Notes under the pieces: model-generated | Seen by the model: only the letters and a program-made list of their open reading frames with translations | What the model was told of the DNA's origin: nothing | Database searches by the model: none | NCBI RefSeq assembly: GCF_000381085.1 | Contig: NZ_KB905899.1 | Coordinates: forward strand, 62,001 to 126,000 | Source: Thiomicrorhabdus arctica DSM 13458 | GTDB taxonomy: Bacteria > Pseudomonadota > Gammaproteobacteria > Thiomicrospirales > Thiomicrospiraceae | Length of the DNA stretch: 64,000 nt | Direction: 5' to 3' | Translations under genes and position numbers: made by a program | Shown here: positions 1-64,000 of the stretch, piece by piece | How positions within the stretch are numbered: the first letter of the stretch is position 1 | Layout of the letters: every line of letters begins with the position of its first letter

Positions 1-72
1 TTCCCCCTCTAAGAAAGTCCCGATGCCTATCGCGGCATAACCATAGGTAGATATCAATTCTGCAAGTGACAT
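1..72 (-). CDS. DedA family membrane protein, 5' end only
   Basis: Only the first 24 codons are inside the window, read on the minus strand from an ATG at 72; the rest lies beyond the left edge. The peptide contains STYGYAAIGIGTFLEGE, which resembles the GTFLEGE signature near the N-terminus of DedA / SNARE-associated membrane proteins. These are polytopic inner-membrane proteins linked to lipid flipping and envelope homeostasis. No strong ribosome binding site is visible before the ATG. The family assignment rests on one short but characteristic motif. Confidence 0.6.
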   Translation of the reverse strand, partial: MSLAELISTYGYAAIGIGTFLEGE

Positions 73-287
73 TTTTGTGATCAGCTAATGTGTTAATGAG
101 GCTTTCTAATATATCTGGATTAAGCGGTGAATTACAGCTTTATTCAAATACGAATGTTTCTAAGGTGGATAAGACATTTTGGGTGAGGTTTTTGCTACAC
201 TCTCTAGATCATTGAAACGATGGCTTAAGCTGATTTTGCACTAAGCATCGGAAGGAAGTAAGCGAGAGCCGCTTCATTTGAAAGAAC
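73..287. other. intergenic region between dedA-like gene and GGDEF-EAL gene
   Basis: Two minus-strand genes flank this stretch of about 215 bp. A short inverted repeat (AAGCG / CGCTT, 260-274) lies just past the stop of the GGDEF-EAL gene and could be a weak terminator for it. I see no ORF or RNA gene here. Confidence 0.4.
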
Positions 288-2816
288 TCAATGAACTAGA
301 AAATTACTCCCCAAAGGGTTGGCTAACAGTTTTTCAAACTCTGCTACAGGAAGAGGTTTGGCAAATAAGTAACCTTGGCCATAATCGCAACCTGCATTGA
401 TAAGCAGGTCTTGTTGACCTTGCGTTTCAATACCTTCCGCGATGACTTTTAAGCCTAACTTGTGCGCCATGACGATAATGGCCTCACATAACGCTAAGTC
501 ATTCGAGTTGGCTTGTAAGTTTTGGACAAAAGAACGATCTATTTTTAAAAAATCGATGTCTAATTTATTTAAATAAGAAAGTGACGAATAGCCTGTACCA
601 AAGTCATCTAATGCCACTTGGATGCCGGCATCACGATACTCCAATAGAGTCTTTTTGACATCTTCATTTGCATTAAGAAGAGTACCCTCGGTGATTTCGA
701 TGACCACACTTTGATTATCCAGCCCGTTTTGTTTTAACAGCTCAGCCCAGTCACTGGCAATATGAGCGCTGTCGTGAAATTGGTTAGGTGACTTGTTAAT
801 GCTGATTTTGAGTTCTGGGTCATAGATGGCACGCCAATGCTTGAGTTGCTGCACAGCCGTCTGGAATACCCATTCTCCAATTTCAGTAATTAAGCCAATT
901 TCTTCCGCGAGCGAAATGAATTGAGAGGGCATAATGATATCGTTGTTACTGTCTGTCCAGCGGATTAAGGCTTCGGCCTTAATGAGTTGCCCAGTGTCGA
1001 GGTTAATGATAGGTTGGTAGTAGAGTTGAAATTGATTATTTTGCAGTGCTAGGCGTAAGCTGTTGGTTAAAACCATGCGCTCTTGAGCCTGTTGACTCAT
1101 GGACGCAGTATAGTAATGATACTGGTTGCGGCCTAGGTTTTTGGCGGCGTACATCGCTTGATCGGCGTTCTTGAGAAGGCTTTCTGCATTGCTGGCATCA
1201 TCAGGGTATATCGTTACACCCATACTGGCTGAAATGAACAGTTTATTGTCGGCATCCAGTATGAATGGCTCTCTCAGTGTACCGAGAATTTCATGTAAAA
1301 TGCGATTTATGATATTGGTTTCGTTGAGTTCGGGCAAAAGCAGAATGAATTCATCTCCTCCTATACGCGAGACGGTATCGGTATCACGAACACAATGGCT
1401 AATACGTTTTGCCGTTTCTATGAGTAGAGTATCACCCATACTATGACCCAATGTGTCGTTGACGTCTTTAAAATTGTCTAAATCCAGGAACACCACTGCA
1501 AACTCACCTCCATGATGTTTAGAATGGAGAATAGCTTGTTCGAGTCGATCGTTAAACATTTTACGATTTGGCAGCTGGGTTAAATCATCGCGGTAAGTTT
1601 GCGATAAAATGAGGGCTTCTGATTTTTTACGTCTGCTGATATTGCGCAGGGTACCGATCAGACGGAGAGGTTTTCCTAACGCATCCCTTTCGATAACTTG
1701 CCCCGACTCGTAAAACCATTCATACCCTTTTTTAGCAGTCTTTTTTCGCAGTTCAGAAGTATAGGCTGGTGATTCCTGCTCTAAGTGTCTTCTTAACTTT
1801 GCATCCGACTTCTTAAAATCATCCGGATGAATACCGTTGCGATATTTGGGAGCTTTAAGCGGAGAATAGCCAAGTAACTCGATATAGGTCTCACTGTAAT
1901 AAAAGACACCCGTTTCAAGATTCCACTCCCATAACCCAGTATTAGTAGACTTAAGCGCCAGTAATAAACGCTCATTTTGTAGGTGTTGTTCATGTAATAG
2001 GCTGTTTAATTGATGGGCGAAAACACCGAGTTCATCCGTGGAAGCGGGGGTGATAATAAACTTGGAAATTTCATTACTTAGATCCAATGGTGCATTGATC
2101 AGCGCGTTTAATGGCTTGAGAGATTGGTGCAGACTTTTTATGAGCAGAAGTGTCCCTGCAATCGCTAATAATTCTAATAAAAGCCAGACAACAAAGGTGT
2201 CAAATCCAAAATAGCCCGTTTTGGTCCAGTAATATTGCACTAACATGGAGTCGATTAACAGTGGCATCAAAGCCCCAATTAAAAAGATACGCATCTTGAT
2301 GGTGAAAATTGGGCGCTTAAAAGGCACATCACTGAAGGTTTTGCCGAAAAGATCGAAGATTTTTATAAAAATAGGGATGCCGACAATGATCGAAATAATA
2401 AGTGCAACTAGATGTACTTGAAACCAGTCAATCGGTTGGGCAATATAATCAGTGTACCTTTGCGCGGCTGTAATCATGACGGCAGGGGCTAATAATAAGA
2501 AACTTAAAAACATTCCCCAATAATGTATTGGGAAACGTTGAATGCGATGGATTACTTGCGAATGTAAGCTTTTTTTGGGTGCTTCAAGGTAGCGGACCCA
2601 AACATGAGCGAAACGGTAGAAATACCCAATAGCAAATGCAAAAGCAATCGCTAAAAATAACGACTTTAAAGGCATAGTGAGTACTGTAATCATCTGCTGA
2701 AGCGTAAAGATATCAATATATATTAAGGCACTCAAACCGATAATAGGTGGCAATATCCAAGTCAGAATGATGAGTGACATAAACGTCTTTTGAAAGTGTT
2801 TGGCGGTTGTATTCAT
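288..2816 (-). CDS. membrane-bound PAS-GGDEF-EAL c-di-GMP turnover protein
   Basis: This 842-residue protein probably makes and/or degrades cyclic di-GMP at the inner membrane. The first ~230 residues hold about six hydrophobic segments, followed by a HAMP-like linker. A PAS domain (about 283-395) ends in the usual linker into GGDEF. The GGDEF domain (about 405-565) has an intact RIGGDEF motif near residue 482, so cyclase activity is possible. The EAL domain (about 585-830) keeps EAL (near 612), DDFGTGYSSLSYL and KIDRSF, so phosphodiesterase activity is also possible. The start is an ATG at 2816. It is monocistronic, and its partner and signal are unknown. Its presence near an exopolysaccharide locus is suggestive only, because c-di-GMP commonly controls such loci. 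Confidence 0.9.
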   Translation of the reverse strand: MNTTAKHFQKTFMSLIILTWILPPIIGLSALIYIDIFTLQQMITVLTMPLKSLFLAIAFAFAIGYFYRFAHVWVRYLEAPKKSLHSQVIHRIQRFPIHYWGMFLSFLLLAPAVMITAAQRYTDYIAQPIDWFQVHLVALIISIIVGIPIFIKIFDLFGKTFSDVPFKRPIFTIKMRIFLIGALMPLLIDSMLVQYYWTKTGYFGFDTFVVWLLLELLAIAGTLLLIKSLHQSLKPLNALINAPLDLSNEISKFIITPASTDELGVFAHQLNSLLHEQHLQNERLLLALKSTNTGLWEWNLETGVFYYSETYIELLGYSPLKAPKYRNGIHPDDFKKSDAKLRRHLEQESPAYTSELRKKTAKKGYEWFYESGQVIERDALGKPLRLIGTLRNISRRKKSEALILSQTYRDDLTQLPNRKMFNDRLEQAILHSKHHGGEFAVVFLDLDNFKDVNDTLGHSMGDTLLIETAKRISHCVRDTDTVSRIGGDEFILLLPELNETNIINRILHEILGTLREPFILDADNKLFISASMGVTIYPDDASNAESLLKNADQAMYAAKNLGRNQYHYYTASMSQQAQERMVLTNSLRLALQNNQFQLYYQPIINLDTGQLIKAEALIRWTDSNNDIIMPSQFISLAEEIGLITEIGEWVFQTAVQQLKHWRAIYDPELKISINKSPNQFHDSAHIASDWAELLKQNGLDNQSVVIEITEGTLLNANEDVKKTLLEYRDAGIQVALDDFGTGYSSLSYLNKLDIDFLKIDRSFVQNLQANSNDLALCEAIIVMAHKLGLKVIAEGIETQGQQDLLINAGCDYGQGYLFAKPLPVAEFEKLLANPLGSNFLVH

Positions 2817-3056
2817 CTTGGCTGCTATAGGGCTCTAAAAATGGGGTTTTAAAAGGCTAGTCGTCATTCTATATTAAATGTTTATAGCATTGTGATTTTA
2901 CACAAAATCTCGGTCAAATACCTTATTATAATTATGGTTAAATGAATGTGGGTTTGCCAAGTTTAAATCATTATGTATAAATCGGGTTTTTCGTCGTCGT
3001 TCAGAGGCGTTTAATTGAGCCCATTTTAGTGTGGAATCCGGTGTGGCAAGTCAATG

Positions 3057-3470
3057 CTAAGCCCCAAACGCATCTTCAATCCATTCTGGTGTGGTTTGTT
3101 GGCCTTCGAAGGTAATGACATCGAACTGCATGGGCAGCGTTGCTAAATCGGGGTGTTTGAGTAAAAAGGTCTGTGCGCAGCGCACGATTCGCTGTTGTTT
3201 TTTTAGCGTGACAAATTCAGCAGGGTGACCATAAAGACTGTTTTTTCGGTATTTGACTTCAAAGAAGATAATACGGGTCGTTTTCCCCGATGGGTTCGGA
3301 TTGAGAAGATTAGTGTGTTCGGACAAGCCAATCAAATCAATTTCCCCACCTCGACAATGGAAGTTTTGGGCGATGATTTTAATATGATTTTGTTCTAACC
3401 AGGCACGGGCCTGTCGCTCTTTCTGCTGACCTTGTGTGAGAGGTTTACATTTTAACCATTTCTCAAACAT
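3057..3470 (-). CDS. yraN: YraN family (UPF0102) endonuclease-like protein
   Basis: The 137-residue protein has the UPF0102 core: a GGEIDLIG motif followed by FFEVKYRKN, matching the D...E-x-K residues of the restriction-endonuclease-like fold, then an HPAEFVT...KKQQRIVRCAQ helix. The cellular role of the family is poorly defined; DNA processing is assumed from the fold. It lies just downstream of lpoA on the same strand, an order conserved in many gammaproteobacteria. It is slightly longer than usual because of an insertion (LNPNPSGKTTR) before the EVK motif. Confidence 0.88.
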   Translation of the reverse strand: MFEKWLKCKPLTQGQQKERQARAWLEQNHIKIIAQNFHCRGGEIDLIGLSEHTNLLNPNPSGKTTRIIFFEVKYRKNSLYGHPAEFVTLKKQQRIVRCAQTFLLKHPDLATLPMQFDVITFEGQQTTPEWIEDAFGA

Positions 3471-3508
3471 GACCGATTAACTCTCATTTAGTAATTTTGT
3501 TGGAGAAT

Positions 3509-5068
3509 TTATTTTTGGTTTAGAAAAAGGCCTGTTTGATCAGTGGGCGGCATAGATTCAATTAAACCGTCGTTATTGTATTGTGCCCAGACCAGTTTCT
3601 GTAAGAATTCATGTTCATTGAGTGACAATAAACCGGTCTTGCCATTGTCTAGAATGGCACCCACTCGCATCTTGTTCATTTGAGAAACCAGTTGAAAGCT
3701 ATCCCAGCCATACGCCTCAAACGGTGTGTTGAGTTCGTCTGGATTGAGCGATGCTGGATACGTTAAAAACTTAACGCCTTTTAAATCGACATAGGGACGG
3801 TTGTCCTGAAGGTTTTTGGGTGAAAGTTGAGTTGAACCATACACTGGAACTTTGAGTTCAAAGAATGCGAATTGCGGTTTGAATACGGCAATTCGACTCC
3901 GGTTATCTAGGATGACAATGGCATCGAAATCCTGACGCATTCTTGGAAAGAATGAAAGCGATTGGCCTATCGACCAGCGCAGATTGTTATAGCGTGCCTG
4001 ACTGGTTTGTGCATTAATCAATTTTTCCAAAGCATCTCGTAATTTGGGATTTTCATCGGGATAAATACTCAACGTCGCTGAACGCTGTGGTTCTTCCTGC
4101 CATGCCTCTTGGAGTGCTTGTGCTTTAGAGGACTCCATGCGTCCATCGTTGGACAATATACCAATGTGACGATAGTTATGCTTGTTGAATAATGCAATCA
4201 TTTGTGAGATTTCATCGGCCGACTTAAAGCTGAACTGGTAAAATGCAGCGGCTTCAATTTTATTGAGAGCAAGAATGTTTGGATCGTCTAAATGGACCAG
4301 TTGTTCAAGCGCCTCTTTACGTAAAGGACCGATTACAAAGTCCGCACCTTCCCGTTTGGCTTGATGATAAACCGATTCAACTTGATCAAGTTGAAAGCTG
4401 TCATAAAACTTAAGTGTGATTGATTGATCGGATGCCAAAAATGCTTTCAACATACCGTTTTGGATTTGCTTGCTAACCTGCTCGTATTTACCTTGAAAAG
4501 GCAGTAATACGGCGATTTGTTTAACGGCAGCGACACCTGATAGTTTCTGTTGTAACTCAGGCAGTAAATGATTCTGATAGATGGCGATCTTATCGTTATT
4601 TTCAGTACGGTGGGCAGAAAGGTTTTGCAGTGACGCTTCTATTTTCTGAGCTGGACCGTTTAAAATAGACAGTAATGTAGCCCACGCCTGGACGCTTGGA
4701 TCATGGTGTTGACGAATAGCGTCAATCGTTGCTGAATCTACATATTTAAGTCGATTCCAAACGTCTTGCTCAATCTCAGCCTGGCTATCATCATCATCAC
4801 TTTGTTGCCAAAGATGATTGCTGAGTTGAATGTAAGTTGTCCAGTCTTGCATCTCTGCAGTAAGCTTAATCTGAAGCCGTAGTTCGTCTTGGCTAAAAGA
4901 TTGCAATTCTTCTGCGGGTAAGCTTTCTTTAGTATCCGTTTGGATCACTTTCGCAGTGACTTTAAGGTCTGATGCCTTTCTAAGCGGCTGATTCGAACAG
5001 GCAGACAGACCAATCAAGCTGGTGAAAAGTAGGCTGTTGATGAGATAAAAAGGAATTGTTTTTTTCAT
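3509..5068 (-). CDS. lpoA: penicillin-binding protein activator LpoA (lipoprotein)
   Basis: An outer-membrane lipoprotein that, in E. coli, activates the peptidoglycan synthase PBP1A. I chose the ATG at 5068, giving 519 residues, because it places a lipoprotein signal peptide at the N-terminus with the lipobox LSAC (Cys24). An upstream in-frame alternative at 5113 would bury that signal. The N-terminal part is helical and TPR-like. The C-terminal part resembles a type-1 periplasmic binding fold, starting around the motif VKQIAVLLPFQGKY. It is divergent from rsmI and precedes yraN, the standard neighbourhood. Confidence 0.88.
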   Translation of the reverse strand: MKKTIPFYLINSLLFTSLIGLSACSNQPLRKASDLKVTAKVIQTDTKESLPAEELQSFSQDELRLQIKLTAEMQDWTTYIQLSNHLWQQSDDDDSQAEIEQDVWNRLKYVDSATIDAIRQHHDPSVQAWATLLSILNGPAQKIEASLQNLSAHRTENNDKIAIYQNHLLPELQQKLSGVAAVKQIAVLLPFQGKYEQVSKQIQNGMLKAFLASDQSITLKFYDSFQLDQVESVYHQAKREGADFVIGPLRKEALEQLVHLDDPNILALNKIEAAAFYQFSFKSADEISQMIALFNKHNYRHIGILSNDGRMESSKAQALQEAWQEEPQRSATLSIYPDENPKLRDALEKLINAQTSQARYNNLRWSIGQSLSFFPRMRQDFDAIVILDNRSRIAVFKPQFAFFELKVPVYGSTQLSPKNLQDNRPYVDLKGVKFLTYPASLNPDELNTPFEAYGWDSFQLVSQMNKMRVGAILDNGKTGLLSLNEHEFLQKLVWAQYNNDGLIESMPPTDQTGLFLNQK

Positions 5069-5175
5069 TTTAGATAGAATAAGTGTAATTAATGTAGTTG
5101 AATTATATAGCATCGTTTGTTAACGGATTGCAAGATCCTTCTTTTTTATTTCATTTTCCCCCAAAAAGGTTTTTT

Positions 5176-6045
5176 ATGACGCACTCCACCACCCCAATTT
5201 CAGGGGGTACTGGCATTTTGTATATTGTGGCGACACCGATTGGAAATCTAAAAGATATTACCCGCAGAGCGGTCGAAATATTAGAGTCTGTTGATTGGGT
5301 TGCAGCAGAAGATACACGTCATACCCGGCCGCTGTTGCAATATTTGGGCATGAATAAAACGCTTATCAGCTTACACGAGCATAATGAAAAAAGTCGCAGT
5401 GAACAATTGTTGGAGAAGCTGCGTAATGGAGAAAACGGGGCGTTGGTTTCAGATGCAGGCACGCCTTTAATTAATGATCCTGGATACTACCTGGTGAAAT
5501 TGTTGCGTGAAAAAGGGGTTGATGTGGTGCCGATTCCTGGTCCAAGTGCCGTCATTACCGCGTTATGTGCTGCGGGTTTACCGACAGCTCGTTTTAGCTA
5601 TGAAGGTTTTTTACCAGCAAAGTCGAATAAACGTTTAGCAGTGTTGGCAACACTGGTTGATGATGTACGCACTTTAGTTTTTTATGAATCACCGCACCGT
5701 GTCATCACCAGCCTAGCAGATTTTCAGACGGCTTTTGGTTCTGATCGTGAAATGGTGGTGGCCAGGGAGCTGACGAAAAAATTTGAGCAATTTGTCTCAG
5801 GTACTATTGCCGAGGTTGTTGAATATTTCACGGAAAACCAGGATAAAGTTCGTGGTGAATTCGTCTTTATGTTGAGTGGTGCAGAGGAGAAAGAGGTCGT
5901 AGAATTATCGACAATGGATGAGTTGATTTTGACGCTTTTGAAACAGAATTTACCTGTTAAGCAGATCTCTGAAATAGTGGCGGACTATGCCGGTATTAAG
6001 AAAAAACCCATCTATAACCGTGTATTGGAATTAAAAAAAGAGTAG
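5176..6045 (+). CDS. rsmI: 16S rRNA (cytidine-1402 2'-O)-methyltransferase RsmI
   Basis: RsmI methylates the ribose of C1402 in the ribosomal P site using SAM. The 289-residue product has the family N-terminus LYIVATPIGNLKDITRRA, the AAEDTRHTRPLL motif, SDAGTPLINDPG and PGPSAVITAL, all typical of the tetrapyrrole-methylase fold. I chose the ATG at 5176; the open frame extends upstream to 5098, but the extra residues are unlike the family. It is transcribed divergently from lpoA, with about 100 bp shared between the two starts. Confidence 0.95.
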   Translation: MTHSTTPISGGTGILYIVATPIGNLKDITRRAVEILESVDWVAAEDTRHTRPLLQYLGMNKTLISLHEHNEKSRSEQLLEKLRNGENGALVSDAGTPLINDPGYYLVKLLREKGVDVVPIPGPSAVITALCAAGLPTARFSYEGFLPAKSNKRLAVLATLVDDVRTLVFYESPHRVITSLADFQTAFGSDREMVVARELTKKFEQFVSGTIAEVVEYFTENQDKVRGEFVFMLSGAEEKEVVELSTMDELILTLLKQNLPVKQISEIVADYAGIKKKPIYNRVLELKKE

Positions 6046-6048
6046 TCC

Positions 6049-6903
6049 TTAAAGTAATCCCGAGGCTTTTAGGGCTTTAATAGAGTAAATGTCATAACGA
6101 GTATTAGGGCTTGAAATCTCTGCTGATGGGGTGAGTCGAGGATTGTTAAGCTGAAGAATGGGCGCACTTTTTGGACGCTTAACCACGACACGATAAGAGG
6201 CTGTTTGCAACGCAGCTTGCAGTAAGTTTTCACTGTCTCTATCAGGGCCGACCAAATTTTGTAAGGCTTTCATCTCTTTTTTGGTCGCAGCATTCTTTTT
6301 CTTTTCTGGATACATCGGATCCATATAGATGACATCCACCACAGGTTTTTGCGACAATAGATAGTCCGTAGCATCGGCTTGCAGTAAACTCATATTCATG
6401 ATGATACCCAGCAACTCTGGATCTGATTCTTTATCTGATAAGCATCGTAAGCTGTCTTGGACACGTTTTAATCCATCTTCTAACAGCGCCGCGACGGCTA
6501 CTGAACGTTCAATCATTTGTACCTTAAAACCCTGCGAAGCGATGACAAAGCTATCGCCACCCATGCCAGCGGTCGCATCCAAAACAGTCGGCAGGCCCTC
6601 CTTGAGTTTCCCCATGGCGCGCACTAAAGGTTGACCTTTACCTCCGCCAAAGTGGCGGCGATGGGCTTTTTTACCTGAACCAAAATCAATAAACACCGGG
6701 CCACTATCTTGGTAAAACAGAGCCAGTTTTGGAATGGGGTCTTTTTTAACCCAGTGCCAACCTAACGTCATGTCGGCAGAGTGTTGCAAATCAATGGGTA
6801 GGTTAAATCGCTCGCTCAAAAGTTGTGCGGCTTTGGGTTCCGTTAAATGGCTTATCGCTAGGCTGGCAATGGCATGCGAGGCAGATGTGCTGGTCTCTGA
6901 CAT
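6049..6903 (-). CDS. rsmJ: 16S rRNA (guanine-1516 N2)-methyltransferase RsmJ
   Basis: RsmJ methylates G1516 of 16S rRNA with SAM. The 284-residue protein shows the SAM-binding motif DATAGMGGDSFVIASQG, then MIERS (end of strand 2), and the catalytic-loop motif DVIYMDPMYPEKKK near the C-terminal third. The ATG at 6903 is preferred over an in-frame TTG at 6915. It converges with rsmI, leaving only 3 bp between the stop codons, so the two transcripts may read into each other. Confidence 0.92.
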   Translation of the reverse strand: MSETSTSASHAIASLAISHLTEPKAAQLLSERFNLPIDLQHSADMTLGWHWVKKDPIPKLALFYQDSGPVFIDFGSGKKAHRRHFGGGKGQPLVRAMGKLKEGLPTVLDATAGMGGDSFVIASQGFKVQMIERSVAVAALLEDGLKRVQDSLRCLSDKESDPELLGIIMNMSLLQADATDYLLSQKPVVDVIYMDPMYPEKKKNAATKKEMKALQNLVGPDRDSENLLQAALQTASYRVVVKRPKSAPILQLNNPRLTPSAEISSPNTRYDIYSIKALKASGLL

Positions 6904-7110
6904 AGTGTGAATCAAGTCATGTTAATTTTAATAATGACTATCTTAAAGTAATTGTCTATTGTGGGTGTTTAAATTGCTTTCTATAATACAAGATACTGGT
7001 TCTTTCAGTGTGGCAGTATATTTGTTTAGTTCATTAAAACCGACCTAAACCGGGTAAATCGAACGGATAAAATAGGGTGGTTAAATGAGACTTAGGGAGG
7101 TGTTAGTAAG

Positions 7111-8469
7111 GTGATAAGTTACAAACGACGTAATTGGCGTGTGTTATGCAACGTGGCAGCGGCCTTGATGCTCAGTATTGCCTTGCCTATTCAAGCACAC
7201 GCAGAGCACCACTCCGGTTCGGTCACCACGGCTGGCCCCCAAGTGAGTTATTTTAATCAATTGGATCAAGCCGGGATTTTGCTGCTTAATGAAAAAACGG
7301 CCGTGTTGCAAGCTAAATCCGAACAACACCATTTTATTCCGGCTTCCACTACTAAGCTTTTAACGGCTTTATTAGCGTTACGCCATTGGGGGGCTGATTA
7401 CCGCTTTAAAACGGCTTTCTCGCTGGTAGAGGGTCGGGTCTCTTCGGGCCATGACGTAAATGAATCTATTGCGCCGGTATTGCTTGTGAAAGGCTATGGC
7501 GACCCGTTTCTTGTCTCTGAAGAGTTGGTTGTCATCGCTAAAGCCTTGGCAAAACGCCTAAATAAACGGGGTATTCATACGTTATCCGGCATTCAGTTGG
7601 ATACGTCGTATTTTGCCACTCATCTCAATATGCCGGGGGCTGGCGACAGTGATAATCCTTATGATGCCATTCCTTCCGCTTTAGCGGCTAATTTTAATAC
7701 GGTTTATGTTCGTAAAACGTCTTCAGGATTCGAGTCGGCAGAGCCACAAACCCCCATCACATTAACAGCCTTGCAAATCGCTCGGGACATTTCGCATTTT
7801 GAAAAGACGCCTGAGGGACTGATTAAACGCGTGAATTTGGGAACCGATGAACAGCTGGGGCAACGTTATTTTGCAGAGCTTTTAAGAGCCTTTCTGCGCA
7901 ATGAAGGAGTTACTGTTGCTCCTCAACTCAGTTGGAAAACGCCCTCTGAAAGGACGTCATTAGCAAAATCTAACCCAAACCCGTTGAACCCGTCTTCGAG
8001 GTTGTTGTATTTGCACGAAAACAGTCGGACTTTAGAGGATATGGTACGTCCAATGATGTTGTATTCCACCAACTTTGTGGCGAATCAACTGGCATTGGAT
8101 CTAAGTGCCGAACTGATGAGAGGTCCTGCCGATGAGCATTCAGTCGCCCAAATGTATCAGCAGACCTTAAAGAGTGTCTTTGGCTGGAGTGATTTTCATA
8201 TTGAAGATGGCGCTGGATTATCAAGAGAAAATCGCCTCTCACCAAGACAGTTAATTGACGTTTTAAGTGCTTTCAAACCCTGGAGACATCTCTTGCCTGA
8301 AGTTGAAAAAAATGTATTTGCAAAATCGGGCACATTATTAGGCGTGAGTACCTTGGCAGGGTATATCCATGCCGGCAATGAGTGGTATCCGTTTGCATTT
8401 ATGATCAATCAAAAAGTGCCATACCATTATCGAAACAGGTTGATTAAAGAGCTTAGTGAGCGGTACTAA
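7111..8469 (+). CDS. dacB: D-alanyl-D-alanine carboxypeptidase/endopeptidase, PBP4 type
   Basis: A class C penicillin-binding protein acting in the periplasm on peptidoglycan peptides and cross-links. The 452-residue product starts at a GTG with a strong AGGGAGG ribosome site upstream, followed by a signal peptide ending near AHA. All three catalytic motifs are present: STTK (Ser79-Lys82), STN (Ser319-Asn321) and KSG (Lys405-Gly407), with the long insertion between the first two that marks PBP4. It is monocistronic. An exact copy of the ACCAGGCCTGGT palindrome begins 5 bp after the stop and may serve in termination. Confidence 0.9.
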   Translation: MISYKRRNWRVLCNVAAALMLSIALPIQAHAEHHSGSVTTAGPQVSYFNQLDQAGILLLNEKTAVLQAKSEQHHFIPASTTKLLTALLALRHWGADYRFKTAFSLVEGRVSSGHDVNESIAPVLLVKGYGDPFLVSEELVVIAKALAKRLNKRGIHTLSGIQLDTSYFATHLNMPGAGDSDNPYDAIPSALAANFNTVYVRKTSSGFESAEPQTPITLTALQIARDISHFEKTPEGLIKRVNLGTDEQLGQRYFAELLRAFLRNEGVTVAPQLSWKTPSERTSLAKSNPNPLNPSSRLLYLHENSRTLEDMVRPMMLYSTNFVANQLALDLSAELMRGPADEHSVAQMYQQTLKSVFGWSDFHIEDGAGLSRENRLSPRQLIDVLSAFKPWRHLLPEVEKNVFAKSGTLLGVSTLAGYIHAGNEWYPFAFMINQKVPYHYRNRLIKELSERY

Positions 8470-8472
8470 AGT

Positions 8473-8490
8473 GACCAGGCCTGGTCGTTT
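8473..8490 (+). repeat. iterated palindrome, exact copy, downstream of dacB
   Basis: ACCAGGCCTGGT at 8474-8485, widened to a 14-bp perfect palindrome by flanking G and C and followed by GTTT. It starts right after the dacB stop codon, a position where it could act as a terminator. Confidence 0.8.
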
Positions 8491-8582
8491 CTGATAAGAG
8501 CTTTCATCATAAAATCTATTTAGGATGAATACTTTCGATGATAATAGCCTTTTAGATCAGTTTCGAGTAATATACGCACCCT

Positions 8583-8964
8583 AAAGTGGGTTGGACAACC
8601 GCGGGGGTGTTTACACCTCGGAGGAAAGTCCGGGCACCATAGAGCAGGATTCCAGCTAACGGCTGGGCGGTGAGAGCCGACGGACAGTGCAGCAGAAAAT
8701 ACACCGCCGATGACTCGCTTGCGAGAACAGGTAAGGTTGAAATGGTGCGGTAAGAGCGCACCGCGCTTCTGGTAACAGAAGTGGCAGTGAAAACCCAATT
8801 CGGTGCAAGACCAAATAGGGAAACGCCGTGGCTAGGCTTGTCTTAGTCACAACCTGCTGCTCGCAGGAGTTTCCGGGTAGGTTGCTTGAGGCTGGCAGTG
8901 ATGTCAGTCCAGATGAATGGTTGTCGCTCGCAAGAGTACAGAACCCGGCTTATAGACCCACTTT
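8583..8964 (+). ncRNA. rnpB: RNase P RNA, bacterial type A
   Basis: The catalytic RNA that matures the 5' ends of tRNAs. Recognised from the near-invariant GAGGAAAGTCCGGGC (8621-8635), the ACAGTGCAGCAGAAAATACACCGCC block, the GGTAAGGTTGAAA...GGTAAGAGCGCACCG region and a 3' part with AGAACCCGGCTTATAGACCCACTTT. The 5' AAAGTGGGT (from 8583) pairs with ACCCACTTT near the 3' end (to about 8964), closing helix P1 and setting the ends. This gives about 382 nt, close to the E. coli length. A TAATAT -10 element lies at 8568-8573. A T-rich tract follows the 3' end. An ORF spanning part of it is a shadow. Confidence 0.95.
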
Positions 8965-9423
8965 TCCTTTTTCTTTTAGATGGAATGTCTCAATTCCTCT
9001 TCCGTTTCAAGCCTCTTATACAAATCTCAAAATTTCTTTAGAGAGACCTGTTTGCAGTTGCACATGGGTCAACTTCTATTTTTTGTTTTGTGGTAAAAAT
9101 CCCCACCTTATTTTCATTTTTATCGAATAAATTAAAAAAATCCCCACTTTATATTAAAAAGTTTTTCAGCGAGTTTTCATCCTCAATATAGTGTGTCTTT
9201 AATTATATTAATAGCATCATGTTGTATTTTGTGCCAGGTATTCCTTGTGTGTAATTTTACTTAATATAGGACAACGCCTTGATGATGCCTATTAATAAAT
9301 AATTTTCATGTTGCTCCTATCTAATTGATTAATAAGGTATTAAGTAATTATTAATTGTTTATCTTTATCTTCCAAAAGAGTCCTAAGTTGTTGTCTTGTA
9401 ATGGAAAATCTCTATTTACAAGG
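8965..9423. other. long AT-rich intergenic region between rnpB and mraZ
   Basis: About 460 bp without a credible gene. It holds a direct repeat of the sequence AAAATCCCCAC (near 9098 and 9137), then very AT-rich DNA around 9310-9370. An ORF (8828-9130) starts inside rnpB and has no family resemblance. I see no tRNA or riboswitch. Confidence 0.5.
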
Positions 9424-9452
9424 TTGACAGTGGGGTCTATTGGTCATATAGT
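9424..9452 (+). promoter_or_regulatory. mraZ (dcw cluster) promoter
   Basis: A near-consensus sigma-70 promoter: TTGACA (9424-9429), a 17-bp spacer, then TATAGT (9447-9452). It lies 42 bp before the mraZ ATG and runs into the MraZ-type repeats, so repressor binding would cover the start site. Confidence 0.85.
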
Positions 9453-9490
9453 GGTGCCAAGTGGTGAAAAGTGGCGAAAAGTGGAAATAA
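9451..9490 (+). promoter_or_regulatory. four-copy MraZ operator
   Basis: Four direct repeats beginning GTGG start at 9451, 9461, 9471 and 9481, exactly 10 bp apart; the middle two read GTGG(T/C)GAAAA. MraZ, a DNA-binding ring protein, is known to bind short direct repeats with about this period just upstream of its own gene. The first copy overlaps the -10 element and the last overlaps the ribosome site. Confidence 0.8.
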
Positions 9491-9493
9491 ATC

Positions 9494-9952
9494 ATGCTTT
9501 TTTTTAGAGGAATCAATTCGGTCAATATCGATATTAAGGGACGCATGGCCGTGCCTAAAAAGTATCGTGAAGCGATTTCTGACGCCAGTGATAACCAACT
9601 GGTCGCCACCATTGATTTACACAGTCCGTGTATATTGATTTATACATTGGATGAATGGGAAGTCATTGAGCGTAAATTAATGGCATTACCGAACGTTAAT
9701 CCGCAAAACCGTTTATACCAGCGTCTATTGTTAGGGCACGCAACTGAGATGGAAATTGATTCTCAGGGACGTATCTTACTGCCAAGCCTGCTTAGAGAGC
9801 ATGCCAAAATAGATAAGCCAGCGATTTTATTGGGCCAAGGGAATAAGTTTGAGCTTTGGTCACAAGAAGCTTGGGATGCAAGTTGTCCTGAGATGCTAGA
9901 AACCGCCATGACGAATGAAATTTCTGAGTCATTAGCCAGTTTAAGTTTATAA
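9494..9952 (+). CDS. mraZ: transcriptional regulator MraZ
   Basis: First gene of the dcw cluster; a DNA-binding protein that represses its own operon in E. coli. The 152-residue product has the two SpoVT/AbrB-like halves with the duplicated motif: DIKGRMAVPKKYRE near the N-terminus and DSQGRILLPSLLRE in the second half. The ATG at 9494 follows a purine-rich GTGGAAATAA that is also the last operator repeat, so binding may hinder translation as well as transcription. rsmH follows after 18 bp. Confidence 0.96.
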   Translation: MLFFRGINSVNIDIKGRMAVPKKYREAISDASDNQLVATIDLHSPCILIYTLDEWEVIERKLMALPNVNPQNRLYQRLLLGHATEMEIDSQGRILLPSLLREHAKIDKPAILLGQGNKFELWSQEAWDASCPEMLETAMTNEISESLASLSL

Positions 9953-9970
9953 AAAGAAGAGTGGAGATTA

Positions 9971-10903
9971 ATGTCGGGATCAGAATTTAATCATTACTCC
10001 GTTTTACTGAAAGAGTCGTTAGATGGCCTGAATATCAAGCCTGACGGTTTTTATATTGATGGTACTTTTGGCCGAGGTGGTCATAGTCGCGCAATTTTAG
10101 AACGATTAGGACCAAATGGTCATTTATTAGCGATTGATCAGGATCCTGAGGCGATTGCGTATGCAAATGACCAGATCAAGGATCCACGTTTTGAAATTCA
10201 ATACGGGAGCTTTGAAGATATTACGGCTTACTGTGCAGCGCGTGGGTTGGTCGGCAAGATTGATGGACTACTGCTTGATTTAGGCGTTTCATCTCCACAA
10301 TTGGATGATGCAGAGCGTGGGTTTAGTTTTATGCGTGAAGGTCCTTTGGATATGCGCATGAATCCAGAAGCCGGTTTGAGTGCTAAAGAGTGGTTAGAGC
10401 AGGTCGATGAAAAGACACTTAAATTAGTGTTACAAAATTATGGTGAAGAACGTTTCTCAGGGCGAATTGCCAGAGTCATAAAAGAAGAGTCTGCCAAAGG
10501 TGCCTTAAACACCACATTGGATTTAGCAGAATTGGTCAAAAAAGCTTCACCAAAAATAGATAAAAATAAACACCCAGCTACCCGCACTTTTCAGGCAATC
10601 AGAATTGCCGTTAACCGCGAGTTGGATGTGTTAAAGAATGTACTCGAAGCTTCAATGGAAGTGTTAGCACCTGATGGTCGTTTATCCGTTATTAGCTTTC
10701 ATTCTTTAGAAGACAGAATTGCAAAAGTCTTTATTCGTGACCAATCCAAAATAAAAGATTTGTTTCCGGATTCCCCTATTTTGATTGAAGTGGTGGAGCC
10801 GATATTAAGAAGAGTAGGTAAACCTATTTTTCCGAGTAAAGAAGAGTGTCAAGTGAATCCAAGATCGCGCAGTGCGGTTCTGAGAATTGCTGAAAAAATT
10901 TAG
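9971..10903 (+). CDS. rsmH: 16S rRNA (cytosine-1402 N4)-methyltransferase RsmH
   Basis: RsmH (MraW) methylates N4 of C1402 in 16S rRNA, the same nucleotide modified on its ribose by RsmI, also encoded in this window. The 310-residue protein begins with the family sequence [13 protein letters not shown] and has the SAM-binding [14 protein letters not shown], the motif [14 protein letters not shown] and the C-terminal [15 protein letters not shown] ribosome site precedes the ATG. It is co-directional with mraZ. The next gene is ftsZ rather than the usual ftsL. Confidence 0.96.
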
Positions 10904-10909
10904 AGGTTT

Positions 10910-10942
10910 TAAATCTTAACTGTTATCAGTTTAAAAGATTTA
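10910..10942 (+). other. imperfect hairpin in the rsmH-ftsZ gap
   Basis: TAAATCTTAAC is followed, after a short loop, by GTTTAAAAGATTTA, an imperfect inverted repeat with a 3-nt bulge. It lies in the 76-bp gap before ftsZ and could be an attenuator or RNA processing site. No T run follows. Confidence 0.35.
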
Positions 10943-10979
10943 GGTTGTTTTATCATGCTGATTAAGGGGAATCGTCGTC

Positions 10980-12215
10980 ATGAAATTTGTTGGAAAAGAA
11001 ACTACACCTTTACGGGTGCCTGGAATGCCAGTTATTAAAGTCATCGGTTTGGGTGGTGGTGGTGGTAACGCGGTTGATTATATGGTTCGCTCTGATGTGA
11101 AGGGCGTTGAATTCATCTGTGCTAATACCGATGCGCAAGCATTGGCTAACTCATCAGTCGGAACGTGTATTCAGATTGGCGCAGGTGGTTTAGGTGCGGG
11201 GGCAGATCCAGAGCGTGGTCGCCAAGCCGCTAAAGATGATATTGAAAAAATAAAAGAACAGCTAAAAGGCACCGATATGGTCTTTATCACGGCCGGTATG
11301 GGCGGTGGTACGGGTACGGGGTCTGCACCAGTGGTTGCGCAAGCGGCTCGTGAGATGGGTATATTAACGGTGGGTGTCGTCAGTAAACCTTTCAGTTTCG
11401 AGCGTCGTAATAAAACGGCTGATGCGGGGATTGAAGAGTTAGCGCAACACGTAGACTCATTAATCACTGTGCCAAATGACAAGTTACTAAAAGTATTAGG
11501 CCGTGATTTCGTTCTTGCGAAAGCCTTTGATTATGCCAATGAAGTGTTGCACGGTGCGGTTCAGGGTATTTCTGAATTAGTGACTCGTCCAGGGATGATT
11601 AACGTCGATTTTGAAGATCTGCGTACCGTTATGGGTGAGCGTGGTATGGCTATGATGGGTGTAGGTCATGCAACCGGTGAAGAGCGTGCGATTAAAGCCG
11701 CTCAAAAAGCAATCGCAAACCCTCTGCTCGAAGATATTTCTGTATCAGGTGCACGTGGCTTGTTGGTTAATATTACCAGTGGTTTAGATTTCACATTAGG
11801 TGAGTTTAACGAAGTCGGTGATGTTATTGATGCCGTAGCCGCACCAGACGCTCGTGTCATTATCGGAACATCGGTTGATGAAAGCATGACCGATGAGATT
11901 CGTGTAACCGTGGTGGCTACGGGGTTGTCAGAAATAGCGTCGGGAAAGCCTGAGTTGGTTAAACCAAATTTACAAGCGGTACAAGCCAATAAAACGGAAC
12001 AGACGGTGGCTGCAGAAGTGAATCCCCTGTCGAAACTTCAAGCAGCACCCGCTGCAAAATCGGCGCCTATCGCCGAAATGGAGCAAGAAGAGTTGATACC
12101 GTCTGAGCCAGAGGTCGTCAGACCTAAAATGGTCGTCAACGGGGGATCCGTTGGCACGATGTCTAATTCTAGCTATTTAGATATTCCAGCTTTCTTACGC
12201 CGTCAAGCGGATTAG
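10980..12215 (+). CDS. ftsZ: cell division GTPase FtsZ
   Basis: FtsZ polymerises with GTP into the division ring. The 411-residue product is complete and looks functional: the N-terminal nucleotide loop IGLGGGGGNAVDYM, the tubulin signature GGGTGTGSAPVVA (from residue 108), the T7 loop NVDFEDLR (Asn208, Asp210, Asp213) needed for GTP hydrolysis, a variable linker, and the C-terminal peptide DIPAFLRRQAD that docks FtsA and ZipA. An AGGGGA ribosome site precedes the ATG. The position is unusual: ftsZ normally follows ftsQ-ftsA at the far end of the dcw cluster. Gaps of 76 and 116 bp with hairpins separate it from both neighbours. Whether it is the only ftsZ cannot be told from here. Confidence 0.96.
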   Translation: MKFVGKETTPLRVPGMPVIKVIGLGGGGGNAVDYMVRSDVKGVEFICANTDAQALANSSVGTCIQIGAGGLGAGADPERGRQAAKDDIEKIKEQLKGTDMVFITAGMGGGTGTGSAPVVAQAAREMGILTVGVVSKPFSFERRNKTADAGIEELAQHVDSLITVPNDKLLKVLGRDFVLAKAFDYANEVLHGAVQGISELVTRPGMINVDFEDLRTVMGERGMAMMGVGHATGEERAIKAAQKAIANPLLEDISVSGARGLLVNITSGLDFTLGEFNEVGDVIDAVAAPDARVIIGTSVDESMTDEIRVTVVATGLSEIASGKPELVKPNLQAVQANKTEQTVAAEVNPLSKLQAAPAAKSAPIAEMEQEELIPSEPEVVRPKMVVNGGSVGTMSNSSYLDIPAFLRRQAD

Positions 12216-12274
12216 TCTTGTGGGTAAGAGTTGGTGATTGGTTACCAATTTATAACCCAAGAGCAATCTTGTTT

Positions 12275-12309
12275 CTGGAGAGGTTCCCCTTTATGTTCAA
12301 CTTCTCCAG
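12275..12309 (+). other. stable hairpin between ftsZ and ftsL
   Basis: CTGGAGAGGTT and AACTTCTCCAG form an 11-bp stem with one G-U pair and a 13-nt loop. No T run follows, so it resembles an mRNA stabilising or processing element more than a terminator. A smaller TTGGT / ACCAA repeat lies just upstream. Confidence 0.5.
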
Positions 12310-12331
12310 GTTATGTTGAGTGCTGTTTTAA

Positions 12332-12676
12332 ATGTTAAGTAGATTCCCTAGGCCCACCCACTTAAATTCGTTTAAGTGGCGTGGGCTTTTTCTGTTTATT
12401 CTCATTATGCTTGTGTTGGCAAGCCTGATTGGAGTGGTGCGCGTACAGCATGAGATCAGACATTTAGAAACTCAGTACTATCAATCACTAAACGAGGCCT
12501 TGACCGCACATGAAGAGTGGGGACGCTTACAATTAGAAAAAAAATATCTTACTGCGCCGGCCAGAGTTGAACAAATTGCTCGAACGCAACTCAATATGAC
12601 ATCCGATAAGTCTAACTTTCAAACACTTTATCTCTATAAGGACCAGTCAAAACCCTTGGTGGTTGATGATGATTAG
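12332..12676 (+). CDS. ftsL: cell division protein FtsL
   Basis: A small bitopic division protein that bridges FtsQ and FtsB to the FtsW-FtsI synthase. The 114-residue product has a short cytoplasmic tail, one membrane segment (about 18-38, LFLFILIMLVLASLIGVVRV), then a periplasmic coiled-coil rich in Leu, Glu and Gln, ending in the family-like ARVEQIARTQLNM. Its assignment relies on topology and on its place directly before ftsI, with which it overlaps by about 11 bp. Confidence 0.9.
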   Translation: MLSRFPRPTHLNSFKWRGLFLFILIMLVLASLIGVVRVQHEIRHLETQYYQSLNEALTAHEEWGRLQLEKKYLTAPARVEQIARTQLNMTSDKSNFQTLYLYKDQSKPLVVDDD

Positions 12677-14621
12677 TCCAAAAATAATCAGAAGAGATCG
12701 TGTTGTTTTTTTTCTGATTACCCTCGGTTTTATGGCCATCATTGGGCGTGCATTTTATGTTCAAGTGATTAAGACGGATTTTTTGCAATCGGAAGGTGAT
12801 AAGCGCCAAATCAGAACCATTGAAATTCCAGCATCTCGCGGCAATATCTTTGATCGCAATGGCGAATTAATGGCATTAAGCACGCCGATGGCTGCCGTTT
12901 GGGTAGACCCCGAAGAGATGACGAGTCATGAACAAAAGTACCTGAAATTCTTATCGTTACTCAATTTAACCGACAGCCAACTTAATCAATATATACGTTC
13001 CAATAAACACAAACGATTGAGTTTTATTCAGCAGGTCTCCGATAAAGGCATTATTGATAAAATCGCTAAATTAGAACTACCTGGCACTTATACAAAATAT
13101 GTAGATATTGACTTTGAGAATAATGGGCGAATCATTCATGTGGATAAATTACTGCCGTCCGTCTGGGTTGAAAAGCGCTTAATTGACCGTTATCGCTACA
13201 GTTATGCACGTTTAGCGCAGGCTTTAGGTATGACAACCCGTGAGTTAGCTCATAAGATTCGTGCCAAACCAAATCGCCGTTTTATGTACCTAAAGCGTTC
13301 AATGGTACCTGAAATTGCCAAAAAGATAGAGGATATGAACCTGACGGGTGTCTATACCCAAGGTGAATACAAACGTTACTATCCATCGGGTGAGAGCAAT
13401 GCTCATCTACTCGGTTTTACGAATATTGATGATAAAGGGCTGGAAGGGGTTGAATTGGCCTACAACGACTGGTTGCGTGGGACACCTGGGAAAAAACAGG
13501 TGGTTAAAGATCGCGCCGGGCATGTTGTTGATTTTGTCAAAGATATTGTGGCCTCCAAACCCGGTAAGTCGATTACCTTAAGTATTGATCAAAATATCCA
13601 ATATTTCGCATATCGGGCTTTAAAAGAAGTCATGGTGAAACATCAAGCTACTTCCGCCAGTTCTGTAATTCTGGATGCTAAAACGGGTGAAGTGCTTTCA
13701 ATGGTGAGTCTGCCTGGCTATAATCCGAATGACTCCAGTCAACGCAGTGGCATTGCGATTCGTAACCGTGTCGTTACTGACCTATTAGAACCCGGTTCAA
13801 CAGTCAAACCCTTTGTGATTGCCAAGGCACTGGACTTGGGGTTGATTGACTTGGATACGTTAATTGATACGTCACCTGGTTCTATTCGTGTTCAAGGTGA
13901 ACGTATTAGTGATACTCGTAACCATGGCATACTCACTCCAATGGGGATTATTCAAAAATCCAGTAATGTCGGGGTCTCTAAGGTTGCTTTAAAGCTTAGT
14001 CCTAAACAACAACATGATTTTATGTCACAGCTCGGTTTTGGACGAGACAGTGGATTGTTTTTGCCCGGCGAAGCCATGGGGTACTTAAAGCCCGCAGCAG
14101 ACTGGCATGACTTGGATCAGGCTTCAAGTTCTTATGGCTACAGTTTTAATATCAATTTGTTGAATTTAGCACACTCCTATCTACTGTTCACGAACCAGGG
14201 CAAGATACTGCCTTTGAGTGTCATAAAATTAGAACAAGCGCCGGAAGGTGAGTCTTTAGTCAAAGCAAAAGTAGCCGATGAAGTGCTTAAAATGATGGAA
14301 TCTGCCGTATCAGATCAGGGAACAGCACCCAAAGCACAGATACCAGGTTACCGCGTTGCTGGCAAGACCGGCACAGTTCATAAAACGAAACGCGGTGGCT
14401 ATGAAGAGAACTCTTATATGGCTTTGTTTGCTGGAATCGTACCTGTCTCAGATCCACAGTTTATTATGGCCATCTCGGTCAACGAACCTAGTCGTGGGGT
14501 TTATTACGGTGGTTTAGTCGCCGCGCCGATATTTAAAGAGGTGATGCAGGAAGCACTTCGATTAAGAAATGTCGCACCGGATAAACTGATCGACGGTCAT
14601 GGTCAGGGTGAGTCTAAATGA
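12666..14621 (+). CDS. ftsI: septal peptidoglycan transpeptidase FtsI (PBP3)
   Basis: A class B penicillin-binding protein that cross-links septal peptidoglycan. The product is about 651 residues, longer than the 588 of E. coli. It has one N-terminal membrane anchor (about 12-32), the dimerisation domain with SRGNIFDRNGELMA, then the transpeptidase motifs STVK (Ser near 378), SSN (near 432) and KTGT (near 567). Two adjacent ATGs (12666, 12669) and an in-frame TTG (12663) are possible starts. GGTGG just upstream is the likely ribosome site. Its stop overlaps the murE start in ATGA, implying translational coupling. Confidence 0.95.
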   Translation: MMISPKIIRRDRVVFFLITLGFMAIIGRAFYVQVIKTDFLQSEGDKRQIRTIEIPASRGNIFDRNGELMALSTPMAAVWVDPEEMTSHEQKYLKFLSLLNLTDSQLNQYIRSNKHKRLSFIQQVSDKGIIDKIAKLELPGTYTKYVDIDFENNGRIIHVDKLLPSVWVEKRLIDRYRYSYARLAQALGMTTRELAHKIRAKPNRRFMYLKRSMVPEIAKKIEDMNLTGVYTQGEYKRYYPSGESNAHLLGFTNIDDKGLEGVELAYNDWLRGTPGKKQVVKDRAGHVVDFVKDIVASKPGKSITLSIDQNIQYFAYRALKEVMVKHQATSASSVILDAKTGEVLSMVSLPGYNPNDSSQRSGIAIRNRVVTDLLEPGSTVKPFVIAKALDLGLIDLDTLIDTSPGSIRVQGERISDTRNHGILTPMGIIQKSSNVGVSKVALKLSPKQQHDFMSQLGFGRDSGLFLPGEAMGYLKPAADWHDLDQASSSYGYSFNINLLNLAHSYLLFTNQGKILPLSVIKLEQAPEGESLVKAKVADEVLKMMESAVSDQGTAPKAQIPGYRVAGKTGTVHKTKRGGYEENSYMALFAGIVPVSDPQFIMAISVNEPSRGVYYGGLVAAPIFKEVMQEALRLRNVAPDKLIDGHGQGESK

Positions 14622-16222
14622 AGACCGTAGCTCAAATAAACGTTTTTTTACAGTCACAATCGTTAACGGATATGCAACGGAATGACCCGCTGGTGTTAGT
14701 GAATCAACTCACTTTGGATTCACGCAAAATATCTCAAGGCGATGGGTTTATTGCGTTGCAGGGTGGGAGGCAGCATGGTTTGGATTACTTACAGACGATG
14801 CTGACAAAACAACCAGGCCTGGTTATTTCGGATAGAGCACTTAACCAATCAGAACAAGACATTATGGATGCTCATAATAGGGTGGCCATGCCACTGTGCA
14901 CTGTTTTAGTGTTAGAGACGCTCACCGAAAGACTCGCGGACTTAGCGCATTGGTTTTATGATCAGCCAAGTGAACGCATTAACGTTGTGGGCGTGACTGG
15001 TACCAATGGAAAAACGTCAACCGTCTTCTATACGGCGCAGTTATTATCTGGGCTTAAACAAAAAGTGGCTCTGATCGGTACCTTGGGCAATGGTCTATTT
15101 GGGGCTTTACAAACGAGTCAGAATACTACGCCTGATGTGGTGAGCGTACACCGACTGTTAGCAGAGTTTATTGAATTGGGTGCGCAATGGGTCTTGATGG
15201 AAGTCTCATCACACGCATTGGAGTTAGGACGTATCAAAAATGTGATGTTTGAAACGGTGGCTTTGACCCAAATCACTCGTGATCACATGGATTTCCATGG
15301 TTCGGTCGAACATTACCGAGCAGCCAAACAAAAATTATTTACGGACTATGACTCGAAACATAAAGTGCTCAATCTTAATGATGCCGTCGGACAGAGCTTG
15401 GCAAAATCCTCGCAATTAAATGGATTATTCGGCTATGTAAGAAACACGCCGTTTCAGAAAGTTGAGGGTGATCTCAATCACGTAATGCATCTTGCAACAT
15501 TGGAGTGTACTCAGTTACGGCTAGCGCCAAATGGGATGACTTTAAACTTAAGATATCAAGACCAACTATTGGTTGTCAAAGTCCCTCTTTTGGGTGCATT
15601 TAATGCTGAAAATGTGCTTTGTGCTTGCTCGATTGTATTGTCCAATGAACTCATTCATGATGACATTCACGTGCTGAAAGCGTTGTTGGAAAACCTACAA
15701 GCTGTCGAAGGCAGAATGCAGCAAGTCAGTCAGTCACCGAGTGTCATTGTCGATTTCGCACATACACCCGATGCACTTGAACACGTTCTGCTAGCAGTCA
15801 AACATCACTTGGTTCATGTTGCTCACGATCAAACGACCAGGCCAGGCAAGTTGTGGGTTGTTTTCGGTTGCGGTGGTGATCGAGATCAAGGTAAAAGGCC
15901 TTTGATGGGCTGTGTCGCAGAAAATATTGCCGATACTGTTATGGTGACCGATGATAATCCTCGTTTTGAAAATGCTCAGCAAATTAGGCAGCAAATTTTT
16001 ACGGGTATTAAACAACCTCAATCAGTTTTGCAGCAAGCCGATCGTAAACAGGCGATTGAGAAAGTATTGGTCAGTGCCCAACCGGAAGATATTGTGGTTA
16101 TCGCCGGTAAAGGGCATGAACGTTATCAAGATGTTCAGGGGCTGAAAATACCGTTTAGTGATGAACAGGTTGTACTGGATTGGGTCAGTCATGCTCAGGA
16201 GCATTCAACGAATGGCCAATAA
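14618..16222 (+). CDS. murE: UDP-MurNAc-tripeptide synthetase MurE
   Basis: Adds the third amino acid to UDP-MurNAc-L-Ala-D-Glu in the cytoplasm. The 534-residue ligase has the ATP loop GVTGTNGKTSTV and the DNPR motif (TDDNPRFENAQQ), which in the family selects meso-diaminopimelate rather than lysine. The C-terminal VVIAGKGHERYQ is also typical. The start codon overlaps the ftsI stop. It contains one exact copy of the ACCAGGCCTGGT palindrome, read as QPGLV, and a degenerate one at 15836-15847. Confidence 0.96.
   Translation: MKTVAQINVFLQSQSLTDMQRNDPLVLVNQLTLDSRKISQGDGFIALQGGRQHGLDYLQTMLTKQPGLVISDRALNQSEQDIMDAHNRVAMPLCTVLVLETLTERLADLAHWFYDQPSERINVVGVTGTNGKTSTVFYTAQLLSGLKQKVALIGTLGNGLFGALQTSQNTTPDVVSVHRLLAEFIELGAQWVLMEVSSHALELGRIKNVMFETVALTQITRDHMDFHGSVEHYRAAKQKLFTDYDSKHKVLNLNDAVGQSLAKSSQLNGLFGYVRNTPFQKVEGDLNHVMHLATLECTQLRLAPNGMTLNLRYQDQLLVVKVPLLGAFNAENVLCACSIVLSNELIHDDIHVLKALLENLQAVEGRMQQVSQSPSVIVDFAHTPDALEHVLLAVKHHLVHVAHDQTTRPGKLWVVFGCGGDRDQGKRPLMGCVAENIADTVMVTDDNPRFENAQQIRQQIFTGIKQPQSVLQQADRKQAIEKVLVSAQPEDIVVIAGKGHERYQDVQGLKIPFSDEQVVLDWVSHAQEHSTNGQ
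14811..14824 (+). repeat. iterated palindrome, exact copy in murE
   Basis: ACCAGGCCTGGT at 14812-14823, widened to AACCAGGCCTGGTT. In frame it reads Pro-Gly-Leu-Val. Confidence 0.8.
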
Positions 16223-17843
16223 AAAAAACGATTATGAAACACTCTCGGCAGATGAGTTGGTCGCCCGCTTACAAAATCAAGTGAATTCACTCCGATTCAA
16301 TTCATCTCAGTCAGTTGAAGGAGATAGACAGATGCAGAGCAAGTGTGAGACGTTAACATCAATCGATAAGAGGAGGTGTTTCAGTTGGACACTCACCGAC
16401 TTATGTCAGAGTGTCGACGGTGAGTTCATGGGGGCTTTAGACAGCGAACAGTCAATTTGTTTTACAAGCATCAGCACCGATACGCGTACTCTTAAGGCAG
16501 GTGCATTATATATTGCCATTAAAGGCGATAATTTTGATGGTCATCAATTCATCAAACAAGCCATTCAACAGGGTGCGGTTGCCATTCTAATGTCTGAAAT
16601 AGAGTATGCTGGCGAATTGCCTGTGCCTGGCATCTTGGTGGGTGACACGCGAATTGCATTCGGTCTGTTTGCCAAGTGGCATCGTCTGCAAATGCCATTG
16701 AAAAAATTAATTGGGATCACGGGCAGTAATGGCAAGACGACGACCAAAACACTGTTGTTAGAAATTTTTCAGCAGGTCGGCAAGACTTTAGCGACGGAAG
16801 GCAATTTGAATAATGATTTTGGTTTGCCGATGACGTTGTTAAACCTCCGCCCTGAGCATGAATTTGCGATTATTGAAATGGGGGCTAATCACCCTCAGGA
16901 GATAGCGTATCTCACGCATTTAGCGTTGCCAGATATTGCGCTGATCAATAATGCATCGGGTGCGCATCTTGAGGGGTTTGGCAGTTTGCAAGGCGTAATA
17001 GAGACCAAAGGTGAAATTTTTCAAGGTTTGAATCAACGCAAGGACTCTGTAGAAACAGTGAGTCAAGGCGTGGCTGTGGTGAATTGTGATTCCCCAGGAT
17101 ATACCGATTGGTTAAAAATTTGCGCCAATTCAGGCGTTGAGAAGGTCGTGAGTTTCGGAGCGGATCCAGAGTCAAGTTGTGCTGCGGATGTACGGGTGAG
17201 ACATTTTAAAGTAACGGACTCAGGAATTTGCTTTGACCTGCACATATCGGAACGTTTGCATCCACGTCATAAAGCCATGAAGAAAACGGTTGAAATGCCC
17301 ATTTTAGGTCAGCATAATGCCCTCAACGCGGCGGCTTGCGTAGCCGTAGCTTCGTCAGCTGGATTAATCTGGTCACAAATCCAACCAGGCCTGGCCAGTT
17401 TTAAAGGGGTTTCTGGCAGGTTGCAAAAACAAGCTATCACAACTGGTTGGCTAATTGATGACAGTTATAACGCTAACCCGGCTTCTGTTAAGGCGGGGAT
17501 TGATGCTCTCACCAGTCTACCAGGCCTGGCCATATTATGTTTAGGTGCGATGGCCGAACTCGGTGATACGGCTTTAGCCGCACATCAAGAGATTGCTTTG
17601 TATGCCAAACAAAAAGGCGTGGATTTCTTATTAAGTTATGGTCAGCCAACTCAAGAGATGACCTCTGTGTTTGGTGAGCAGGCTCGTTACTTTGAAAGCC
17701 ATGAAACACTCACGGCTGTTTTAAGTCAAATATTGCTGCAACAGGCGCAAGCCAAACAGCTTGCAAATGTCTTGGTAAAAGGCTCTCGAAGCGCGCAAAT
17801 GGAACGAGTGACGCAGGCTGTGACTGAAGCGTTTTCTAACTAA
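16212..17843 (+). CDS. murF: UDP-MurNAc-tripeptide--D-Ala-D-Ala ligase MurF
   Basis: Adds D-Ala-D-Ala to complete the UDP-MurNAc pentapeptide. The catalytic body is clear: ISTDTRTL near the N-terminus, the ATP loop GITGSNGKTTTK, TEGNLNNDFGLP and SYNANPASVKAG. The start is uncertain. An ATG at 16212, overlapping murE by 11 bp, gives 543 residues with an unusual charged 40-residue N-terminal extension. An ATG at 16332 has a consensus AAGGAGA site 7 bp upstream and gives about 503 residues, nearer the family length. Two near-copies of the ACCAGGCCTGGT palindrome lie in this gene, both read as PGLA. Confidence 0.95.
   Translation: MANKKNDYETLSADELVARLQNQVNSLRFNSSQSVEGDRQMQSKCETLTSIDKRRCFSWTLTDLCQSVDGEFMGALDSEQSICFTSISTDTRTLKAGALYIAIKGDNFDGHQFIKQAIQQGAVAILMSEIEYAGELPVPGILVGDTRIAFGLFAKWHRLQMPLKKLIGITGSNGKTTTKTLLLEIFQQVGKTLATEGNLNNDFGLPMTLLNLRPEHEFAIIEMGANHPQEIAYLTHLALPDIALINNASGAHLEGFGSLQGVIETKGEIFQGLNQRKDSVETVSQGVAVVNCDSPGYTDWLKICANSGVEKVVSFGADPESSCAADVRVRHFKVTDSGICFDLHISERLHPRHKAMKKTVEMPILGQHNALNAAACVAVASSAGLIWSQIQPGLASFKGVSGRLQKQAITTGWLIDDSYNANPASVKAGIDALTSLPGLAILCLGAMAELGDTALAAHQEIALYAKQKGVDFLLSYGQPTQEMTSVFGEQARYFESHETLTAVLSQILLQQAQAKQLANVLVKGSRSAQMERVTQAVTEAFSN
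17384..17395 (+). repeat. iterated palindrome, 11/12 match in murF
   Basis: ACCAGGCCTGGC; the core CAGGCCTG is intact. In frame it reads Pro-Gly-Leu-Ala. Confidence 0.6.
17519..17530 (+). repeat. iterated palindrome, 11/12 match in murF (second)
   Basis: ACCAGGCCTGGC again, 135 bp (45 codons) after the previous copy and in the same reading frame (Pro-Gly-Leu-Ala). Confidence 0.6.
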
Positions 17844-17924
17844 ATATATGAACAGAGTCATACAAAAACATAACTATAAGGTTTGTAAGCAAACCAAACG
17901 ATGCAGTCATAAAGGATTAAAACA

Positions 17925-19007
17925 ATGTTGATCTATCTAACCGAGTATCTACAACAATACATCTCAGGTTTTGGGGTGTTTAGTTATATTACGATGCGGG
18001 CCATTATGAGTGTGTTAACAGCCTTGATTCTTTCTTTTATGGTTGGTCCAGCCATGATTCGTTGGTTAACGAGGTTAAAGGTCGGGCAGTCGATTCGTCA
18101 TGATGGTCCCCAAACACATCTTATAAAAGCGGGAACGCCCACTATGGGGGGGACCATGATTCTTTTTTCTGTAGCGATGGCGGTTGTGTTGTGGGGAGAT
18201 TTAACCAATCACTACCTATTAATCATCACTCTGTCCATGTTGGGTTTTGGTGTCATCGGGTTTGTCGATGATTATCTGAAAGTGGTTTATAAAGACCCCG
18301 AAGGCATGCGCTCACGTACCAAGTTTCTATGGCAGTCGATTATCGGTTTTGCCACCGCCTATGCGATGTTCCGTCTGGCAACCGTTCCAGCCGAAACAGA
18401 CCTGTTAATACCTTATATGAAAGACACGGTCATTCACTTAGGCGCCTGGAGCATTTTGCTAAGTTACCTGGTGATTGTGGGTACTTCTAATGCGGTTAAT
18501 TTAACCGATGGTTTAGATGGTTTGGCCATTATGCCGACCGTTATGATTTCGGGTGCATTAGGTGTGTTTGCCTATCTTTCAGGGCATGTGTATTTCGCAA
18601 GTTATCTGAATATTCCTTATATCCCTGGTGTAGGTGAGTTAACCATTCTCGCGGGTGCACTGGTAGGCGCCGGTCTTGGCTTCTTGTGGTTCAATGCCCA
18701 TCCGGCCCAAGTCTTTATGGGAGATGTCGGTTCTTTAGCCATTGGAGCAACCTTAGGTGGAATGGCGATTGCCGTTAAACAAGAGTTGGTGCTGTTTATT
18801 ATGGGAGGGATTTTTGTGGCTGAAACGGTGTCTGTCATTTTGCAGGTGGGCTCTTATAAGCTTAGAAAGAAACGTATTTTCCTCATGGCCCCATTACATC
18901 ATCATTATGAGCAAAAAGGCTGGCATGAGTCACAAGTCATTGTGCGTTTTTGGATCATTACGATTATTTTAGTATTAATTGGGTTAGCCAGTTTAAAGCT
19001 TCGATAA
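17925..19007 (+). CDS. mraY: phospho-MurNAc-pentapeptide transferase MraY
   Basis: Inner-membrane enzyme that transfers phospho-MurNAc-pentapeptide to undecaprenyl phosphate, forming lipid I. The 360-residue protein is polytopic (about ten segments) with the family motifs [19 protein letters not shown] (the Asp pair), [13 protein letters not shown] and the C-terminal [22 protein letters not shown]. An AAAGGA site precedes the ATG. It lies 81 bp after murF. Confidence 0.97.
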
Positions 19008-19082
19008 AACTTCGGAATGAGTAGGTCACTGTGTATTTTCATGCCTCTCAGCCGTTTTTGAACAATTTAAGGATTCAAATAA

Positions 19083-20468
19083 ATGTATTTAGTTGCGGGT
19101 TTAGGAATTACAGGGCAGTCAGTATTGCGCTATTTTGAAGCGCAGAGTGAGGTATGCCTGGCATTTGATACGCGCAATAACTTGGACATAGAGCCATTAA
19201 AAACCACTTACCCTGACATTAATTTTGCATTAGGTTCAATTCCAACGTCTTGGTATGCTCAATTTGACACCATTGTATTGAGTCCTGGAATCTCAAAGTT
19301 AGAGCCTTGGGTTGTGGCACTTCAAAAGCTGGGTAAACAAATTATTGGTGATATTGAGCTGTTTGCGCGTGCCGTTGGTGCACCGATTATTGCGATTACA
19401 GGTTCAAATGGAAAAAGTACTGTGACCACCATGACTGGATTGGCCCTGCAATCAGCGGGTTATCAGGTCGGAGTTGGAGGCAATATTGGTGAACCCGTAT
19501 TAGATCTATTGATGGATGAAAATGAATACGATGTTTATGTTCTTGAATTATCCAGTTTTCAGTTAGAAACCACCTATTCTTTAAATACGACAGCAGCAAC
19601 GGTTTTAAATATTTCAGAAGACCATATGGATCGATATGCTGATTTGGAAGGTTACATTCAAGCGAAAACTCAGGTCTTTGCAAACTCCGAACGGGCTATA
19701 TTACCAGAAGGTTTCAGCGATTTAGGCCTTATCCACCGTGCTTTAATCAGCCACTTCGGTATCAGTGAAGGGTTTATCAAGTCCGATGCAGATTACGGTG
19801 TTATTCATGTAAAATCAGCCCAAGATGACCAGGCCTGCCAGACCTATTTAGGGTATGGAAAAACCCCCATCGTCGCCGTTACGGATATGAAGTTACAAGG
19901 TCGACATCACCAGCTCAATGTTTTGGCCATGATGGCATTATGTCAGTCGTTTAATCTCTCTGCGGAACATTTTATCCATGTTGCCAAAACCTTTGATGGA
20001 TTACCCCATAGAACCCAGTTAGTCGGGTGTTATGAAGGTGTTGCATGGATCAATGATTCCAAAGGGACTAATGTGGGGGCCACTCTAATGGCAATTGAAA
20101 GTATCGGTGTACAAACATCGGGTCAATTGGTTCTGATTGCGGGTGGTGTTGGGAAGGATGCGAACTTCACTGACTTACGAGTAGCGGTTGAAGGTTTCTG
20201 TCGTCATACCATTCTTTTTGGTCAGGATCAGGCCAAAATTGAGCATTGTCTTAAGGGCTTGCCGCTCACGCGTGTGGCTGATTTAGAACAGGCCGTTAAT
20301 TTGGCGAAATCTTTAGTTTCCGCCGAAGATTGTGTTCTATTCTCCCCAGCTTGCGCCAGTTTTGATCAATTTGCAAACTACGCTCAACGCGGTGATATCT
20401 ATACCCAGTTGGTCAGAGAGAGCTATGCTGATTCTACTGTCGATCATAAAACGGCTGCTTCATGCTAA
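19083..20468 (+). CDS. murD: UDP-MurNAc-L-alanine--D-glutamate ligase MurD
   Basis: Adds D-glutamate to UDP-MurNAc-L-Ala. The 461-residue product starts MYLVAGLGITGQSV, a shorter N-terminus than E. coli MurD, and has the ATP loop AITGSNGKSTVTTM, SEDHMDRY and the late motif LFSPACASFDQFANYAQRG. Its last 7 bp overlap the ftsW start. It contains a 10/12 copy of the iterated palindrome at 19828, read in another frame (Asp-Gln-Ala-Cys). Confidence 0.96.
   Translation: MYLVAGLGITGQSVLRYFEAQSEVCLAFDTRNNLDIEPLKTTYPDINFALGSIPTSWYAQFDTIVLSPGISKLEPWVVALQKLGKQIIGDIELFARAVGAPIIAITGSNGKSTVTTMTGLALQSAGYQVGVGGNIGEPVLDLLMDENEYDVYVLELSSFQLETTYSLNTTAATVLNISEDHMDRYADLEGYIQAKTQVFANSERAILPEGFSDLGLIHRALISHFGISEGFIKSDADYGVIHVKSAQDDQACQTYLGYGKTPIVAVTDMKLQGRHHQLNVLAMMALCQSFNLSAEHFIHVAKTFDGLPHRTQLVGCYEGVAWINDSKGTNVGATLMAIESIGVQTSGQLVLIAGGVGKDANFTDLRVAVEGFCRHTILFGQDQAKIEHCLKGLPLTRVADLEQAVNLAKSLVSAEDCVLFSPACASFDQFANYAQRGDIYTQLVRESYADSTVDHKTAASC
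19828..19839 (+). repeat. iterated palindrome, 10/12 match in murD
   Basis: ACCAGGCCTGCC; core CAGGCCTG intact. Reading frame differs from the murE and murF copies, which argues for selection on DNA rather than protein. Confidence 0.5.
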
Positions 20469-21649
20469 AAGAGTGGCAAGCAACCAGTAAAGAGTGGCCA
20501 ATGGATTATTGGCTTCTGGGTTTAGTGGGTACATTGATGGTGATTGGTTTGACGATGGTCGCATCTAGTTCGGTGGCGATTAGTGAGCATCGTTATGGCG
20601 CACCTGATCACTATTTTTTACGCCAGCTGTTTTCGATGGGGCTTGGTGCGACGGCTGTGTACATTGTGTTTCAAATTCCGCTCTCTTTTTGGGAGAAGCA
20701 TCGCCTTAAAATATTCCTATTTGCAATCTTTTTACTTATTGCCGTTCTTATCTTCGGTCGAGAAATCAACGGTAGTAAACGGTGGTTGCCTCTGGTTTTT
20801 ATCAACTTCCAGCCTTCAGAGTTTATGAAGCTAGCGATTGTTGTGTTTATGGCGGGTTATTTAGACCGCCATGCAGTCGCTGTGCAGGAGAGTTTTGAGG
20901 CGGTCATTCGTTTGGCATTGCCGTTTGGTTTGATGGCTATTTTATTATTGTTAGAACCCGATTACGGCAGTACGTTTGTGATTGCGATTATGATTACCGG
21001 CATGCTGTTAATTGCAGGCGCACCTTGGCGTTACTTTGTCTTAACGGTCTTTCCAATCGTCATTATCTTAGTGGTGTTGGTGGTGACCTCTGAATATAGA
21101 ATGGCGCGTGTCAGCAGTTTTCTCGATCCTTGGCAAGATCCATTTGGAGCAGGTTATCAATTAACACAGGCACTGATTGCCTCTGGCAGTGGTGAGATAT
21201 TTGGCACTGGACTCGGTGGTAGCATTCAAAAATTACTGTATCTGCCTGATGCTCACACGGATTTCCTGTTTTCAATCTATGGCGAAGAATTTGGCTTTAT
21301 CGGTGTGGTGTTTTTAATCCTACTCTATTTAGCCATTTTGCATCGCCTGTTTAGAATTGGTCGCAAGGCCATAGAGGTGAATCACTTCTTTGGGGGAATG
21401 GTGGCTTATGGCATTGGTATTTGGATTATTCTGCAAGCAGGAATTAATATGGGAGTCAATCTCGGGGCTTTTCCGACCAAAGGCTTAACGCTGCCTTTTA
21501 TGAGTTATGGTGGTAGCAGTATTTTGCTGCTCTGTATGGCTTTAGCGGTGGTTTTTCGGGTGGATTATGAGAGCCGTTTTTATCCACGAGAAAAACCTGT
21601 CAAAGATAGCCGCAGTGAAACCAATTCAAATGATGACAATGGTGAGTAA
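20462..21649 (+). CDS. ftsW: septal peptidoglycan glycosyltransferase FtsW
   Basis: SEDS-family polymerase that builds septal glycan with FtsI. The 395-residue product has about ten membrane segments and the SEDS motifs GREINGSKRWLPL, FQPSEFMKLA, the LEPDYGSTFV loop with its conserved Asp, and TKGLTLPFMSYGGSS near the C-terminus. The cytoplasmic tail is short and charged. It overlaps murD by 7 bp. Confidence 0.96.
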   Translation: MLKEWQATSKEWPMDYWLLGLVGTLMVIGLTMVASSSVAISEHRYGAPDHYFLRQLFSMGLGATAVYIVFQIPLSFWEKHRLKIFLFAIFLLIAVLIFGREINGSKRWLPLVFINFQPSEFMKLAIVVFMAGYLDRHAVAVQESFEAVIRLALPFGLMAILLLLEPDYGSTFVIAIMITGMLLIAGAPWRYFVLTVFPIVIILVVLVVTSEYRMARVSSFLDPWQDPFGAGYQLTQALIASGSGEIFGTGLGGSIQKLLYLPDAHTDFLFSIYGEEFGFIGVVFLILLYLAILHRLFRIGRKAIEVNHFFGGMVAYGIGIWIILQAGINMGVNLGAFPTKGLTLPFMSYGGSSILLLCMALAVVFRVDYESRFYPREKPVKDSRSETNSNDDNGE

Positions 21650-21744
21650 GTTTTAAGCATAATGTCGATTATTCGCCATGCTTATAGCCCTGTTCAATAC
21701 AAAAGTCATTAACAGATGCGCGTTTAAAATAAGGATAAATCTCA

Positions 21745-22821
21745 ATGAGTAAAGTCTTGATTATGGCCGGAGGCACAGGCGGACATGTCTTTCCGGGTAT
21801 TGCCCTAGCAGAAGCTTTAAAACTGCAAGGGGTAGAAGTTGTTTGGCTTGGCACACAAGGTGGTATGGAGGCTGAATGGGTTAAAAAAGCCCATATCCCC
21901 TTGCACACGATTAAGATCAAAGGTTTAAGAGGGAATGGCTGGACGGGTTGGCTAAAAGCACCCATTAATGTCAGCCGTGCTTGGTCGCAAGCTAAACAGA
22001 TTCTGCAACAAGAGCAGCCTGATTTAGTACTCGGTATGGGAGGATTTGTGTGCGGCCCAGGTGGCCTGGCTGCCAAAGCACTCGGTATTCCGTTGGTTTT
22101 ACATGAACAAAATGCCATTCCAGGGTTAACCAACAAGCTGTTAGCACCCTTAGCTAAATTAGTCATCACCGCCTTTCCACAGGAAAAACTCAAAGGTAAA
22201 AAGGTACTGACCTTGGGGAACCCTGTTCGTGCTGGTTTAGAATCCTTGCTTGAAGTTGAAAACACACAACCTTGTCATCTACTCGTCTTAGGCGGTAGTC
22301 GTGGGGCTTTAGCATTAAACGAAACCCTGCCAAAAGCCTTAGCACTCATGGACGAAAATGATCGTCCTATTGTTACCCATCAAGCTGGCGGTAAAACATT
22401 TGAAAAAGCAAGTGAGGCTTATCAGGCAACAGGCATGCGCGCCAATGTGGTTCCCTTTATCGATAACATGCTCAAAGCGTACGCCACAGCTGATATGGTG
22501 TTATGCCGTTCTGGTGCTTTAACCGTCAGTGAGTTGATGGCTTCGGCACGTCCCGCCATTATGGTGCCTTATCCCCATGCGGTAGATGACCATCAGACAG
22601 CCAATGCGATGGCCTTAGTGAAAATCGGTGGCGGTGAAATTCTGCAACAAAAAGATTTAACCGCTGAATCTTTGGCTACGCTATTGCATACCTGGTGTCA
22701 GGACTCAGAAAAAAGAGCCTTAGCCTCCCAGAGTATCCGTGCGCATGCTGAAACTCAAGCGACCGAAAAAATTGTTGAGCAGTTGCTTAAAATCATTCAG
22801 ATTGAAAGGCGGTCCAAATAA
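21745..22821 (+). CDS. murG: UDP-GlcNAc--lipid I N-acetylglucosaminyltransferase MurG
   Basis: Converts lipid I to lipid II on the inner face of the membrane. The 358-residue GT28 enzyme has GGTGGHVFPGIALAE, the second-domain motif LVLGGSRGALALNE, CRSGALTVSELMA and VDDHQTANA. An AAGGAT site precedes the ATG. It is the last recognisable gene of this dcw segment. The usual followers (murC, murB, ddl, ftsQ, ftsA) are absent and a chemoreceptor gene comes next. Confidence 0.97.
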   Translation: MSKVLIMAGGTGGHVFPGIALAEALKLQGVEVVWLGTQGGMEAEWVKKAHIPLHTIKIKGLRGNGWTGWLKAPINVSRAWSQAKQILQQEQPDLVLGMGGFVCGPGGLAAKALGIPLVLHEQNAIPGLTNKLLAPLAKLVITAFPQEKLKGKKVLTLGNPVRAGLESLLEVENTQPCHLLVLGGSRGALALNETLPKALALMDENDRPIVTHQAGGKTFEKASEAYQATGMRANVVPFIDNMLKAYATADMVLCRSGALTVSELMASARPAIMVPYPHAVDDHQTANAMALVKIGGGEILQQKDLTAESLATLLHTWCQDSEKRALASQSIRAHAETQATEKIVEQLLKIIQIERRSK

Positions 22822-22904
22822 CGAGGGTGGAAAAATCAAATGAAAGGCTTAAAAAGAAAAGGTCTCCAATACCAGGCACATCAATTGAAATAGGCTATAG
22901 ATAA

Positions 22905-22932
22905 AAACCCCTCATGTGGAAAGGGGGGTATT
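22905..22932 (+). terminator. possible terminator after murG
   Basis: CCCCT and AGGGG around a 9-nt loop, about 90 bp past the murG stop. Only a short, mixed T tract follows, so it is weak. Confidence 0.35.
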
Positions 22933-23093
22933 TGGTCTTACAAATAATCACCATCAAGTGGATACTCATCCAGAGCCAAAGTAGTTGAAGCCTTTAAAAG
23001 GTATTCGTTGTGTAAAAAACAATTAATTAGAGTGAGTGGCATTTATATTGCTTTGTCGTGTTTAACTGTCAAAAATATAACAAGTTGATCCTT

Positions 23094-25118
23094 ATGAAAA
23101 ATTTTTTAAGCAAATTAACCATCAAACAAAAAATTCGTTTTGGCTTTGGTGTTATTTGGATTGTGTTAGCCATTATTACCATTCAAGCCGCTGTAAACCT
23201 GGCTTTAGTCCGTTCTAATGTGGCGACCATTGTTAATGAAAAACAGCCGATCGCCATCGAGGCGACGGAGATGACTTTTCTACTCGAGAAAAGTATGAAC
23301 TCCCTTAGTATGTATATTCTGACGGGTGATACGACTCTTATTGAACACTATGATGCTGAAATGGCTGCCGTACAGCATAAGATAAAGGATGCAAAGTCTG
23401 GCTCTAAAAATGGCATCACTGAAGAACAGGCAAAACATTACCAGCATTTAGAAGAAGGGCTGCAAAAATTGCCAGCTTTGGTAGAGCGCCTCAAAGCTTT
23501 ACAAACAGATCGTGCACATAAATTTCCAGCCTTTGCCTATGTGAATAAAAATATGCTGCATCTTGCAGTAGAAATGCAGCAAACCATTGGGATGATGGTG
23601 AACTCTGAAATAGAGAACTTATCTAGCGATAGACAGCAGTTAGTCTCTGATGTTTTACAGTTGCAAAAAAGCTGGCTTAATGTGACGAGTAGCCTGCGTG
23701 GTTACGTAGCCTTTAGAAATGACTCCATGGCGGAAAATACGGAAGCCTATCTGAATTTACTTGAAAAGCTGAACGATAAGATCGCGAATCAACACAAAGT
23801 TGAGCTGACTTTCGAAGAGGAAGAAGGCGTCGAAAAAGTAAAAAAACTTTATGAAGCATACCGCGAGCACTATATGGTTCTCAAAGGAATTCATCAAGGT
23901 GAAAAGTGGCGTATGGATACATGGTTGATGCAGACCAAAGTAGCCCCGATTTTTACAGAGTTACAGCAGCAGTTAGTAAGTGCTTCAGATAAAGCGCTAT
24001 CTGAAATGACACATGAAAGTGAAAATTTACTGAGTAGCAGTTTAAATAACATTATTATTCTATTGGTCTTATCGTTTACCGGACAATTAGTCGGCATGAT
24101 AGTCTCAGGCAGAGTGACTGACTCTGTGGTTAAACCCGTCCAAGAAATTGCAAGTGCCATGAAAGATATTTCGATGGGAGAGGGTGATTTAACACGACGT
24201 TTGCCCGTGAACAGTTATGATGAAATTGGAGCGCTTGCGGGCTATTTTAATGAATTTGTCATTAAGATACATATCATGCTGACCGAAGTGGCACATACAG
24301 TTGAGCAACTAGAAGTTTCTTCAAATAAATTGCTGAGCATTACTCAACAAGCCAAAGAAGGGACTCAGCGTCAGTTGTCATCTACGGGTTTATTGTCGGC
24401 ATCGATGATTGACATGACCAGTAAGTCTAAAAGTGTTGAAGATCATTCTCAAAATACGTCACGCGCAACTCAACAAGCCGCCGACCGAGTGAAAGAGGGT
24501 GGCGAGAAAGTGAACAGTACTGCTAATGAAATTCAAAAATTATCTGAAGGCATGGTTGCGATGAGTGATTCAGTTGAACAGTTGCGTGCTGACAGTGAGT
24601 CAATCGGTACGGTCGTTAATGTTATTCGAGAAATTGCCGAGCAAACCAACTTATTGTCTTTAAATGCGGCCATTGAAGCAGCTCGTGCCGGTGAACATGG
24701 CCGTGGATTCGCGGTTGTTGCGGATGAAGTGCGAAATTTAGCGCAAAGAACTCAACAATCGACTGTGCAAATAGGTCAAATCATCGATAAAATCCGTAAA
24801 GCGACTTTGGCCACCGTTTCTGTTGTTGAAAATGGTCAAGAAGCCACAAAGTCAAGCAGTGATGCGATTTGTGCCACGAAAAAAACGTTAGAGCCAGTGA
24901 CTATTTTGATGGACGATATTAGTAAGATGAGTGAGCAAATGTCAAGTGCTGCTCATGCTCAAAGTGCGTTGGCACAAGAGATTAATCAGAATATTAGTCA
25001 AATTCATTCTGTCACAGAAGATACGGCATTGGGTGCTGAAAATACTGAAAAAGCAGGACATGATTTACAAGAATTAGCAGATAAATTAGAGAAATTGGTT
25101 CATCAGTTTAAGATTTAA
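23094..25118 (+). CDS. methyl-accepting chemotaxis protein
   Basis: A transmembrane chemoreceptor of 674 residues from the ATG at 23094; a GTG at 23058 is in frame but adds residues before the basic start [16 protein letters not shown]. Membrane segment 1 is at about 15-37, and a large helical periplasmic sensor reaches to about 315. Segment 2 is at about 318-340, then HAMP, then a signalling domain whose hairpin tip is [20 protein letters not shown] with [17 protein letters not shown]. No CheR-binding pentapeptide ends the protein. The ligand is unknown. No che genes are nearby. Confidence 0.93.
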
Positions 25119-25210
25119 ATCACGTCTATCAGACAACCGTTTGAGGTAGAAACACAGCACATACTCTGCCTAAACTTCCTGGATGATCACCCTGAAACAT
25201 CCCACAATAC

Positions 25211-25236
25211 AACCACCAGGCCTGGTGGTTTTTTGC
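25211..25236 (+). terminator. iterated palindrome acting as likely terminator between MCP and lgt
   Basis: An exact ACCAGGCCTGGT (25215-25226) inside a perfect 20-bp palindrome (25211-25230), followed directly by a run of T. Stem AACCACCA / TGGTGGTT with a GGCC loop plus T tract is a plausible intrinsic terminator for the chemoreceptor gene. Confidence 0.65.
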
Positions 25237-25380
25237 TATCATTAGTCACAACCTTTGTCGTTTAATATAGCTTGAATAATGCCTTACAGAACTCTATCGT
25301 GATGTTCTAGAGGCTACATTCCCTATATCTTTCCGCATTCGTTAAAACATTTCATTCATTTAAATTTAAGAAGTAACTCT

Positions 25381-26190
25381 ATGTGGGAATATCCAACAAT
25401 TGATCCAGTGGCCATAGCGCTTGGCCCTTTACAGATTCACTGGTACGGCTTAATGTACCTTTTAGCATTTGGTATAGGCTGGTTTTATGGCAGTATTCGA
25501 TCTAAAAAAATACCGCCATGGAACTCTGAAATGGTCAGTGACCTACTCTTCTATATTGCTATGGGAGTTATTTTGGGGGGGCGTTTAGGGTACATTCTCT
25601 TTTATGATCTAAATCTCTATCTCGCAGAACCTTTACTTGTTTTTAAAGTCTGGCAAGGCGGAATGTCTTTTCATGGTGGGTTGATTGGCGTCACCATTGC
25701 CATGGTGCTGTTTGCGCGGAAAACCCAACAAAGTCTTTTTCAAGTCGCAGATTTTGTCGCGCCATTGATTCCTATTGGTTTATTAACAGGGAGGATTGGA
25801 AATTTTATCAATGGAGAGTTATGGGGAAAAATCACCGACTCACCTTTAGGGATGGCGGTATATGATCCTGTACTGCAAACCGTCGTACAAAAATATCCGA
25901 CACAATTATTAGAGGCATTTTTGGAAGGTCTATTACTTTTTATTATCTTAGCCATCTACGCGCGTAAGCCCAGAAAGCCAGGTCGGGTCGCGGGTTTGTT
26001 CTTAATAGGGTACGGTTCATTCCGTTTTATTGTTGAGTTCTGGAGGGTACCGGATGCACAACTTGGTTACCTATTATGGGATTGGTTGACAATGGGACAG
26101 CTACTTTCTTTACCTATGGTGATCGTGGGTGTTTTATTAATGACTGATCTATTTAGCCATTCAACGAAAAAAATAAAACTTACTACTTAA
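25381..26190 (+). CDS. lgt: prolipoprotein diacylglyceryl transferase Lgt
   Basis: Inner-membrane enzyme attaching diacylglycerol to the lipobox cysteine of prolipoproteins. The 269-residue protein is polytopic and has the family motifs GLMYLLAFGIGW, GGMSFHGGLIGV (with the essential His), the signature GRIGNFINGELWG, YPTQLLEAFLEG and YGSFRFIVEFWRVPD. Two lipoproteins in this window, LpoA and EpsD, would be its substrates. It stands alone between a chemoreceptor and the exopolysaccharide locus. Confidence 0.96.
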   Translation: MWEYPTIDPVAIALGPLQIHWYGLMYLLAFGIGWFYGSIRSKKIPPWNSEMVSDLLFYIAMGVILGGRLGYILFYDLNLYLAEPLLVFKVWQGGMSFHGGLIGVTIAMVLFARKTQQSLFQVADFVAPLIPIGLLTGRIGNFINGELWGKITDSPLGMAVYDPVLQTVVQKYPTQLLEAFLEGLLLFIILAIYARKPRKPGRVAGLFLIGYGSFRFIVEFWRVPDAQLGYLLWDWLTMGQLLSLPMVIVGVLLMTDLFSHSTKKIKLTT

Positions 26191-26246
26191 TAAGGGTTTA
26201 TACTAACCATCAAATAGTAAGTATTTTTATCGATGGAAGGTTTGAC

Positions 26247-27653
26247 ATGAGTTTAGGAAGAGTGCGGCACTATGATACGTCGCTGAATGCATTAGCGCGA
26301 CTTGCTGATAGTTTATTGATTTTAGGCAGTCTTGCACTCTTATCTTACCTTTACCATGTCAGGTGGGACTCAGCCACCATGTGGCTTGCACTCTTATCGG
26401 TTATCTTTTTTAATTTTTTTGCCGAGATGCAAGATGTGTATCGCTCCTGGCGAGGTGTCCGTCGTTATAAAGAGATGGGTGCTGTCCTCTCTTCTTGGAT
26501 TGTTACCGTTGCATTGATTGTCTTTCTTGATATTTTTTGGCTTAAATGGCAACTGTATCAAGAGTTTTATATCTTAAACTGGTTTGCGATTGCACCTTTA
26601 TTAGTGGTGTCTTGGCATTTGATCGCTCGACTTGTACTCGGTTATTTAAGAGGCAAAGGTCATAATACTCGCCGAGTGGGTATTGTTGGTGCAACAAATT
26701 TAGGACGTCGGTTAGAGAAAATTTTGGTCGGTGATAAATGCAATGGGTTCCGCTTTGCGGGCTACTATGATGATAGGGCCAAACTTGAAACAGGTAGACG
26801 TTTATCAAACCAATCTATGCAAGTGGCAGGTGGAGTCGATCAGTTGCTTGAGGACTGCCGTACCGGTAAGTTAGACGTCGTTTATATCACCTTATCTCTA
26901 GCAGCTGAAAAAAGAATCAAGTTCATTGTCGATGAACTGGCGGATAGCACCGTTTCAGTCTATTTGGTGCCTGATATGTTTACCTTTAATCTCATTAACT
27001 CTCGTTGGGTCGATTACCAAGGTGTAACGGCTATCAGTATTTATGAAACCCCTTTTGCTGGCTTTGCCAGTGTCATTAAACGTGCAGAAGACATTGTTTT
27101 CAGTCTGTTGATTCTTTTACTCATTTCAATACCTATGTTAGTGATTGCTATCGGCATTAAGTTCACTTCTCCAGGCCCCATTTTTTTCCTACAGCAGCGT
27201 TATGGCAGAGGTGGTAAGAGCATTGCCGTCTGGAAGTTTCGCTCCATGACCGTTATGGATAATGGTGATAAAGTTATGCAAGCAACCAAGGGTGATGTTC
27301 GAATTACCCCTTTTGGTGCCTTTTTACGGCGTACTTCTTTGGATGAATTGCCACAATTCCTAAACGTATTGGGTGGCAGTATGTCGATTGTCGGGCCCAG
27401 ACCCCATGCGATTGCCCACAATGAAGAGTATCGTAAGCTTATTATGGGCTATATGTTACGTCATAAAATTAAGCCAGGGATTACCGGCTTGGCACAAATT
27501 AAGGGGTTTAGAGGAGAGACTGATACGTTAGATAAAATGGAAGGACGTGTTCGTTTTGACCTTCACTATATCCGGAATTGGTCACTCTGGTTAGATATTA
27601 AAATTATATTCATGACGGTGTTTAAAGGCTTTGTACATAATAATGCATATTAG
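26247..27653 (+). CDS. undecaprenyl-phosphate sugar phosphotransferase (WcaJ/EpsB type), priming enzyme
   Basis: Starts polysaccharide assembly by moving a hexose-1-phosphate (usually glucose) from a UDP-sugar to undecaprenyl phosphate. The 468-residue protein has four N-terminal membrane segments, a central Rossmann-like CoA-binding domain (RRVGIVGATNLGRRLEK), a fifth segment, and the C-terminal sugar-transferase domain. That domain carries KFRSM, RRTSLDELPQFLNVL, SIVGPRP and KPGITGLAQ. It opens the exopolysaccharide locus, separated from epsD by 464 bp with its own terminator and promoter signals. Sugar specificity cannot be read from sequence. Confidence 0.9.
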   Translation: MSLGRVRHYDTSLNALARLADSLLILGSLALLSYLYHVRWDSATMWLALLSVIFFNFFAEMQDVYRSWRGVRRYKEMGAVLSSWIVTVALIVFLDIFWLKWQLYQEFYILNWFAIAPLLVVSWHLIARLVLGYLRGKGHNTRRVGIVGATNLGRRLEKILVGDKCNGFRFAGYYDDRAKLETGRRLSNQSMQVAGGVDQLLEDCRTGKLDVVYITLSLAAEKRIKFIVDELADSTVSVYLVPDMFTFNLINSRWVDYQGVTAISIYETPFAGFASVIKRAEDIVFSLLILLLISIPMLVIAIGIKFTSPGPIFFLQQRYGRGGKSIAVWKFRSMTVMDNGDKVMQATKGDVRITPFGAFLRRTSLDELPQFLNVLGGSMSIVGPRPHAIAHNEEYRKLIMGYMLRHKIKPGITGLAQIKGFRGETDTLDKMEGRVRFDLHYIRNWSLWLDIKIIFMTVFKGFVHNNAY

Positions 27654-27952
27654 CCTCACTCAATAATGTGTGTTTCTGCCGTAGAACGCAAATATGAATA
27701 CATTCAATGCGTTTAGATCTATAGGTCGAAACGTTTGCATACGGAAGCCGTCATGAAGATTGATACATTTTTTAATCGTTATTTTTGAAAAAGTAATCTC
27801 TCAAATATTTAGATGCCCATTGGTCGGTTGGATTATTTTAAATCACGACATTGTTTGTAGTTTAGTAGGATTTAAAAGTTCACTATTTACTGCGCACTCG
27901 TTTTATTTGTTCAAAAATTGACCTCATTTTAAGAGGGGGAGGTAATACAAAA

Positions 27953-27981
27953 GGGTGTGAATTATTCATGCTCTTTTTTTT
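27953..27981 (+). terminator. intrinsic terminator upstream of epsD
   Basis: A hairpin centred on GTGAATTATTCA (stem about 7 bp with two G-U pairs, 3-nt loop; stem can extend to 27953) is followed by eight T (27974-27981). It would end transcripts coming from the priming transferase gene. Confidence 0.65.
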
Positions 27982-28040
27982 GTCTGTGCATAAGCAAATT
28001 CAAAATAAAATATATTCTGAATTTATAATTGGAATTGGGA

Positions 28041-28069
28041 TTGTCTGTCTAGTTAGAAATGCGTATACT
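28041..28069 (+). promoter_or_regulatory. epsD operon promoter
   Basis: TTGTCT, 17-bp spacer, TATACT (28064-28069), 48 bp before the epsD ATG. A small TCCC/GGGA hairpin and T5 lie just after the expected start site. Confidence 0.65.
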
Positions 28070-28117
28070 TAAGGTCCCTCGGGATTTTTACTAATTAAAT
28101 AAGTGGTTTGAATAAAT

Positions 28118-28975
28118 ATGAAAGTTAAAGCAGTAATCTCAGCATTATTTGTGTCTATTTTATTAGTTGGTTGTGGAGGAGAAAATAACGAAGTTAAACC
28201 AAATACCCAAGTGATCGCCAATGTAAACGGCGAAGAAGTCACTATTCATCAGTTAAACCAAGCCTTAGGCCAGTTAAGAGGTAAGGTCACACCAGAAAAT
28301 CAACAAGAGATTAAAATTAAAACTCTAGATCATTTAATCGATCAAACCTTAATATTACAGGCCGCACAACAAGCCAAACTTGACCGTAGTCCTGAAGTTT
28401 TAAGTGCGCTTGAAGCCGCTAAAAGGAAGGTTTTGGTGGATGCTTATATTCAGCGTACCTTACAAGGTGTGGGAAAACCTTCGGTTCAAGAAATAGAAGC
28501 TTTTTATAATGAACACTCGCAAATTTTCGCGGACAGAAAAATGTTTGTTTATACACAAGTGACAATGCTTGTCGACAAAGATGTGTTGGAAGCCCTAGAT
28601 ACAGAGTTAAAAACAATAAAGACGCTTGATGAATTGTTGCCAATCTTACATGAAAAAAATATTTCCTTTAAGAAAGTCGTGGAAGCGCACCCATCCGAGA
28701 AATTACCACCTCCGCTACTTGCTCCTTTAAATGTACTGAAAATAGGGGATGTTGGCTATTTAAAAATGTCAGATGGTCTTTTGGTTGTCGAGTTACAGCA
28801 GGCTTTAGCACAACCGGTGACACTTGAACAAGCGACCGCAGTCATCAGCCGTCAGTTATATCATCAAAAGCAAAAGGACGCGGCAGAGAAACTCACTGAC
28901 TCTTTAAAAGAGAGCGCTCAGGTTGAATACCTCGGCGAGTTTGCGCCTAAGCCTAAGCCTAAGCCTAAGTCTTAA
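28118..28975 (+). CDS. epsD: EpsD family peptidyl-prolyl cis-trans isomerase (lipoprotein)
   Basis: A SurA/parvulin-like lipoprotein found in exosortase-linked polysaccharide operons; it probably helps fold export proteins in the periplasm. The 285-residue product has a lipobox LLVGC (Cys19), an N-terminal chaperone-like region (VNGEEVTIHQLNQALG) and a degenerate rotamase region. The tail is a Lys-Pro repeat encoded by four copies of GCCTAA (28945-28968), a short repeat that could vary in number without breaking the frame. epsL follows after 34 bp. Confidence 0.82.
   Translation: MKVKAVISALFVSILLVGCGGENNEVKPNTQVIANVNGEEVTIHQLNQALGQLRGKVTPENQQEIKIKTLDHLIDQTLILQAAQQAKLDRSPEVLSALEAAKRKVLVDAYIQRTLQGVGKPSVQEIEAFYNEHSQIFADRKMFVYTQVTMLVDKDVLEALDTELKTIKTLDELLPILHEKNISFKKVVEAHPSEKLPPPLLAPLNVLKIGDVGYLKMSDGLLVVELQQALAQPVTLEQATAVISRQLYHQKQKDAAEKLTDSLKESAQVEYLGEFAPKPKPKPKS
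28945..28968 (+). repeat. hexanucleotide repeat (GCCTAA x4) at the epsD 3' end
   Basis: Four perfect tandem copies of GCCTAA, encoding alternating Pro and Lys. Slippage would add or remove two residues without a frameshift. Confidence 0.8.
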
Positions 28976-29009
28976 CATCCTATTTAAATATCGTAGAAGA
29001 AGCTGACTT

Positions 29010-30176
29010 GTGAAAAAAATTCAATCGATCATACTTTTAATAAGCCTCACACTGTTTTTACCAGGCCTGGTCCTAGCGGAAAATACTGTGGAACCTTATG
29101 CATCAATATCGGCCATTCAGGACAGTAATTTATATCGTCTCGATTCTAAAATTAACACCGCATCCCTCCCGTCAACTCTAAGTAAGTCTGATACGATTTA
29201 TCAAACTGCTGTTGGATTAAATGTCGATTGGATGGCCAGTCGTCAACAATTTCTTGTCAATGCTTCTTTAACAGATAACCGCTTTGAAAAAAATAAAAAC
29301 TTAAATAATACGGGCCAAAACCTATCGGCTATTTGGAATTGGTTGATCGGAAGTCACGTCAATGGACGAATAGATATTAAGCATAATGTAGCCTTAAGTG
29401 ATTTTGCCAACACCTATAACCTACAAAGTAGTGAGAAGACTGTGGATGCCGTCTCCGCTAATGGCAACTGGCAATTTCATCCTGACTGGAGAGTGGGTTA
29501 TGCGATAGAGGAGTATAAAGTTTCTTACGGGAACCAAACACAAGCTTTTCTAGAAAGACAGGATCAAACGCACTCTTTCAACGTTGATTATTTAGTAAAT
29601 TCGGGGAGTCGTGTTGGTTTAAAGTTTTCTCAATTAGACAGTCATGTTCCAAATAATTATGGTTTTGATAATCAGTACACTCAGAACTCCTATCTCGTGA
29701 CGACACTTTGGAATGTCTCAGGAAAAAGTAACCTAAACGCAGAGGCGGGTCTGGTCAAACGTAAGTACCAAGATGTTACTAAAAATGGCTACGATGGCCT
29801 AAATATGAATGTAACTTATGACTTGCAAGCAACGGAAAAGTTAGCCTTTAAATTAGATGCTTCTCATGGCGTTTCTGCTAGTGATGATGTTTTTGGTTTG
29901 GATCGTAAAACAACAGGTGCAAGCCTCGGCGTTAACTGGTCTGTTTCGCAGAAGATTTTTGTAAATGCGGGTGTTAACCATCAAATAAGTGATTTTCTAA
30001 ACACCACACAAAAATACAGCGAAACTTATGATTCGGTGAATTTGGGATTAGGCTATAAACCGCATAGAAATTTAGATATTGGTCTGAATTATTCTCAAAG
30101 CAGGAGAGATTCTGATTTGATTCTTAGGGATTATAAATCCGATAAAATTTCTTTAAGTTTGGCTGTCAAACTTTAG
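29010..30176 (+). CDS. epsL: outer-membrane beta-barrel protein, EpsL-like
   Basis: The 388-residue product starts at a GTG (AAAAAAATTC follows) with a signal peptide ending near VLAEN. Alternating hydrophobic and polar residues over the remainder, and an amphipathic C-terminal strand (KISLSLAVKL), point to a beta-barrel. Its place between epsD and epsE matches EpsL of the methanolan-type operons, thought to be the outer-membrane part of the export path. An exact ACCAGGCCTGGT lies in the signal peptide, read as LPGLVL. Confidence 0.75.
   Translation: MKKIQSIILLISLTLFLPGLVLAENTVEPYASISAIQDSNLYRLDSKINTASLPSTLSKSDTIYQTAVGLNVDWMASRQQFLVNASLTDNRFEKNKNLNNTGQNLSAIWNWLIGSHVNGRIDIKHNVALSDFANTYNLQSSEKTVDAVSANGNWQFHPDWRVGYAIEEYKVSYGNQTQAFLERQDQTHSFNVDYLVNSGSRVGLKFSQLDSHVPNNYGFDNQYTQNSYLVTTLWNVSGKSNLNAEAGLVKRKYQDVTKNGYDGLNMNVTYDLQATEKLAFKLDASHGVSASDDVFGLDRKTTGASLGVNWSVSQKIFVNAGVNHQISDFLNTTQKYSETYDSVNLGLGYKPHRNLDIGLNYSQSRRDSDLILRDYKSDKISLSLAVKL
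29060..29071 (+). repeat. iterated palindrome, exact copy in the epsL signal peptide
   Basis: ACCAGGCCTGGT, in frame Pro-Gly-Leu-Val, within the hydrophobic core of the signal peptide where Pro-Gly is not expected to be favoured. Confidence 0.75.
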
Positions 30177-30222
30177 AAATTTTAATGAACTATTTTATCA
30201 ACGACTTAATGAAGTGAAGCAT

Positions 30223-31014
30223 ATGAAAAACTTACTCTTAATTTTATTACTATCATTTTCAACGCTGCTGCAAGCGGCAGACAACCCAATAAATAATGGC
30301 GATTTACTTCGTGTTTCAGTTTATGGGAATCCTGATTTAACCACAGAAGCGAAGGTATCGGCTTCTGGTCAAATTAATTATCCTTTAATTGGTACCATCA
30401 AACTAGCGGGTTTAAGTCCTCCTGAAGCTGAGCAGTTAGTCAGTCAGCGATTGGTTCAGGATGGCTTTTTGAAACGAGCACAAGTCAATATTATTGTGAT
30501 TCAATCAAGTGGTAAACAAGTTTCAATACTCGGTCAGGTTGGTAAGCCTGGAAAGTATTCCATCGAAACGGGTGCCAAAACGTTGTTTGATTTTATTGCA
30601 ATTTCAGGTGGTATCTCGGCAAAAGGTTCGGATTTCATTACTATTATTCGAATGAATGAAAATCCACCTAAAAGAATCTCTGTGAATTTAAAGAAAATAT
30701 TTTTGCACTCAAAAACCGATCAAATAAACAGTGTAAACATGCAGATGAGAGCAGGTGATATTATCTACGTTCCAGAAGCTCCTGTCTTCTATGTTTATGG
30801 TGAAGCAAGGAGTCCTGGTGTCTTTAGATATACTTCTAATATGACTCTTCTACAAGCCTTATCTATGGCTGGAGGATTGTCTGCAAGAGGCACAGATAGT
30901 GGTTTGAGGATACAACGCCGTAATGAAAGTGGACAGTTGGTTGAGATGAAAGCAAATAAGTCATCCGTCATCCTTGCAGACGATATCGTTACTATTCAAG
31001 AAAGTTTATTCTAA
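30223..31014 (+). CDS. epsE: polysaccharide export protein EpsE (Wza-like)
   Basis: Outer-membrane/periplasmic export channel component. The 263-residue protein has a signal peptide ending LLQAAD, with no lipobox cysteine. The Poly_export domain follows (NNGDLLRVSVYGNPDLT, VSASGQINYPLIGTIKLAG), then two SLBB domains (VSILGQVGKPGKYSIE and VYGEARSPGVFRYT). I prefer the ATG at 30223 over a GTG at 30214. epsF follows after 15 bp. Confidence 0.9.
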   Translation: MKNLLLILLLSFSTLLQAADNPINNGDLLRVSVYGNPDLTTEAKVSASGQINYPLIGTIKLAGLSPPEAEQLVSQRLVQDGFLKRAQVNIIVIQSSGKQVSILGQVGKPGKYSIETGAKTLFDFIAISGGISAKGSDFITIIRMNENPPKRISVNLKKIFLHSKTDQINSVNMQMRAGDIIYVPEAPVFYVYGEARSPGVFRYTSNMTLLQALSMAGGLSARGTDSGLRIQRRNESGQLVEMKANKSSVILADDIVTIQESLF

Positions 31015-31029
31015 AGGCAATCATAAATA

Positions 31030-32385
31030 ATGAATTTTTATCAATTACTAACGATTTTGAATGCACGTAAATGGCTCGCTTTATTTGTATTTTTTCTTAC
31101 GGTTTTAACCGTCACACTCATCAGTTTATGGCTTCCAAAGTCTTACGTGGCAACCACGGCCCTAGTGGTTAATTACTCTGGCGAAGATGTGATCACGGGG
31201 CAAAGGACTTCAGCGTTATCAACCCCTGGTTACATGGGTACCCAGATGGATATTATCAACAGTCAAAATGTTGCTTTAAAAGTCGTTAATAAATTAGGCC
31301 TGTACACCAATCCAGCCTATGTAGAGGCCTATTACAAAGCAACAGAGGGCAAAATCGAGATTCAAAATTGGTTAGCAGGTTTTGTTTTGGGTGGTTTGCA
31401 AGTGATACCATCCAAATCAAGTAATGTCATTACCATAGGCTACCAAGCTGCTGATCCAAAGTATGCCGCTACCCTAGCGAATGCTTTTGCAGAATCTTAT
31501 GTCGAAACCAATTTGGAAATGAAGACCAATCCTTCTCGAAGAACTTCGGAATGGTTTAAAGGACAAGTTGAAGATATGCGCCAAAATTTAGTCAATGCAC
31601 AAGAAAAATTATCAGAATATCAACGAAAAAAAGTAATTGTTTCCATTGATGAAAGACTGGATGTCGAAATGGGCCGCTTGTCACAATTGTCTCAACAGTT
31701 AGTCGTCGCGCAGTCCGATCTGTTCAATATTGAGTCACAGTTAGAATCGATCAATAAGCCGGATAGCCGAAACAGTGCCTTGCTCAGTGATCCTATTGTG
31801 AGGGATATTAAAGCGGCCCTCTCAGCGGCTGAAGTGCGGATTGACGAATTAAAGCAAAGGGTCAGTCGGAACCATCCTGATTATATCTCTGCCGCCTCTG
31901 AGATCAGAAGTTTAAAGGCTAAATTTTATACAGAGCTTGCCTTGGCTCGGAAGCGCTTGGAAAATTCGCTCCAGATTGCTCGTCAGAGTGTAGGCGGTCT
32001 AGAAGCGGCTATCAGCAAACAAAAACAAACCTTGCTTGATATTAATGCTAACCGGAATGAGTTAGATGTATTAAAGCGTGATGTGACCAATGCTGAGCAA
32101 GTTCTAACTCAAGCGACTCAACGCCTCAGTCAGACGACTTTAGAGAGTGATTTAAGCCAAAGTGATGTCTCAATTTTAACGAAAGCGACCCCACCACTTA
32201 ATAGCAGTAAACCTAAGGTTAAACTGAATATCATTCTTTCGATGTTTTTAGGATTAATATTAGGGGTAGGCTTCGCGTTGCTTGCTGAATTATTGAATAG
32301 AAAAGCACGTACTGTAGATGATTTAAATAATATAGGCATTCCATTGTTGGGTGAAATTTCCTATTCAAGACAGGCTAAGGGCTAA
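31030..32385 (+). CDS. epsF: chain-length determinant protein EpsF (Wzz family)
   Basis: Inner-membrane polysaccharide co-polymerase controlling chain length and linking to export. The 451-residue protein has a membrane segment near the N-terminus (about 15-37), a long periplasmic coiled-coil (about 180-370, rich in Gln, Leu and Ala), the pre-membrane motif ATPPLNSSKPKVKLN and a second membrane segment (about 400-420). It has no attached kinase domain; the separate EpsG supplies that role. 5 bp to the next gene. Confidence 0.9.
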   Translation: MNFYQLLTILNARKWLALFVFFLTVLTVTLISLWLPKSYVATTALVVNYSGEDVITGQRTSALSTPGYMGTQMDIINSQNVALKVVNKLGLYTNPAYVEAYYKATEGKIEIQNWLAGFVLGGLQVIPSKSSNVITIGYQAADPKYAATLANAFAESYVETNLEMKTNPSRRTSEWFKGQVEDMRQNLVNAQEKLSEYQRKKVIVSIDERLDVEMGRLSQLSQQLVVAQSDLFNIESQLESINKPDSRNSALLSDPIVRDIKAALSAAEVRIDELKQRVSRNHPDYISAASEIRSLKAKFYTELALARKRLENSLQIARQSVGGLEAAISKQKQTLLDINANRNELDVLKRDVTNAEQVLTQATQRLSQTTLESDLSQSDVSILTKATPPLNSSKPKVKLNIILSMFLGLILGVGFALLAELLNRKARTVDDLNNIGIPLLGEISYSRQAKG

Positions 32386-32390
32386 CCGAT

Positions 32391-33248
32391 ATGCAAAGTA
32401 CGGCAGTTGAATTACATACAAACAATAAAACGATTGGTAGTCTTCTTTTAGAAGCAGGAAAAATTAGAGCAGAAGATGCAGATAGAATCATCAAAGCGCA
32501 AAAACAATATGATCTAAAATTTGGGGATGCAGCCGTTTTATTAGGCCTCATCACTCAAGAAGACATTAGACATATCGTCTCACAGCAATTTGATTTCCAC
32601 TGTCTTTCTCGTGAGGATAATACGGTAGACAAAAGCGTAATTGCGGCATTTCAGTCATTTGGGTACGATGTTGATACTCTGAGAGGGTTGAGAAGTCAAC
32701 TCTCTTTAAGATGGTTTACTGGTCATAAATTATTGGTCATTGCACCTGTCATTGGCAAAACTGGGGCAAGTTACATTGCCGCTAATTTGGCTGTGTTATT
32801 TTCACAGCTGGGTCAAAAGACATTATTAATTGATGCTGATATGCGTCAGCCTCGCCAATCAAAGCTATTTAAGCTTAAAAATAAAGCAGGTTTATCTGAT
32901 CTTTTAGCAGATAGAGCTGGCTTAGAGGTTATTGAAACGCACTCTAAATTAACCAACTTGTCTTTAATGTCTTCTGGAACCATCCCACCGAATCCTATAG
33001 AGCTATTAGGTCAGTCCAAAATTAAAAATATTTTGAGTGAATTACAAGCTCATTATGATGTGATCTTATTGGATACACCTGCCATATTAGAACATTGTGA
33101 TGCTCAAACATTATCGGCGATTTGTCATGGCACTATGTTAGTCGCAAAACGGCATTCAACTCGCGTCTCAGCGATTGAAAAAGCAAAACAAAAGGTTCTT
33201 GTCGCCGGTGCATATCCCGTCGGTGTTGTGCTTAACGAGTTTAAATGA
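32391..33248 (+). CDS. epsG: EpsG-like tyrosine-kinase-related ATPase with altered P-loop
   Basis: Cytoplasmic partner of EpsF, resembling the BY-kinase/ParA ATPase domain of EpsG. Residues 1-105 resemble the EpsG N-terminal domain (IGSLLLEAGKIRAEDADRII, FGDAAVLLGLI). The ATPase part has the Walker A' strand LLIDADMRQPR, the LSLMSSGTIPPNPIELL motif and VILLDTPA. The loop that should carry the Walker A lysine reads GKTGASYIAANLA, with Ala before the Ser, and the C-terminus lacks a tyrosine cluster. So kinase activity is doubtful, though structural function is plausible. Overlaps xrtB by 4 bp. Confidence 0.8.
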   Translation: MQSTAVELHTNNKTIGSLLLEAGKIRAEDADRIIKAQKQYDLKFGDAAVLLGLITQEDIRHIVSQQFDFHCLSREDNTVDKSVIAAFQSFGYDVDTLRGLRSQLSLRWFTGHKLLVIAPVIGKTGASYIAANLAVLFSQLGQKTLLIDADMRQPRQSKLFKLKNKAGLSDLLADRAGLEVIETHSKLTNLSLMSSGTIPPNPIELLGQSKIKNILSELQAHYDVILLDTPAILEHCDAQTLSAICHGTMLVAKRHSTRVSAIEKAKQKVLVAGAYPVGVVLNEFK

Positions 33249-34165
33249 GATTGAATATGAGCCGTTTAGACGTCTATAAAAACAAGAAGGTATTGATTTG
33301 GCTTCCAATTATTGCCGGGTTAATCTTTTTATTTACACCCACCTACATTGAGCTTTACCATATTTTCTGGTCTAAAGATGAGCAAGGGCATGGCCCTTTA
33401 GTCTTAGTCATTGCGTTGTTTCTTTTTTGGCAAAAGAAAGAGTTGTTTTTAAAGGACCGCGAGCTTACGGGACAATCTACCCTAGGTTGGTCGCTCCTTT
33501 TTATATCACTTATTGTTTATATTTTAGCTAAGTGGCAATATATTCTTGTCGCCGAAGTTGCCGTTCAAATTCCAATATTAATAGCGTTAATTTTGATTAC
33601 TTCTGGCTATTCTGTTCTAAAGCGTTTGTGGTTTCCGCTATTTTTTCTAATATTCATTGTGCCATTACCAGGTAGTGTTGTGGACGCCATTACCATGCCC
33701 ATGAAAATAGCAGTTTCCAATGTCGTAGAGATGGTGCTCTATAACTTTGATTATCCTATTGCTCGTGACGGCGTCATTCTACAAATAGGCTATTACAAGC
33801 TTTTGGTCGCAGATGCTTGTGCCGGATTGCATACGGTTTTCTCTTTAGAGGCGATGGGACTCCTTTATTTACACCTTGTCAAAAGAGACTCTTTTTTACG
33901 TAATGTCTCTTTGGCCATGCTGATCATCCCGATTTCTTTTGTGGCCAATGTAATTCGAGTCATTGCTTTGGTGCTTATCACTTATTATTATGGCGACGAA
34001 GTCGGGCAAGGATTTTTACATGAATTTGCTGGTTTTGTTTTATATGGCACCGCGCTGATTTTTATTATCTCTACGGATATTTTTTTACAAAAACTCGAGT
34101 TAAAGTTGGCTCAAAAGAAAGCCCGTAGAGCAGCCACCGAGGAGAGTGACATTGACAGTTTTTAA
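33245..34165 (+). CDS. xrtB: exosortase B (XrtB)
   Basis: A polytopic inner-membrane cysteine transpeptidase-like enzyme predicted to recognise PEP-CTERM tails and anchor or process those proteins. The 306-residue protein has about eight membrane segments and the proposed catalytic triad: Cys192 in VADACAGLHTVFSLEAMG, Arg238 in NVIRVIALVL and His259 in FLHEFAGFVLY. Its stop overlaps epsI. A PEP-CTERM protein lies at 51.7 kb. The B subtype is inferred from the EpsDEFGL neighbours. Confidence 0.9.
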   Translation: MRLNMSRLDVYKNKKVLIWLPIIAGLIFLFTPTYIELYHIFWSKDEQGHGPLVLVIALFLFWQKKELFLKDRELTGQSTLGWSLLFISLIVYILAKWQYILVAEVAVQIPILIALILITSGYSVLKRLWFPLFFLIFIVPLPGSVVDAITMPMKIAVSNVVEMVLYNFDYPIARDGVILQIGYYKLLVADACAGLHTVFSLEAMGLLYLHLVKRDSFLRNVSLAMLIIPISFVANVIRVIALVLITYYYGDEVGQGFLHEFAGFVLYGTALIFIISTDIFLQKLELKLAQKKARRAATEESDIDSF

Positions 34166-34832
34166 AAGTTCTCTTATTTTTTTCCTCTTAATTGGTTCTC
34201 TAATTTTTTCTGAATTTATACGACCGGTGCCTAACTCTGTGGACGTTCAGGATTTTCCGAGTCTAGAATCTTCTATCCCGATTTCATTTGAAGGTTGGCA
34301 CAGTATCAACCAAGGCTTGCCGCAAATTGTCGACCCTCAGGCAGAAAAATCACTCGATGCTATTTATTCACAAACCTTATCTCGTATCTATGTTGATAAG
34401 CAGCAAGAGAAAATAATCTTATCCCTTGCTTATGGTCCGAATCAGACAGAGCCTCTTCGCGTCCATAAACCTGAGGTTTGTTATCCGGCGCAAGGCTTTA
34501 ATATTGAAAGCAATGAAGTTGGACAGCTTGAAGTATCAGGTCAAGAAATACCGGTCAAGTTTTTAAAAGGTGTCAGTTCTGACTATACCGAATTTGTAAC
34601 GTATTGGATTGTGGTTGGTGGAGTGGCGGTTGCAACCGACCTGGGTTTTAAACTTCAACAGTTTAAGTTTTCTTTAGATGGCAAAATCCCAGATGGTCTA
34701 CTGTTTAGAGTTTCAAGCCACGGGCAGGATGCAAAAGCTGAATATCAAAAACAAAAACGCTTTGTAAATGATTTAATTAATAACGTTGATTTAGAAACCA
34801 GAAAAATTTTACTGGGTGAATACAGTCGCTGA
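34146..34832 (+). CDS. epsI: exosortase-associated protein EpsI (DUF3485)
   Basis: A 228-residue membrane-anchored periplasmic protein found beside or fused to exosortases; its function is unknown. One N-terminal membrane segment (about 7-22) is followed by a periplasmic domain with the family motif RVHKPEVCYPAQGF (Cys and His) and a central YWIVVGG. The start is a GTG at 34146 or a TTG at 34152; the latter has better spacing from GAGGAG. It is the last gene of the tight epsD-epsI run. Confidence 0.85.
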   Translation: MTLTVFKSSLIFFLLIGSLIFSEFIRPVPNSVDVQDFPSLESSIPISFEGWHSINQGLPQIVDPQAEKSLDAIYSQTLSRIYVDKQQEKIILSLAYGPNQTEPLRVHKPEVCYPAQGFNIESNEVGQLEVSGQEIPVKFLKGVSSDYTEFVTYWIVVGGVAVATDLGFKLQQFKFSLDGKIPDGLLFRVSSHGQDAKAEYQKQKRFVNDLINNVDLETRKILLGEYSR

Positions 34833-34853
34833 CCTTTATAAACTATTGTTTAT

Positions 34854-34882
34854 TAAATTTACCCACCTTTAGGGTAAATTTA
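34854..34882. other. 11-bp perfect inverted repeat between epsI and ugd
   Basis: TAAATTTACCC and GGGTAAATTTA with a 7-nt loop, immediately upstream of the ugd promoter. No T tract follows on the plus strand, so it may be an operator as easily as a terminator. Confidence 0.55.
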
Positions 34883-34912
34883 CTGACAAAAGACGTTCTT
34901 CTTATATATAAT
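34883..34912 (+). promoter_or_regulatory. ugd promoter
   Basis: CTGACA, 18-bp spacer, then a consensus TATAAT (34907-34912), about 60 bp before the ugd ATG. The upstream inverted repeat adjoins the -35 element. Confidence 0.65.
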
Positions 34913-34972
34913 GATGCCTAATTAAAACATTAGTTTTATTAATAACAATAATGATAACGAGAAGGGTATTAC

Positions 34973-36187
34973 ATGAAAGTTGCTGTCGCTGGAACAGGTT
35001 ATGTTGGTTTGTCTATTTCGATGCTTATTTCGCAAAATCACAAGGTCGTTGCCCTCGATATTATTCCCGATAAAATCGCGTTACTTAACCAAAAAAAGTC
35101 TCCGATTGCTGATGTTGAAATAGAAGATTTTCTCGCCAATAAAACCCTAGACTTCACCGCAACTCTTGATAAACACCTCGCATATGCCAATGCCGAATAT
35201 GTCATTATCGCGACGCCAACGGATTACGATACGGCAACTAATACCTTTAATACGGGTTCTGTTGAAGCCGTGATCAGTGATGTGCTTGCCATTAATCCAA
35301 GTGCGATTATGATTATAAAATCGACTGTCCCGGTAGGTTATACGGATCAGGTTAAAGCCAAATTTAGCTGCGACAATATTCTATTCTCTCCTGAGTTTTT
35401 AAGAGAGGGCAGGGCACTACATGACAACCTTTATCCTTCTCGCATTATTGTGGGAGAGGTCTCAGAACGCGCCAAGATATTTGCTGATCTATTAGTTGAA
35501 GGGGCCCATAAATCTGCAGATGAAATTCCTGTATTGTTTACCAACAGTACAGAAGCCGAAGCAGTTAAACTATTCTCAAATACGTATTTAGCGATGCGCG
35601 TCTCTTACTTTAATGAACTAGACACCTACTGCGAAAGTCACGGTTTGAGCTCAAGACAAGTCATCGAAGGGGTAGGGTTAGACCCTCGCATTGGTAACCA
35701 TTACAACAATCCTAGCTTTGGTTACGGCGGTTACTGTTTGCCAAAGGACACCAAGCAATTATTGGCTAACTACCAAGATGTTCCCAATAATATTATTCGC
35801 GCGATTGTCGACTCTAATACGACTCGTAAGGACTTTATTGCTGAGCAAGTGATTAAAAAATTGCAAAATGACCCTGCGTTTAATATTCAAAGCCAAGTCC
35901 CAATAACGGGTACGGTGGGTATCTACCGTCTGGTTATGAAACAAGGCTCAGACAATTTTCGAGCCAGTGCTATTCAAGGCATTATGAAGCGCCTAAAAGC
36001 AAAAGGGATTGAGGTCGTTATTTACGAGCCTGTTCTAGAAGAAAGCGAGTTCTATCACTCAAAAGTCATTCAAGACCTACAGGACTTTAAAAAACAAAGT
36101 GATGTTATTCTCGCCAACCGTATGATCAAAGAGTTGAGTGATGTCGCGGATAAAGTGTATACCCGTGATTTATTTGGAAACGACTAA
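34973..36187 (+). CDS. ugd: UDP-glucose 6-dehydrogenase
   Basis: Oxidises UDP-glucose to UDP-glucuronate with NAD, giving an acidic sugar donor for the polysaccharide. The 404-residue protein matches the short E. coli-type Ugd: the NAD motif [38 protein letters not shown], the [16 protein letters not shown] region and the catalytic loop [13 protein letters not shown] (Cys255). A GAGAAGGG site precedes the ATG. It has its own promoter and starts the sugar-specific half of the locus. Confidence 0.93.
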
Positions 36188-36193
36188 AGTCAG

Positions 36194-38188
36194 ATGTATA
36201 AACACCTTCCTTCCCCAGTAAACTTCAGAGAAGATATTAATGGTCTACGTGCGTGGGCTGTTATCGGGGTATTGCTATTCCATTTTTCATTGATAGGGTT
36301 ACCGGGTGGGTTTGTTGGTGTAGATATATTTTTTGTTATCTCTGGTTATCTAATGACAGCCATTATTGTTAGCAAGCTAGAAAAAGGTAAATTCAAACTT
36401 GTAGATTTCTACATGGCTAGGATTAGGCGAATACTCCCAGCCTTATTAGTGCTTATTGCCATACTCTTGGTTTTAGGTTGGTTTTGGTTGCCTACACTTG
36501 ATTACCAAGAACTCGGGAAGCAGTCAGCATACTCTTTGGCGTTTCTATCTAATATTGGCTACTGGAAGTCTGCAGGCTATTTCAATGGCGCTGCACACGA
36601 AAAATGGTTACTCCACACCTGGTCTTTAGGGGTAGAAGCGCAGTTTTATGTGCTTTATCCTCTTTTGGTCACAGCGGTATGGTATGTCTGGCCAAAAATC
36701 AAAATACTGACAATAGTTCTGATTATTGTGTTTATTTTATCTTTTGGTCTCAATATTACCTTAGTAGAATTTAAGCCAATAACCGCTTTTTATCTATTAC
36801 CTACACGCGGTTGGGAGTTGGCGGCAGGCGGCCTTGTTTATTTACTTGCACGTCAACTAGTTTTAAACGAAGCAAAGACAAATTTATTGTTTTGGCTAGG
36901 TTGGACATTACTTTTATTGAGTTTTGTTCTTATTAACCCTGAACTGGCTTGGCCCGGTTATTGGGCGCTGCTTCCTGTGATGGGAGTCAGTTTAATTATC
37001 TTTGCAAATAATCAAGATTGTAAACTCACAAATAATGCTATAGCACAATGGATAGGGGTTCGTTCCTACTCTCTCTATTTATGGCATTGGCCATTAGTTG
37101 TAGCGCTGTATTTTTCATCACTGCAAACGAATTGGTTGTGGGTTGCTTGCATCTTTTTACTCAGTCTTGTTTTGGCACACATTTCTTATCATTTTGTCGA
37201 AATACCCACACGTAGTTACTTAACGAGAAGAACACTTAAAAAAGAAGTCTTACTCATTGCACTCATTGCACTCATTGTCATCATCATTGGTGCCAGTTCT
37301 GTCTTAATCAAATTCAGTGGTTTTGAGCATCGGTTAAATCCAGAAGTAGAACTAGCCACTAATGGTGCTCTTGATAAAAATCCGAGAGAAGAGGCGTGTT
37401 TTGAGCAAGCGACTGCACAAGGTTCGCCGAGTTGTAAATATGGCCATGGGGATGTTGGAGCCATATTGTTAGGCGACTCTCACGCTGATGCCATCATTGG
37501 TGGTCTAGCTAAAACCTCTACATTATTTTCTAAGAGTGTCATTGAATGGGCTTTATCAGGCTGCCCTCCTATGTTTAATGCAAAGTACACTCATTGGGAA
37601 AAGGAATACTCAGCTAATCGTCATCGTTGTTTGGAATTTAATGCATGGGCATTCAATCAAAGCAAGCAATATTCTGAAAAGATCCCTGTAATTTTACTTG
37701 CCCGTCTAACCAGCTATTTAAATGGAGGAGTGTTTAATGATTTGGTCAAGACAAAGCCTAGAGTGTATTTTACAAAAGAGTATTCAGATGCCAGTGATGT
37801 ACATCTCCAGAAGGAATTTTCGCAGCAAATTGTTTCTGATGCTTGTCGATGGTCACAAACACGACCTGTCTATTTAATGCGACCCATTCCTGAAATGCAT
37901 GTTGATGTTCCTAAAACTCTTGGCCGTAATATTCTGTTAAACCGTGGTGGCGATGATATTAAAATCACTTTAAAAGAATACCAGTTGAGACACAAACTCG
38001 TGTGGCAAGCGCAAGACAAGGCTGTTAAACAATGTGGAGTGAGAATACTCAATCCACTGCCATATTTATGCGATGATCAATATTGCTACGGCTCCAAAAA
38101 CGGACATTCCCTTTATTTTGATGATGATCATTTAAGTGAATCGGGCAATGAATTACTGATTCCAATGTTCAAAGAAATCTTTGAATAA
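36194..38188 (+). CDS. acyltransferase 3 / SGNH hydrolase fusion (OafA type)
   Basis: Probably O-acetylates the polysaccharide at or across the inner membrane. The 664-residue protein has an acyltransferase-3 domain of ten or more segments starting DINGLRAWAVIGVLLFHF and GFVGVDIFFVISGYLM. It also has a C-terminal periplasmic SGNH domain with LLGDSHADAI and DDDHLSESG. A 9-bp repeat (ACTCATTG followed by C or T, three copies, 37252-37278) encodes the repeated LIA at the last membrane segment. It is 6 bp after ugd. Confidence 0.9.
   Translation: MYKHLPSPVNFREDINGLRAWAVIGVLLFHFSLIGLPGGFVGVDIFFVISGYLMTAIIVSKLEKGKFKLVDFYMARIRRILPALLVLIAILLVLGWFWLPTLDYQELGKQSAYSLAFLSNIGYWKSAGYFNGAAHEKWLLHTWSLGVEAQFYVLYPLLVTAVWYVWPKIKILTIVLIIVFILSFGLNITLVEFKPITAFYLLPTRGWELAAGGLVYLLARQLVLNEAKTNLLFWLGWTLLLLSFVLINPELAWPGYWALLPVMGVSLIIFANNQDCKLTNNAIAQWIGVRSYSLYLWHWPLVVALYFSSLQTNWLWVACIFLLSLVLAHISYHFVEIPTRSYLTRRTLKKEVLLIALIALIVIIIGASSVLIKFSGFEHRLNPEVELATNGALDKNPREEACFEQATAQGSPSCKYGHGDVGAILLGDSHADAIIGGLAKTSTLFSKSVIEWALSGCPPMFNAKYTHWEKEYSANRHRCLEFNAWAFNQSKQYSEKIPVILLARLTSYLNGGVFNDLVKTKPRVYFTKEYSDASDVHLQKEFSQQIVSDACRWSQTRPVYLMRPIPEMHVDVPKTLGRNILLNRGGDDIKITLKEYQLRHKLVWQAQDKAVKQCGVRILNPLPYLCDDQYCYGSKNGHSLYFDDDHLSESGNELLIPMFKEIFE
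37252..37278 (+). repeat. 9-bp tandem repeat (3 copies) in the acyltransferase gene
   Basis: Two perfect copies of ACTCATTGC and a third ending in T, coding for Leu-Ile-Ala units in a membrane helix; copy number changes would stay in frame. Confidence 0.75.
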
Positions 38189-38197
38189 CACAATTAA

Positions 38198-38209
38198 ACA
38201 AGGCCTGGT
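38198..38209 (+). repeat. iterated palindrome, 11/12 match, intergenic
   Basis: ACAAGGCCTGGT, followed by TGATT, 10 bp after the acyltransferase stop and upstream of the flippase gene. Confidence 0.5.
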
Positions 38210-38249
38210 TGATTCCAGTGTATCGAACACTAATGTTTAGAGAATTAAC

Positions 38250-39695
38250 ATGAGCTTAAAAGACAAGGCCGTCAATGGCGTTGCTTGGAATGGTATCGGC
38301 AATATAGCAAGACAAATCTTGCTTATAACAACGCTAGTGGTCTTAGCTAGATTGCTCACACCAGAAGATTTTGGTGTCTATGCAATACTCATGATATTTG
38401 TGACATTCATGAATATATTTGCATCTATGGGGACGTCTCAAGCCGTCATTCATTTAGACAGTCCAGATAAAAGGATGCTCTCCAGCATTTTTTATTTTAA
38501 TGTAAGCGCTGGAATTTTCTTGTTTTTGGCACTCTTTTTTCTGGCCTGGCCAATCGCCTATTTTTTTGAAAATCCAGCGCTAATTAATTTACTGCAAATT
38601 GTAGGGTTGTCATTTGTAATTACGACTCTGAGCATGGTTCAAAAAGCACTTTTCGAAAAACAAATGGCTTTTAAAATTGTCATAATCATTGAAACGTTCG
38701 CACTTACGATTAGTTCAATTGCGGGAATCGTGAGTGCTCTCAATAATGCAGGAATTTACAGCTTAATCATTATGACACTTTCAAACTCATTACTATTGAC
38801 CATAGGTTTATGGTATGCCTCAAAATGGAAACCTTCATTTCTATTTGCTTGGCAAGATATAAAAACTATTTGGTCTTATTCTTTACATTTAACAGGCCAT
38901 TCGATTGTGAATCATTTCGCCAGGCAATCTGATCAAATACTTATCGGTAAATTCATAGGAGCAGGTGCATTAGGAATGTACAGCATGGCTTATAAAATCA
39001 TGCTTTATCCATTGGAAAATATTTCGAGAGTCATCGTTCGGGTATTATTTCCGGCGTTATCAGAAATAAAAGATGATAACGCCCGTTTTAAAGCGGGCTA
39101 TTTAAAAGCCATAAGTTATGTTGCGTTATTCACCTTCCCGCTCATGATTGGTTTAATGGCAGTTGCGCCTGATTTTGTACTGGTCGCTTTTGGTGACAAA
39201 TGGGAAGGAATGGCCGTTTTACTCATGATTTTAGCCCCTGTTGGCCTCATGCAATCGATCATCACCACGACAGGTTCCATTTACATGGCAAAAGGCTCTA
39301 CTGGCGTCATGTTTAAAATAGGCGCCATAAATTCTGCAGTCACTGTCGTCGCTTTTTTAATAGGGATACCTTTCGGTGTTCAAGGCGTGGCCATTGCTTA
39401 TGTGATCGCAAATATTGTGATGCTCTATCCAAACTTGCATTTAGCATGGCAACAAATTGATTTAAAGGTGACAGAGGCGGCACTAGAATTACTGCCTTTC
39501 TTTAATGCGGCACTATTTATGGGAATTGCCACCTATGCTCTTAGTGTGGTTTTTGAAAATATAGAACTCTATTTATGGCTAAAATTGTTACTCGAAGTGC
39601 TGTCAGGGGCTGCAATTTATGTTGGCATTTTAATGCTCTTTTATCGGTCATTATTGCTAAATATGATTTCAAAATTAAAAAGAAATAGAACGTAA
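38250..39695 (+). CDS. Wzx-like polysaccharide flippase
   Basis: A MOP-superfamily transporter expected to flip the lipid-linked repeat unit to the periplasm. The 481-residue protein has about 12-14 membrane segments and begins with the family-typical MSLKDKAVNGVAWNGIGNIARQ, then ARLLTPEDFGVYAI and the interior motif GKFIGAGALGMYSMAYK. It shares one base with the next gene (TAATG). Together with the Wzy-like protein at 41.9 kb and EpsF/EpsE, it indicates a Wzx/Wzy-dependent route. Confidence 0.88.
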   Translation: MSLKDKAVNGVAWNGIGNIARQILLITTLVVLARLLTPEDFGVYAILMIFVTFMNIFASMGTSQAVIHLDSPDKRMLSSIFYFNVSAGIFLFLALFFLAWPIAYFFENPALINLLQIVGLSFVITTLSMVQKALFEKQMAFKIVIIIETFALTISSIAGIVSALNNAGIYSLIIMTLSNSLLLTIGLWYASKWKPSFLFAWQDIKTIWSYSLHLTGHSIVNHFARQSDQILIGKFIGAGALGMYSMAYKIMLYPLENISRVIVRVLFPALSEIKDDNARFKAGYLKAISYVALFTFPLMIGLMAVAPDFVLVAFGDKWEGMAVLLMILAPVGLMQSIITTTGSIYMAKGSTGVMFKIGAINSAVTVVAFLIGIPFGVQGVAIAYVIANIVMLYPNLHLAWQQIDLKVTEAALELLPFFNAALFMGIATYALSVVFENIELYLWLKLLLEVLSGAAIYVGILMLFYRSLLLNMISKLKRNRT

Positions 39696-40699
39696 TGGCA
39701 CATATAACGCTTAAATATTTCCCCCAACCCAGTAAAGATAATCAGTACATTCAAAATACGATTACGGCACTTGAGAATGCGTTTGAAACAAAGGTTGATA
39801 TTGTTCCAAGCTTAAAAACCGCGATACAAAACCCTAAAATGTTATTCCAAAACCCCAAAAGTGATGTGTTCATCATTAATTGGCTAGAAAACAGTTTAAG
39901 AGGCACTAATAATCGGTTTTCTACGTTAGGCGCATTTAAATATCTCATTTACCTGTTTTATTTTCGCTTAACGGCCAAGAAAATTATTTATGTAAGACAT
40001 AATATTTACCCCCATAACATGAAAGGTTGGCATGCAAAAGCCGCTTCTATTGTGTCAAATATGGGTGAAAAGCTCTGTCATCAAAAAGTGTCACACTCAG
40101 GTCACTTAATCAAAGATGGCTATGCTTATGTGCCTCACCCGCTGTACACCTTAACGTTAAGCAGAGAAATTCAATCTACTTTAAATAATTACTACATCAT
40201 GTTCGGACGGATTGAACGTTATAAAAAAATTGAAACCGTTATCAAACATTGGGTGCTTGAAGAGACTCTTTTGATTGCAGGCTCTGTTGGTGATCAGGCT
40301 TACCTAGATGAACTTATTACGCTTGCTACAGGGAAAAATGTCCAATTTGATGCCCGGTTTATTCCGGACGATGAGGCCGCGTTAATCGTTAAAAAATCGA
40401 ATGGAGTGATTCTTGCACATGCTGACGAAGACATGATTGTAAGTGGTAGTTTTTTCTTTGCAATCACTTTAGGGGTCCCTGTATTTGCTGTAGTAAAGCC
40501 ATTTTTTTCTTGGCTGATAAACGAAGAAAATTTTACTGACCTTTACTTGTTTGAAACATCTGAACAAATTGTGACAACTCTTGAAAAAAAGCACTCTTTT
40601 GATAACCAAGTTATACAGGTTCAAGCGGAGATGTTCTTTGGGAGTGTAACAACGGCCCAAACCTGGAGAAAAGTGATCAATGATTTATCTAAATACTAA
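39695..40699 (+). CDS. putative glycosyltransferase
   Basis: A 334-residue soluble protein, likely adding one sugar of the repeat unit. It has a GT-B-like layout: an N-terminal half with KIIYVRHNIYPHN and a C-terminal half with YYIMFGRIERYKKIETVIK, then IAGSVGD and an acidic donor-site region (AHADEDMIVSG). It resembles glycosyltransferases annotated in other polysaccharide clusters, but I cannot name the family or sugar. It overlaps the flippase stop by one base. Confidence 0.65.
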   Translation: MAHITLKYFPQPSKDNQYIQNTITALENAFETKVDIVPSLKTAIQNPKMLFQNPKSDVFIINWLENSLRGTNNRFSTLGAFKYLIYLFYFRLTAKKIIYVRHNIYPHNMKGWHAKAASIVSNMGEKLCHQKVSHSGHLIKDGYAYVPHPLYTLTLSREIQSTLNNYYIMFGRIERYKKIETVIKHWVLEETLLIAGSVGDQAYLDELITLATGKNVQFDARFIPDDEAALIVKKSNGVILAHADEDMIVSGSFFFAITLGVPVFAVVKPFFSWLINEENFTDLYLFETSEQIVTTLEKKHSFDNQVIQVQAEMFFGSVTTAQTWRKVINDLSKY

Positions 40700-40714
40700 A
40701 GCTGAGGATACCCT

Positions 40715-41824
40715 GTGAAAATTGTATTTTTATCACACGCAAGCCTAGGAATGGGTTTTGTTGTAGGCAGCCATCAGTTGGCTAAAGCCTTAATAACAGG
40801 TGGGCATAATGTCTTTCACATTAGCTCTCCTGTCTCTGTGTTACATGTCTTTTTAGGCAAGCAAAGAAGGCAAAAATTTTTCTATGCATTAAAAAATAGA
40901 ACAGTGAAGCATTCTGTGTTCGGATTTGCTGATTATATTCCCATCTGCTTAGCCCCTATGGGGTATGCAAAATGGCTTGATGTTATGAACAATTGGTTGA
41001 TCGATGCTCAGATCAAGCGACATATCGGCCAAGAAAGCACTGATATGGTGTTGATCGATCAGCCACAACTCTTTAACGCTCTCGATCTGTTTACCAATGC
41101 GACCAAAATTTATCGACCAACCGATCTATACAGTGAGATGGGAGGCCGCAAGTTTGCTTCTCCTGAAGTAAAAGCGATTGAAAGGTGTCAAGGTATCGTG
41201 GCAACCAGTAGTCAGGTTTTTAAGCATATTAAAACGATCACAAACAAGCCAGGTGTTATTGTCACCAATGGTGTGGATTATGATCTTTTTTCAGAGCCCA
41301 AAGAACAAACTAGATTCAATAAATGTATTTATGTTGGCGCGATCGATTTCCGTTTTGATCTCGAAACGGCTCTTATCCTAGCGAATAAAAATCCTGAAAT
41401 AGTGTTCGATTATTATGGGCCCGTCGCAATAGAGCTTAATACTGAGATGCCAGAAAATTTGATTTTTCACGGATCAATTGATTATGCTCAAATTCCAACG
41501 TTGCTGACTCAGTACAAATATTCAGTTATCCCTATGAATGACCACAAATCAAACGATGGGCGCTCACCCATGAAACTCTATGAATTTTTAGCAGCAGGTA
41601 TTCCTGTCTTATCAAGAAAGACTATCAGCATTAATAGTGAAGTAAAGCCGGGTGTTTTATTGTATGAAAACAAACACGATGTTCAAACAAAATTCATTGA
41701 GCTAAAAGCATTGAGTCAACAATACGATGTTGATGAGTTCAAGTTGATTGCCAGTAAACAATCCTGGAAGGAAAAAGCACAAGTTATTTTGGATTTTAGA
41801 CAGGGACTACGACATGAATTTTAG
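40715..41824 (+). CDS. GT-B glycosyltransferase (possible glucuronosyltransferase)
   Basis: A 369-residue protein from a GTG at 40715 with GAGGA upstream. The N-terminus MKIVFLSHASLGMGFVVGSHQLAKAL and the C-terminal motif NDGRSPMKLYEFLAAGIPVLS are typical of GT-B enzymes of the GT4 kind. The central IYRPTDLYSEMG and YYGPV segments recall GumK-type glucuronosyltransferases, which would fit the ugd gene nearby, but that is a guess. It is followed by the Wzy-like gene. Confidence 0.72.
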   Translation: MKIVFLSHASLGMGFVVGSHQLAKALITGGHNVFHISSPVSVLHVFLGKQRRQKFFYALKNRTVKHSVFGFADYIPICLAPMGYAKWLDVMNNWLIDAQIKRHIGQESTDMVLIDQPQLFNALDLFTNATKIYRPTDLYSEMGGRKFASPEVKAIERCQGIVATSSQVFKHIKTITNKPGVIVTNGVDYDLFSEPKEQTRFNKCIYVGAIDFRFDLETALILANKNPEIVFDYYGPVAIELNTEMPENLIFHGSIDYAQIPTLLTQYKYSVIPMNDHKSNDGRSPMKLYEFLAAGIPVLSRKTISINSEVKPGVLLYENKHDVQTKFIELKALSQQYDVDEFKLIASKQSWKEKAQVILDFRQGLRHEF

Positions 41825-41881
41825 AATGCATTTTCAACCTTTATTCTGGAGATTACATTCTATAAAGGTGAATCAACTATT

Positions 41882-43144
41882 ATGCTAACGACAACAAATG
41901 ACAAGGATAGCTTTGTCCAAAAAAGTATTTTTTGGATTGTACTTTTAGCCGTTGGTTACAACGCACTACTGGCGGTGGTCAATGGAAATGTATTTTCGGT
42001 TAACTTCAAAATGGCCGCGGGTTTTGAATTTTTAATACTGCTTTCTGCCATTGGCATTATTGTTAAAACCGAATTTTCCAATTTGGACATTAAAGAAATT
42101 TCTTTGATTGTATTTGTCGTCATCATTGCTCTTTTAATAAGCATTGTTAACCAGTATTTATTTATTGATTCAATTCGAAATTTTTTGATTATTGCACTTT
42201 TTGTCATGCTAGGAAGACGGATTTCAGCCGAAAATTTGCATAAGCTTTTTTTTGTTGTCTCCTTTATCGTTTTTAGTTTTTTATTGATTGAGGTCTTTGC
42301 ATTAGATCTCTATGTACACATTTTTAACCCTGCTAGTTACTACGCAAATACTCGAGGTGTCATTGCTTCAGAGTTCAATGATACTGGCTTATTTAATACC
42401 GCGAATGCGCAACAAATGTCAGACAGGTTTGGCTATGGTCTTTTTAACGGCCCGCGAACGTCTTCAATTTTTCTTGAGCAGGTGTCAATCTCAAATTTTA
42501 TGATTATTCTGGTTATCTATGGGTCGGTTTTTTGGGATGCTTTAAGCAATAAGAAAAGAGTATTTTTTATGGCTTTAGTGTTGATGATACTTATCACCGC
42601 TAGGTCGCGATCCGCACTCGCCTTAACGATTTTTGCGCTTGCTAGCTATCATGTGCTGCCCTTAATTACTAGAAAGTTCAGCATTATGATACTGCCTGCC
42701 GTTTTGAGTATTATTTTTATAGTTTATTTTTTTATGCCGCAGGAGAACATCTATTCGTTGGAAGACTCCTTTAGGGGCCGGATTTTTCATACAGGTTTAA
42801 TATTAGCTAGTTTCAATATACCCGATTATTTTTCAATAAATATTCATAAAATATCAAATTACGCAGATAGTGGTATACCATACGTCATAATGTCATATAC
42901 TTTGATTGGTGCGTTAGTGTTATGGATTTATATTGCCACAATCGTTGAGTTTGAATCTCCAGCACATCGACGATTTATTGTTTTGGCGAATCTATATTTT
43001 TGGATGTTACTTATGGTTGGTGCTGCAGTATTTACGATTAAAACAGCCGCATTACTATGGATATTAGCAGGGTTTTTAAGTGTTCACTCAAATAATGATA
43101 AAACGCGTAAAGGGGTGAAAAATGAAAATACTTCACGTTGTTAG
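41882..43144 (+). CDS. Wzy-like polysaccharide polymerase / O-antigen ligase family protein
   Basis: A 420-residue polytopic protein with about ten to twelve membrane segments and one large loop around residues 145-205 (YYANTRGVIASEFN... RFGYGLFNGPRTSSIFLEQ), a layout shared by Wzy polymerases and WaaL ligases. ARSRSALALTIFAL resembles the conserved RS-x-x-A segment of the family. It probably joins repeat units in the periplasm. It overlaps the next glycosyltransferase by 23 bp, so the two are likely translated together. Confidence 0.75.
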   Translation: MLTTTNDKDSFVQKSIFWIVLLAVGYNALLAVVNGNVFSVNFKMAAGFEFLILLSAIGIIVKTEFSNLDIKEISLIVFVVIIALLISIVNQYLFIDSIRNFLIIALFVMLGRRISAENLHKLFFVVSFIVFSFLLIEVFALDLYVHIFNPASYYANTRGVIASEFNDTGLFNTANAQQMSDRFGYGLFNGPRTSSIFLEQVSISNFMIILVIYGSVFWDALSNKKRVFFMALVLMILITARSRSALALTIFALASYHVLPLITRKFSIMILPAVLSIIFIVYFFMPQENIYSLEDSFRGRIFHTGLILASFNIPDYFSINIHKISNYADSGIPYVIMSYTLIGALVLWIYIATIVEFESPAHRRFIVLANLYFWMLLMVGAAVFTIKTAALLWILAGFLSVHSNNDKTRKGVKNENTSRC

Positions 43145-44213
43145 GCAATTTTTACCCAGTATAGGCGGTTTAGAAGATTATGTTTACAGCCTCGCACTAG
43201 AACAAATTAAAGCAGGAAGTACCGTCAGTGTGCTCACGGCGAACACAAATTTTCAAACGGATGAGTTACTTAACTCTTCGGAACAACAAGATGGTATTGA
43301 TGTGATAAGAGTGCCTTGGTCATTCTCCAAGCGTTACCCTGTTATTTGGATTAAACCAGACCTGCTTAATCAATATGATTTAGTCCATATTCATGCGGTT
43401 GATTTTTTTATTGATTATGTCTCGCTATTGAAAAAAATAGGCTTAGTCAAAACCAAAGTATGCTTAACCACACATGGTGGGTTCTTTCATACTCCAAATC
43501 AACAGGGGTTAAAAAAGTTCTATTTTAAAACCATCACACGTTTTACGTTAATGGGCATAAACCGTGTGTTTACGATCAGCTCGAATGACCAAAACTTATT
43601 TAGCCAGATTAAACAGAATTGCCAGCTGGTTTCCAATGGAGTGCGTTTGCAAAAGTTTGGTAAAAGGCTAGAGAAAACAAACGATACGTTTGATCTGATT
43701 TGCTTGGGCCGTTTTAGCAGTAATAAAAAAGTGGATTGGTTAATTGAGGCCTATGCAGGTTTAGTTGCACCGAAAGGCAAGCTTAAAATAATTGGTGGCC
43801 GTGCAACGGGTGATACCGCCGCTTTACAAAATTTAATTATACGCTTAAAAGCTGAAGATAAAGTTGAACTACTGCTTGATCTGCCAGATCTCAAAATTGT
43901 AGAGCATATCTCAACAGCAAAATTTGTGGTGAGTGCATCGGACTATGAAGGTTTTGGCTTAAGTGTGATTGAGTTGATGTCATACGGTCTCGTTCCTTTT
44001 CTATCAAACAAGCCGGAGTCCTTTGTAGATTTTATAGAACAATCCCAAACAGGCCTACTCTTTGATTACGATATGAGTGCTTTTGAGGGGAAATATAACA
44101 AACTATTGCACCACTGGAATGAATCTGAAGCTGAAAAATCTCAAGTTTTTTCGCAGCAGTTTTCATGGTCTAAAGTCGCACAACAGATTAATACGGGTTA
44201 TGAGAATGCCTAA
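43122..44213 (+). CDS. GT4 family glycosyltransferase
   Basis: A 363-residue GT-B enzyme: N-terminal MKILHVVRQFLPSIGGLEDYVYSLA, a central HGGFFHT acceptor-side motif, and C-terminal LICLGRFSSNKKVDWLIEA followed by SDYEGFGLSVIELMSYGLVP, the E-x7-E donor motif of GT4. It probably adds a hexose, possibly mannose, given ManC in the locus. It overlaps genes on both sides (23 bp upstream, 8 bp downstream). Confidence 0.88.
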   Translation: MKILHVVRQFLPSIGGLEDYVYSLALEQIKAGSTVSVLTANTNFQTDELLNSSEQQDGIDVIRVPWSFSKRYPVIWIKPDLLNQYDLVHIHAVDFFIDYVSLLKKIGLVKTKVCLTTHGGFFHTPNQQGLKKFYFKTITRFTLMGINRVFTISSNDQNLFSQIKQNCQLVSNGVRLQKFGKRLEKTNDTFDLICLGRFSSNKKVDWLIEAYAGLVAPKGKLKIIGGRATGDTAALQNLIIRLKAEDKVELLLDLPDLKIVEHISTAKFVVSASDYEGFGLSVIELMSYGLVPFLSNKPESFVDFIEQSQTGLLFDYDMSAFEGKYNKLLHHWNESEAEKSQVFSQQFSWSKVAQQINTGYENA

Positions 44214-44961
44214 TTTTAATATCGATCACAACACTAAAACGCTCTTGAAGAAAATCAAGATTAGCGATGATGCAAATGCATTAATAGAGCACATTATTGC
44301 CAATTCTAAAGTTCGCGATTTCATGACAACGGTGGGGTTTATGAATCAGCACGGCTTTAATTTGATTGCAAAAAACAAAGCATTATTGCGACCCTTTGAT
44401 GATTTAGATTACATTTTACGTGATGGAATCGGCATGAAGTTAGCGTTTAAGTTTTTTAATATGCCTGCCGGAGCCAACTTAAATGGTACGGATTTTATTC
44501 CGCAATTAATTAAGGTAGTTGTCAATTCGAATAGGAACCAGAATACAGCCTTTTTTGTATTGGGAACACAGTCACCCTGGCTGGAAGAAGGTGCGGCCCA
44601 ATTATTGAAGGCTCAAGTATTTCAAACGATGGATGGCTTTAGAGAGTTGCCAGAATACATTCATTTTTTAAACCAAAATATGAAGCCTGAGGCGTTTAAT
44701 GTCATTGTGTTGGCGATGGGAATGCCCAAACAAGAAGAGCTTGCTGCGTTAATAAAACACAACATAAAACAACCAGGCCTGGTCGTTTGTGGTGGCGCGA
44801 TCATCGACTTTGAAGCCGGTCGCTTTTCTAGAGCTCCACCACTCTTTAGAACACTCTCTATAGAATGGCTTTATCGGTTACTAAAAGAGCCACGTAGATT
44901 ATTTAAACGGTATGTCATTGGCATTCCTATTTTTTTTATAAATTTAATACAGTACAGATAG
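44206..44961 (+). CDS. WecG/TagA/CpsF family glycosyltransferase (GT26)
   Basis: A 251-residue GT26 enzyme, a family transferring sugars such as ManNAcA, ManNAc or glucose to lipid-linked acceptors. The motifs are LRDGIGMKLAFKFF, NLNGTDFIPQLI, FFVLGTQ, VLAMGMPKQEEL, VVCGGAIIDFEAG and the C-terminal RAPPLFRTLSIEWLYRLLKEPRRLFKRY. An open frame extends upstream to 44077, but the ATG at 44206 has GGG at proper spacing and starts the family sequence. An exact ACCAGGCCTGGT lies in the gene, read as QPGLVV. Confidence 0.88.
   Translation: MPNFNIDHNTKTLLKKIKISDDANALIEHIIANSKVRDFMTTVGFMNQHGFNLIAKNKALLRPFDDLDYILRDGIGMKLAFKFFNMPAGANLNGTDFIPQLIKVVVNSNRNQNTAFFVLGTQSPWLEEGAAQLLKAQVFQTMDGFRELPEYIHFLNQNMKPEAFNVIVLAMGMPKQEELAALIKHNIKQPGLVVCGGAIIDFEAGRFSRAPPLFRTLSIEWLYRLLKEPRRLFKRYVIGIPIFFINLIQYR
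44772..44783 (+). repeat. iterated palindrome, exact copy in the GT26 gene
   Basis: ACCAGGCCTGGT with AAAACA before and CGTTT after, close to the fullest flanking consensus. In frame Pro-Gly-Leu-Val. Confidence 0.8.
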
Positions 44962-44987
44962 ATTAAAGGTTTGGAGAATATATAAAG

Positions 44988-45746
44988 ATGCACGTGTATG
45001 TGATTAATTTAGAAAGAAATCCCGAGAGGTTAGCGTTTATAAGCCATCGTTTGCAGTCATTAGGAATTGATTTTGAACGAATCAATGCTGTTGATGGATA
45101 TAGCTTTTCAGAAGAATATCTTGATGAGTTTCGGCAAAATAGCTTACGTCCGACGGGTTGGATAGAGGGGCAGATTGGTTGTTTTTTGTCACATAGAAAA
45201 GCATGGCAACAAATCATGGATGGAGATGAAGAGTATGGCGTTATCTTTGAAGATGATTTACACATTGCGGACTCCTTAGGAAAGGTTATTTCTGACATGA
45301 CTTGGATACCTGCAGAGGCTGATGTTGTGCGTTTGGAAAATACGACGAACTGGGTGAAGTTAAAAAAAGTTGGTGAAGTTGATCAGCGTGATGTATGTGT
45401 CGTTGAAAATGATTCATGGTGCGCAGGTGCATACATTTTATCGAAAAAAACGGCCGCCTTTTTAGTCAATCAAGAGCCAAAACTATGGCTTCCAGCGGAT
45501 ACCTATCTCTTCGCAAAAAGTCTGTCAGAAGTCGCAAATGCATTGAATATTTTTCAAATTAATCCGGTTTTGACCTGTCAAGACAAGTATTCGGAAGGGG
45601 TGATTGATTCTAATGAACTCATGAATTTTGATAGTGAGATTGAAGTGGATCAATTAAACGCACCTCCAAAACCGACTTTAATAGAGTCAATAAAACAAAC
45701 GATAGCACCTTCTTTGGGCTATTCACGAACGGTCTTTAAGAATTGA
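44988..45746 (+). CDS. glycosyltransferase family 25 protein
   Basis: A 252-residue protein of the GT25 (LPS beta-galactosyltransferase-like) family: MHVYVINLERNPERLAFIS, RINAVDG, GQIGCFLSHRKAWQ, VIFEDDLHIA (the acidic motif) and CAGAYILSKKTA. It probably adds a side-chain sugar to the polysaccharide or LPS. A GGAG site precedes the ATG. A 233-bp gap follows in which I see no gene. Confidence 0.87.
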   Translation: MHVYVINLERNPERLAFISHRLQSLGIDFERINAVDGYSFSEEYLDEFRQNSLRPTGWIEGQIGCFLSHRKAWQQIMDGDEEYGVIFEDDLHIADSLGKVISDMTWIPAEADVVRLENTTNWVKLKKVGEVDQRDVCVVENDSWCAGAYILSKKTAAFLVNQEPKLWLPADTYLFAKSLSEVANALNIFQINPVLTCQDKYSEGVIDSNELMNFDSEIEVDQLNAPPKPTLIESIKQTIAPSLGYSRTVFKN

Positions 45747-45979
45747 TTGGAGGGCTAAACTGTTTTAACAGTATTGAAAAAAGATGAGATAGTTTCGTTA
45801 TTTTGTATTGAGCCATGCCTACGACTCCTAGGCTTCATTATTGAGTATGCACGAGTGTTTAGTTTTTTGAATTTGGATGATAGAGCAGATAGCCATGCAT
45901 AGTTAAAGGTTTAATAAAAAAAGTTACTCAATAGGTTTGCTGTGTGGCAACCATATTACTACCCCCTTTTGGAAACAAC

Positions 45980-47002
45980 ATGAAACGCGAAATATTAACG
46001 ATTCAATATTTAAGAGCCATCGCTGTTTTATTGGTGGTTTATGTCCACTCTTTAGAACAGTTCCCATGGTTAAAAGAGATTTTAAATAGTCATGTAGGGC
46101 ACGCTGGTGTCGATCTGTTTTTTGTGATCAGTGGTTTTATCATGGTGTATTCAACGCATACTAAAAACATCAATGGACTTCAGTTTTTTTGGCACAGAAT
46201 TCTTCGCGTTGTTCCGCTTTACTGGTTCTTTACGATAAGTTTGGTTATCCTTGCATTTTTGATTCCAGACGTTCTTGAAAGCGTCGAGTTAAAAACGTCA
46301 CATGTGCTGAGTAGCTTGTTTTTTATCCCCGATTTATCTCCCGTATTCCCAAATAGATACTGGCCGGTTTTAATACCGGGTTGGACCCTCAATTACGAGA
46401 TGGCATTTTATGCTCTATTTGCGATATCCCTTTTTTTTAAAGATCAATATAGGCTGCTTTTTTTAACGGTCATCATGTTTGGTGTCGTCGCACTTGGTTT
46501 TCAATTCAATTCAAAATCGGTGTTTAGTTTTTATAGCGATATGATTATCCTAGAATTCTTGGTCGGTGTAATATTCGGGTATTTATTTGTAAACGGTAAG
46601 CTGCCAAAGAATACATTTTTGGGTGTTATAGTTGCCGTTATCGGCCTATTGTACTTTGCAAGCATCGACAATTTTACCTCGACCAACCGATTTTTTGATG
46701 CGGGTATTTCAGCTTCTTTCGTTGTATTAGGGGCCCTGCTCATTGACCACTCAAAGAGAGCGGAAATCAGCTGGTTACACTTATTAGGTAATGCCTCCTA
46801 TTCAATTTATTTGAGTCATGTTTTTGCACTGGGGTTGTTCCGATTTATAAGAGAGTCTATGGGCTTTGTCTATTCTGAAAACATCTTTAATGGCGTATTG
46901 CTTGTCATGGTGGCGATTATCTTTAGCGCATTAGTAGGTGTAGCTGTTTATCGGCTAATAGAGTTACCCATCAATCAAAAACTCAGAAAAAAATCCCACT
47001 AA
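45980..47002 (+). CDS. acyltransferase 3 family protein
   Basis: A 340-residue polytopic membrane acyltransferase lacking the SGNH domain of the other copy. Motifs: IQYLRAIAVLLVVYVHSLEQF, GHAGVDLFFVISGFIMVYST (with the essential His in the first), and NASYSIYLSHVFALGL near the C-terminus. I chose the ATG at 45980, which has GGAAAC upstream, over a GTG at 45944. It probably adds a second acyl decoration to the polysaccharide. Confidence 0.87.
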   Translation: MKREILTIQYLRAIAVLLVVYVHSLEQFPWLKEILNSHVGHAGVDLFFVISGFIMVYSTHTKNINGLQFFWHRILRVVPLYWFFTISLVILAFLIPDVLESVELKTSHVLSSLFFIPDLSPVFPNRYWPVLIPGWTLNYEMAFYALFAISLFFKDQYRLLFLTVIMFGVVALGFQFNSKSVFSFYSDMIILEFLVGVIFGYLFVNGKLPKNTFLGVIVAVIGLLYFASIDNFTSTNRFFDAGISASFVVLGALLIDHSKRAEISWLHLLGNASYSIYLSHVFALGLFRFIRESMGFVYSENIFNGVLLVMVAIIFSALVGVAVYRLIELPINQKLRKKSH

Positions 47003-47015
47003 TTCTGGAGAAAGT

Positions 47016-48023
47016 ATGATGTTCATCAAAACGATAGGCATTTTTTTAATCACCTTGGCAAATCTTACGAATGTATATGCAAGCTCAGAGATCGCATCGT
47101 GTTCAAAACCCATCGCAGGCATTAACCTTGCCGGCGCTGGTTTTTCATCCGGTAAAATTCCGGGTAGAGTCGGTTACGATTACAAATTCCCTAACTCTGT
47201 GCAATTACTTTATTACAAATCTAAGGGCTTCAAGGCTGTTCGTCTTTCTATATTATGGGAGCGACTGCAACCTAATCTCTATTCTGAACTAGACCCTGAT
47301 TATTTAAATGAGATTAAAATTTTTCTAAAAAAAGCAGAAGGGAGTGATTTATTGGTTTTACTCGATCTTCACAACTATGGTCGCTATAAAACAAAGCTCA
47401 TCGGTTCTAAAGATGTGCCAGAAGATGCCTTCTATGATATCTGGAACAGAGTCGCTCAAGCCCTCCACAGTTATCCTTCGCTTTATGCTTATGGTCTCAT
47501 GAATGAACCTCATGATACTAAGGGGTATTGGCATAAGGTCGCTCAATCGGGAGTGGATGCTATTAGAGCCGTAGATAAAAAGAAAGTGATTTATGTGCCT
47601 GGTGAGTTTTGGTCGAGTTCATGGAAATGGCCTAAGGCGAACCCCAAACCCTTTGTGTCGGATCCACAAAATAAGTTAGTGTATGAAGCTCATATCTATT
47701 TTGATAGACACTCTACGGGGGCTTATAAAAATCCAAATGAAGTCCTTAAACAAGGTGATGTGGCCAAAAGAGTGATGCCCTTTATTACCTGGTTAGAAAA
47801 ATACCATTTAAAAGGAGCCATTGGTGAGTGGGGTGTTCCTACCTCTTCGAAAGCTTGGTTTCCTGTGGTCGGTGAATTTATGACTTTAGCAAATGAGCAC
47901 TGTTTGGATTGGTATATCTGGGCAGGAGGTCAATGGCCTCAACACTACTTTATGTCTTTAGAGCCAGTTAACTGGAAAGATAAACCTTTGACAACCTTTT
48001 TGTCTAAAAAGCTCAAAAATTAA
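47016..48023 (+). CDS. secreted glycoside hydrolase family 5 (endoglucanase-like)
   Basis: A 335-residue exported glycanase. The signal peptide ends at VYASS. The GH5 TIM barrel has GFKAVRLSILWERLQP, LLDLHNYGRY, the acid/base in GLMNEPHD (Glu164), HIYFD and the nucleophile in AIGEWGVP (Glu271). A GGAG site precedes the start. Its place inside the locus suggests it trims or releases the polysaccharide, a common arrangement in Wzx/Wzy clusters; digestion of external glucans is the alternative. Confidence 0.9.
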   Translation: MMFIKTIGIFLITLANLTNVYASSEIASCSKPIAGINLAGAGFSSGKIPGRVGYDYKFPNSVQLLYYKSKGFKAVRLSILWERLQPNLYSELDPDYLNEIKIFLKKAEGSDLLVLLDLHNYGRYKTKLIGSKDVPEDAFYDIWNRVAQALHSYPSLYAYGLMNEPHDTKGYWHKVAQSGVDAIRAVDKKKVIYVPGEFWSSSWKWPKANPKPFVSDPQNKLVYEAHIYFDRHSTGAYKNPNEVLKQGDVAKRVMPFITWLEKYHLKGAIGEWGVPTSSKAWFPVVGEFMTLANEHCLDWYIWAGGQWPQHYFMSLEPVNWKDKPLTTFLSKKLKN

Positions 48024-48384
48024 AGTGAAACAATGACGACTGAATTAGACCACTTGAGCTAAGTTGTTCAGTAGAAGAATGGTCTCTAATAAATCTGTGC
48101 AAGTGGACTAAAAAGAGTCTGTCATTAAGGTTTTTAAGAATAAAGCGGTCAAGGTGTCGATGACGCTCATTAAGAATCAAACGATGAGCCTTTATGAGTT
48201 GAGTGTTTTCATTGAAATTTTTTAACGTTAGGATTTATGGCTTTTATTGTGGGTTTAGCTTTAACGTTAATACTTTATTCTTATTAGTATCATCGGATTG
48301 GTTTAAGAAAGATTTAGGTTGTTGTATCGGGTTTCCCCTCTTTACGGATGTTTTATAATTTTTATAGTTTTTAGGAGTTTTTTT
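48024..48384. other. 361-bp gap before manC
   Basis: Holds two copies of the small palindrome TAACGTTA (near 48226 and 48261) and a consensus TATAAT (48354-48359) close to the manC ribosome site; no good -35 element is visible. No gene is seen. Confidence 0.45.
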
Positions 48385-49773
48385 ATGATTAATATCATTC
48401 TTTGTGGCGGTTCTGGGACGCGTCTTTGGCCTTTAAGTCGCACGATGTTGCCAAAACAATTTGTGCGTTTGTTTGAAGGACGTTCGTTATTTCAAGACAC
48501 GGTTCTACGTAATCAGCGAGTGTGTAAAGAGTATTTAATTGTTTCGAACACCGAACAGTATTTTTTAGCGGCTGACCAATTGCAACAAGTGTCTACCATC
48601 AGCAGTCAATTCTTATTAGAGCCGATCGGCCGCAATACAGCGCCTGCAATTGCTTTGGCTTGTATGCAATTAGATTCAGATGATCTGGTGTTGGTCACCA
48701 CATCAGATCATTTGGTTAAAAATCAAGTGGCTTATGAAGCGGCTGTGGCGCAAGCGAAAACATTGGCCCAGCAGGGTAATTTAGTGACGTTTGGCATTCA
48801 ACCAGATTATGCCGAAACGGGTTTTGGTTACATTGAAGCCGCTGGTAACGATGTAATATCATTTAAAGAGAAGCCTTCCAAAGACGTTGCTGAGTCCTAT
48901 ATTCTAGCCGGTAATTATTATTGGAACTCTGGCATGTTCTGTTTTAAAGCGGGGGTGTTTTTAGAGGAATTAAATAAATATGCGCCAGAAATTTACCAGG
49001 CCTGCACAAATGCATTCAGTGCATCCGAAGCGTGTTCTGGGGTAATGCGGGTTGAGCTCGATAAAATGTTGGCGATTCCAGAGGACAGTATTGATTATGC
49101 GGTTATGGAACAATCCAAGAAAGTGAAGGTTATTCCATGCGAAATGGATTGGTCTGACTTAGGCAGTTTTGATGCGCTTTATGAGGAAGTTAAGCAAACA
49201 AATGTCGATAATGCCATTTTAAAACGCGGTGAGAATGCACCAGACCCTATTTGTGTCGATTCGAATAATAACTTGTTGTTAACATGCGATCGCCAGGTGG
49301 CATTAGTGGATGTCAATGATTTGATTATTGTGGATACTACCGATGCGATTTTAATCTCTAAAAAAGGCAGTTCGCAAAAGGTAAAAGCGGTGGTTGCGCA
49401 GATTAAGAAAATTTCTCCGGAAATGGCCGAAATCCACCGCTTAGCTTATCGGCCTTGGGGAACCTATGAGGTCTTGCTCGATACGGCACAATATAAGATA
49501 AAACGCATTATTGTGAAGCCCGGCTGTAAGTTATCCTTACAAAAACATTTTCACCGTAATGAACATTGGATTGTCGTCAGTGGCACCGCGACAGTGACCG
49601 TCGGTGAGAAAATCTCATTAGTACGCCCAAATGAATCAACCTACATTCAGATGGGCGAAGTACACCGTCTTGAAAATCAAGGCAAGATTGATTTAGTGAT
49701 GATTGAAGTCCAAGTGGGTGAATACACGGGTGAAGATGATATCGTACGTATTGAAGACGTTTATGGGCGTTAA
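48385..49773 (+). CDS. manC: mannose-1-phosphate guanylyltransferase / mannose-6-phosphate isomerase
   Basis: Bifunctional type II enzyme supplying GDP-mannose, 462 residues from the ATG at 48385 with TAGGAG upstream. The N-terminal nucleotidyltransferase has LCGGSGTRLWPLSR, QFVRLF, LEPIGRNTAPAIALA and FKEKPS. The C-terminal cupin isomerase half has YRPWGTYE, KLSLQKHFHRNEHWIVVSGTA and STYIQMGEVHRLEN. It closes the exopolysaccharide locus. A 10/12 copy of the iterated palindrome lies at 48995, and a long palindrome follows the gene. Confidence 0.95.
   Translation: MINIILCGGSGTRLWPLSRTMLPKQFVRLFEGRSLFQDTVLRNQRVCKEYLIVSNTEQYFLAADQLQQVSTISSQFLLEPIGRNTAPAIALACMQLDSDDLVLVTTSDHLVKNQVAYEAAVAQAKTLAQQGNLVTFGIQPDYAETGFGYIEAAGNDVISFKEKPSKDVAESYILAGNYYWNSGMFCFKAGVFLEELNKYAPEIYQACTNAFSASEACSGVMRVELDKMLAIPEDSIDYAVMEQSKKVKVIPCEMDWSDLGSFDALYEEVKQTNVDNAILKRGENAPDPICVDSNNNLLLTCDRQVALVDVNDLIIVDTTDAILISKKGSSQKVKAVVAQIKKISPEMAEIHRLAYRPWGTYEVLLDTAQYKIKRIIVKPGCKLSLQKHFHRNEHWIVVSGTATVTVGEKISLVRPNESTYIQMGEVHRLENQGKIDLVMIEVQVGEYTGEDDIVRIEDVYGR
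48995..49006 (+). repeat. iterated palindrome, 10/12 match in manC
   Basis: ACCAGGCCTGCA; core CAGGCCTG intact, read as Tyr-Gln-Ala-Cys, a frame different from most other coding copies. Confidence 0.5.
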
Positions 49774-49804
49774 CACTCGCTCATAAGGATTTGTTGCTTC
49801 TAAG

Positions 49805-49838
49805 AACTAAAAACGACCAGGCCTGGTCGTTTTTAGTT
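49805..49838 (+). terminator. 34-bp perfect palindrome after manC, built on the iterated motif
   Basis: The exact 12-mer at 49816-49827 is the centre of a perfect palindrome running from 49805 to 49838. As RNA it gives a stem of about 15 bp with a GGCC loop, with A5 on the left arm and T5 on the right. It lies 31 bp after the manC stop and could terminate transcription in both directions. Confidence 0.75.
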
Positions 49839-49925
49839 TTAGCCTTTTAAATACCGGACTTCTGCTTATATGCAGTGCTTTTGCTTGTGGTAAACTTTGT
49901 CCAAATCATTTTCAGGGAACATCTT

Positions 49926-50759
49926 GTGAAACAGTATTTAGAATTGCTTGACCATATCATAGAAAACGGTACCGACAAAGGCGACCGCACAGGCACTGGA
50001 ACACGTTCAGTGTTTGGGTATCAGATGCGTTTCGATTTGCAGCAGGGCTTTCCGTTGGTCACGACCAAAAAATTGCATTTACGTTCGATTATCCATGAGC
50101 TGTTGTGGTTTTTAACGGGTGATACTAATATCCAATACCTGAAGGACAATGGTGTGCGTATTTGGGATAGTTGGGCAACAAATTCGGGTGAGTTGGGGCC
50201 TTTGTATGGTAAACAATGGGTCGCTTGGGAGAAACCCAATGGTGAGACGATTAACCAGATTGAGGAACTCATCGACACCCTGAAAAAGAACCCTAATAGC
50301 CGCCGTATGATTGTTTCGGCTTGGAATCCTGCGGACTTGCCGGATGAATCGATTAGTCCGCAAGCGAATGTCGAGCAGGGACGCATGGCATTGGCAACTT
50401 GTCATGCTTTTTTCCAATTTTATGTCGCCAATGGTAAATTGTCTTGCCAGCTCTATCAGCGTTCGGCAGATACCTTTCTTGGCGTACCCTTCAATATTGC
50501 CTCTTATGCTTTGTTGGTGCATATGGTTGCTCAGCAAACTGGTTTGGAGGTGGGTGATTTTGTCTGGACGGGGGGGGATGTCCATCTGTATAACAATACC
50601 CTTGAACAGGCTGAGACTCAACGAGTAAGAGAGCCATTTGCTTTGCCTAAATTAGTGATTAACCGTACCCCTGAAAGTATCTTCGATTATAAGTTCGACG
50701 ATTTTGAGATTGAAGGGTATGAATCGCACCCGCATATTAAAGCAGTGGTGTCGGTATGA
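49926..50759 (+). CDS. thyA: thymidylate synthase ThyA
   Basis: Makes dTMP from dUMP using methylene-tetrahydrofolate. The 277-residue product starts at a GTG (KQYLELL follows, matching the family N-terminus) with AGGGAA upstream. Motifs: [30 protein letters not shown], the nucleophile in [31 protein letters not shown] and [11 protein letters not shown]. An extra segment of about 13 residues (near [13 protein letters not shown]) precedes the cysteine motif. Its stop overlaps the folA start in ATGA. Confidence 0.96.
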
Positions 50760-51244
50760 GGATTGCCATGATTGCTGCCATGACAAATAACCGAGTGATT
50801 GGCTTTGAGAATGACATGCCTTGGCACTTACCGGATGATTTGAAGTTCTTTAAAGCGAATACTCTGGGAAAACCTGTCATTATGGGGCGCAAAACGTTCG
50901 AATCGATTGGTTCACGTCCGTTACCGAATCGACCTAATCTCGTCATTAGCCGTAATGCAGAGCTCTCTATCCCTGACGTACAGGTCTTTAAGTCGGTTGA
51001 GTCGGCCTTAAAAACCCTTCAGGATGTGGATGAAGTCATTATTATGGGGGGAGGACAGCTCTATCAGCAGATGTTACCGCAAGCTGATAAACTGTATTTG
51101 ACCTTGATTGACGCTGACCTTGAAGGTGATACGCTATTTCCGGATTGGACTGCATTTCAATGGAATGAAATTGAACGGCTTTCTCACTCGGTAGACGAGC
51201 GTCATGCTTACGCTTTTGATTTTGTGACGCTAGAACGTATTTAA
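50756..51244 (+). CDS. folA: dihydrofolate reductase
   Basis: Regenerates tetrahydrofolate after the ThyA reaction; coupled to thyA by a 4-bp overlap. The 162-residue protein has [49 protein letters not shown] and [13 protein letters not shown], all typical of chromosomal DHFR. No terminator is obvious in the following gap. Confidence 0.95.
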
Positions 51245-51728
51245 TCGAACGCCGTGAACAACCACTTCAATACGCACCGATCATTATTTCCTGTCTAAAC
51301 CTTCCTGCCAAAATAGCTGGATTCAAAAATTAAAACTGCATTTTGGTGAAATCTAACACTCATGTAAATGTGCAGACTTGCAGTGTCGTTAAATATCTAA
51401 CTTGATTAGACTCCTTAAAGTAAATCGTACGACCATATCTTGATTTAATTTAATTTAAATCACTGTCTTGAGACAAAAAAATAGTTAATTTGTTATTTTT
51501 ACGTATACTAGTGCTTAAATCTACTAGTGTAGTGGTTGACGTGAATTCATCGTTTAGATGATTCTTGCATTTGAAATATACGCTTAGGTATAAAAATAAT
51601 AATTCAAAGTCTTACAGACAGCTCTCCGGAAACAGCTTCTAAATTATTTAGCTATGCTTAACATTCGATAAAATGTCTTTTAAGCCTTTAAATTAAAATG
51701 ATTCAAATTTTAAATTTAAGGAATTTAT
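51245..51728. other. 484-bp gap upstream of the PEP-CTERM gene
   Basis: AT-rich. Contains a direct repeat of TACTAGTG (51506-51513 and 51522-51529, 16 bp apart), a TTGACG at 51536 and a better candidate promoter at 51565-51594. I find no gene and no clear sigma-54 site. Confidence 0.5.
51565..51594 (+). promoter_or_regulatory. candidate promoter of the PEP-CTERM gene
   Basis: TTGCAT, 18-bp spacer, TATAAA (51589-51594); leaves a leader of roughly 125 nt before the ATG at 51729. Confidence 0.4.
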
Positions 51729-52367
51729 ATGAAATTTTCTAATCTATTCAAAACCTTTAGTGCCTTTATCTTGGGCCTTTCTCTTTTATCCATTTCGGCA
51801 CAATCTCAGGCGGCATTTGACTTGACACTAAAGGATCAGCCAGATGTGGTGTCCTATTTTTCGGACGTTACGTACAATGCTGGACTGGATTCTTTGTCCG
51901 TGAACGGATTTGCACAAGAACTCAATTCTGTGCTCTCGCATACCATCAATAACGGAACATTTTCCTTAAATGCAAGCATCAATGATTTAGGTAACTTTTC
52001 GAGTGGAACCTTTACGATAGGCGGGACCATTGCAGATTTAGCCTATACTTCAGGTACGTTGTTAACAGGTATATTGAATAACTTTAGTTTTAATAATACT
52101 GAAACACTTCAGTTTACGTTTGACACAACAGGTGGTGATGCTGCAGGTCTTTATTCTGGTTTAGGCGGTATTATTTTGGCAGACAGTGGCTTTAGCGGCA
52201 GTTTTTTATCAGATTGGAATAATACGGGTGGCGTAACGGGTACTGGCGCAGCCATGTCTGATACAGGTGTTGTGAGTGCGGTTCCTGAACCTAGCACTTA
52301 TGCCTTATTTGCTTTGGGTTTGTTGACTGTATTCGGCTTTGCTCGTCGATCCGCTAAGCAAGTTTAA
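51729..52367 (+). CDS. PEP-CTERM sorting-domain protein
   Basis: A 212-residue exported protein and a likely exosortase substrate. The signal peptide ends near AQSQA-AF. The mature part is rich in Ser, Thr, Gly and Asn and probably beta-stranded; I recognise no enzyme domain. The C-terminus is a textbook PEP-CTERM: VPEPST (Pro186-Glu187-Pro188), a hydrophobic helix (YALFALGLLTVFGFA) and a basic end (RRSAKQV). XrtB at 33.2 kb would process it. The next gene follows after 15 bp with GGAG, so the two are probably one operon. Confidence 0.93.
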   Translation: MKFSNLFKTFSAFILGLSLLSISAQSQAAFDLTLKDQPDVVSYFSDVTYNAGLDSLSVNGFAQELNSVLSHTINNGTFSLNASINDLGNFSSGTFTIGGTIADLAYTSGTLLTGILNNFSFNNTETLQFTFDTTGGDAAGLYSGLGGIILADSGFSGSFLSDWNNTGGVTGTGAAMSDTGVVSAVPEPSTYALFALGLLTVFGFARRSAKQV

Positions 52368-52382
52368 TCCATAGGAGTAGAT

Positions 52383-53999
52383 ATGAAAACTTCTATGTTA
52401 AAAATGAAATTACTGGGTATTGTGAGTGCATGTATTTTAACCTTTGGTGTGGTCAATTCTGCACAGGCCACCTTATTACCACTTCCAAATTTAGTTTTAC
52501 CTTTAGTTGCTTTTGATAATACAGGGACGACTAAATATGATCCATCGACGGGTATTATAGAGACGGATGCATTGCCTATTGCAGTACGCTTCTCAGCAAC
52601 AACGGCGCCGCATTTTATTAATCCAACGGCAGGAAGTGAGCATGTGTTCATTAATGTCAAAGTCGATAGCTCAGGTAATTTAATGAGTGGCGTACCGGGT
52701 GATGATCTCGTTATTACCGGTGAAGTAGACAGTAATGGTGATGGTATTGCGGACTATGCAGGGACACTGCTGACGGCTGAAGTATTAGAGTTTGGTTTTC
52801 AAAATGACGGTACGAATGACCTTTACAATTACACCTTCTCGGTAACTGGTGGGGCCTTAGCCCCTCTATACCCAACGGGTAATGTTGGTTTATCCGTCAT
52901 TAGTGAACTTTCTACATTTACTGATTTTACAGTGCCTTTTACCGGTCGTTCTAAAGGGACGATTGGTGGGGTTCCCAGCGTAGTGACTGAGTGTAAAATT
53001 GATATTTTGGGTACTTGTGTGGTCGAAAAAGCGCCAGAAGAATCAACCTGTAATGCCAAAATTTCGGCAACAACGCTTAAGTATACAGGGCCGACGATCT
53101 ATGGTGCATTGGTAGAGTTGATTGGTAAAAATGAAGGTTATGCCTCTTATTCAACAGACTTGATTTCAGGTGAAACCATTTTGGTTTCACCTGAACAAAA
53201 TGGCTATACCATTGATGGTCGACCAGGTGATTTGGGTTCTAAATTAAGCGTCTTTATTAATGGCGAAGAAGAGTTGCTTCATACCAGTTGTTCTGTGCCT
53301 TATACCGTTGGCATGCCTGCACCAATAAATGGAGGTTCAAGTGATGGCAAGGGTTCTAAAGATTCTGATAAAGGTTCTAAAGACTCACACAAACGCTCTA
53401 GATACGCAGCCAAGGGTTCAAAGCATTCATACAAAGAGTCTGAAGATTCTGAAGAGTCAGATAAAACAAACGATCACGTTTCATCAAACTGGATGGTTGT
53501 TGCTTTTGTAGATAAATTGGGCGAAGTGGTTGAAATGACAACTTCTGAACCAGCTTTAACGTGTGAGATACCTGCCAATCGTTCAAGTACTGTGCTTTAT
53601 GGTTTTACTGTGACAAACTCTGGTCATTCTGTGATTGACAGCGCTGATGTGATTGATTCATTTGGTGTTGTGCCGAACAGTCCCTTAGGTGTACTAAATC
53701 CTGGTGATTCAGCGACATTAGAGCGCACGCAAGTGATCTCTGAAGAAACTGAAAATGTGGTTTCAGTGACAGGTCACTCAGCTTTTGCAACTTGTGAGAA
53801 TCTAACGGCCGTGACCGTTCACCAAGCAGAAGCAAGTGATTCTGATAAGGGATCTAAAGATAAAGGCTCAAAAGGTTCTAAGGGCAAAGGTTCTAAAGAT
53901 AAAGGCTCAAAGGGTTCTAAGGACAAAGGTTCTAAAGATAAAAACTCAAAGGGTTCTAAGGACAAGGGTTCTGAAGATAAAGGCTCAAAAGATAAGTAG
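52383..53999 (+). CDS. secreted protein with Gly-Ser-Lys-Asp-Lys repeat tail
   Basis: A 538-residue exported protein of unknown function. The signal peptide ends at AQA-T. The first ~225 residues form a Gly/Asp-rich beta-type domain with a DSNGDGIADYAG motif that could bind calcium. A Cys-containing module (STCNAKISATTLKYTG... LGSKLSVFINGE... LHTSCSVPYTVG) resembles repeated domains of secreted bacterial surface proteins. A charged linker rich in GSKDS follows (about 318-360), then a second beta module (EPALTCEIPANRSS...). The tail (485-538) is encoded by a 39-bp tandem repeat, has excess lysine, and no PEP-CTERM or lipid signal. Confidence 0.75.
   Translation: MKTSMLKMKLLGIVSACILTFGVVNSAQATLLPLPNLVLPLVAFDNTGTTKYDPSTGIIETDALPIAVRFSATTAPHFINPTAGSEHVFINVKVDSSGNLMSGVPGDDLVITGEVDSNGDGIADYAGTLLTAEVLEFGFQNDGTNDLYNYTFSVTGGALAPLYPTGNVGLSVISELSTFTDFTVPFTGRSKGTIGGVPSVVTECKIDILGTCVVEKAPEESTCNAKISATTLKYTGPTIYGALVELIGKNEGYASYSTDLISGETILVSPEQNGYTIDGRPGDLGSKLSVFINGEEELLHTSCSVPYTVGMPAPINGGSSDGKGSKDSDKGSKDSHKRSRYAAKGSKHSYKESEDSEESDKTNDHVSSNWMVVAFVDKLGEVVEMTTSEPALTCEIPANRSSTVLYGFTVTNSGHSVIDSADVIDSFGVVPNSPLGVLNPGDSATLERTQVISEETENVVSVTGHSAFATCENLTAVTVHQAEASDSDKGSKDKGSKGSKGKGSKDKGSKGSKDKGSKDKNSKGSKDKGSEDKGSKDK
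53850..53996 (+). repeat. 39-bp coding tandem repeat (3 full copies plus a 30-bp partial)
   Basis: Units start at 53850, 53889, 53928 and 53967; each full unit encodes 13 residues of the pattern GSKDK-GSK-GSKDK. Differences between units are mostly single bases. Copy number could vary in frame. Confidence 0.85.
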
Positions 54000-54022
54000 C
54001 TTAATGACGACTTAACTCCTTT

Positions 54023-54056
54023 AAAATCACCATCAGAAATGCTGGTGATTTTTTTT
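54023..54056 (+). terminator. intrinsic terminator after the repeat-tail gene
   Basis: AAATCACCA / TGGTGATTT stem with a 10-nt loop, continuing into a run of T. It ends the PEP-CTERM operon before the membrane protein gene. Confidence 0.8.
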
Positions 54057-54132
54057 GTATAAAATTTAGGTTTTCGATGGTAACTGTACCCTTTAACTTG
54101 GATTTAAACTTAAAATTAAGATTGGAATTGTG

Positions 54133-54825
54133 ATGGAATTAACTATTCAACCGATGAAAGTTTCCAAAATTATGTTGAGTATTATTGCAGTATTAGCGTT
54201 ATTACATATTACTCAGGTTAGCGCGTTTTTATACATTGGTGATAAAGAGGTGTTTGACTGGATCAGAATGTTAGATTTTGATTACGAAGGTAATTTGCCA
54301 ACCCTGTATTCGTCAGGTGCTCTTGGCTTGAGTGCTTTACTGTTATGGGTCATTAGCCGTCACCGAAAGCAGATGAGACAAGATTATCGACACTGGTTGG
54401 TTCTGTGTTTTATTTTTATTTTTTTGGCATTGGATGAAGGAGTGGTTATTCACGAAAAAATAGGTGACCTTACCGAGCAATATATCAATGCAAGTGGTTT
54501 TCTGTATTTTGCTTGGATCGTGCCTTACGGTATTTTGATGACTGTATTTGTACTCAGTTATCTCAAGTTTTTATTTCAACTCCCTAGAAATACGGCGATT
54601 CAAATGGTGATCGCAGGGGTATTATTTATCACTGGAGCCGTCGGTTTAGAGATGTTTAGTGGCGTTGAAGCAGAACTTCACAATACATCCACGATTAAAT
54701 ATACTGTTTTATATACCCTTGAAGAGTTGCTGGAAATGATTGCGATTGTTATCTTTGTGAATGCGCTCTTAAAGTACATTGGTCGTGAAATCGGGGACAT
54801 CACTCTGGATGTACAAAATAGGTGA
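54133..54825 (+). CDS. polytopic membrane protein of unknown function
   Basis: A 230-residue protein I do not recognise. I chose the ATG at 54133, with GGA upstream; a GTG at 54130 is adjacent. About six membrane segments are visible. Polar residues recur at segment edges: LALDEGVVIHEKIG in the third, GLEMFSGVEAELHN after the fifth and YTLEELLEM in the sixth. The Asp-Glu...His-Glu pattern could form a metal or catalytic site within the membrane. It follows the PEP-CTERM operon but lies beyond a strong terminator, so it is probably transcribed alone. Confidence 0.65.
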   Translation: MELTIQPMKVSKIMLSIIAVLALLHITQVSAFLYIGDKEVFDWIRMLDFDYEGNLPTLYSSGALGLSALLLWVISRHRKQMRQDYRHWLVLCFIFIFLALDEGVVIHEKIGDLTEQYINASGFLYFAWIVPYGILMTVFVLSYLKFLFQLPRNTAIQMVIAGVLFITGAVGLEMFSGVEAELHNTSTIKYTVLYTLEELLEMIAIVIFVNALLKYIGREIGDITLDVQNR

Positions 54826-55181
54826 GTCTTATGAATGCAATGAACCCTTTTTACAACGGCATCAAGGGTATGTCTTCTTTCGGTCTAATGTAAAAATACC
54901 TTCAAGGTGACAGCCTCTATCAGCGTTGGAAAGTTATCCAACGCATGAGGCTTATACATGTTTTTCATGCTTGCAATAAACGCCATACACACTCATTTGA
55001 AGGAGTTATTAATATACGAGTATAGACGTACTTCTTAATCAAGGTAACCATTTCTTGCACAAGTCCTATTAATTCAAGCCTGTATATTACTAATCAGGGA
55101 CTCCCTTAAAATCAGCTAGAATGACCTTGCTATAATCAAAACTCGGTACCAATACAGAGTTCATTAAGAGGTTACGTGTAC
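54826..55181. other. intergenic region with a long hairpin
   Basis: About 356 bp without a gene. It holds the two-part hairpin at 54912-54952 and an AT-rich stretch before the chemoreceptor gene. A ribosome-like AAGAGG lies at 55165-55171. Confidence 0.45.
54912..54952 (+). terminator. two-part hairpin, probable terminator
   Basis: GCGTTGGA / TCCAACGC (8 bp, 6-nt loop) extended outward by AGCCTC / GAGGCT across a small internal loop. A short T5 follows only after about 10 nt, so efficiency is uncertain. Confidence 0.55.
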
Positions 55182-57359
55182 ATGTCAATTAAATTAAAAA
55201 TGGTTTTAGGAATTATTGGAGCCATGTCTTTATTGTTAATCAGTAATTTGGCCACTCAATATCTGATCAATGAAACCAAGCATACTATTTCTACTGTGGT
55301 GGATGTCAATGGCGAAAAGTTGTCGTTATTAAATCACCTGAAGAATGTCTCTGACCAACGAGAAATTACACTGCTTAATTTGGCGTTACTGGATCCAGAT
55401 GAGAGTGGTTATGCTGATCATGTCGCCAGTCTTGATATTGCACTTAAAGAGACACGAGCTGAAATAACGAAAGTTTTTACAAGGATAACCGCCATCCAAT
55501 TGAGCCCGCCAGAAGAAAAGATGTTTGCCTTGATCAGAGAAAATGTTCAGAGTGCTAATGCCTCTTTTGGAAGTTTTATGACGGCGATTACGGAGGGGTT
55601 TGTTGACGAAGCTATTATCATTATGAAAGAGGAGTTTAGACCTAAATACAAAGCCTTTGCTGGCATTGTTGCTAAATTCCGCGATTATGAAATTGAGCAG
55701 AATAGTCTTGCAATCGCGAGACTTAATCAACAACAGGAAGATGGCGCATTTTATCTGTGGGTCGGACTGTTATTAAGTGTGATTGGCTTTGCTGTTGCAG
55801 GATACTTTTTAAGTCGAAGCATTTTGAACCCCATTAATGCGGTCCGTGACACCATGTTGAAAATTGGTGAAACAGGTGAACTGAACCATCGTATTCCACT
55901 GTTTGGTAACGATGAATTGACAACCACAGCTCGTACCATTAATGCGGTTTTAGATGATATGAGTATGGCTTCTGGTGATGTGACTCATGTCTTAACTGAG
56001 ATTGCTTCGGGACAATTTGACCGTCGTGTGCAGGGTGAATTAAAAGGTGATTTTCTGAACATGAAGATCGAGGTAAATCGTTCAGTTGAACAAATCAGCT
56101 CGGTCATGGATATTCTTGAAACAACGGCACAAAATTTCAGGGCGGGTAGGCTCGAAGTTCATAAGGATGATTCGGTCCAATTGTCCGGCAAGTTTGCAGA
56201 TGTTCTATATAACTTAGATCGTTCCGCAATTCGTATGAAAGAGAATGTTGCATCCATTGCAGATACTTTGCATAGTTTAGCACAGGGTAATTTTAGTGTG
56301 CGCTCAGAGGCGGATGCACGTGGTGATTTTATCCCGCTAAAAGAGTCATTAAATATTACCTTAAGTGATTTAGAGCGTTTTGTTGATGAAGTAGCTCTTG
56401 TGCAGTCTGCAATCAGTGAAGGTAATTTAACGCGAACCGTTGATGGTTCATATACTGGAAAAATGGCCGTTTTAAAAGACTCCTTGAATCGCTCTGTAAA
56501 AAACACGGCCGTCATGGTGGCTAAGGTCGAAGCAATTGCTCGTTCGGTTGTGCAAGGCGTTGAAGAGATGGCGCGGGGTAATAATGATATCTCGATTCGC
56601 ATTGAGCAGCAAGCCAGTGCGTTGGAGCAAACCTCGGCTTCAATGAGAGAGATGACCAGCAGTGTTCGTAAAAATGCAGAAAATGCTGTGTTGGCTAATC
56701 AAAAAACCACCGATGCGCGTGTTCAGCTTAAAACAGGGCTAGAGACGATGGAACAGGCATTAAACTCCATGTCTTCTATGTCAACAGCCAGTCAGAAGAT
56801 TAACGATATTATTTCAATTATTGATGGAATCGCTTTCCAAACCAATTTATTGGCATTGAATGCAGCGGTAGAAGCGGCCAGAGCGGGTGAACATGGCCGT
56901 GGTTTCGCTGTTGTGGCAGGAGAGGTCAGAAATCTTGCTGGCAAGTCTGCAGAGGCCGCTGGGCAAATCAAAGGGTTGATTGAAAATAGCGCCAAAATTA
57001 GCCAGCAAAGTGGACATTATGTCCAGGAAACCAGTGAGGCTTTGAGTGCCATTAATGTATCGATGAATGAGGTTAGTGAGATGGTTTCGGATATTTCAGC
57101 GGCCAGTGATGAGCAGTCACAAGGGATTGATCATGTGAATGTTGCCATTACAGCGATGGATGAGATGACGCAGAAAAACTCAAAGGTTGTTAAGGCCGTA
57201 GAAGAGTCAGGGCGAGTCTTGATTTCAGACGGCGCTTTACTGAAAGAGCAGGTGGATCTATTTACCCTTGAATCGGAAGCTGAGGATAGCCTCTATGCAT
57301 TAAGCCACACAGAAGACGAGGCTTCATTTGACGAAAAAAATACGGTCAAAGTGGCATAG
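55182..57359 (+). CDS. methyl-accepting chemotaxis protein with multiple HAMP units
   Basis: A 725-residue chemoreceptor from the ATG at 55182 ([13 protein letters not shown]); a GTG at 55176 is in frame. Membrane segment 1 is at about 9-29, then a short four-helix periplasmic sensor, and segment 2 at about 187-210. A chain of HAMP-like units follows (about 210-440; note the repeated [34 protein letters not shown] and [15 protein letters not shown]). The signalling tip is [20 protein letters not shown]. The C-terminus lacks the CheR pentapeptide. The ligand is unknown. Confidence 0.93.
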
Positions 57360-57420
57360 ATAGGTAAAGACACTTTTTAGTCTATTTGTGGGTATCGGCA
57401 TGGCATTCGTTGTCAGGGTC

Positions 57421-57447
57421 TTAGGCCGTTTTGGCCGTTATTGGCCG
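57421..57447. repeat. GGCCG short direct repeats
   Basis: GGCCG preceded by T-rich bases at 57424, 57433 and 57443, spaced 9 and 10 bp, in the gap between the chemoreceptor and znuB. Function unknown. Confidence 0.4.
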
Positions 57448-57555
57448 CACCCACCAGTAGGTTCGAGGACTGTTTGCTTAGGCATAAAAACCATCATGAG
57501 GAGTTATAAAAAAGTGATTTAATTGACGTTAAAGTTAAACCCGTTTCAACTATTC

Positions 57556-57608
57556 AAAGCGCTCTACAGACTCTCCTTAATAAAGGACTGATTTCAGGGC
57601 GCTTTTTT
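57556..57608 (+). terminator. terminator between MCP and znuB
   Basis: AAAGCGC (57556-57562) pairs with GCGCTTT (57599-57605) around an inner CCTT/AAGG hairpin and runs into T6. It lies across the znuB stop codon and would stop chemoreceptor transcripts entering znuB antisense. Confidence 0.6.
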
Positions 57609-58385
57609 CATGAGCAGCGCTAAGAAGAGAAAGGTGGCAACCATTACAATGGCAGGGCCTGTTGGCAGATCTGCTAGATAGGATGCCAGTAAACCCAATA
57701 AAACTGAGACAATGCCCAGTAGTATGCTCATAAAAAGCATTTTTTCAGGTGTGCTCGAAAGTCTACGAGCCGCAGCTGCGGGGATAATAAGTAGAGAGGT
57801 CACTAATAAAACACCAACAATTTTCATGGAGAGGGCAATCATCAATGCCAACAGTAAAACATATTGTAGTTGGATTCTTTTGACGTTAATACCTTCTACT
57901 TGTGCGAGTTCATGATTTAAGGTCAAGTTAAGCAGATCCTCCCAGTGAATGCGGTAGAAAATAAGGATTAACAAACCGATGCCTGTTATTAAGAATAAGT
58001 CTGTTTCATTAATGCTTAGAATATCACCAAATAGATAGCCCATTAAATCGATTTGTACATTGTCTTGTAGGCTGATTAAAATCAGGCCAAATGCCAAACT
58101 GCTGTGTGCAAGGATGCCAAGAAGCGTATCCGAAGAGAGTTCCCTGTATTGGCCTAAGCGAAAAATACCCCAGGCGACAAATAGGGAGACCGCAATAACG
58201 GTTAGGGTGAGGTCTGTTTCTAAAAACAGACCAATGCTGACACCCAACAAGGCTGAGTGGGCAAGGGTTGCGCCAAAGTAGGATTGACGTTGCCAAACTA
58301 CAAAAACACCTAAAGGTGCTGAGATAATGGCTAGTCCAAGACCCCCTATTATGGCAAAAGTCATAAAGCTCGGAAACCATTCCAT
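57594..58385 (-). CDS. znuB: zinc ABC transporter permease ZnuB
   Basis: Inner-membrane permease of the high-affinity zinc importer. The 263-residue protein has about eight membrane segments and the ABC-3 family motifs GVFVVWQRQSYFGATLAHSALLG (with a conserved His), GILAHSSLAFGLI and VGVLLVTSLLIIPAAAARRL. Its start lies directly after the znuC stop with no gap, so the pair is one operon read leftwards. Confidence 0.93.
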   Translation of the reverse strand: MEWFPSFMTFAIIGGLGLAIISAPLGVFVVWQRQSYFGATLAHSALLGVSIGLFLETDLTLTVIAVSLFVAWGIFRLGQYRELSSDTLLGILAHSSLAFGLILISLQDNVQIDLMGYLFGDILSINETDLFLITGIGLLILIFYRIHWEDLLNLTLNHELAQVEGINVKRIQLQYVLLLALMIALSMKIVGVLLVTSLLIIPAAAARRLSSTPEKMLFMSILLGIVSVLLGLLASYLADLPTGPAIVMVATFLFLALLMKKAP

Positions 58386-59339
58386 CTATTTTTCCTTACC
58401 TGATTTTCTGGGAGTCTTTAGGTTGCTGGATTCGACCAGGCCTGGTGGTTTTTGGGGGTCTTGTGTGCGTTCAATATGGGGTTGTCCATGAGTATGCTCA
58501 CAGGTTTTGTCATGATGGTGTTCATAAAAAGCAATGCTCTCAGTATGTGTGCCAAACAAAGCTTGAAACTCAGGTGATTCACTGACATTTTGCGGCAAAC
58601 CTGAACAGCACATGTGTTGATTTAGACAGAGCACATAATCGGTGTTTTTCATAACGATATGCAGATCATGGCTGACCATTAAAATCCCATAACCACGCTC
58701 ATGACGAATGCGGTTTATATATTGATAGAGTTCGGTTTGACCTTGTAAATCAACCCCTTGAACAGGTTCGTCGAGAACCAATAGTTCAGGCTCTCCAATT
58801 AAAGCACGTGCCAGCAAAATGCGTTGCATTTCACCACCCGAAACCTTCTGAATCGGTTGCTGTAGTAGTGTTTGGATATTGAGTTCTTCAGCGATTTTAT
58901 AAACAGTTGTGGTATCATATTTGGCCGTTGAAAAAAACATTTTCAACGGGGTTAATAGTCTGTTTTTTAAAGAAGTAAGAAACGGCGTTGGAGGCCATGG
59001 CTCCATTTCGGATCTCACTGGGTGTTGTCGAAGGCCTAGTTTTAAGAAGCGTTCAACGGACATTGGTAAGGTGGCATCAATTTGAATTTTTTGCGGCATA
59101 AACCCAATGCGCAAACCCGGTTTACGAATGACCTGGCCCGCAGTAGGTTCGATCAGTCCGAGTAGGATTTTCAATAGAGTGGATTTTCCAGCTCCGTTCG
59201 GGCCGATGAGCGTCACAATCTCTTTGGGATGAAGGGTTAAAGAGATCTCTTTGAGAACGGTTGCATCGCCAAATTTTTGATTGATATTATGGGCCTCAAT
59301 TAGAGGCGTTGTTATCTGCACGATGCTGGAGTTCTCCAC
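58386..59339 (-). CDS. znuC: zinc ABC transporter ATP-binding protein ZnuC
   Basis: ATPase of the zinc importer. The 317-residue protein has Walker A GPNGAGKSTLLK, the signature KVSGGEMQRILLARAL, Walker B LLVLDEPVQGVD and the switch histidine in MVSHDLH. It is longer than E. coli ZnuC (251): an internal insertion near SEMEPWPPTPFLTSLKNR, and a His-rich tail (EHHHDKTCEHTHGQPH) that could bind zinc. The start is a GTG at 59339 or one at 59321; neither has an ideal ribosome site. An exact copy of the iterated palindrome lies near the 3' end. Confidence 0.92.
   Translation of the reverse strand: MENSSIVQITTPLIEAHNINQKFGDATVLKEISLTLHPKEIVTLIGPNGAGKSTLLKILLGLIEPTAGQVIRKPGLRIGFMPQKIQIDATLPMSVERFLKLGLRQHPVRSEMEPWPPTPFLTSLKNRLLTPLKMFFSTAKYDTTTVYKIAEELNIQTLLQQPIQKVSGGEMQRILLARALIGEPELLVLDEPVQGVDLQGQTELYQYINRIRHERGYGILMVSHDLHIVMKNTDYVLCLNQHMCCSGLPQNVSESPEFQALFGTHTESIAFYEHHHDKTCEHTHGQPHIERTQDPQKPPGLVESSNLKTPRKSGKEK
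58435..58446 (+). repeat. iterated palindrome, exact copy in znuC
   Basis: ACCAGGCCTGGT followed on the plus strand by GGTTTTT, although the gene runs on the minus strand. The T tract keeps the plus-strand side despite the opposite gene direction. Confidence 0.8.
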
Positions 59340-59448
59340 AATTAATTGACGGTGTTCTTTTTAAATCGGCTTTAGCCGTTTTCAAAAAGGATAGTTTATC
59401 TGTGTTATTTTATCTGCAATCCGATGCTAAGGAATAAGAGTTTTGAAA
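59340..59448. promoter_or_regulatory. divergent znuC / znuA control region
   Basis: About 110 bp between the two divergent starts. It includes the palindrome CGGCTTTAGCCG (59367-59378) and an AT-rich TGTGTTATTTTATC. By analogy a Zur-type repressor site is expected here, but I cannot match a full consensus. Confidence 0.4.
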
Positions 59449-60477
59449 ATGAATGATCGAATAGCACCAAACACTTTGCTTAGAAAACGTGTTTTGTCTT
59501 TAATGAGCGTTTTTCTGCTGGGTTTGGCAGGGAATGCTTCAGCCTTAACGGTGACGGTCTCAATCCCACCTTTGGCGGGCATAATCGCGCCTTTATTAGG
59601 GCCGGCAGATGAACTGCATGTTTTATTGAAGCCGGGGGTCTCCCCTCATGGTTTTCAATTGAGGCCTTCACATGTACGGTTGTTACAAGACAGTGATTTG
59701 GTCATTTCTGTCGGCACACCTGTTGATGCTTGGATTGTAAAACCTTTGCAGTTGGTTAACAAAACCCCCATAGCGATGGCACGTTTACCGAATGTGGAGC
59801 GATTAGCTCTAAGACAGGGGGGGCTGTGGGAAGATAAGCACCTCCATAGTGATGAGCTTACCCACCGCAAACTTGGCTCAGATGCACACGAGGCCGATAA
59901 TGATTCTGTCAACCATTCTCAGGGAAATCCAGTTGAAAACAGCCATTTAGATGGGCATCTTTGGATGTCCTTATACAATGCTAAGCAAATGGTGATAGTG
60001 GTTAGTCAGCAGTTACAAGCTAAGTTGCCAGGACAGAAAGAAGCCATTCAGAAAAGAGCCGCGGATTGGTTGACACGACTTGATAAAACAAACCTGCAAA
60101 TTATGACGCGTTTAGCGAAGGTGCAGGGCGAGCCATTTTTAGTTTTGCATGATGCATTTCAGTACTTTGAACATCACTATGGTTTGAACGGAGTGGGGTC
60201 GATTCGGTTGAATCCAGAGTTAGCGCCGAGCCTAAAGCGTGTCCATGAATTACGAGAACGCATTAAAGATGGTCATGTGACGTGTTTATTTAAAGAACCA
60301 CAATTTCCAGAAAAGCGCATAACATCAGTCGTTTCAGGTCTTGATGTCAAGTTAGGCAGCCTCGACCCAATGGGTACCAGTTACGTGTTAAACAAACCTT
60401 TTATGCAATATGACGCATTTTTAACGGCCCTATCGAATCAGTTTTACAGCTGCTTAACGAAAGGTAAGGTTCTCTGA
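59449..60477 (+). CDS. znuA: zinc ABC transporter substrate-binding protein ZnuA
   Basis: Periplasmic zinc-binding protein. The product is 342 residues from the ATG at 59449 (AAGAG 8 bp upstream; a TTG at 59443 is in frame). The signal peptide ends at ASA-LTV. The first metal ligand is in VSPHGFQLRPS, followed by a His/Asp-rich loop (KHLHSDELTHRK... HSQGNP) typical of ZnuA, then GHLWMSLYNAK, VLHDAFQYFEHHYGL and SLDPMG. It is divergent from znuCB and 2 bp from the next gene. Confidence 0.93.
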   Translation: MNDRIAPNTLLRKRVLSLMSVFLLGLAGNASALTVTVSIPPLAGIIAPLLGPADELHVLLKPGVSPHGFQLRPSHVRLLQDSDLVISVGTPVDAWIVKPLQLVNKTPIAMARLPNVERLALRQGGLWEDKHLHSDELTHRKLGSDAHEADNDSVNHSQGNPVENSHLDGHLWMSLYNAKQMVIVVSQQLQAKLPGQKEAIQKRAADWLTRLDKTNLQIMTRLAKVQGEPFLVLHDAFQYFEHHYGLNGVGSIRLNPELAPSLKRVHELRERIKDGHVTCLFKEPQFPEKRITSVVSGLDVKLGSLDPMGTSYVLNKPFMQYDAFLTALSNQFYSCLTKGKVL

Positions 60478-60479
60478 AT

Positions 60480-61238
60480 ATGCAAGGCGTTAGTTCAGAC
60501 GTTTCGCCAAAAGACAGTTCTGTTCGTCTAGTGATTACAGGATTGCCTGGCAGTGGCAAATCTCGAGTGATGCAATCGTTGCAACATGAAATGCCCAGGC
60601 CTGGTTGTTTTGAAAGCCAGGATCTGTCAGATTTAAATCAAGTGACTTTGCCGTATCAAATCCTTTGTGTGGTTGATGTCCGTACTCCTTTGGTCAGCGG
60701 GCGTGACGATTGGTTGGAAGCGCGTTTACAGCAACTTCTATTATGCGCTGATGGAATTATCTTCAGTTTTTTAGAGAGCGCGGCATTAGATGACCAAGTC
60801 TGGTGGAACAAGTGGGTTGCTTTACATGCAGGGCATCTTCCTATTGTCAGGTGGTTAAATCAAAGCTTTCCCAGAGACTGGCAAGGATTTCCTGTGAAGA
60901 ATGACTTACGAACATTGACGACGAAAACGTGTACAAAATCTCTCAAGCCTCTATCAGAATTTGAGTTCAATGTGGGTAGGATTTGTTGGGAACATCTATT
61001 ATTTGGCTTGGACAGTTCTAAACAAAATTTGGGGATGAAAATCGCTCGGGTTAAAGGAATTGTTCAGACGTTAGAGTATGAAAATGCCGTCACCGTCGAA
61101 GGTTCTGCTACTCGGTGGGACCTGTTTGCTGCAGACGAAAAAGAACTTACTGAAGAGGCGCTGGGGCGACTGCAAATTCAAGGTGAGGATCTTGATCAAA
61201 TTTGGTTAAAAGAGATTGTTAAAGCCAGCTTGGTATAA
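60480..61238 (+). CDS. divergent COG0523/CobW-like P-loop protein
   Basis: A 252-residue protein in an operon with znuA. Walker A is clear (GLPGSGKS, Lys27). A Walker-B-like VVDVRTPL follows. The C-terminal 65 residues (KIARVKGIVQT... SATRWDLFA... EDLDQIWLKEIV) resemble the CobW C-terminal domain of COG0523 metal-handling GTPases. The CxCC metal motif and the usual NKxD are missing (RWLNQSFP is near the expected place). I infer a role in zinc handling from the neighbour and the fold; the resemblance is modest. A near-copy of the palindrome lies at 60594. Confidence 0.6.
   Translation: MQGVSSDVSPKDSSVRLVITGLPGSGKSRVMQSLQHEMPRPGCFESQDLSDLNQVTLPYQILCVVDVRTPLVSGRDDWLEARLQQLLLCADGIIFSFLESAALDDQVWWNKWVALHAGHLPIVRWLNQSFPRDWQGFPVKNDLRTLTTKTCTKSLKPLSEFEFNVGRICWEHLLFGLDSSKQNLGMKIARVKGIVQTLEYENAVTVEGSATRWDLFAADEKELTEEALGRLQIQGEDLDQIWLKEIVKASLV
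60594..60605 (+). repeat. iterated palindrome, 11/12 match in the COG0523-like gene
   Basis: CCCAGGCCTGGT followed by TGTTTT; read as Pro-Arg-Pro-Gly, in a third reading frame relative to the other coding copies. Confidence 0.65.
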
Positions 61239-61329
61239 AACGATTCATTTTAAAAACGGACTCTAAAATAGGGTCGATAAAGTTTTGCTAAATCTCAGTT
61301 TTTCATCTCCTCGGATGGACATTTGAGTA

Positions 61330-61354
61330 ATAACCTACTAAAATACTGTGATAT
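61330..61354 (+). promoter_or_regulatory. possible IscR-type site upstream of sufB
   Basis: A 25-bp imperfect palindrome 23 bp before the sufB start. It matches 19 of 25 positions of the published type-1 IscR consensus by my count, with ATA and TAT ends and an AAAAT centre. No Rrf2-family gene is in the window. Confidence 0.35.
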
Positions 61355-61376
61355 TAAACTTTAGGCGATTAAGTGC

Positions 61377-62870
61377 ATGGCAGATTCAGCGCAAATAACA
61401 GAATTGAACTCGGCAGGAACGCAATATCAAGAGATTGATAGTTTGCTGAGTAAAAACAAGAATTATAAAGAAGGTTTTTTCACCACGACCACGGTAGAGA
61501 CTTTTGCTAAAGGACTTGATGAAGCAACCGTGCGTGCGATTTCTGCTAAAAAGAATGAGCCTGAATGGATGCTGAACTTTCGTTTGAAAGCCTTTAACCA
61601 TTGGTTGACTATGGAAGAGCCGCATTGGGCAAAGCTGCTATATGTTCCGTTAGATTATCAGGAGTATAGCTACTATTCTGCACCAGAATGCAGTGCGTGT
61701 GATGGCAGTGCAGATAGTGCTGAAAATGAAATCGATCCGGAGGTTGCCAAGGCATTTGCTGAGTTAGGTGTGCCTTTGACAGGGGATGACTCCAATGTAG
61801 CGGTGGACGCTATTTTTGACTCTATTTCGGTTTCAACCACTAAACGTGAAGACTTATTGGAGCTGGGTATTATTTTCTGCTCATTTTCAGAAGCGGTACA
61901 TGACTATCCAGAGTTAGTGCAAAAGTATATGGGTACAGTGGTGCCCTATCATGATAACTTTTTTGCGGCTTTAAACTCGGCCGTGGCCTCAGATGGTACC
62001 TTTGTATACATTCCTGAAAACGTTCGTTGTCCGCTTGATTTGTCGACCTATTTCCGTATTAACGAAGCTAAAACTGGCCAGTTTGAAAGAACGATTGTGG
62101 TCGCAGATAAAGGCAGTTATGTTAGTTATTTAGAAGGCTGTTCTGCCCCTGCACGTGATACCTATCAGTTACACGCAGCAGTGGTCGAAGTCGTTGTGCT
62201 GGAAGATGCCGAGGTCAAATACTCAACTGTACAGAACTGGTATCCAGGAGATGATGATTGTCAGGGGGGGATCTTAAACTTTGTGACCAAACGCGGAATC
62301 TGTGAAGGCAAAAATTCTAAACTATCCTGGACCCAGGCTGAAACGGGCTCTGCGATTACTTGGAAATATCCAAGTTGTATTTTAAAGGGTGACAATTCGA
62401 TTGGTGAGTTTTACTCAGTCGCTTTAACCAACCGTCGTCAACAAGCTGATACGGGTACCAAGATGATCCATATTGGTAAAAACACCAGCAGTACCATTAT
62501 CGCTAAAGGATTGTCTGCTGGCCGGAGTGAAAATACCTATCGCGGTTTGGTGAAAATATTGCCAAGTGCCGATGGTGCTCGTAACTTCACCCAATGTGAC
62601 TCTATGTTGATTGGCAATCAGTGTGGCGCACACACCTTCCCTTATATTGAGGTGGAGAATGCTACCGCGCAAGTCGAACACGAAGCGACCACTTCGCGTA
62701 TCGGTGATGATCAATTGTTTTACTGTAAGCAGCGCGGAATCAGTGAACAAGATGCAATTTCGATGATCGTTAACGGCTTCTGTAAAGACGTTTTAAGCGA
62801 GTTACCGTTAGAGTTTGCTCAAGAAGCAGAAGAGTTATTGTCTCTTAGTTTAGAAGGCTCGGTTGGTTAA
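61377..62870 (+). CDS. sufB: Fe-S cluster scaffold subunit SufB
   Basis: Part of the SufBCD complex that builds Fe-S clusters in the cytoplasm. The 497-residue protein has the family N-terminus with [18 protein letters not shown], the CxxC segment [32 protein letters not shown], and the C-terminal core. That core includes [11 protein letters not shown] (assembly cysteine), [18 protein letters not shown] and [11 protein letters not shown]. The start is the ATG at 61377, with only a weak ribosome site. sufC follows after 81 bp. Confidence 0.96.
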
Positions 62871-62951
62871 CTGACTTCGAGCACGACATTGGGTTTGATC
62901 CCAAACATGATAGACACCATTAATCAGAAATTATAAAAAAAGAAACAAATT

Positions 62952-63713
62952 ATGTTATTAAAAGTTGAAAATCTTCAAGCTAAAATTGATGAAAAACAGA
63001 TTCTTAAAGGGTTAAACCTTGAAGTTAAAGCGGGTGAAGTTCACGCGATTATGGGGCCTAATGGTGCCGGTAAAAGTACCTTAGCCAGCGTTTTGGCTGG
63101 ACGTGATGATTATGAAGTGACTGCGGGAACCGTTGATTTTGATGGTGAAGACCTGTTGGAATTAGCGCCTGATGAACGTGCACGTAAAGGCCTATTTTTG
63201 GCTTTTCAGTATCCCGTCGAAATTCCAGGTGTGAGTAACAAGTTGTTTATGCAAACGGCACTCAATGGCGTGCGTGCCGAGCAAGGGTTACCTCCCTTAG
63301 ATATGTTCGATTTTGATGAATATGCCAAGGATAAGATTGAGTTGCTGGACATGCGCGCCGATCTTTTAGAGCGTTCAGTCAATGTCGGTTTCTCTGGGGG
63401 TGAAAAGAAACGTAATGATATTTTCCAAATGGCTCTATTAGCACCAAAGCTATGCATTTTAGATGAGACCGATTCAGGTCTGGATATTGATGCTTTAGGT
63501 TTAGTCGCAAATGGAATCAATACCTTGCGCTCTCCAGATCGTGGTTTTATTGTAGTGACACATTATCAGCGTCTTTTAAATTACATTAAGCCAGATCATG
63601 TTCATGTTCTTTACAATGGTCAGATTATTAAATCAGGCGGTTTTGAATTAGTCCATGAGTTAGAAGAGTTTGGGTATGATGGAATTGTCCAAAAACACGA
63701 ACAAGCTCAGTAA
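62952..63713 (+). CDS. sufC: Fe-S assembly ATPase SufC
   Basis: ABC-type ATPase of SufBCD. The 253-residue protein has Walker A GPNGAGKSTLASVLAGRDDYEV, the SufC-specific LFLAFQYPVEIPGVSN, the signature GFSGGEKKRNDIFQMALL and Walker B LCILDETDSGLDIDALG with THYQRLL as switch. It lies between sufB and sufD, the standard order. Confidence 0.97.
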   Translation: MLLKVENLQAKIDEKQILKGLNLEVKAGEVHAIMGPNGAGKSTLASVLAGRDDYEVTAGTVDFDGEDLLELAPDERARKGLFLAFQYPVEIPGVSNKLFMQTALNGVRAEQGLPPLDMFDFDEYAKDKIELLDMRADLLERSVNVGFSGGEKKRNDIFQMALLAPKLCILDETDSGLDIDALGLVANGINTLRSPDRGFIVVTHYQRLLNYIKPDHVHVLYNGQIIKSGGFELVHELEEFGYDGIVQKHEQAQ

Positions 63714-63819
63714 AAAGGTTATTAACGGTTCATTTACAGCCTTTAAACGCACCCAGAACTAGGGTGGTACTTTTTGCACAAGAATACGCTAAACACCGAG
63801 TTTCATCGGCGGATAAAAA

Positions 63820-64000
63820 ATGTCAAAAAAGATAAATAGAAAAGTTTCTCCAATGGCTCAACAGGCCGTGGATCATTATATTGAACAGTCATTGTTGCTG
63901 AACGCGGCCTTTCCAAATGATAAAGTCATTGCAGGACGTCAACGTGCCCAGGTCCTTTTTGCTGAACAAGCGTTTCCTACCTTAAGAGATGAAGATTGGC
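63820..64000 (+). CDS. sufD: Fe-S assembly protein SufD, 5' end only
   Basis: The frame opens at an ATG at 63820 (GGCGGA upstream) and runs off the right edge after 60 codons. The peptide contains GRQRAQVLFAEQAFPTLRDEDW, matching the SufD N-terminal pattern of an Arg/Ala helix followed by FPT-x-R-x-E-x-W. Position after sufBC supports it. An internal ATG at 63853 is an alternative start. Confidence 0.85.
   Translation, partial: MSKKINRKVSPMAQQAVDHYIEQSLLLNAAFPNDKVIAGRQRAQVLFAEQAFPTLRDEDW

Follow-up and report, generated by a model that had tools for sequence, protein, structure and literature searches.

The system closest to the locus analyzed here is the PEP-CTERM/exosortase system of the XrtB type, represented by the models TIGR02595, PF07589 and TIGR03113. 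To our knowledge, the roles of PEP-CTERM proteins after sorting and the retention of unsorted proteins in the matrix are largely open questions. In the Sdr/Clf adhesins, the beta-domains are followed by an SD-repeat stalk, a charged, serine-rich low-complexity segment that leads on to the wall anchor. A third point of comparison is the flocculation protein PepA (NF033554; PMC9850573), a small secreted PEP-CTERM protein of an exopolysaccharide (EPS) system, whose overproduction in an rpoN1 mutant is described there as lowering soluble EPS and raising bound EPS.

We analyzed a 64,000-nucleotide stretch of the genome of Thiomicrorhabdus arctica DSM 13458 (G000), to which we refer as the window. 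It shares with the XrtB-type system a PEP-CTERM protein (the product of gene 1, which is small and secreted like PepA) and the genes of XrtB, B-type EpsI and EpsD. It differs from that system in the adjacent gene 2, whose product ends in a tail of charged repeats in place of the sorting tail. Unlike the SD-repeat stalk, this tail terminates the protein. The C-terminal and middle parts of gene 2 are weakly similar to DUF7507 (PF24346) and DUF7467 (PF24269), respectively, the similarity being below cut-off or indirect. Among the open-access papers retrieved on PEP-CTERM, exosortase and matrix proteins, no title or abstract opening describes this gene pair. The pair amounts to a natural experiment in which one domain occurs both with a sorting tag and, in the neighboring gene of an operon-like arrangement, without it, and it makes the fate of sorted and unsorted matrix proteins testable in one strain.

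Organization of the locus

The features of the window to which we refer below are as follows.

33245-34165, + strand: exosortase B (XrtB), the presumed processing enzyme of gene 1 (TIGR03113, 367.7 bits over 275)
34146-34832, + strand: EpsI, B-type (NF045609, 222.7 bits over 220)
34973-36187, + strand: Ugd, UDP-glucose 6-dehydrogenase (TIGR03026, 334.1 over 189.8)
51729-52367, + strand: gene 1, secreted protein of 212 aa that carries the shared domain and PEP-CTERM (Pfam, NCBIfam, profile A2)
52278-52349, + strand: PEP-CTERM motif of gene 1 (PF07589, over cut-off)
52373-52377, + strand: AGGAG ribosome-binding-like site in the gap before gene 2 (read from the sequence)
52383-53999, + strand: gene 2, 538 aa, without PEP-CTERM (ORF list, Pfam, NCBIfam)
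52383-52469, + strand: probable Sec signal peptide of gene 2, aa 1-29, cleavage after AQA (judged by eye)
52455-52988, + strand: shared N-terminal domain of gene 2, aa 25-202 as aligned (alignments A1/A2)
53043-53321, + strand: DUF7467-like module of gene 2, aa 221-313 (resembles a G058 protein that carries PF24269)
53325-53486, + strand: charged GSKDS-type linker of gene 2, aa 315-368, net charge 0
53583-53798, + strand: DUF7507-like domain of gene 2, aa 401-472 (PF24346, below cut-off)
53835-53996, + strand: GSKDK-type C-terminal tail of gene 2, aa 485-538, net charge +9
53853-53991, + strand: tandem array of gene 2, 39-bp (13-aa) unit, 3.6 copies (Tandem Repeats Finder)
54031-54047, + strand: terminator-like hairpin and subsequent T run, 3' of gene 2 (consensus scan)

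The original prediction described gene 2 as a secreted protein that has no sorting tail and is encoded next to a PEP-CTERM gene. The ORF is present at the coordinates given there, the latter two points hold, and the signal peptide is probable. In gene 1, a signal peptide (assigned by eye) and the shared N-terminal domain are followed by a PEP-CTERM motif that exceeds the cut-offs of both PF07589 (28.3 bits over 20.7) and TIGR02595 (23.9 over 16), and the gene ends 15 bp upstream of gene 2. No PEP-CTERM model of Pfam or NCBIfam matches gene 2 at E ≤ 1. The two genes had also been placed in one operon. The 15-bp spacing and the AGGAG site agree with this, but the hairpin does not add to it, as the scan returned two terminator-type sites against a shuffle mean of 2.3. 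Hence, the operon status rests on spacing. A sigma-54 promoter before gene 1 was considered and dropped: the consensus, with up to two mismatches, finds no site in the upstream region 51245-51728, and its 40 matches across the window are at chance level (mean 35.7).

The exosortase B and ugd genes that the prediction had named are likewise present. The TIGR03026 match identifies Ugd as a nucleotide-sugar dehydrogenase; its best model, UDP-glucose 6-dehydrogenase NF011631, scores 638.4 bits where 757 would be required. Together with B-type EpsI, EpsD (over cut-off), EpsL (267.6 against 275) and an EpsG-like kinase (290.3 against 313.8), the latter two being strong matches just under the cut-off, these genes lie about 15-24 kb upstream of the gene pair. 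G000 contains a single match to the exosortase model TIGR02602 and five places that exceed the Pfam cut-off for PEP-CTERM. At a lax E-value, PEP-CTERM matches turn up in 13 of 14 control genomes, but none of the 14 has one over cut-off. We also noticed that the polysaccharide cluster includes a secreted-looking enzyme of the GH5 cellulase family (window 47016-48023; PF00150, 136.3 bits), and that the EpsG-like kinase (window 32391-33248) has an N-terminal match to the MshE-type c-di-GMP-binding domain of 37.5 bits against a cut-off of 38. Elsewhere in G000, two similar small PEP-CTERM genes are neighbors on the minus strand (L047:6828-7424 and 8047-8679); by eye they are unrelated to genes 1 and 2.

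The repeat tail of gene 2

The 54-residue tail contains 19 K, 9 D and 1 E, and the excess of positive charge noted in the prediction (+9) is therefore real, as is the GSKDS-type linker in the middle of the protein, which differs from the tail in carrying no net charge. The body segment, aa 26-310, has a net charge of -21. Three full units and a partial one make up the array (91% matches, score 229), so that "about four" units was a fair description. At a lag of 39 bp the DNA identity of the array is 0.829, as opposed to 0.719 (sd 0.026, maximum 0.795) in shuffles of synonymous codons, none of which reached the observed value in 2000 trials. The array is thus more than a by-product of an amino-acid repeat and looks to have been duplicated in tandem at the DNA level. 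Among 106 ORFs from five stretches of G000 (non-overlapping, at least 100 aa, chosen longest first, and some of them perhaps not genes), the last 50 residues of gene 2 rank first both for low entropy (2.11 bits, with 3.38 for the next ORF) and for the proportion of charged residues (54%, with 38% for the next).

The remainder of the protein is harder to classify. The DUF7507 model matches the whole protein with E = 0.0012 and 19.3 bits, and the isolated segment with 21.9 bits, against a cut-off of 27. PF24269 (cut-off 27 bits) gives no direct match in window 53010-53339, and the middle module is connected to it only via the G058 protein. NCBIfam assigns no family to the whole protein at E ≤ 1, and no type I secretion (T1SS) C-terminal target domain was found in it. 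Two AlphaFold predictions from the window sequence alone had mean pLDDT values of 32.7 and 33.3 and did not yield a confident structure. The PDB sequence searches returned one match, which at E 0.53 is not meaningful, and the plasmid search returned none.

An array with the same GSKD core is found in another protein of G000:

L009:9713-10480 (G000, C1:1824713-1825480, contig end): GSKD[N/T/D] array, immediately followed by a C-terminal target domain (T1SS_VCA0849), the protein being truncated by the contig end

Here the array is an internal linker, with N, T or D in the position of the second lysine of the GSKDK unit, and it is followed by the target domain TIGR03661 (24.4 bits over 17.6). An Oceanospirillaceae MAG likewise has an ORF with a GSKDN/GSKDK array, which runs off the contig edge. 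L007 was set aside, as it seems to be a frame that is open by chance across a GQGQQ repeat.

Both GSKD arrays would suit an explanation in which the gene 2 tail is a low-complexity extension, prone to slippage and close to neutral, that serves as a spacer or aids solubility and binds nothing. The tandem duplication at the DNA level and the variation of tail sequence and net charge between lineages (see below) point the same way. On the other hand, a spacer at the extreme C-terminus connects nothing, and in three lineages charged segments flank the last domain, which is unexpected from drift alone, one of the domain matches being weak. This recurrence mildly disfavors pure neutrality, and we regard such an explanation as doubtful, though it is to be taken seriously.

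Genes 1 and 2 share an N-terminal domain

As judged by profile comparisons, genes 1 and 2 are paralogues via a common N-terminal domain. Alignments A1 and A2 consist of gene 2 rows and A5 of gene 1 rows, and the independent evidence is that each finds the opposite gene. In a search of the whole of G000, profile A2, which contains no gene 1 rows, picks up gene 1 at E = 1.7e-7 (1.2e-5 with A1); A5, which contains no gene 2 rows, picks up gene 2 of G000 at 4.3e-12. The neighboring gene 1 was found in the same way with A1/A2 in G051 (1.0e-7), G788 (1.1e-9), G787 (9.8e-9) and G786 (5.2e-6), and gene 2 was found with A5 in G051 (1.4e-13 and 5.1e-12) and G157 (2.4e-14). A direct comparison of the A2 and A5 profiles with hhalign gives 99.2% and E = 1.8e-19. 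No family model of Pfam or NCBIfam matches the shared domain above cut-off; its weak match to T1SS_rpt_143 has 13.1 bits against a cut-off of 66.05.

Homology of the shared domain to PepA was rejected. The PepA model NF033554 (cut-off 80 bits) matches full-length proteins only, with 33.8 bits over 83-224 of the G157 gene 1 product and 18.6 bits for that of the window. With the sorting tail removed, none of six gene 1 domains (a set that did not include G051) matches any model, and none of four gene 2 domains matches it. Hence, the PepA likeness of gene 1 rests largely on the tail.

In a tree of 16 rows, the seven gene 1 rows fall together across one branch, which has support of 98/98 and is contained in 99% of the bootstrap trees. 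The unrooted tree has long branches for gene 2 of G074 and gene 1 of G051, and five of its forks are open. Such a clean separation suggests that the duplication is older than the sampled lineages, which it appears to predate. The charged-tail rows group into one clade in only 34% of bootstrap trees.

Distribution of the pair

The single-sequence search found matches in six of 369 genomes of the class; as G058 was matched in the middle module only, the N-terminal domain is present in five of these. Profile A2 also matched six of the 369, namely G000, G051, G074, G118 and G157, which are its own rows, and the new G320, which was reached via gene 1. Only G000 itself was found in the phylum sample (1/398) and in the search of its order (1/62). 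The order of G157 gave matches in four of 11 genomes, and the orders of G051 and G118 gave one genome each, namely G051 and G118 themselves. The gene 1 profile A5 matched five of 330 genomes: its own rows G000, G051, G157 and G320, and, marginally, G136 (E = 2.8e-4, at a contig end), which is left out of our counts. In total, nine genomes carry a gene 1 or a gene 2 of this kind.

Adjacent same-strand pairs that share the domain are found in six genomes from three families (G000, G051, G157, G786, G787 and G788), with one gene 1 and two copies of gene 2 in G051. With every frame taken to begin at its first start codon, the gaps between the two genes are 15 bp in G000, 101 in G051, 28 in G157, 2 in G788, -4 in G786 and 2 in G787. 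The prediction that the gene 2 product is a partner of the sorted protein is thereby strengthened, since the two genes are homologous via their shared domain and are adjacent in other genomes as well. G118 has a looser adjacent pair with a gap of 2 bp, the first gene of which shows no significant similarity to the domain and was omitted from alignments A3 and A5. In the sequence examined, neither G074 nor G320 has a pair: the domain gene of G074, cut by the contig end, comes after an aminotransferase-like ORF, and gene 1 of G320 has no adjacent gene 2 domain, a charged-tail fragment being located on the other strand in convergent orientation.

Within the genus, an exosortase is present in six of 32 genomes and the gene pair in one. 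The distribution is patchy and the pair may have moved as a unit. In partial stretches of the five other exosortase-bearing members, a motif pattern detects a PEP-CTERM-like ORF in two (G006 and G007), and no ORF has a low-entropy C-terminus.

The ends of genes 1 and 2 in relatives

A sorting tail over the curated cut-off is present on gene 1 in four of eight genomes, as PEP-CTERM in G000 and as VPLPA-CTERM in G786-788 (TIGR03370, 28.4-29.6 over 25.35). It is below cut-off in G157 (19.4), G320 (20.4) and G118 (16.2); in G051 no sorting-tail model matches gene 1, and the likeness is by eye only. By eye, gene 2 of G157 and G786-788 ends in IPEP or LPEP, a hydrophobic stretch and arginines, but all four score below both PEP-CTERM cut-offs (13.6-18.4 against 20.7 and 10.5-15.5 against 16). 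In G788, G787 and G786 (L038, L039 and L040), a VPLPA-CTERM over cut-off on gene 1 thus accompanies a PEP-CTERM-like end below cut-off on gene 2, and the two genes may belong to different sorting classes.

The other gene 2 ends in view are charged; that of G074 is cut off by the contig end. Copy 1 of G051 ends in GKGKKK (+1 across the last 20 residues), copy 2 of G051 has a KDKDK tail of net charge 0, and G118 has an acidic end (-10 across the last 30 residues). In the G320 fragment, which lies at a contig end, a truncated SD linker precedes a domain that resembles DUF7507 (24.5 bits, cut-off 27), after which comes an SD/SE/SR tail of net charge -15; the fragment is related by architecture only, since the shared N-terminal domain is not in view. 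In G051 copy 2, the domain that separates the linker from the tail resembles that of the window (BLAST E = 3.7e-4, database of five sequences) and scores only 11.5 bits for DUF7507. Both G051 copies carry DUF7507 over cut-off (38.7 and 28.8 bits), but ahead of any linker. The arrangement of charged linker, domain and charged tail is seen in three lineages, G000, G051 (copy 2) and G320 (the fragment), each time with other repeat sequences, and the net tail charges are +9, 0 and -15, respectively. The domain is DUF7507-like with weak support. On these comparisons, the recurring property is the presence of charged sequence of low complexity, both C-terminally and in the linker before the last domain, not the sign of the charge; positive charge as a conserved property of the tail is ruled out by the tails of net charge 0, -15 and -10.

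These values bear on the mechanism put forward in the original prediction, in which the tail, with its surplus of lysines, would attach to an acidic polysaccharide containing uronic acid and so hold the gene 2 protein by charge. The tail is the basic part of a protein with an otherwise acidic body, and ugd is located in the same cluster. However, the corresponding tails of G051 copy 2, G320 and G118 do not preserve a positive charge, ten acidic residues are interspersed among the lysines of the tail in G000, and the uronic acid of the polymer is a prediction from the presence of ugd. As the variable sign disfavors a conserved lysine-to-uronate mechanism, the comparison lends no support to this part of the prediction, and we now consider it unlikely, though within this one strain the +9 tail may still bind a uronic-acid polysaccharide.

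Alternatively, the tail might direct the protein to a different export or modification system, such as glycosylation of the serine-rich repeats. Every repeat unit contains a serine, and a weak similarity links the tail of G051 copy 2 to the SD repeats of SdrC (27.6 bits, with a cut-off of 1700), but at E ≤ 1 the whole gene 2 protein has no match to a sorting model, be it of type I secretion or of another kind, and such a role seems very improbable. The paralogous domains and their close linkage would also fit a gene 2 protein held solely by pairing of its shared domain with that of the gene 1 product, the tail having no anchoring role. Homology does not show physical contact, though, and the PEP-CTERM-like ends (below cut-offs) of gene 2 in G157 and G786-788 perhaps offer another route, so that retention by pairing alone is improbable.

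A candidate role for gene 2

The window itself contains the shared domain, the two genes in close linkage, the PEP-CTERM motif of gene 1, the charged tail of gene 2, and exosortase B with EPS genes. The reading that we favor, with a probability of roughly 0.38, is that the gene 2 product is an unanchored matrix subunit held by its sorted paralogue and by its hydrated, charged tail. An old tandem duplication would have given rise to two related secreted proteins of the exosortase/EPS system. The gene 1 product would be sorted by XrtB and thus attached to the matrix or the surface, and the gene 2 product would be made along with it and secreted, but not sorted. It would then be kept in the matrix by pairing with the related domain of the gene 1 product, and its hydrated, disordered and charged tail might add weak multivalent contacts to the matrix. 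Whole 39-bp units could be gained or lost, which would alter the length of the tail without disturbing the reading frame.

Retention of gene 2 as an unanchored subunit is favored by the homology of the domains, the separation of the paralogues in the tree, their adjacency, the recurring linker-domain-tail arrangement, and the presence of XrtB and EPS genes, as well as by the precedent of PepA, whose overproduction shifted EPS from soluble to bound. It is weakened by the sorting tail of gene 1, which is over cut-off in only four of eight genomes, by the fact that the pair is not universal (G074, G320) and that the G118 neighbor has no similarity to the domain, and by the low DUF7507 score of the linker-tail domain in G051 copy 2.

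A broader evolutionary version of this reading, which we consider distinctly unlikely, is that one paralogue keeps the sorting tag and the other has swapped its anchor, with tag-like ends in one lineage and charged tails after the last beta-type domain elsewhere. The charged tail would then provide non-covalent retention in the matrix through charge density and hydration rather than sign. What is new in these comparisons is the status of genes 1 and 2 as a paralogous pair and the variation of gene 2 ends by lineage.

Neighboring open reading frames

The ORF downstream of gene 2 (window 54130-54825) is membrane-protein-like and has no family model over cut-off; by eye, an LDE..HE motif is common to its relatives. 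The class search matched it in six of 339 genomes including G000, G051 not being among them. A G051 homologue about 3 kb downstream of the G051 pair was found at E = 2.2e-4 in a ten-protein database. In three of the five other matching genomes (G207, G115 and G202) no gene pair was seen near the homologue, as judged from mechanically chosen non-overlapping ORFs, a choice that hid the G207 homologue itself. As G051 went unmatched in the class search and no pair was seen in these three neighborhoods, this ORF is not counted as a third gene of the unit. Beside the T1SS protein of G000 with the GSKD[N/T/D] array there are two adjacent, similar ORFs (L009:6783-8132 and 8314-9627), which by eye resemble Ser/Thr kinases with Sel1-type repeats.
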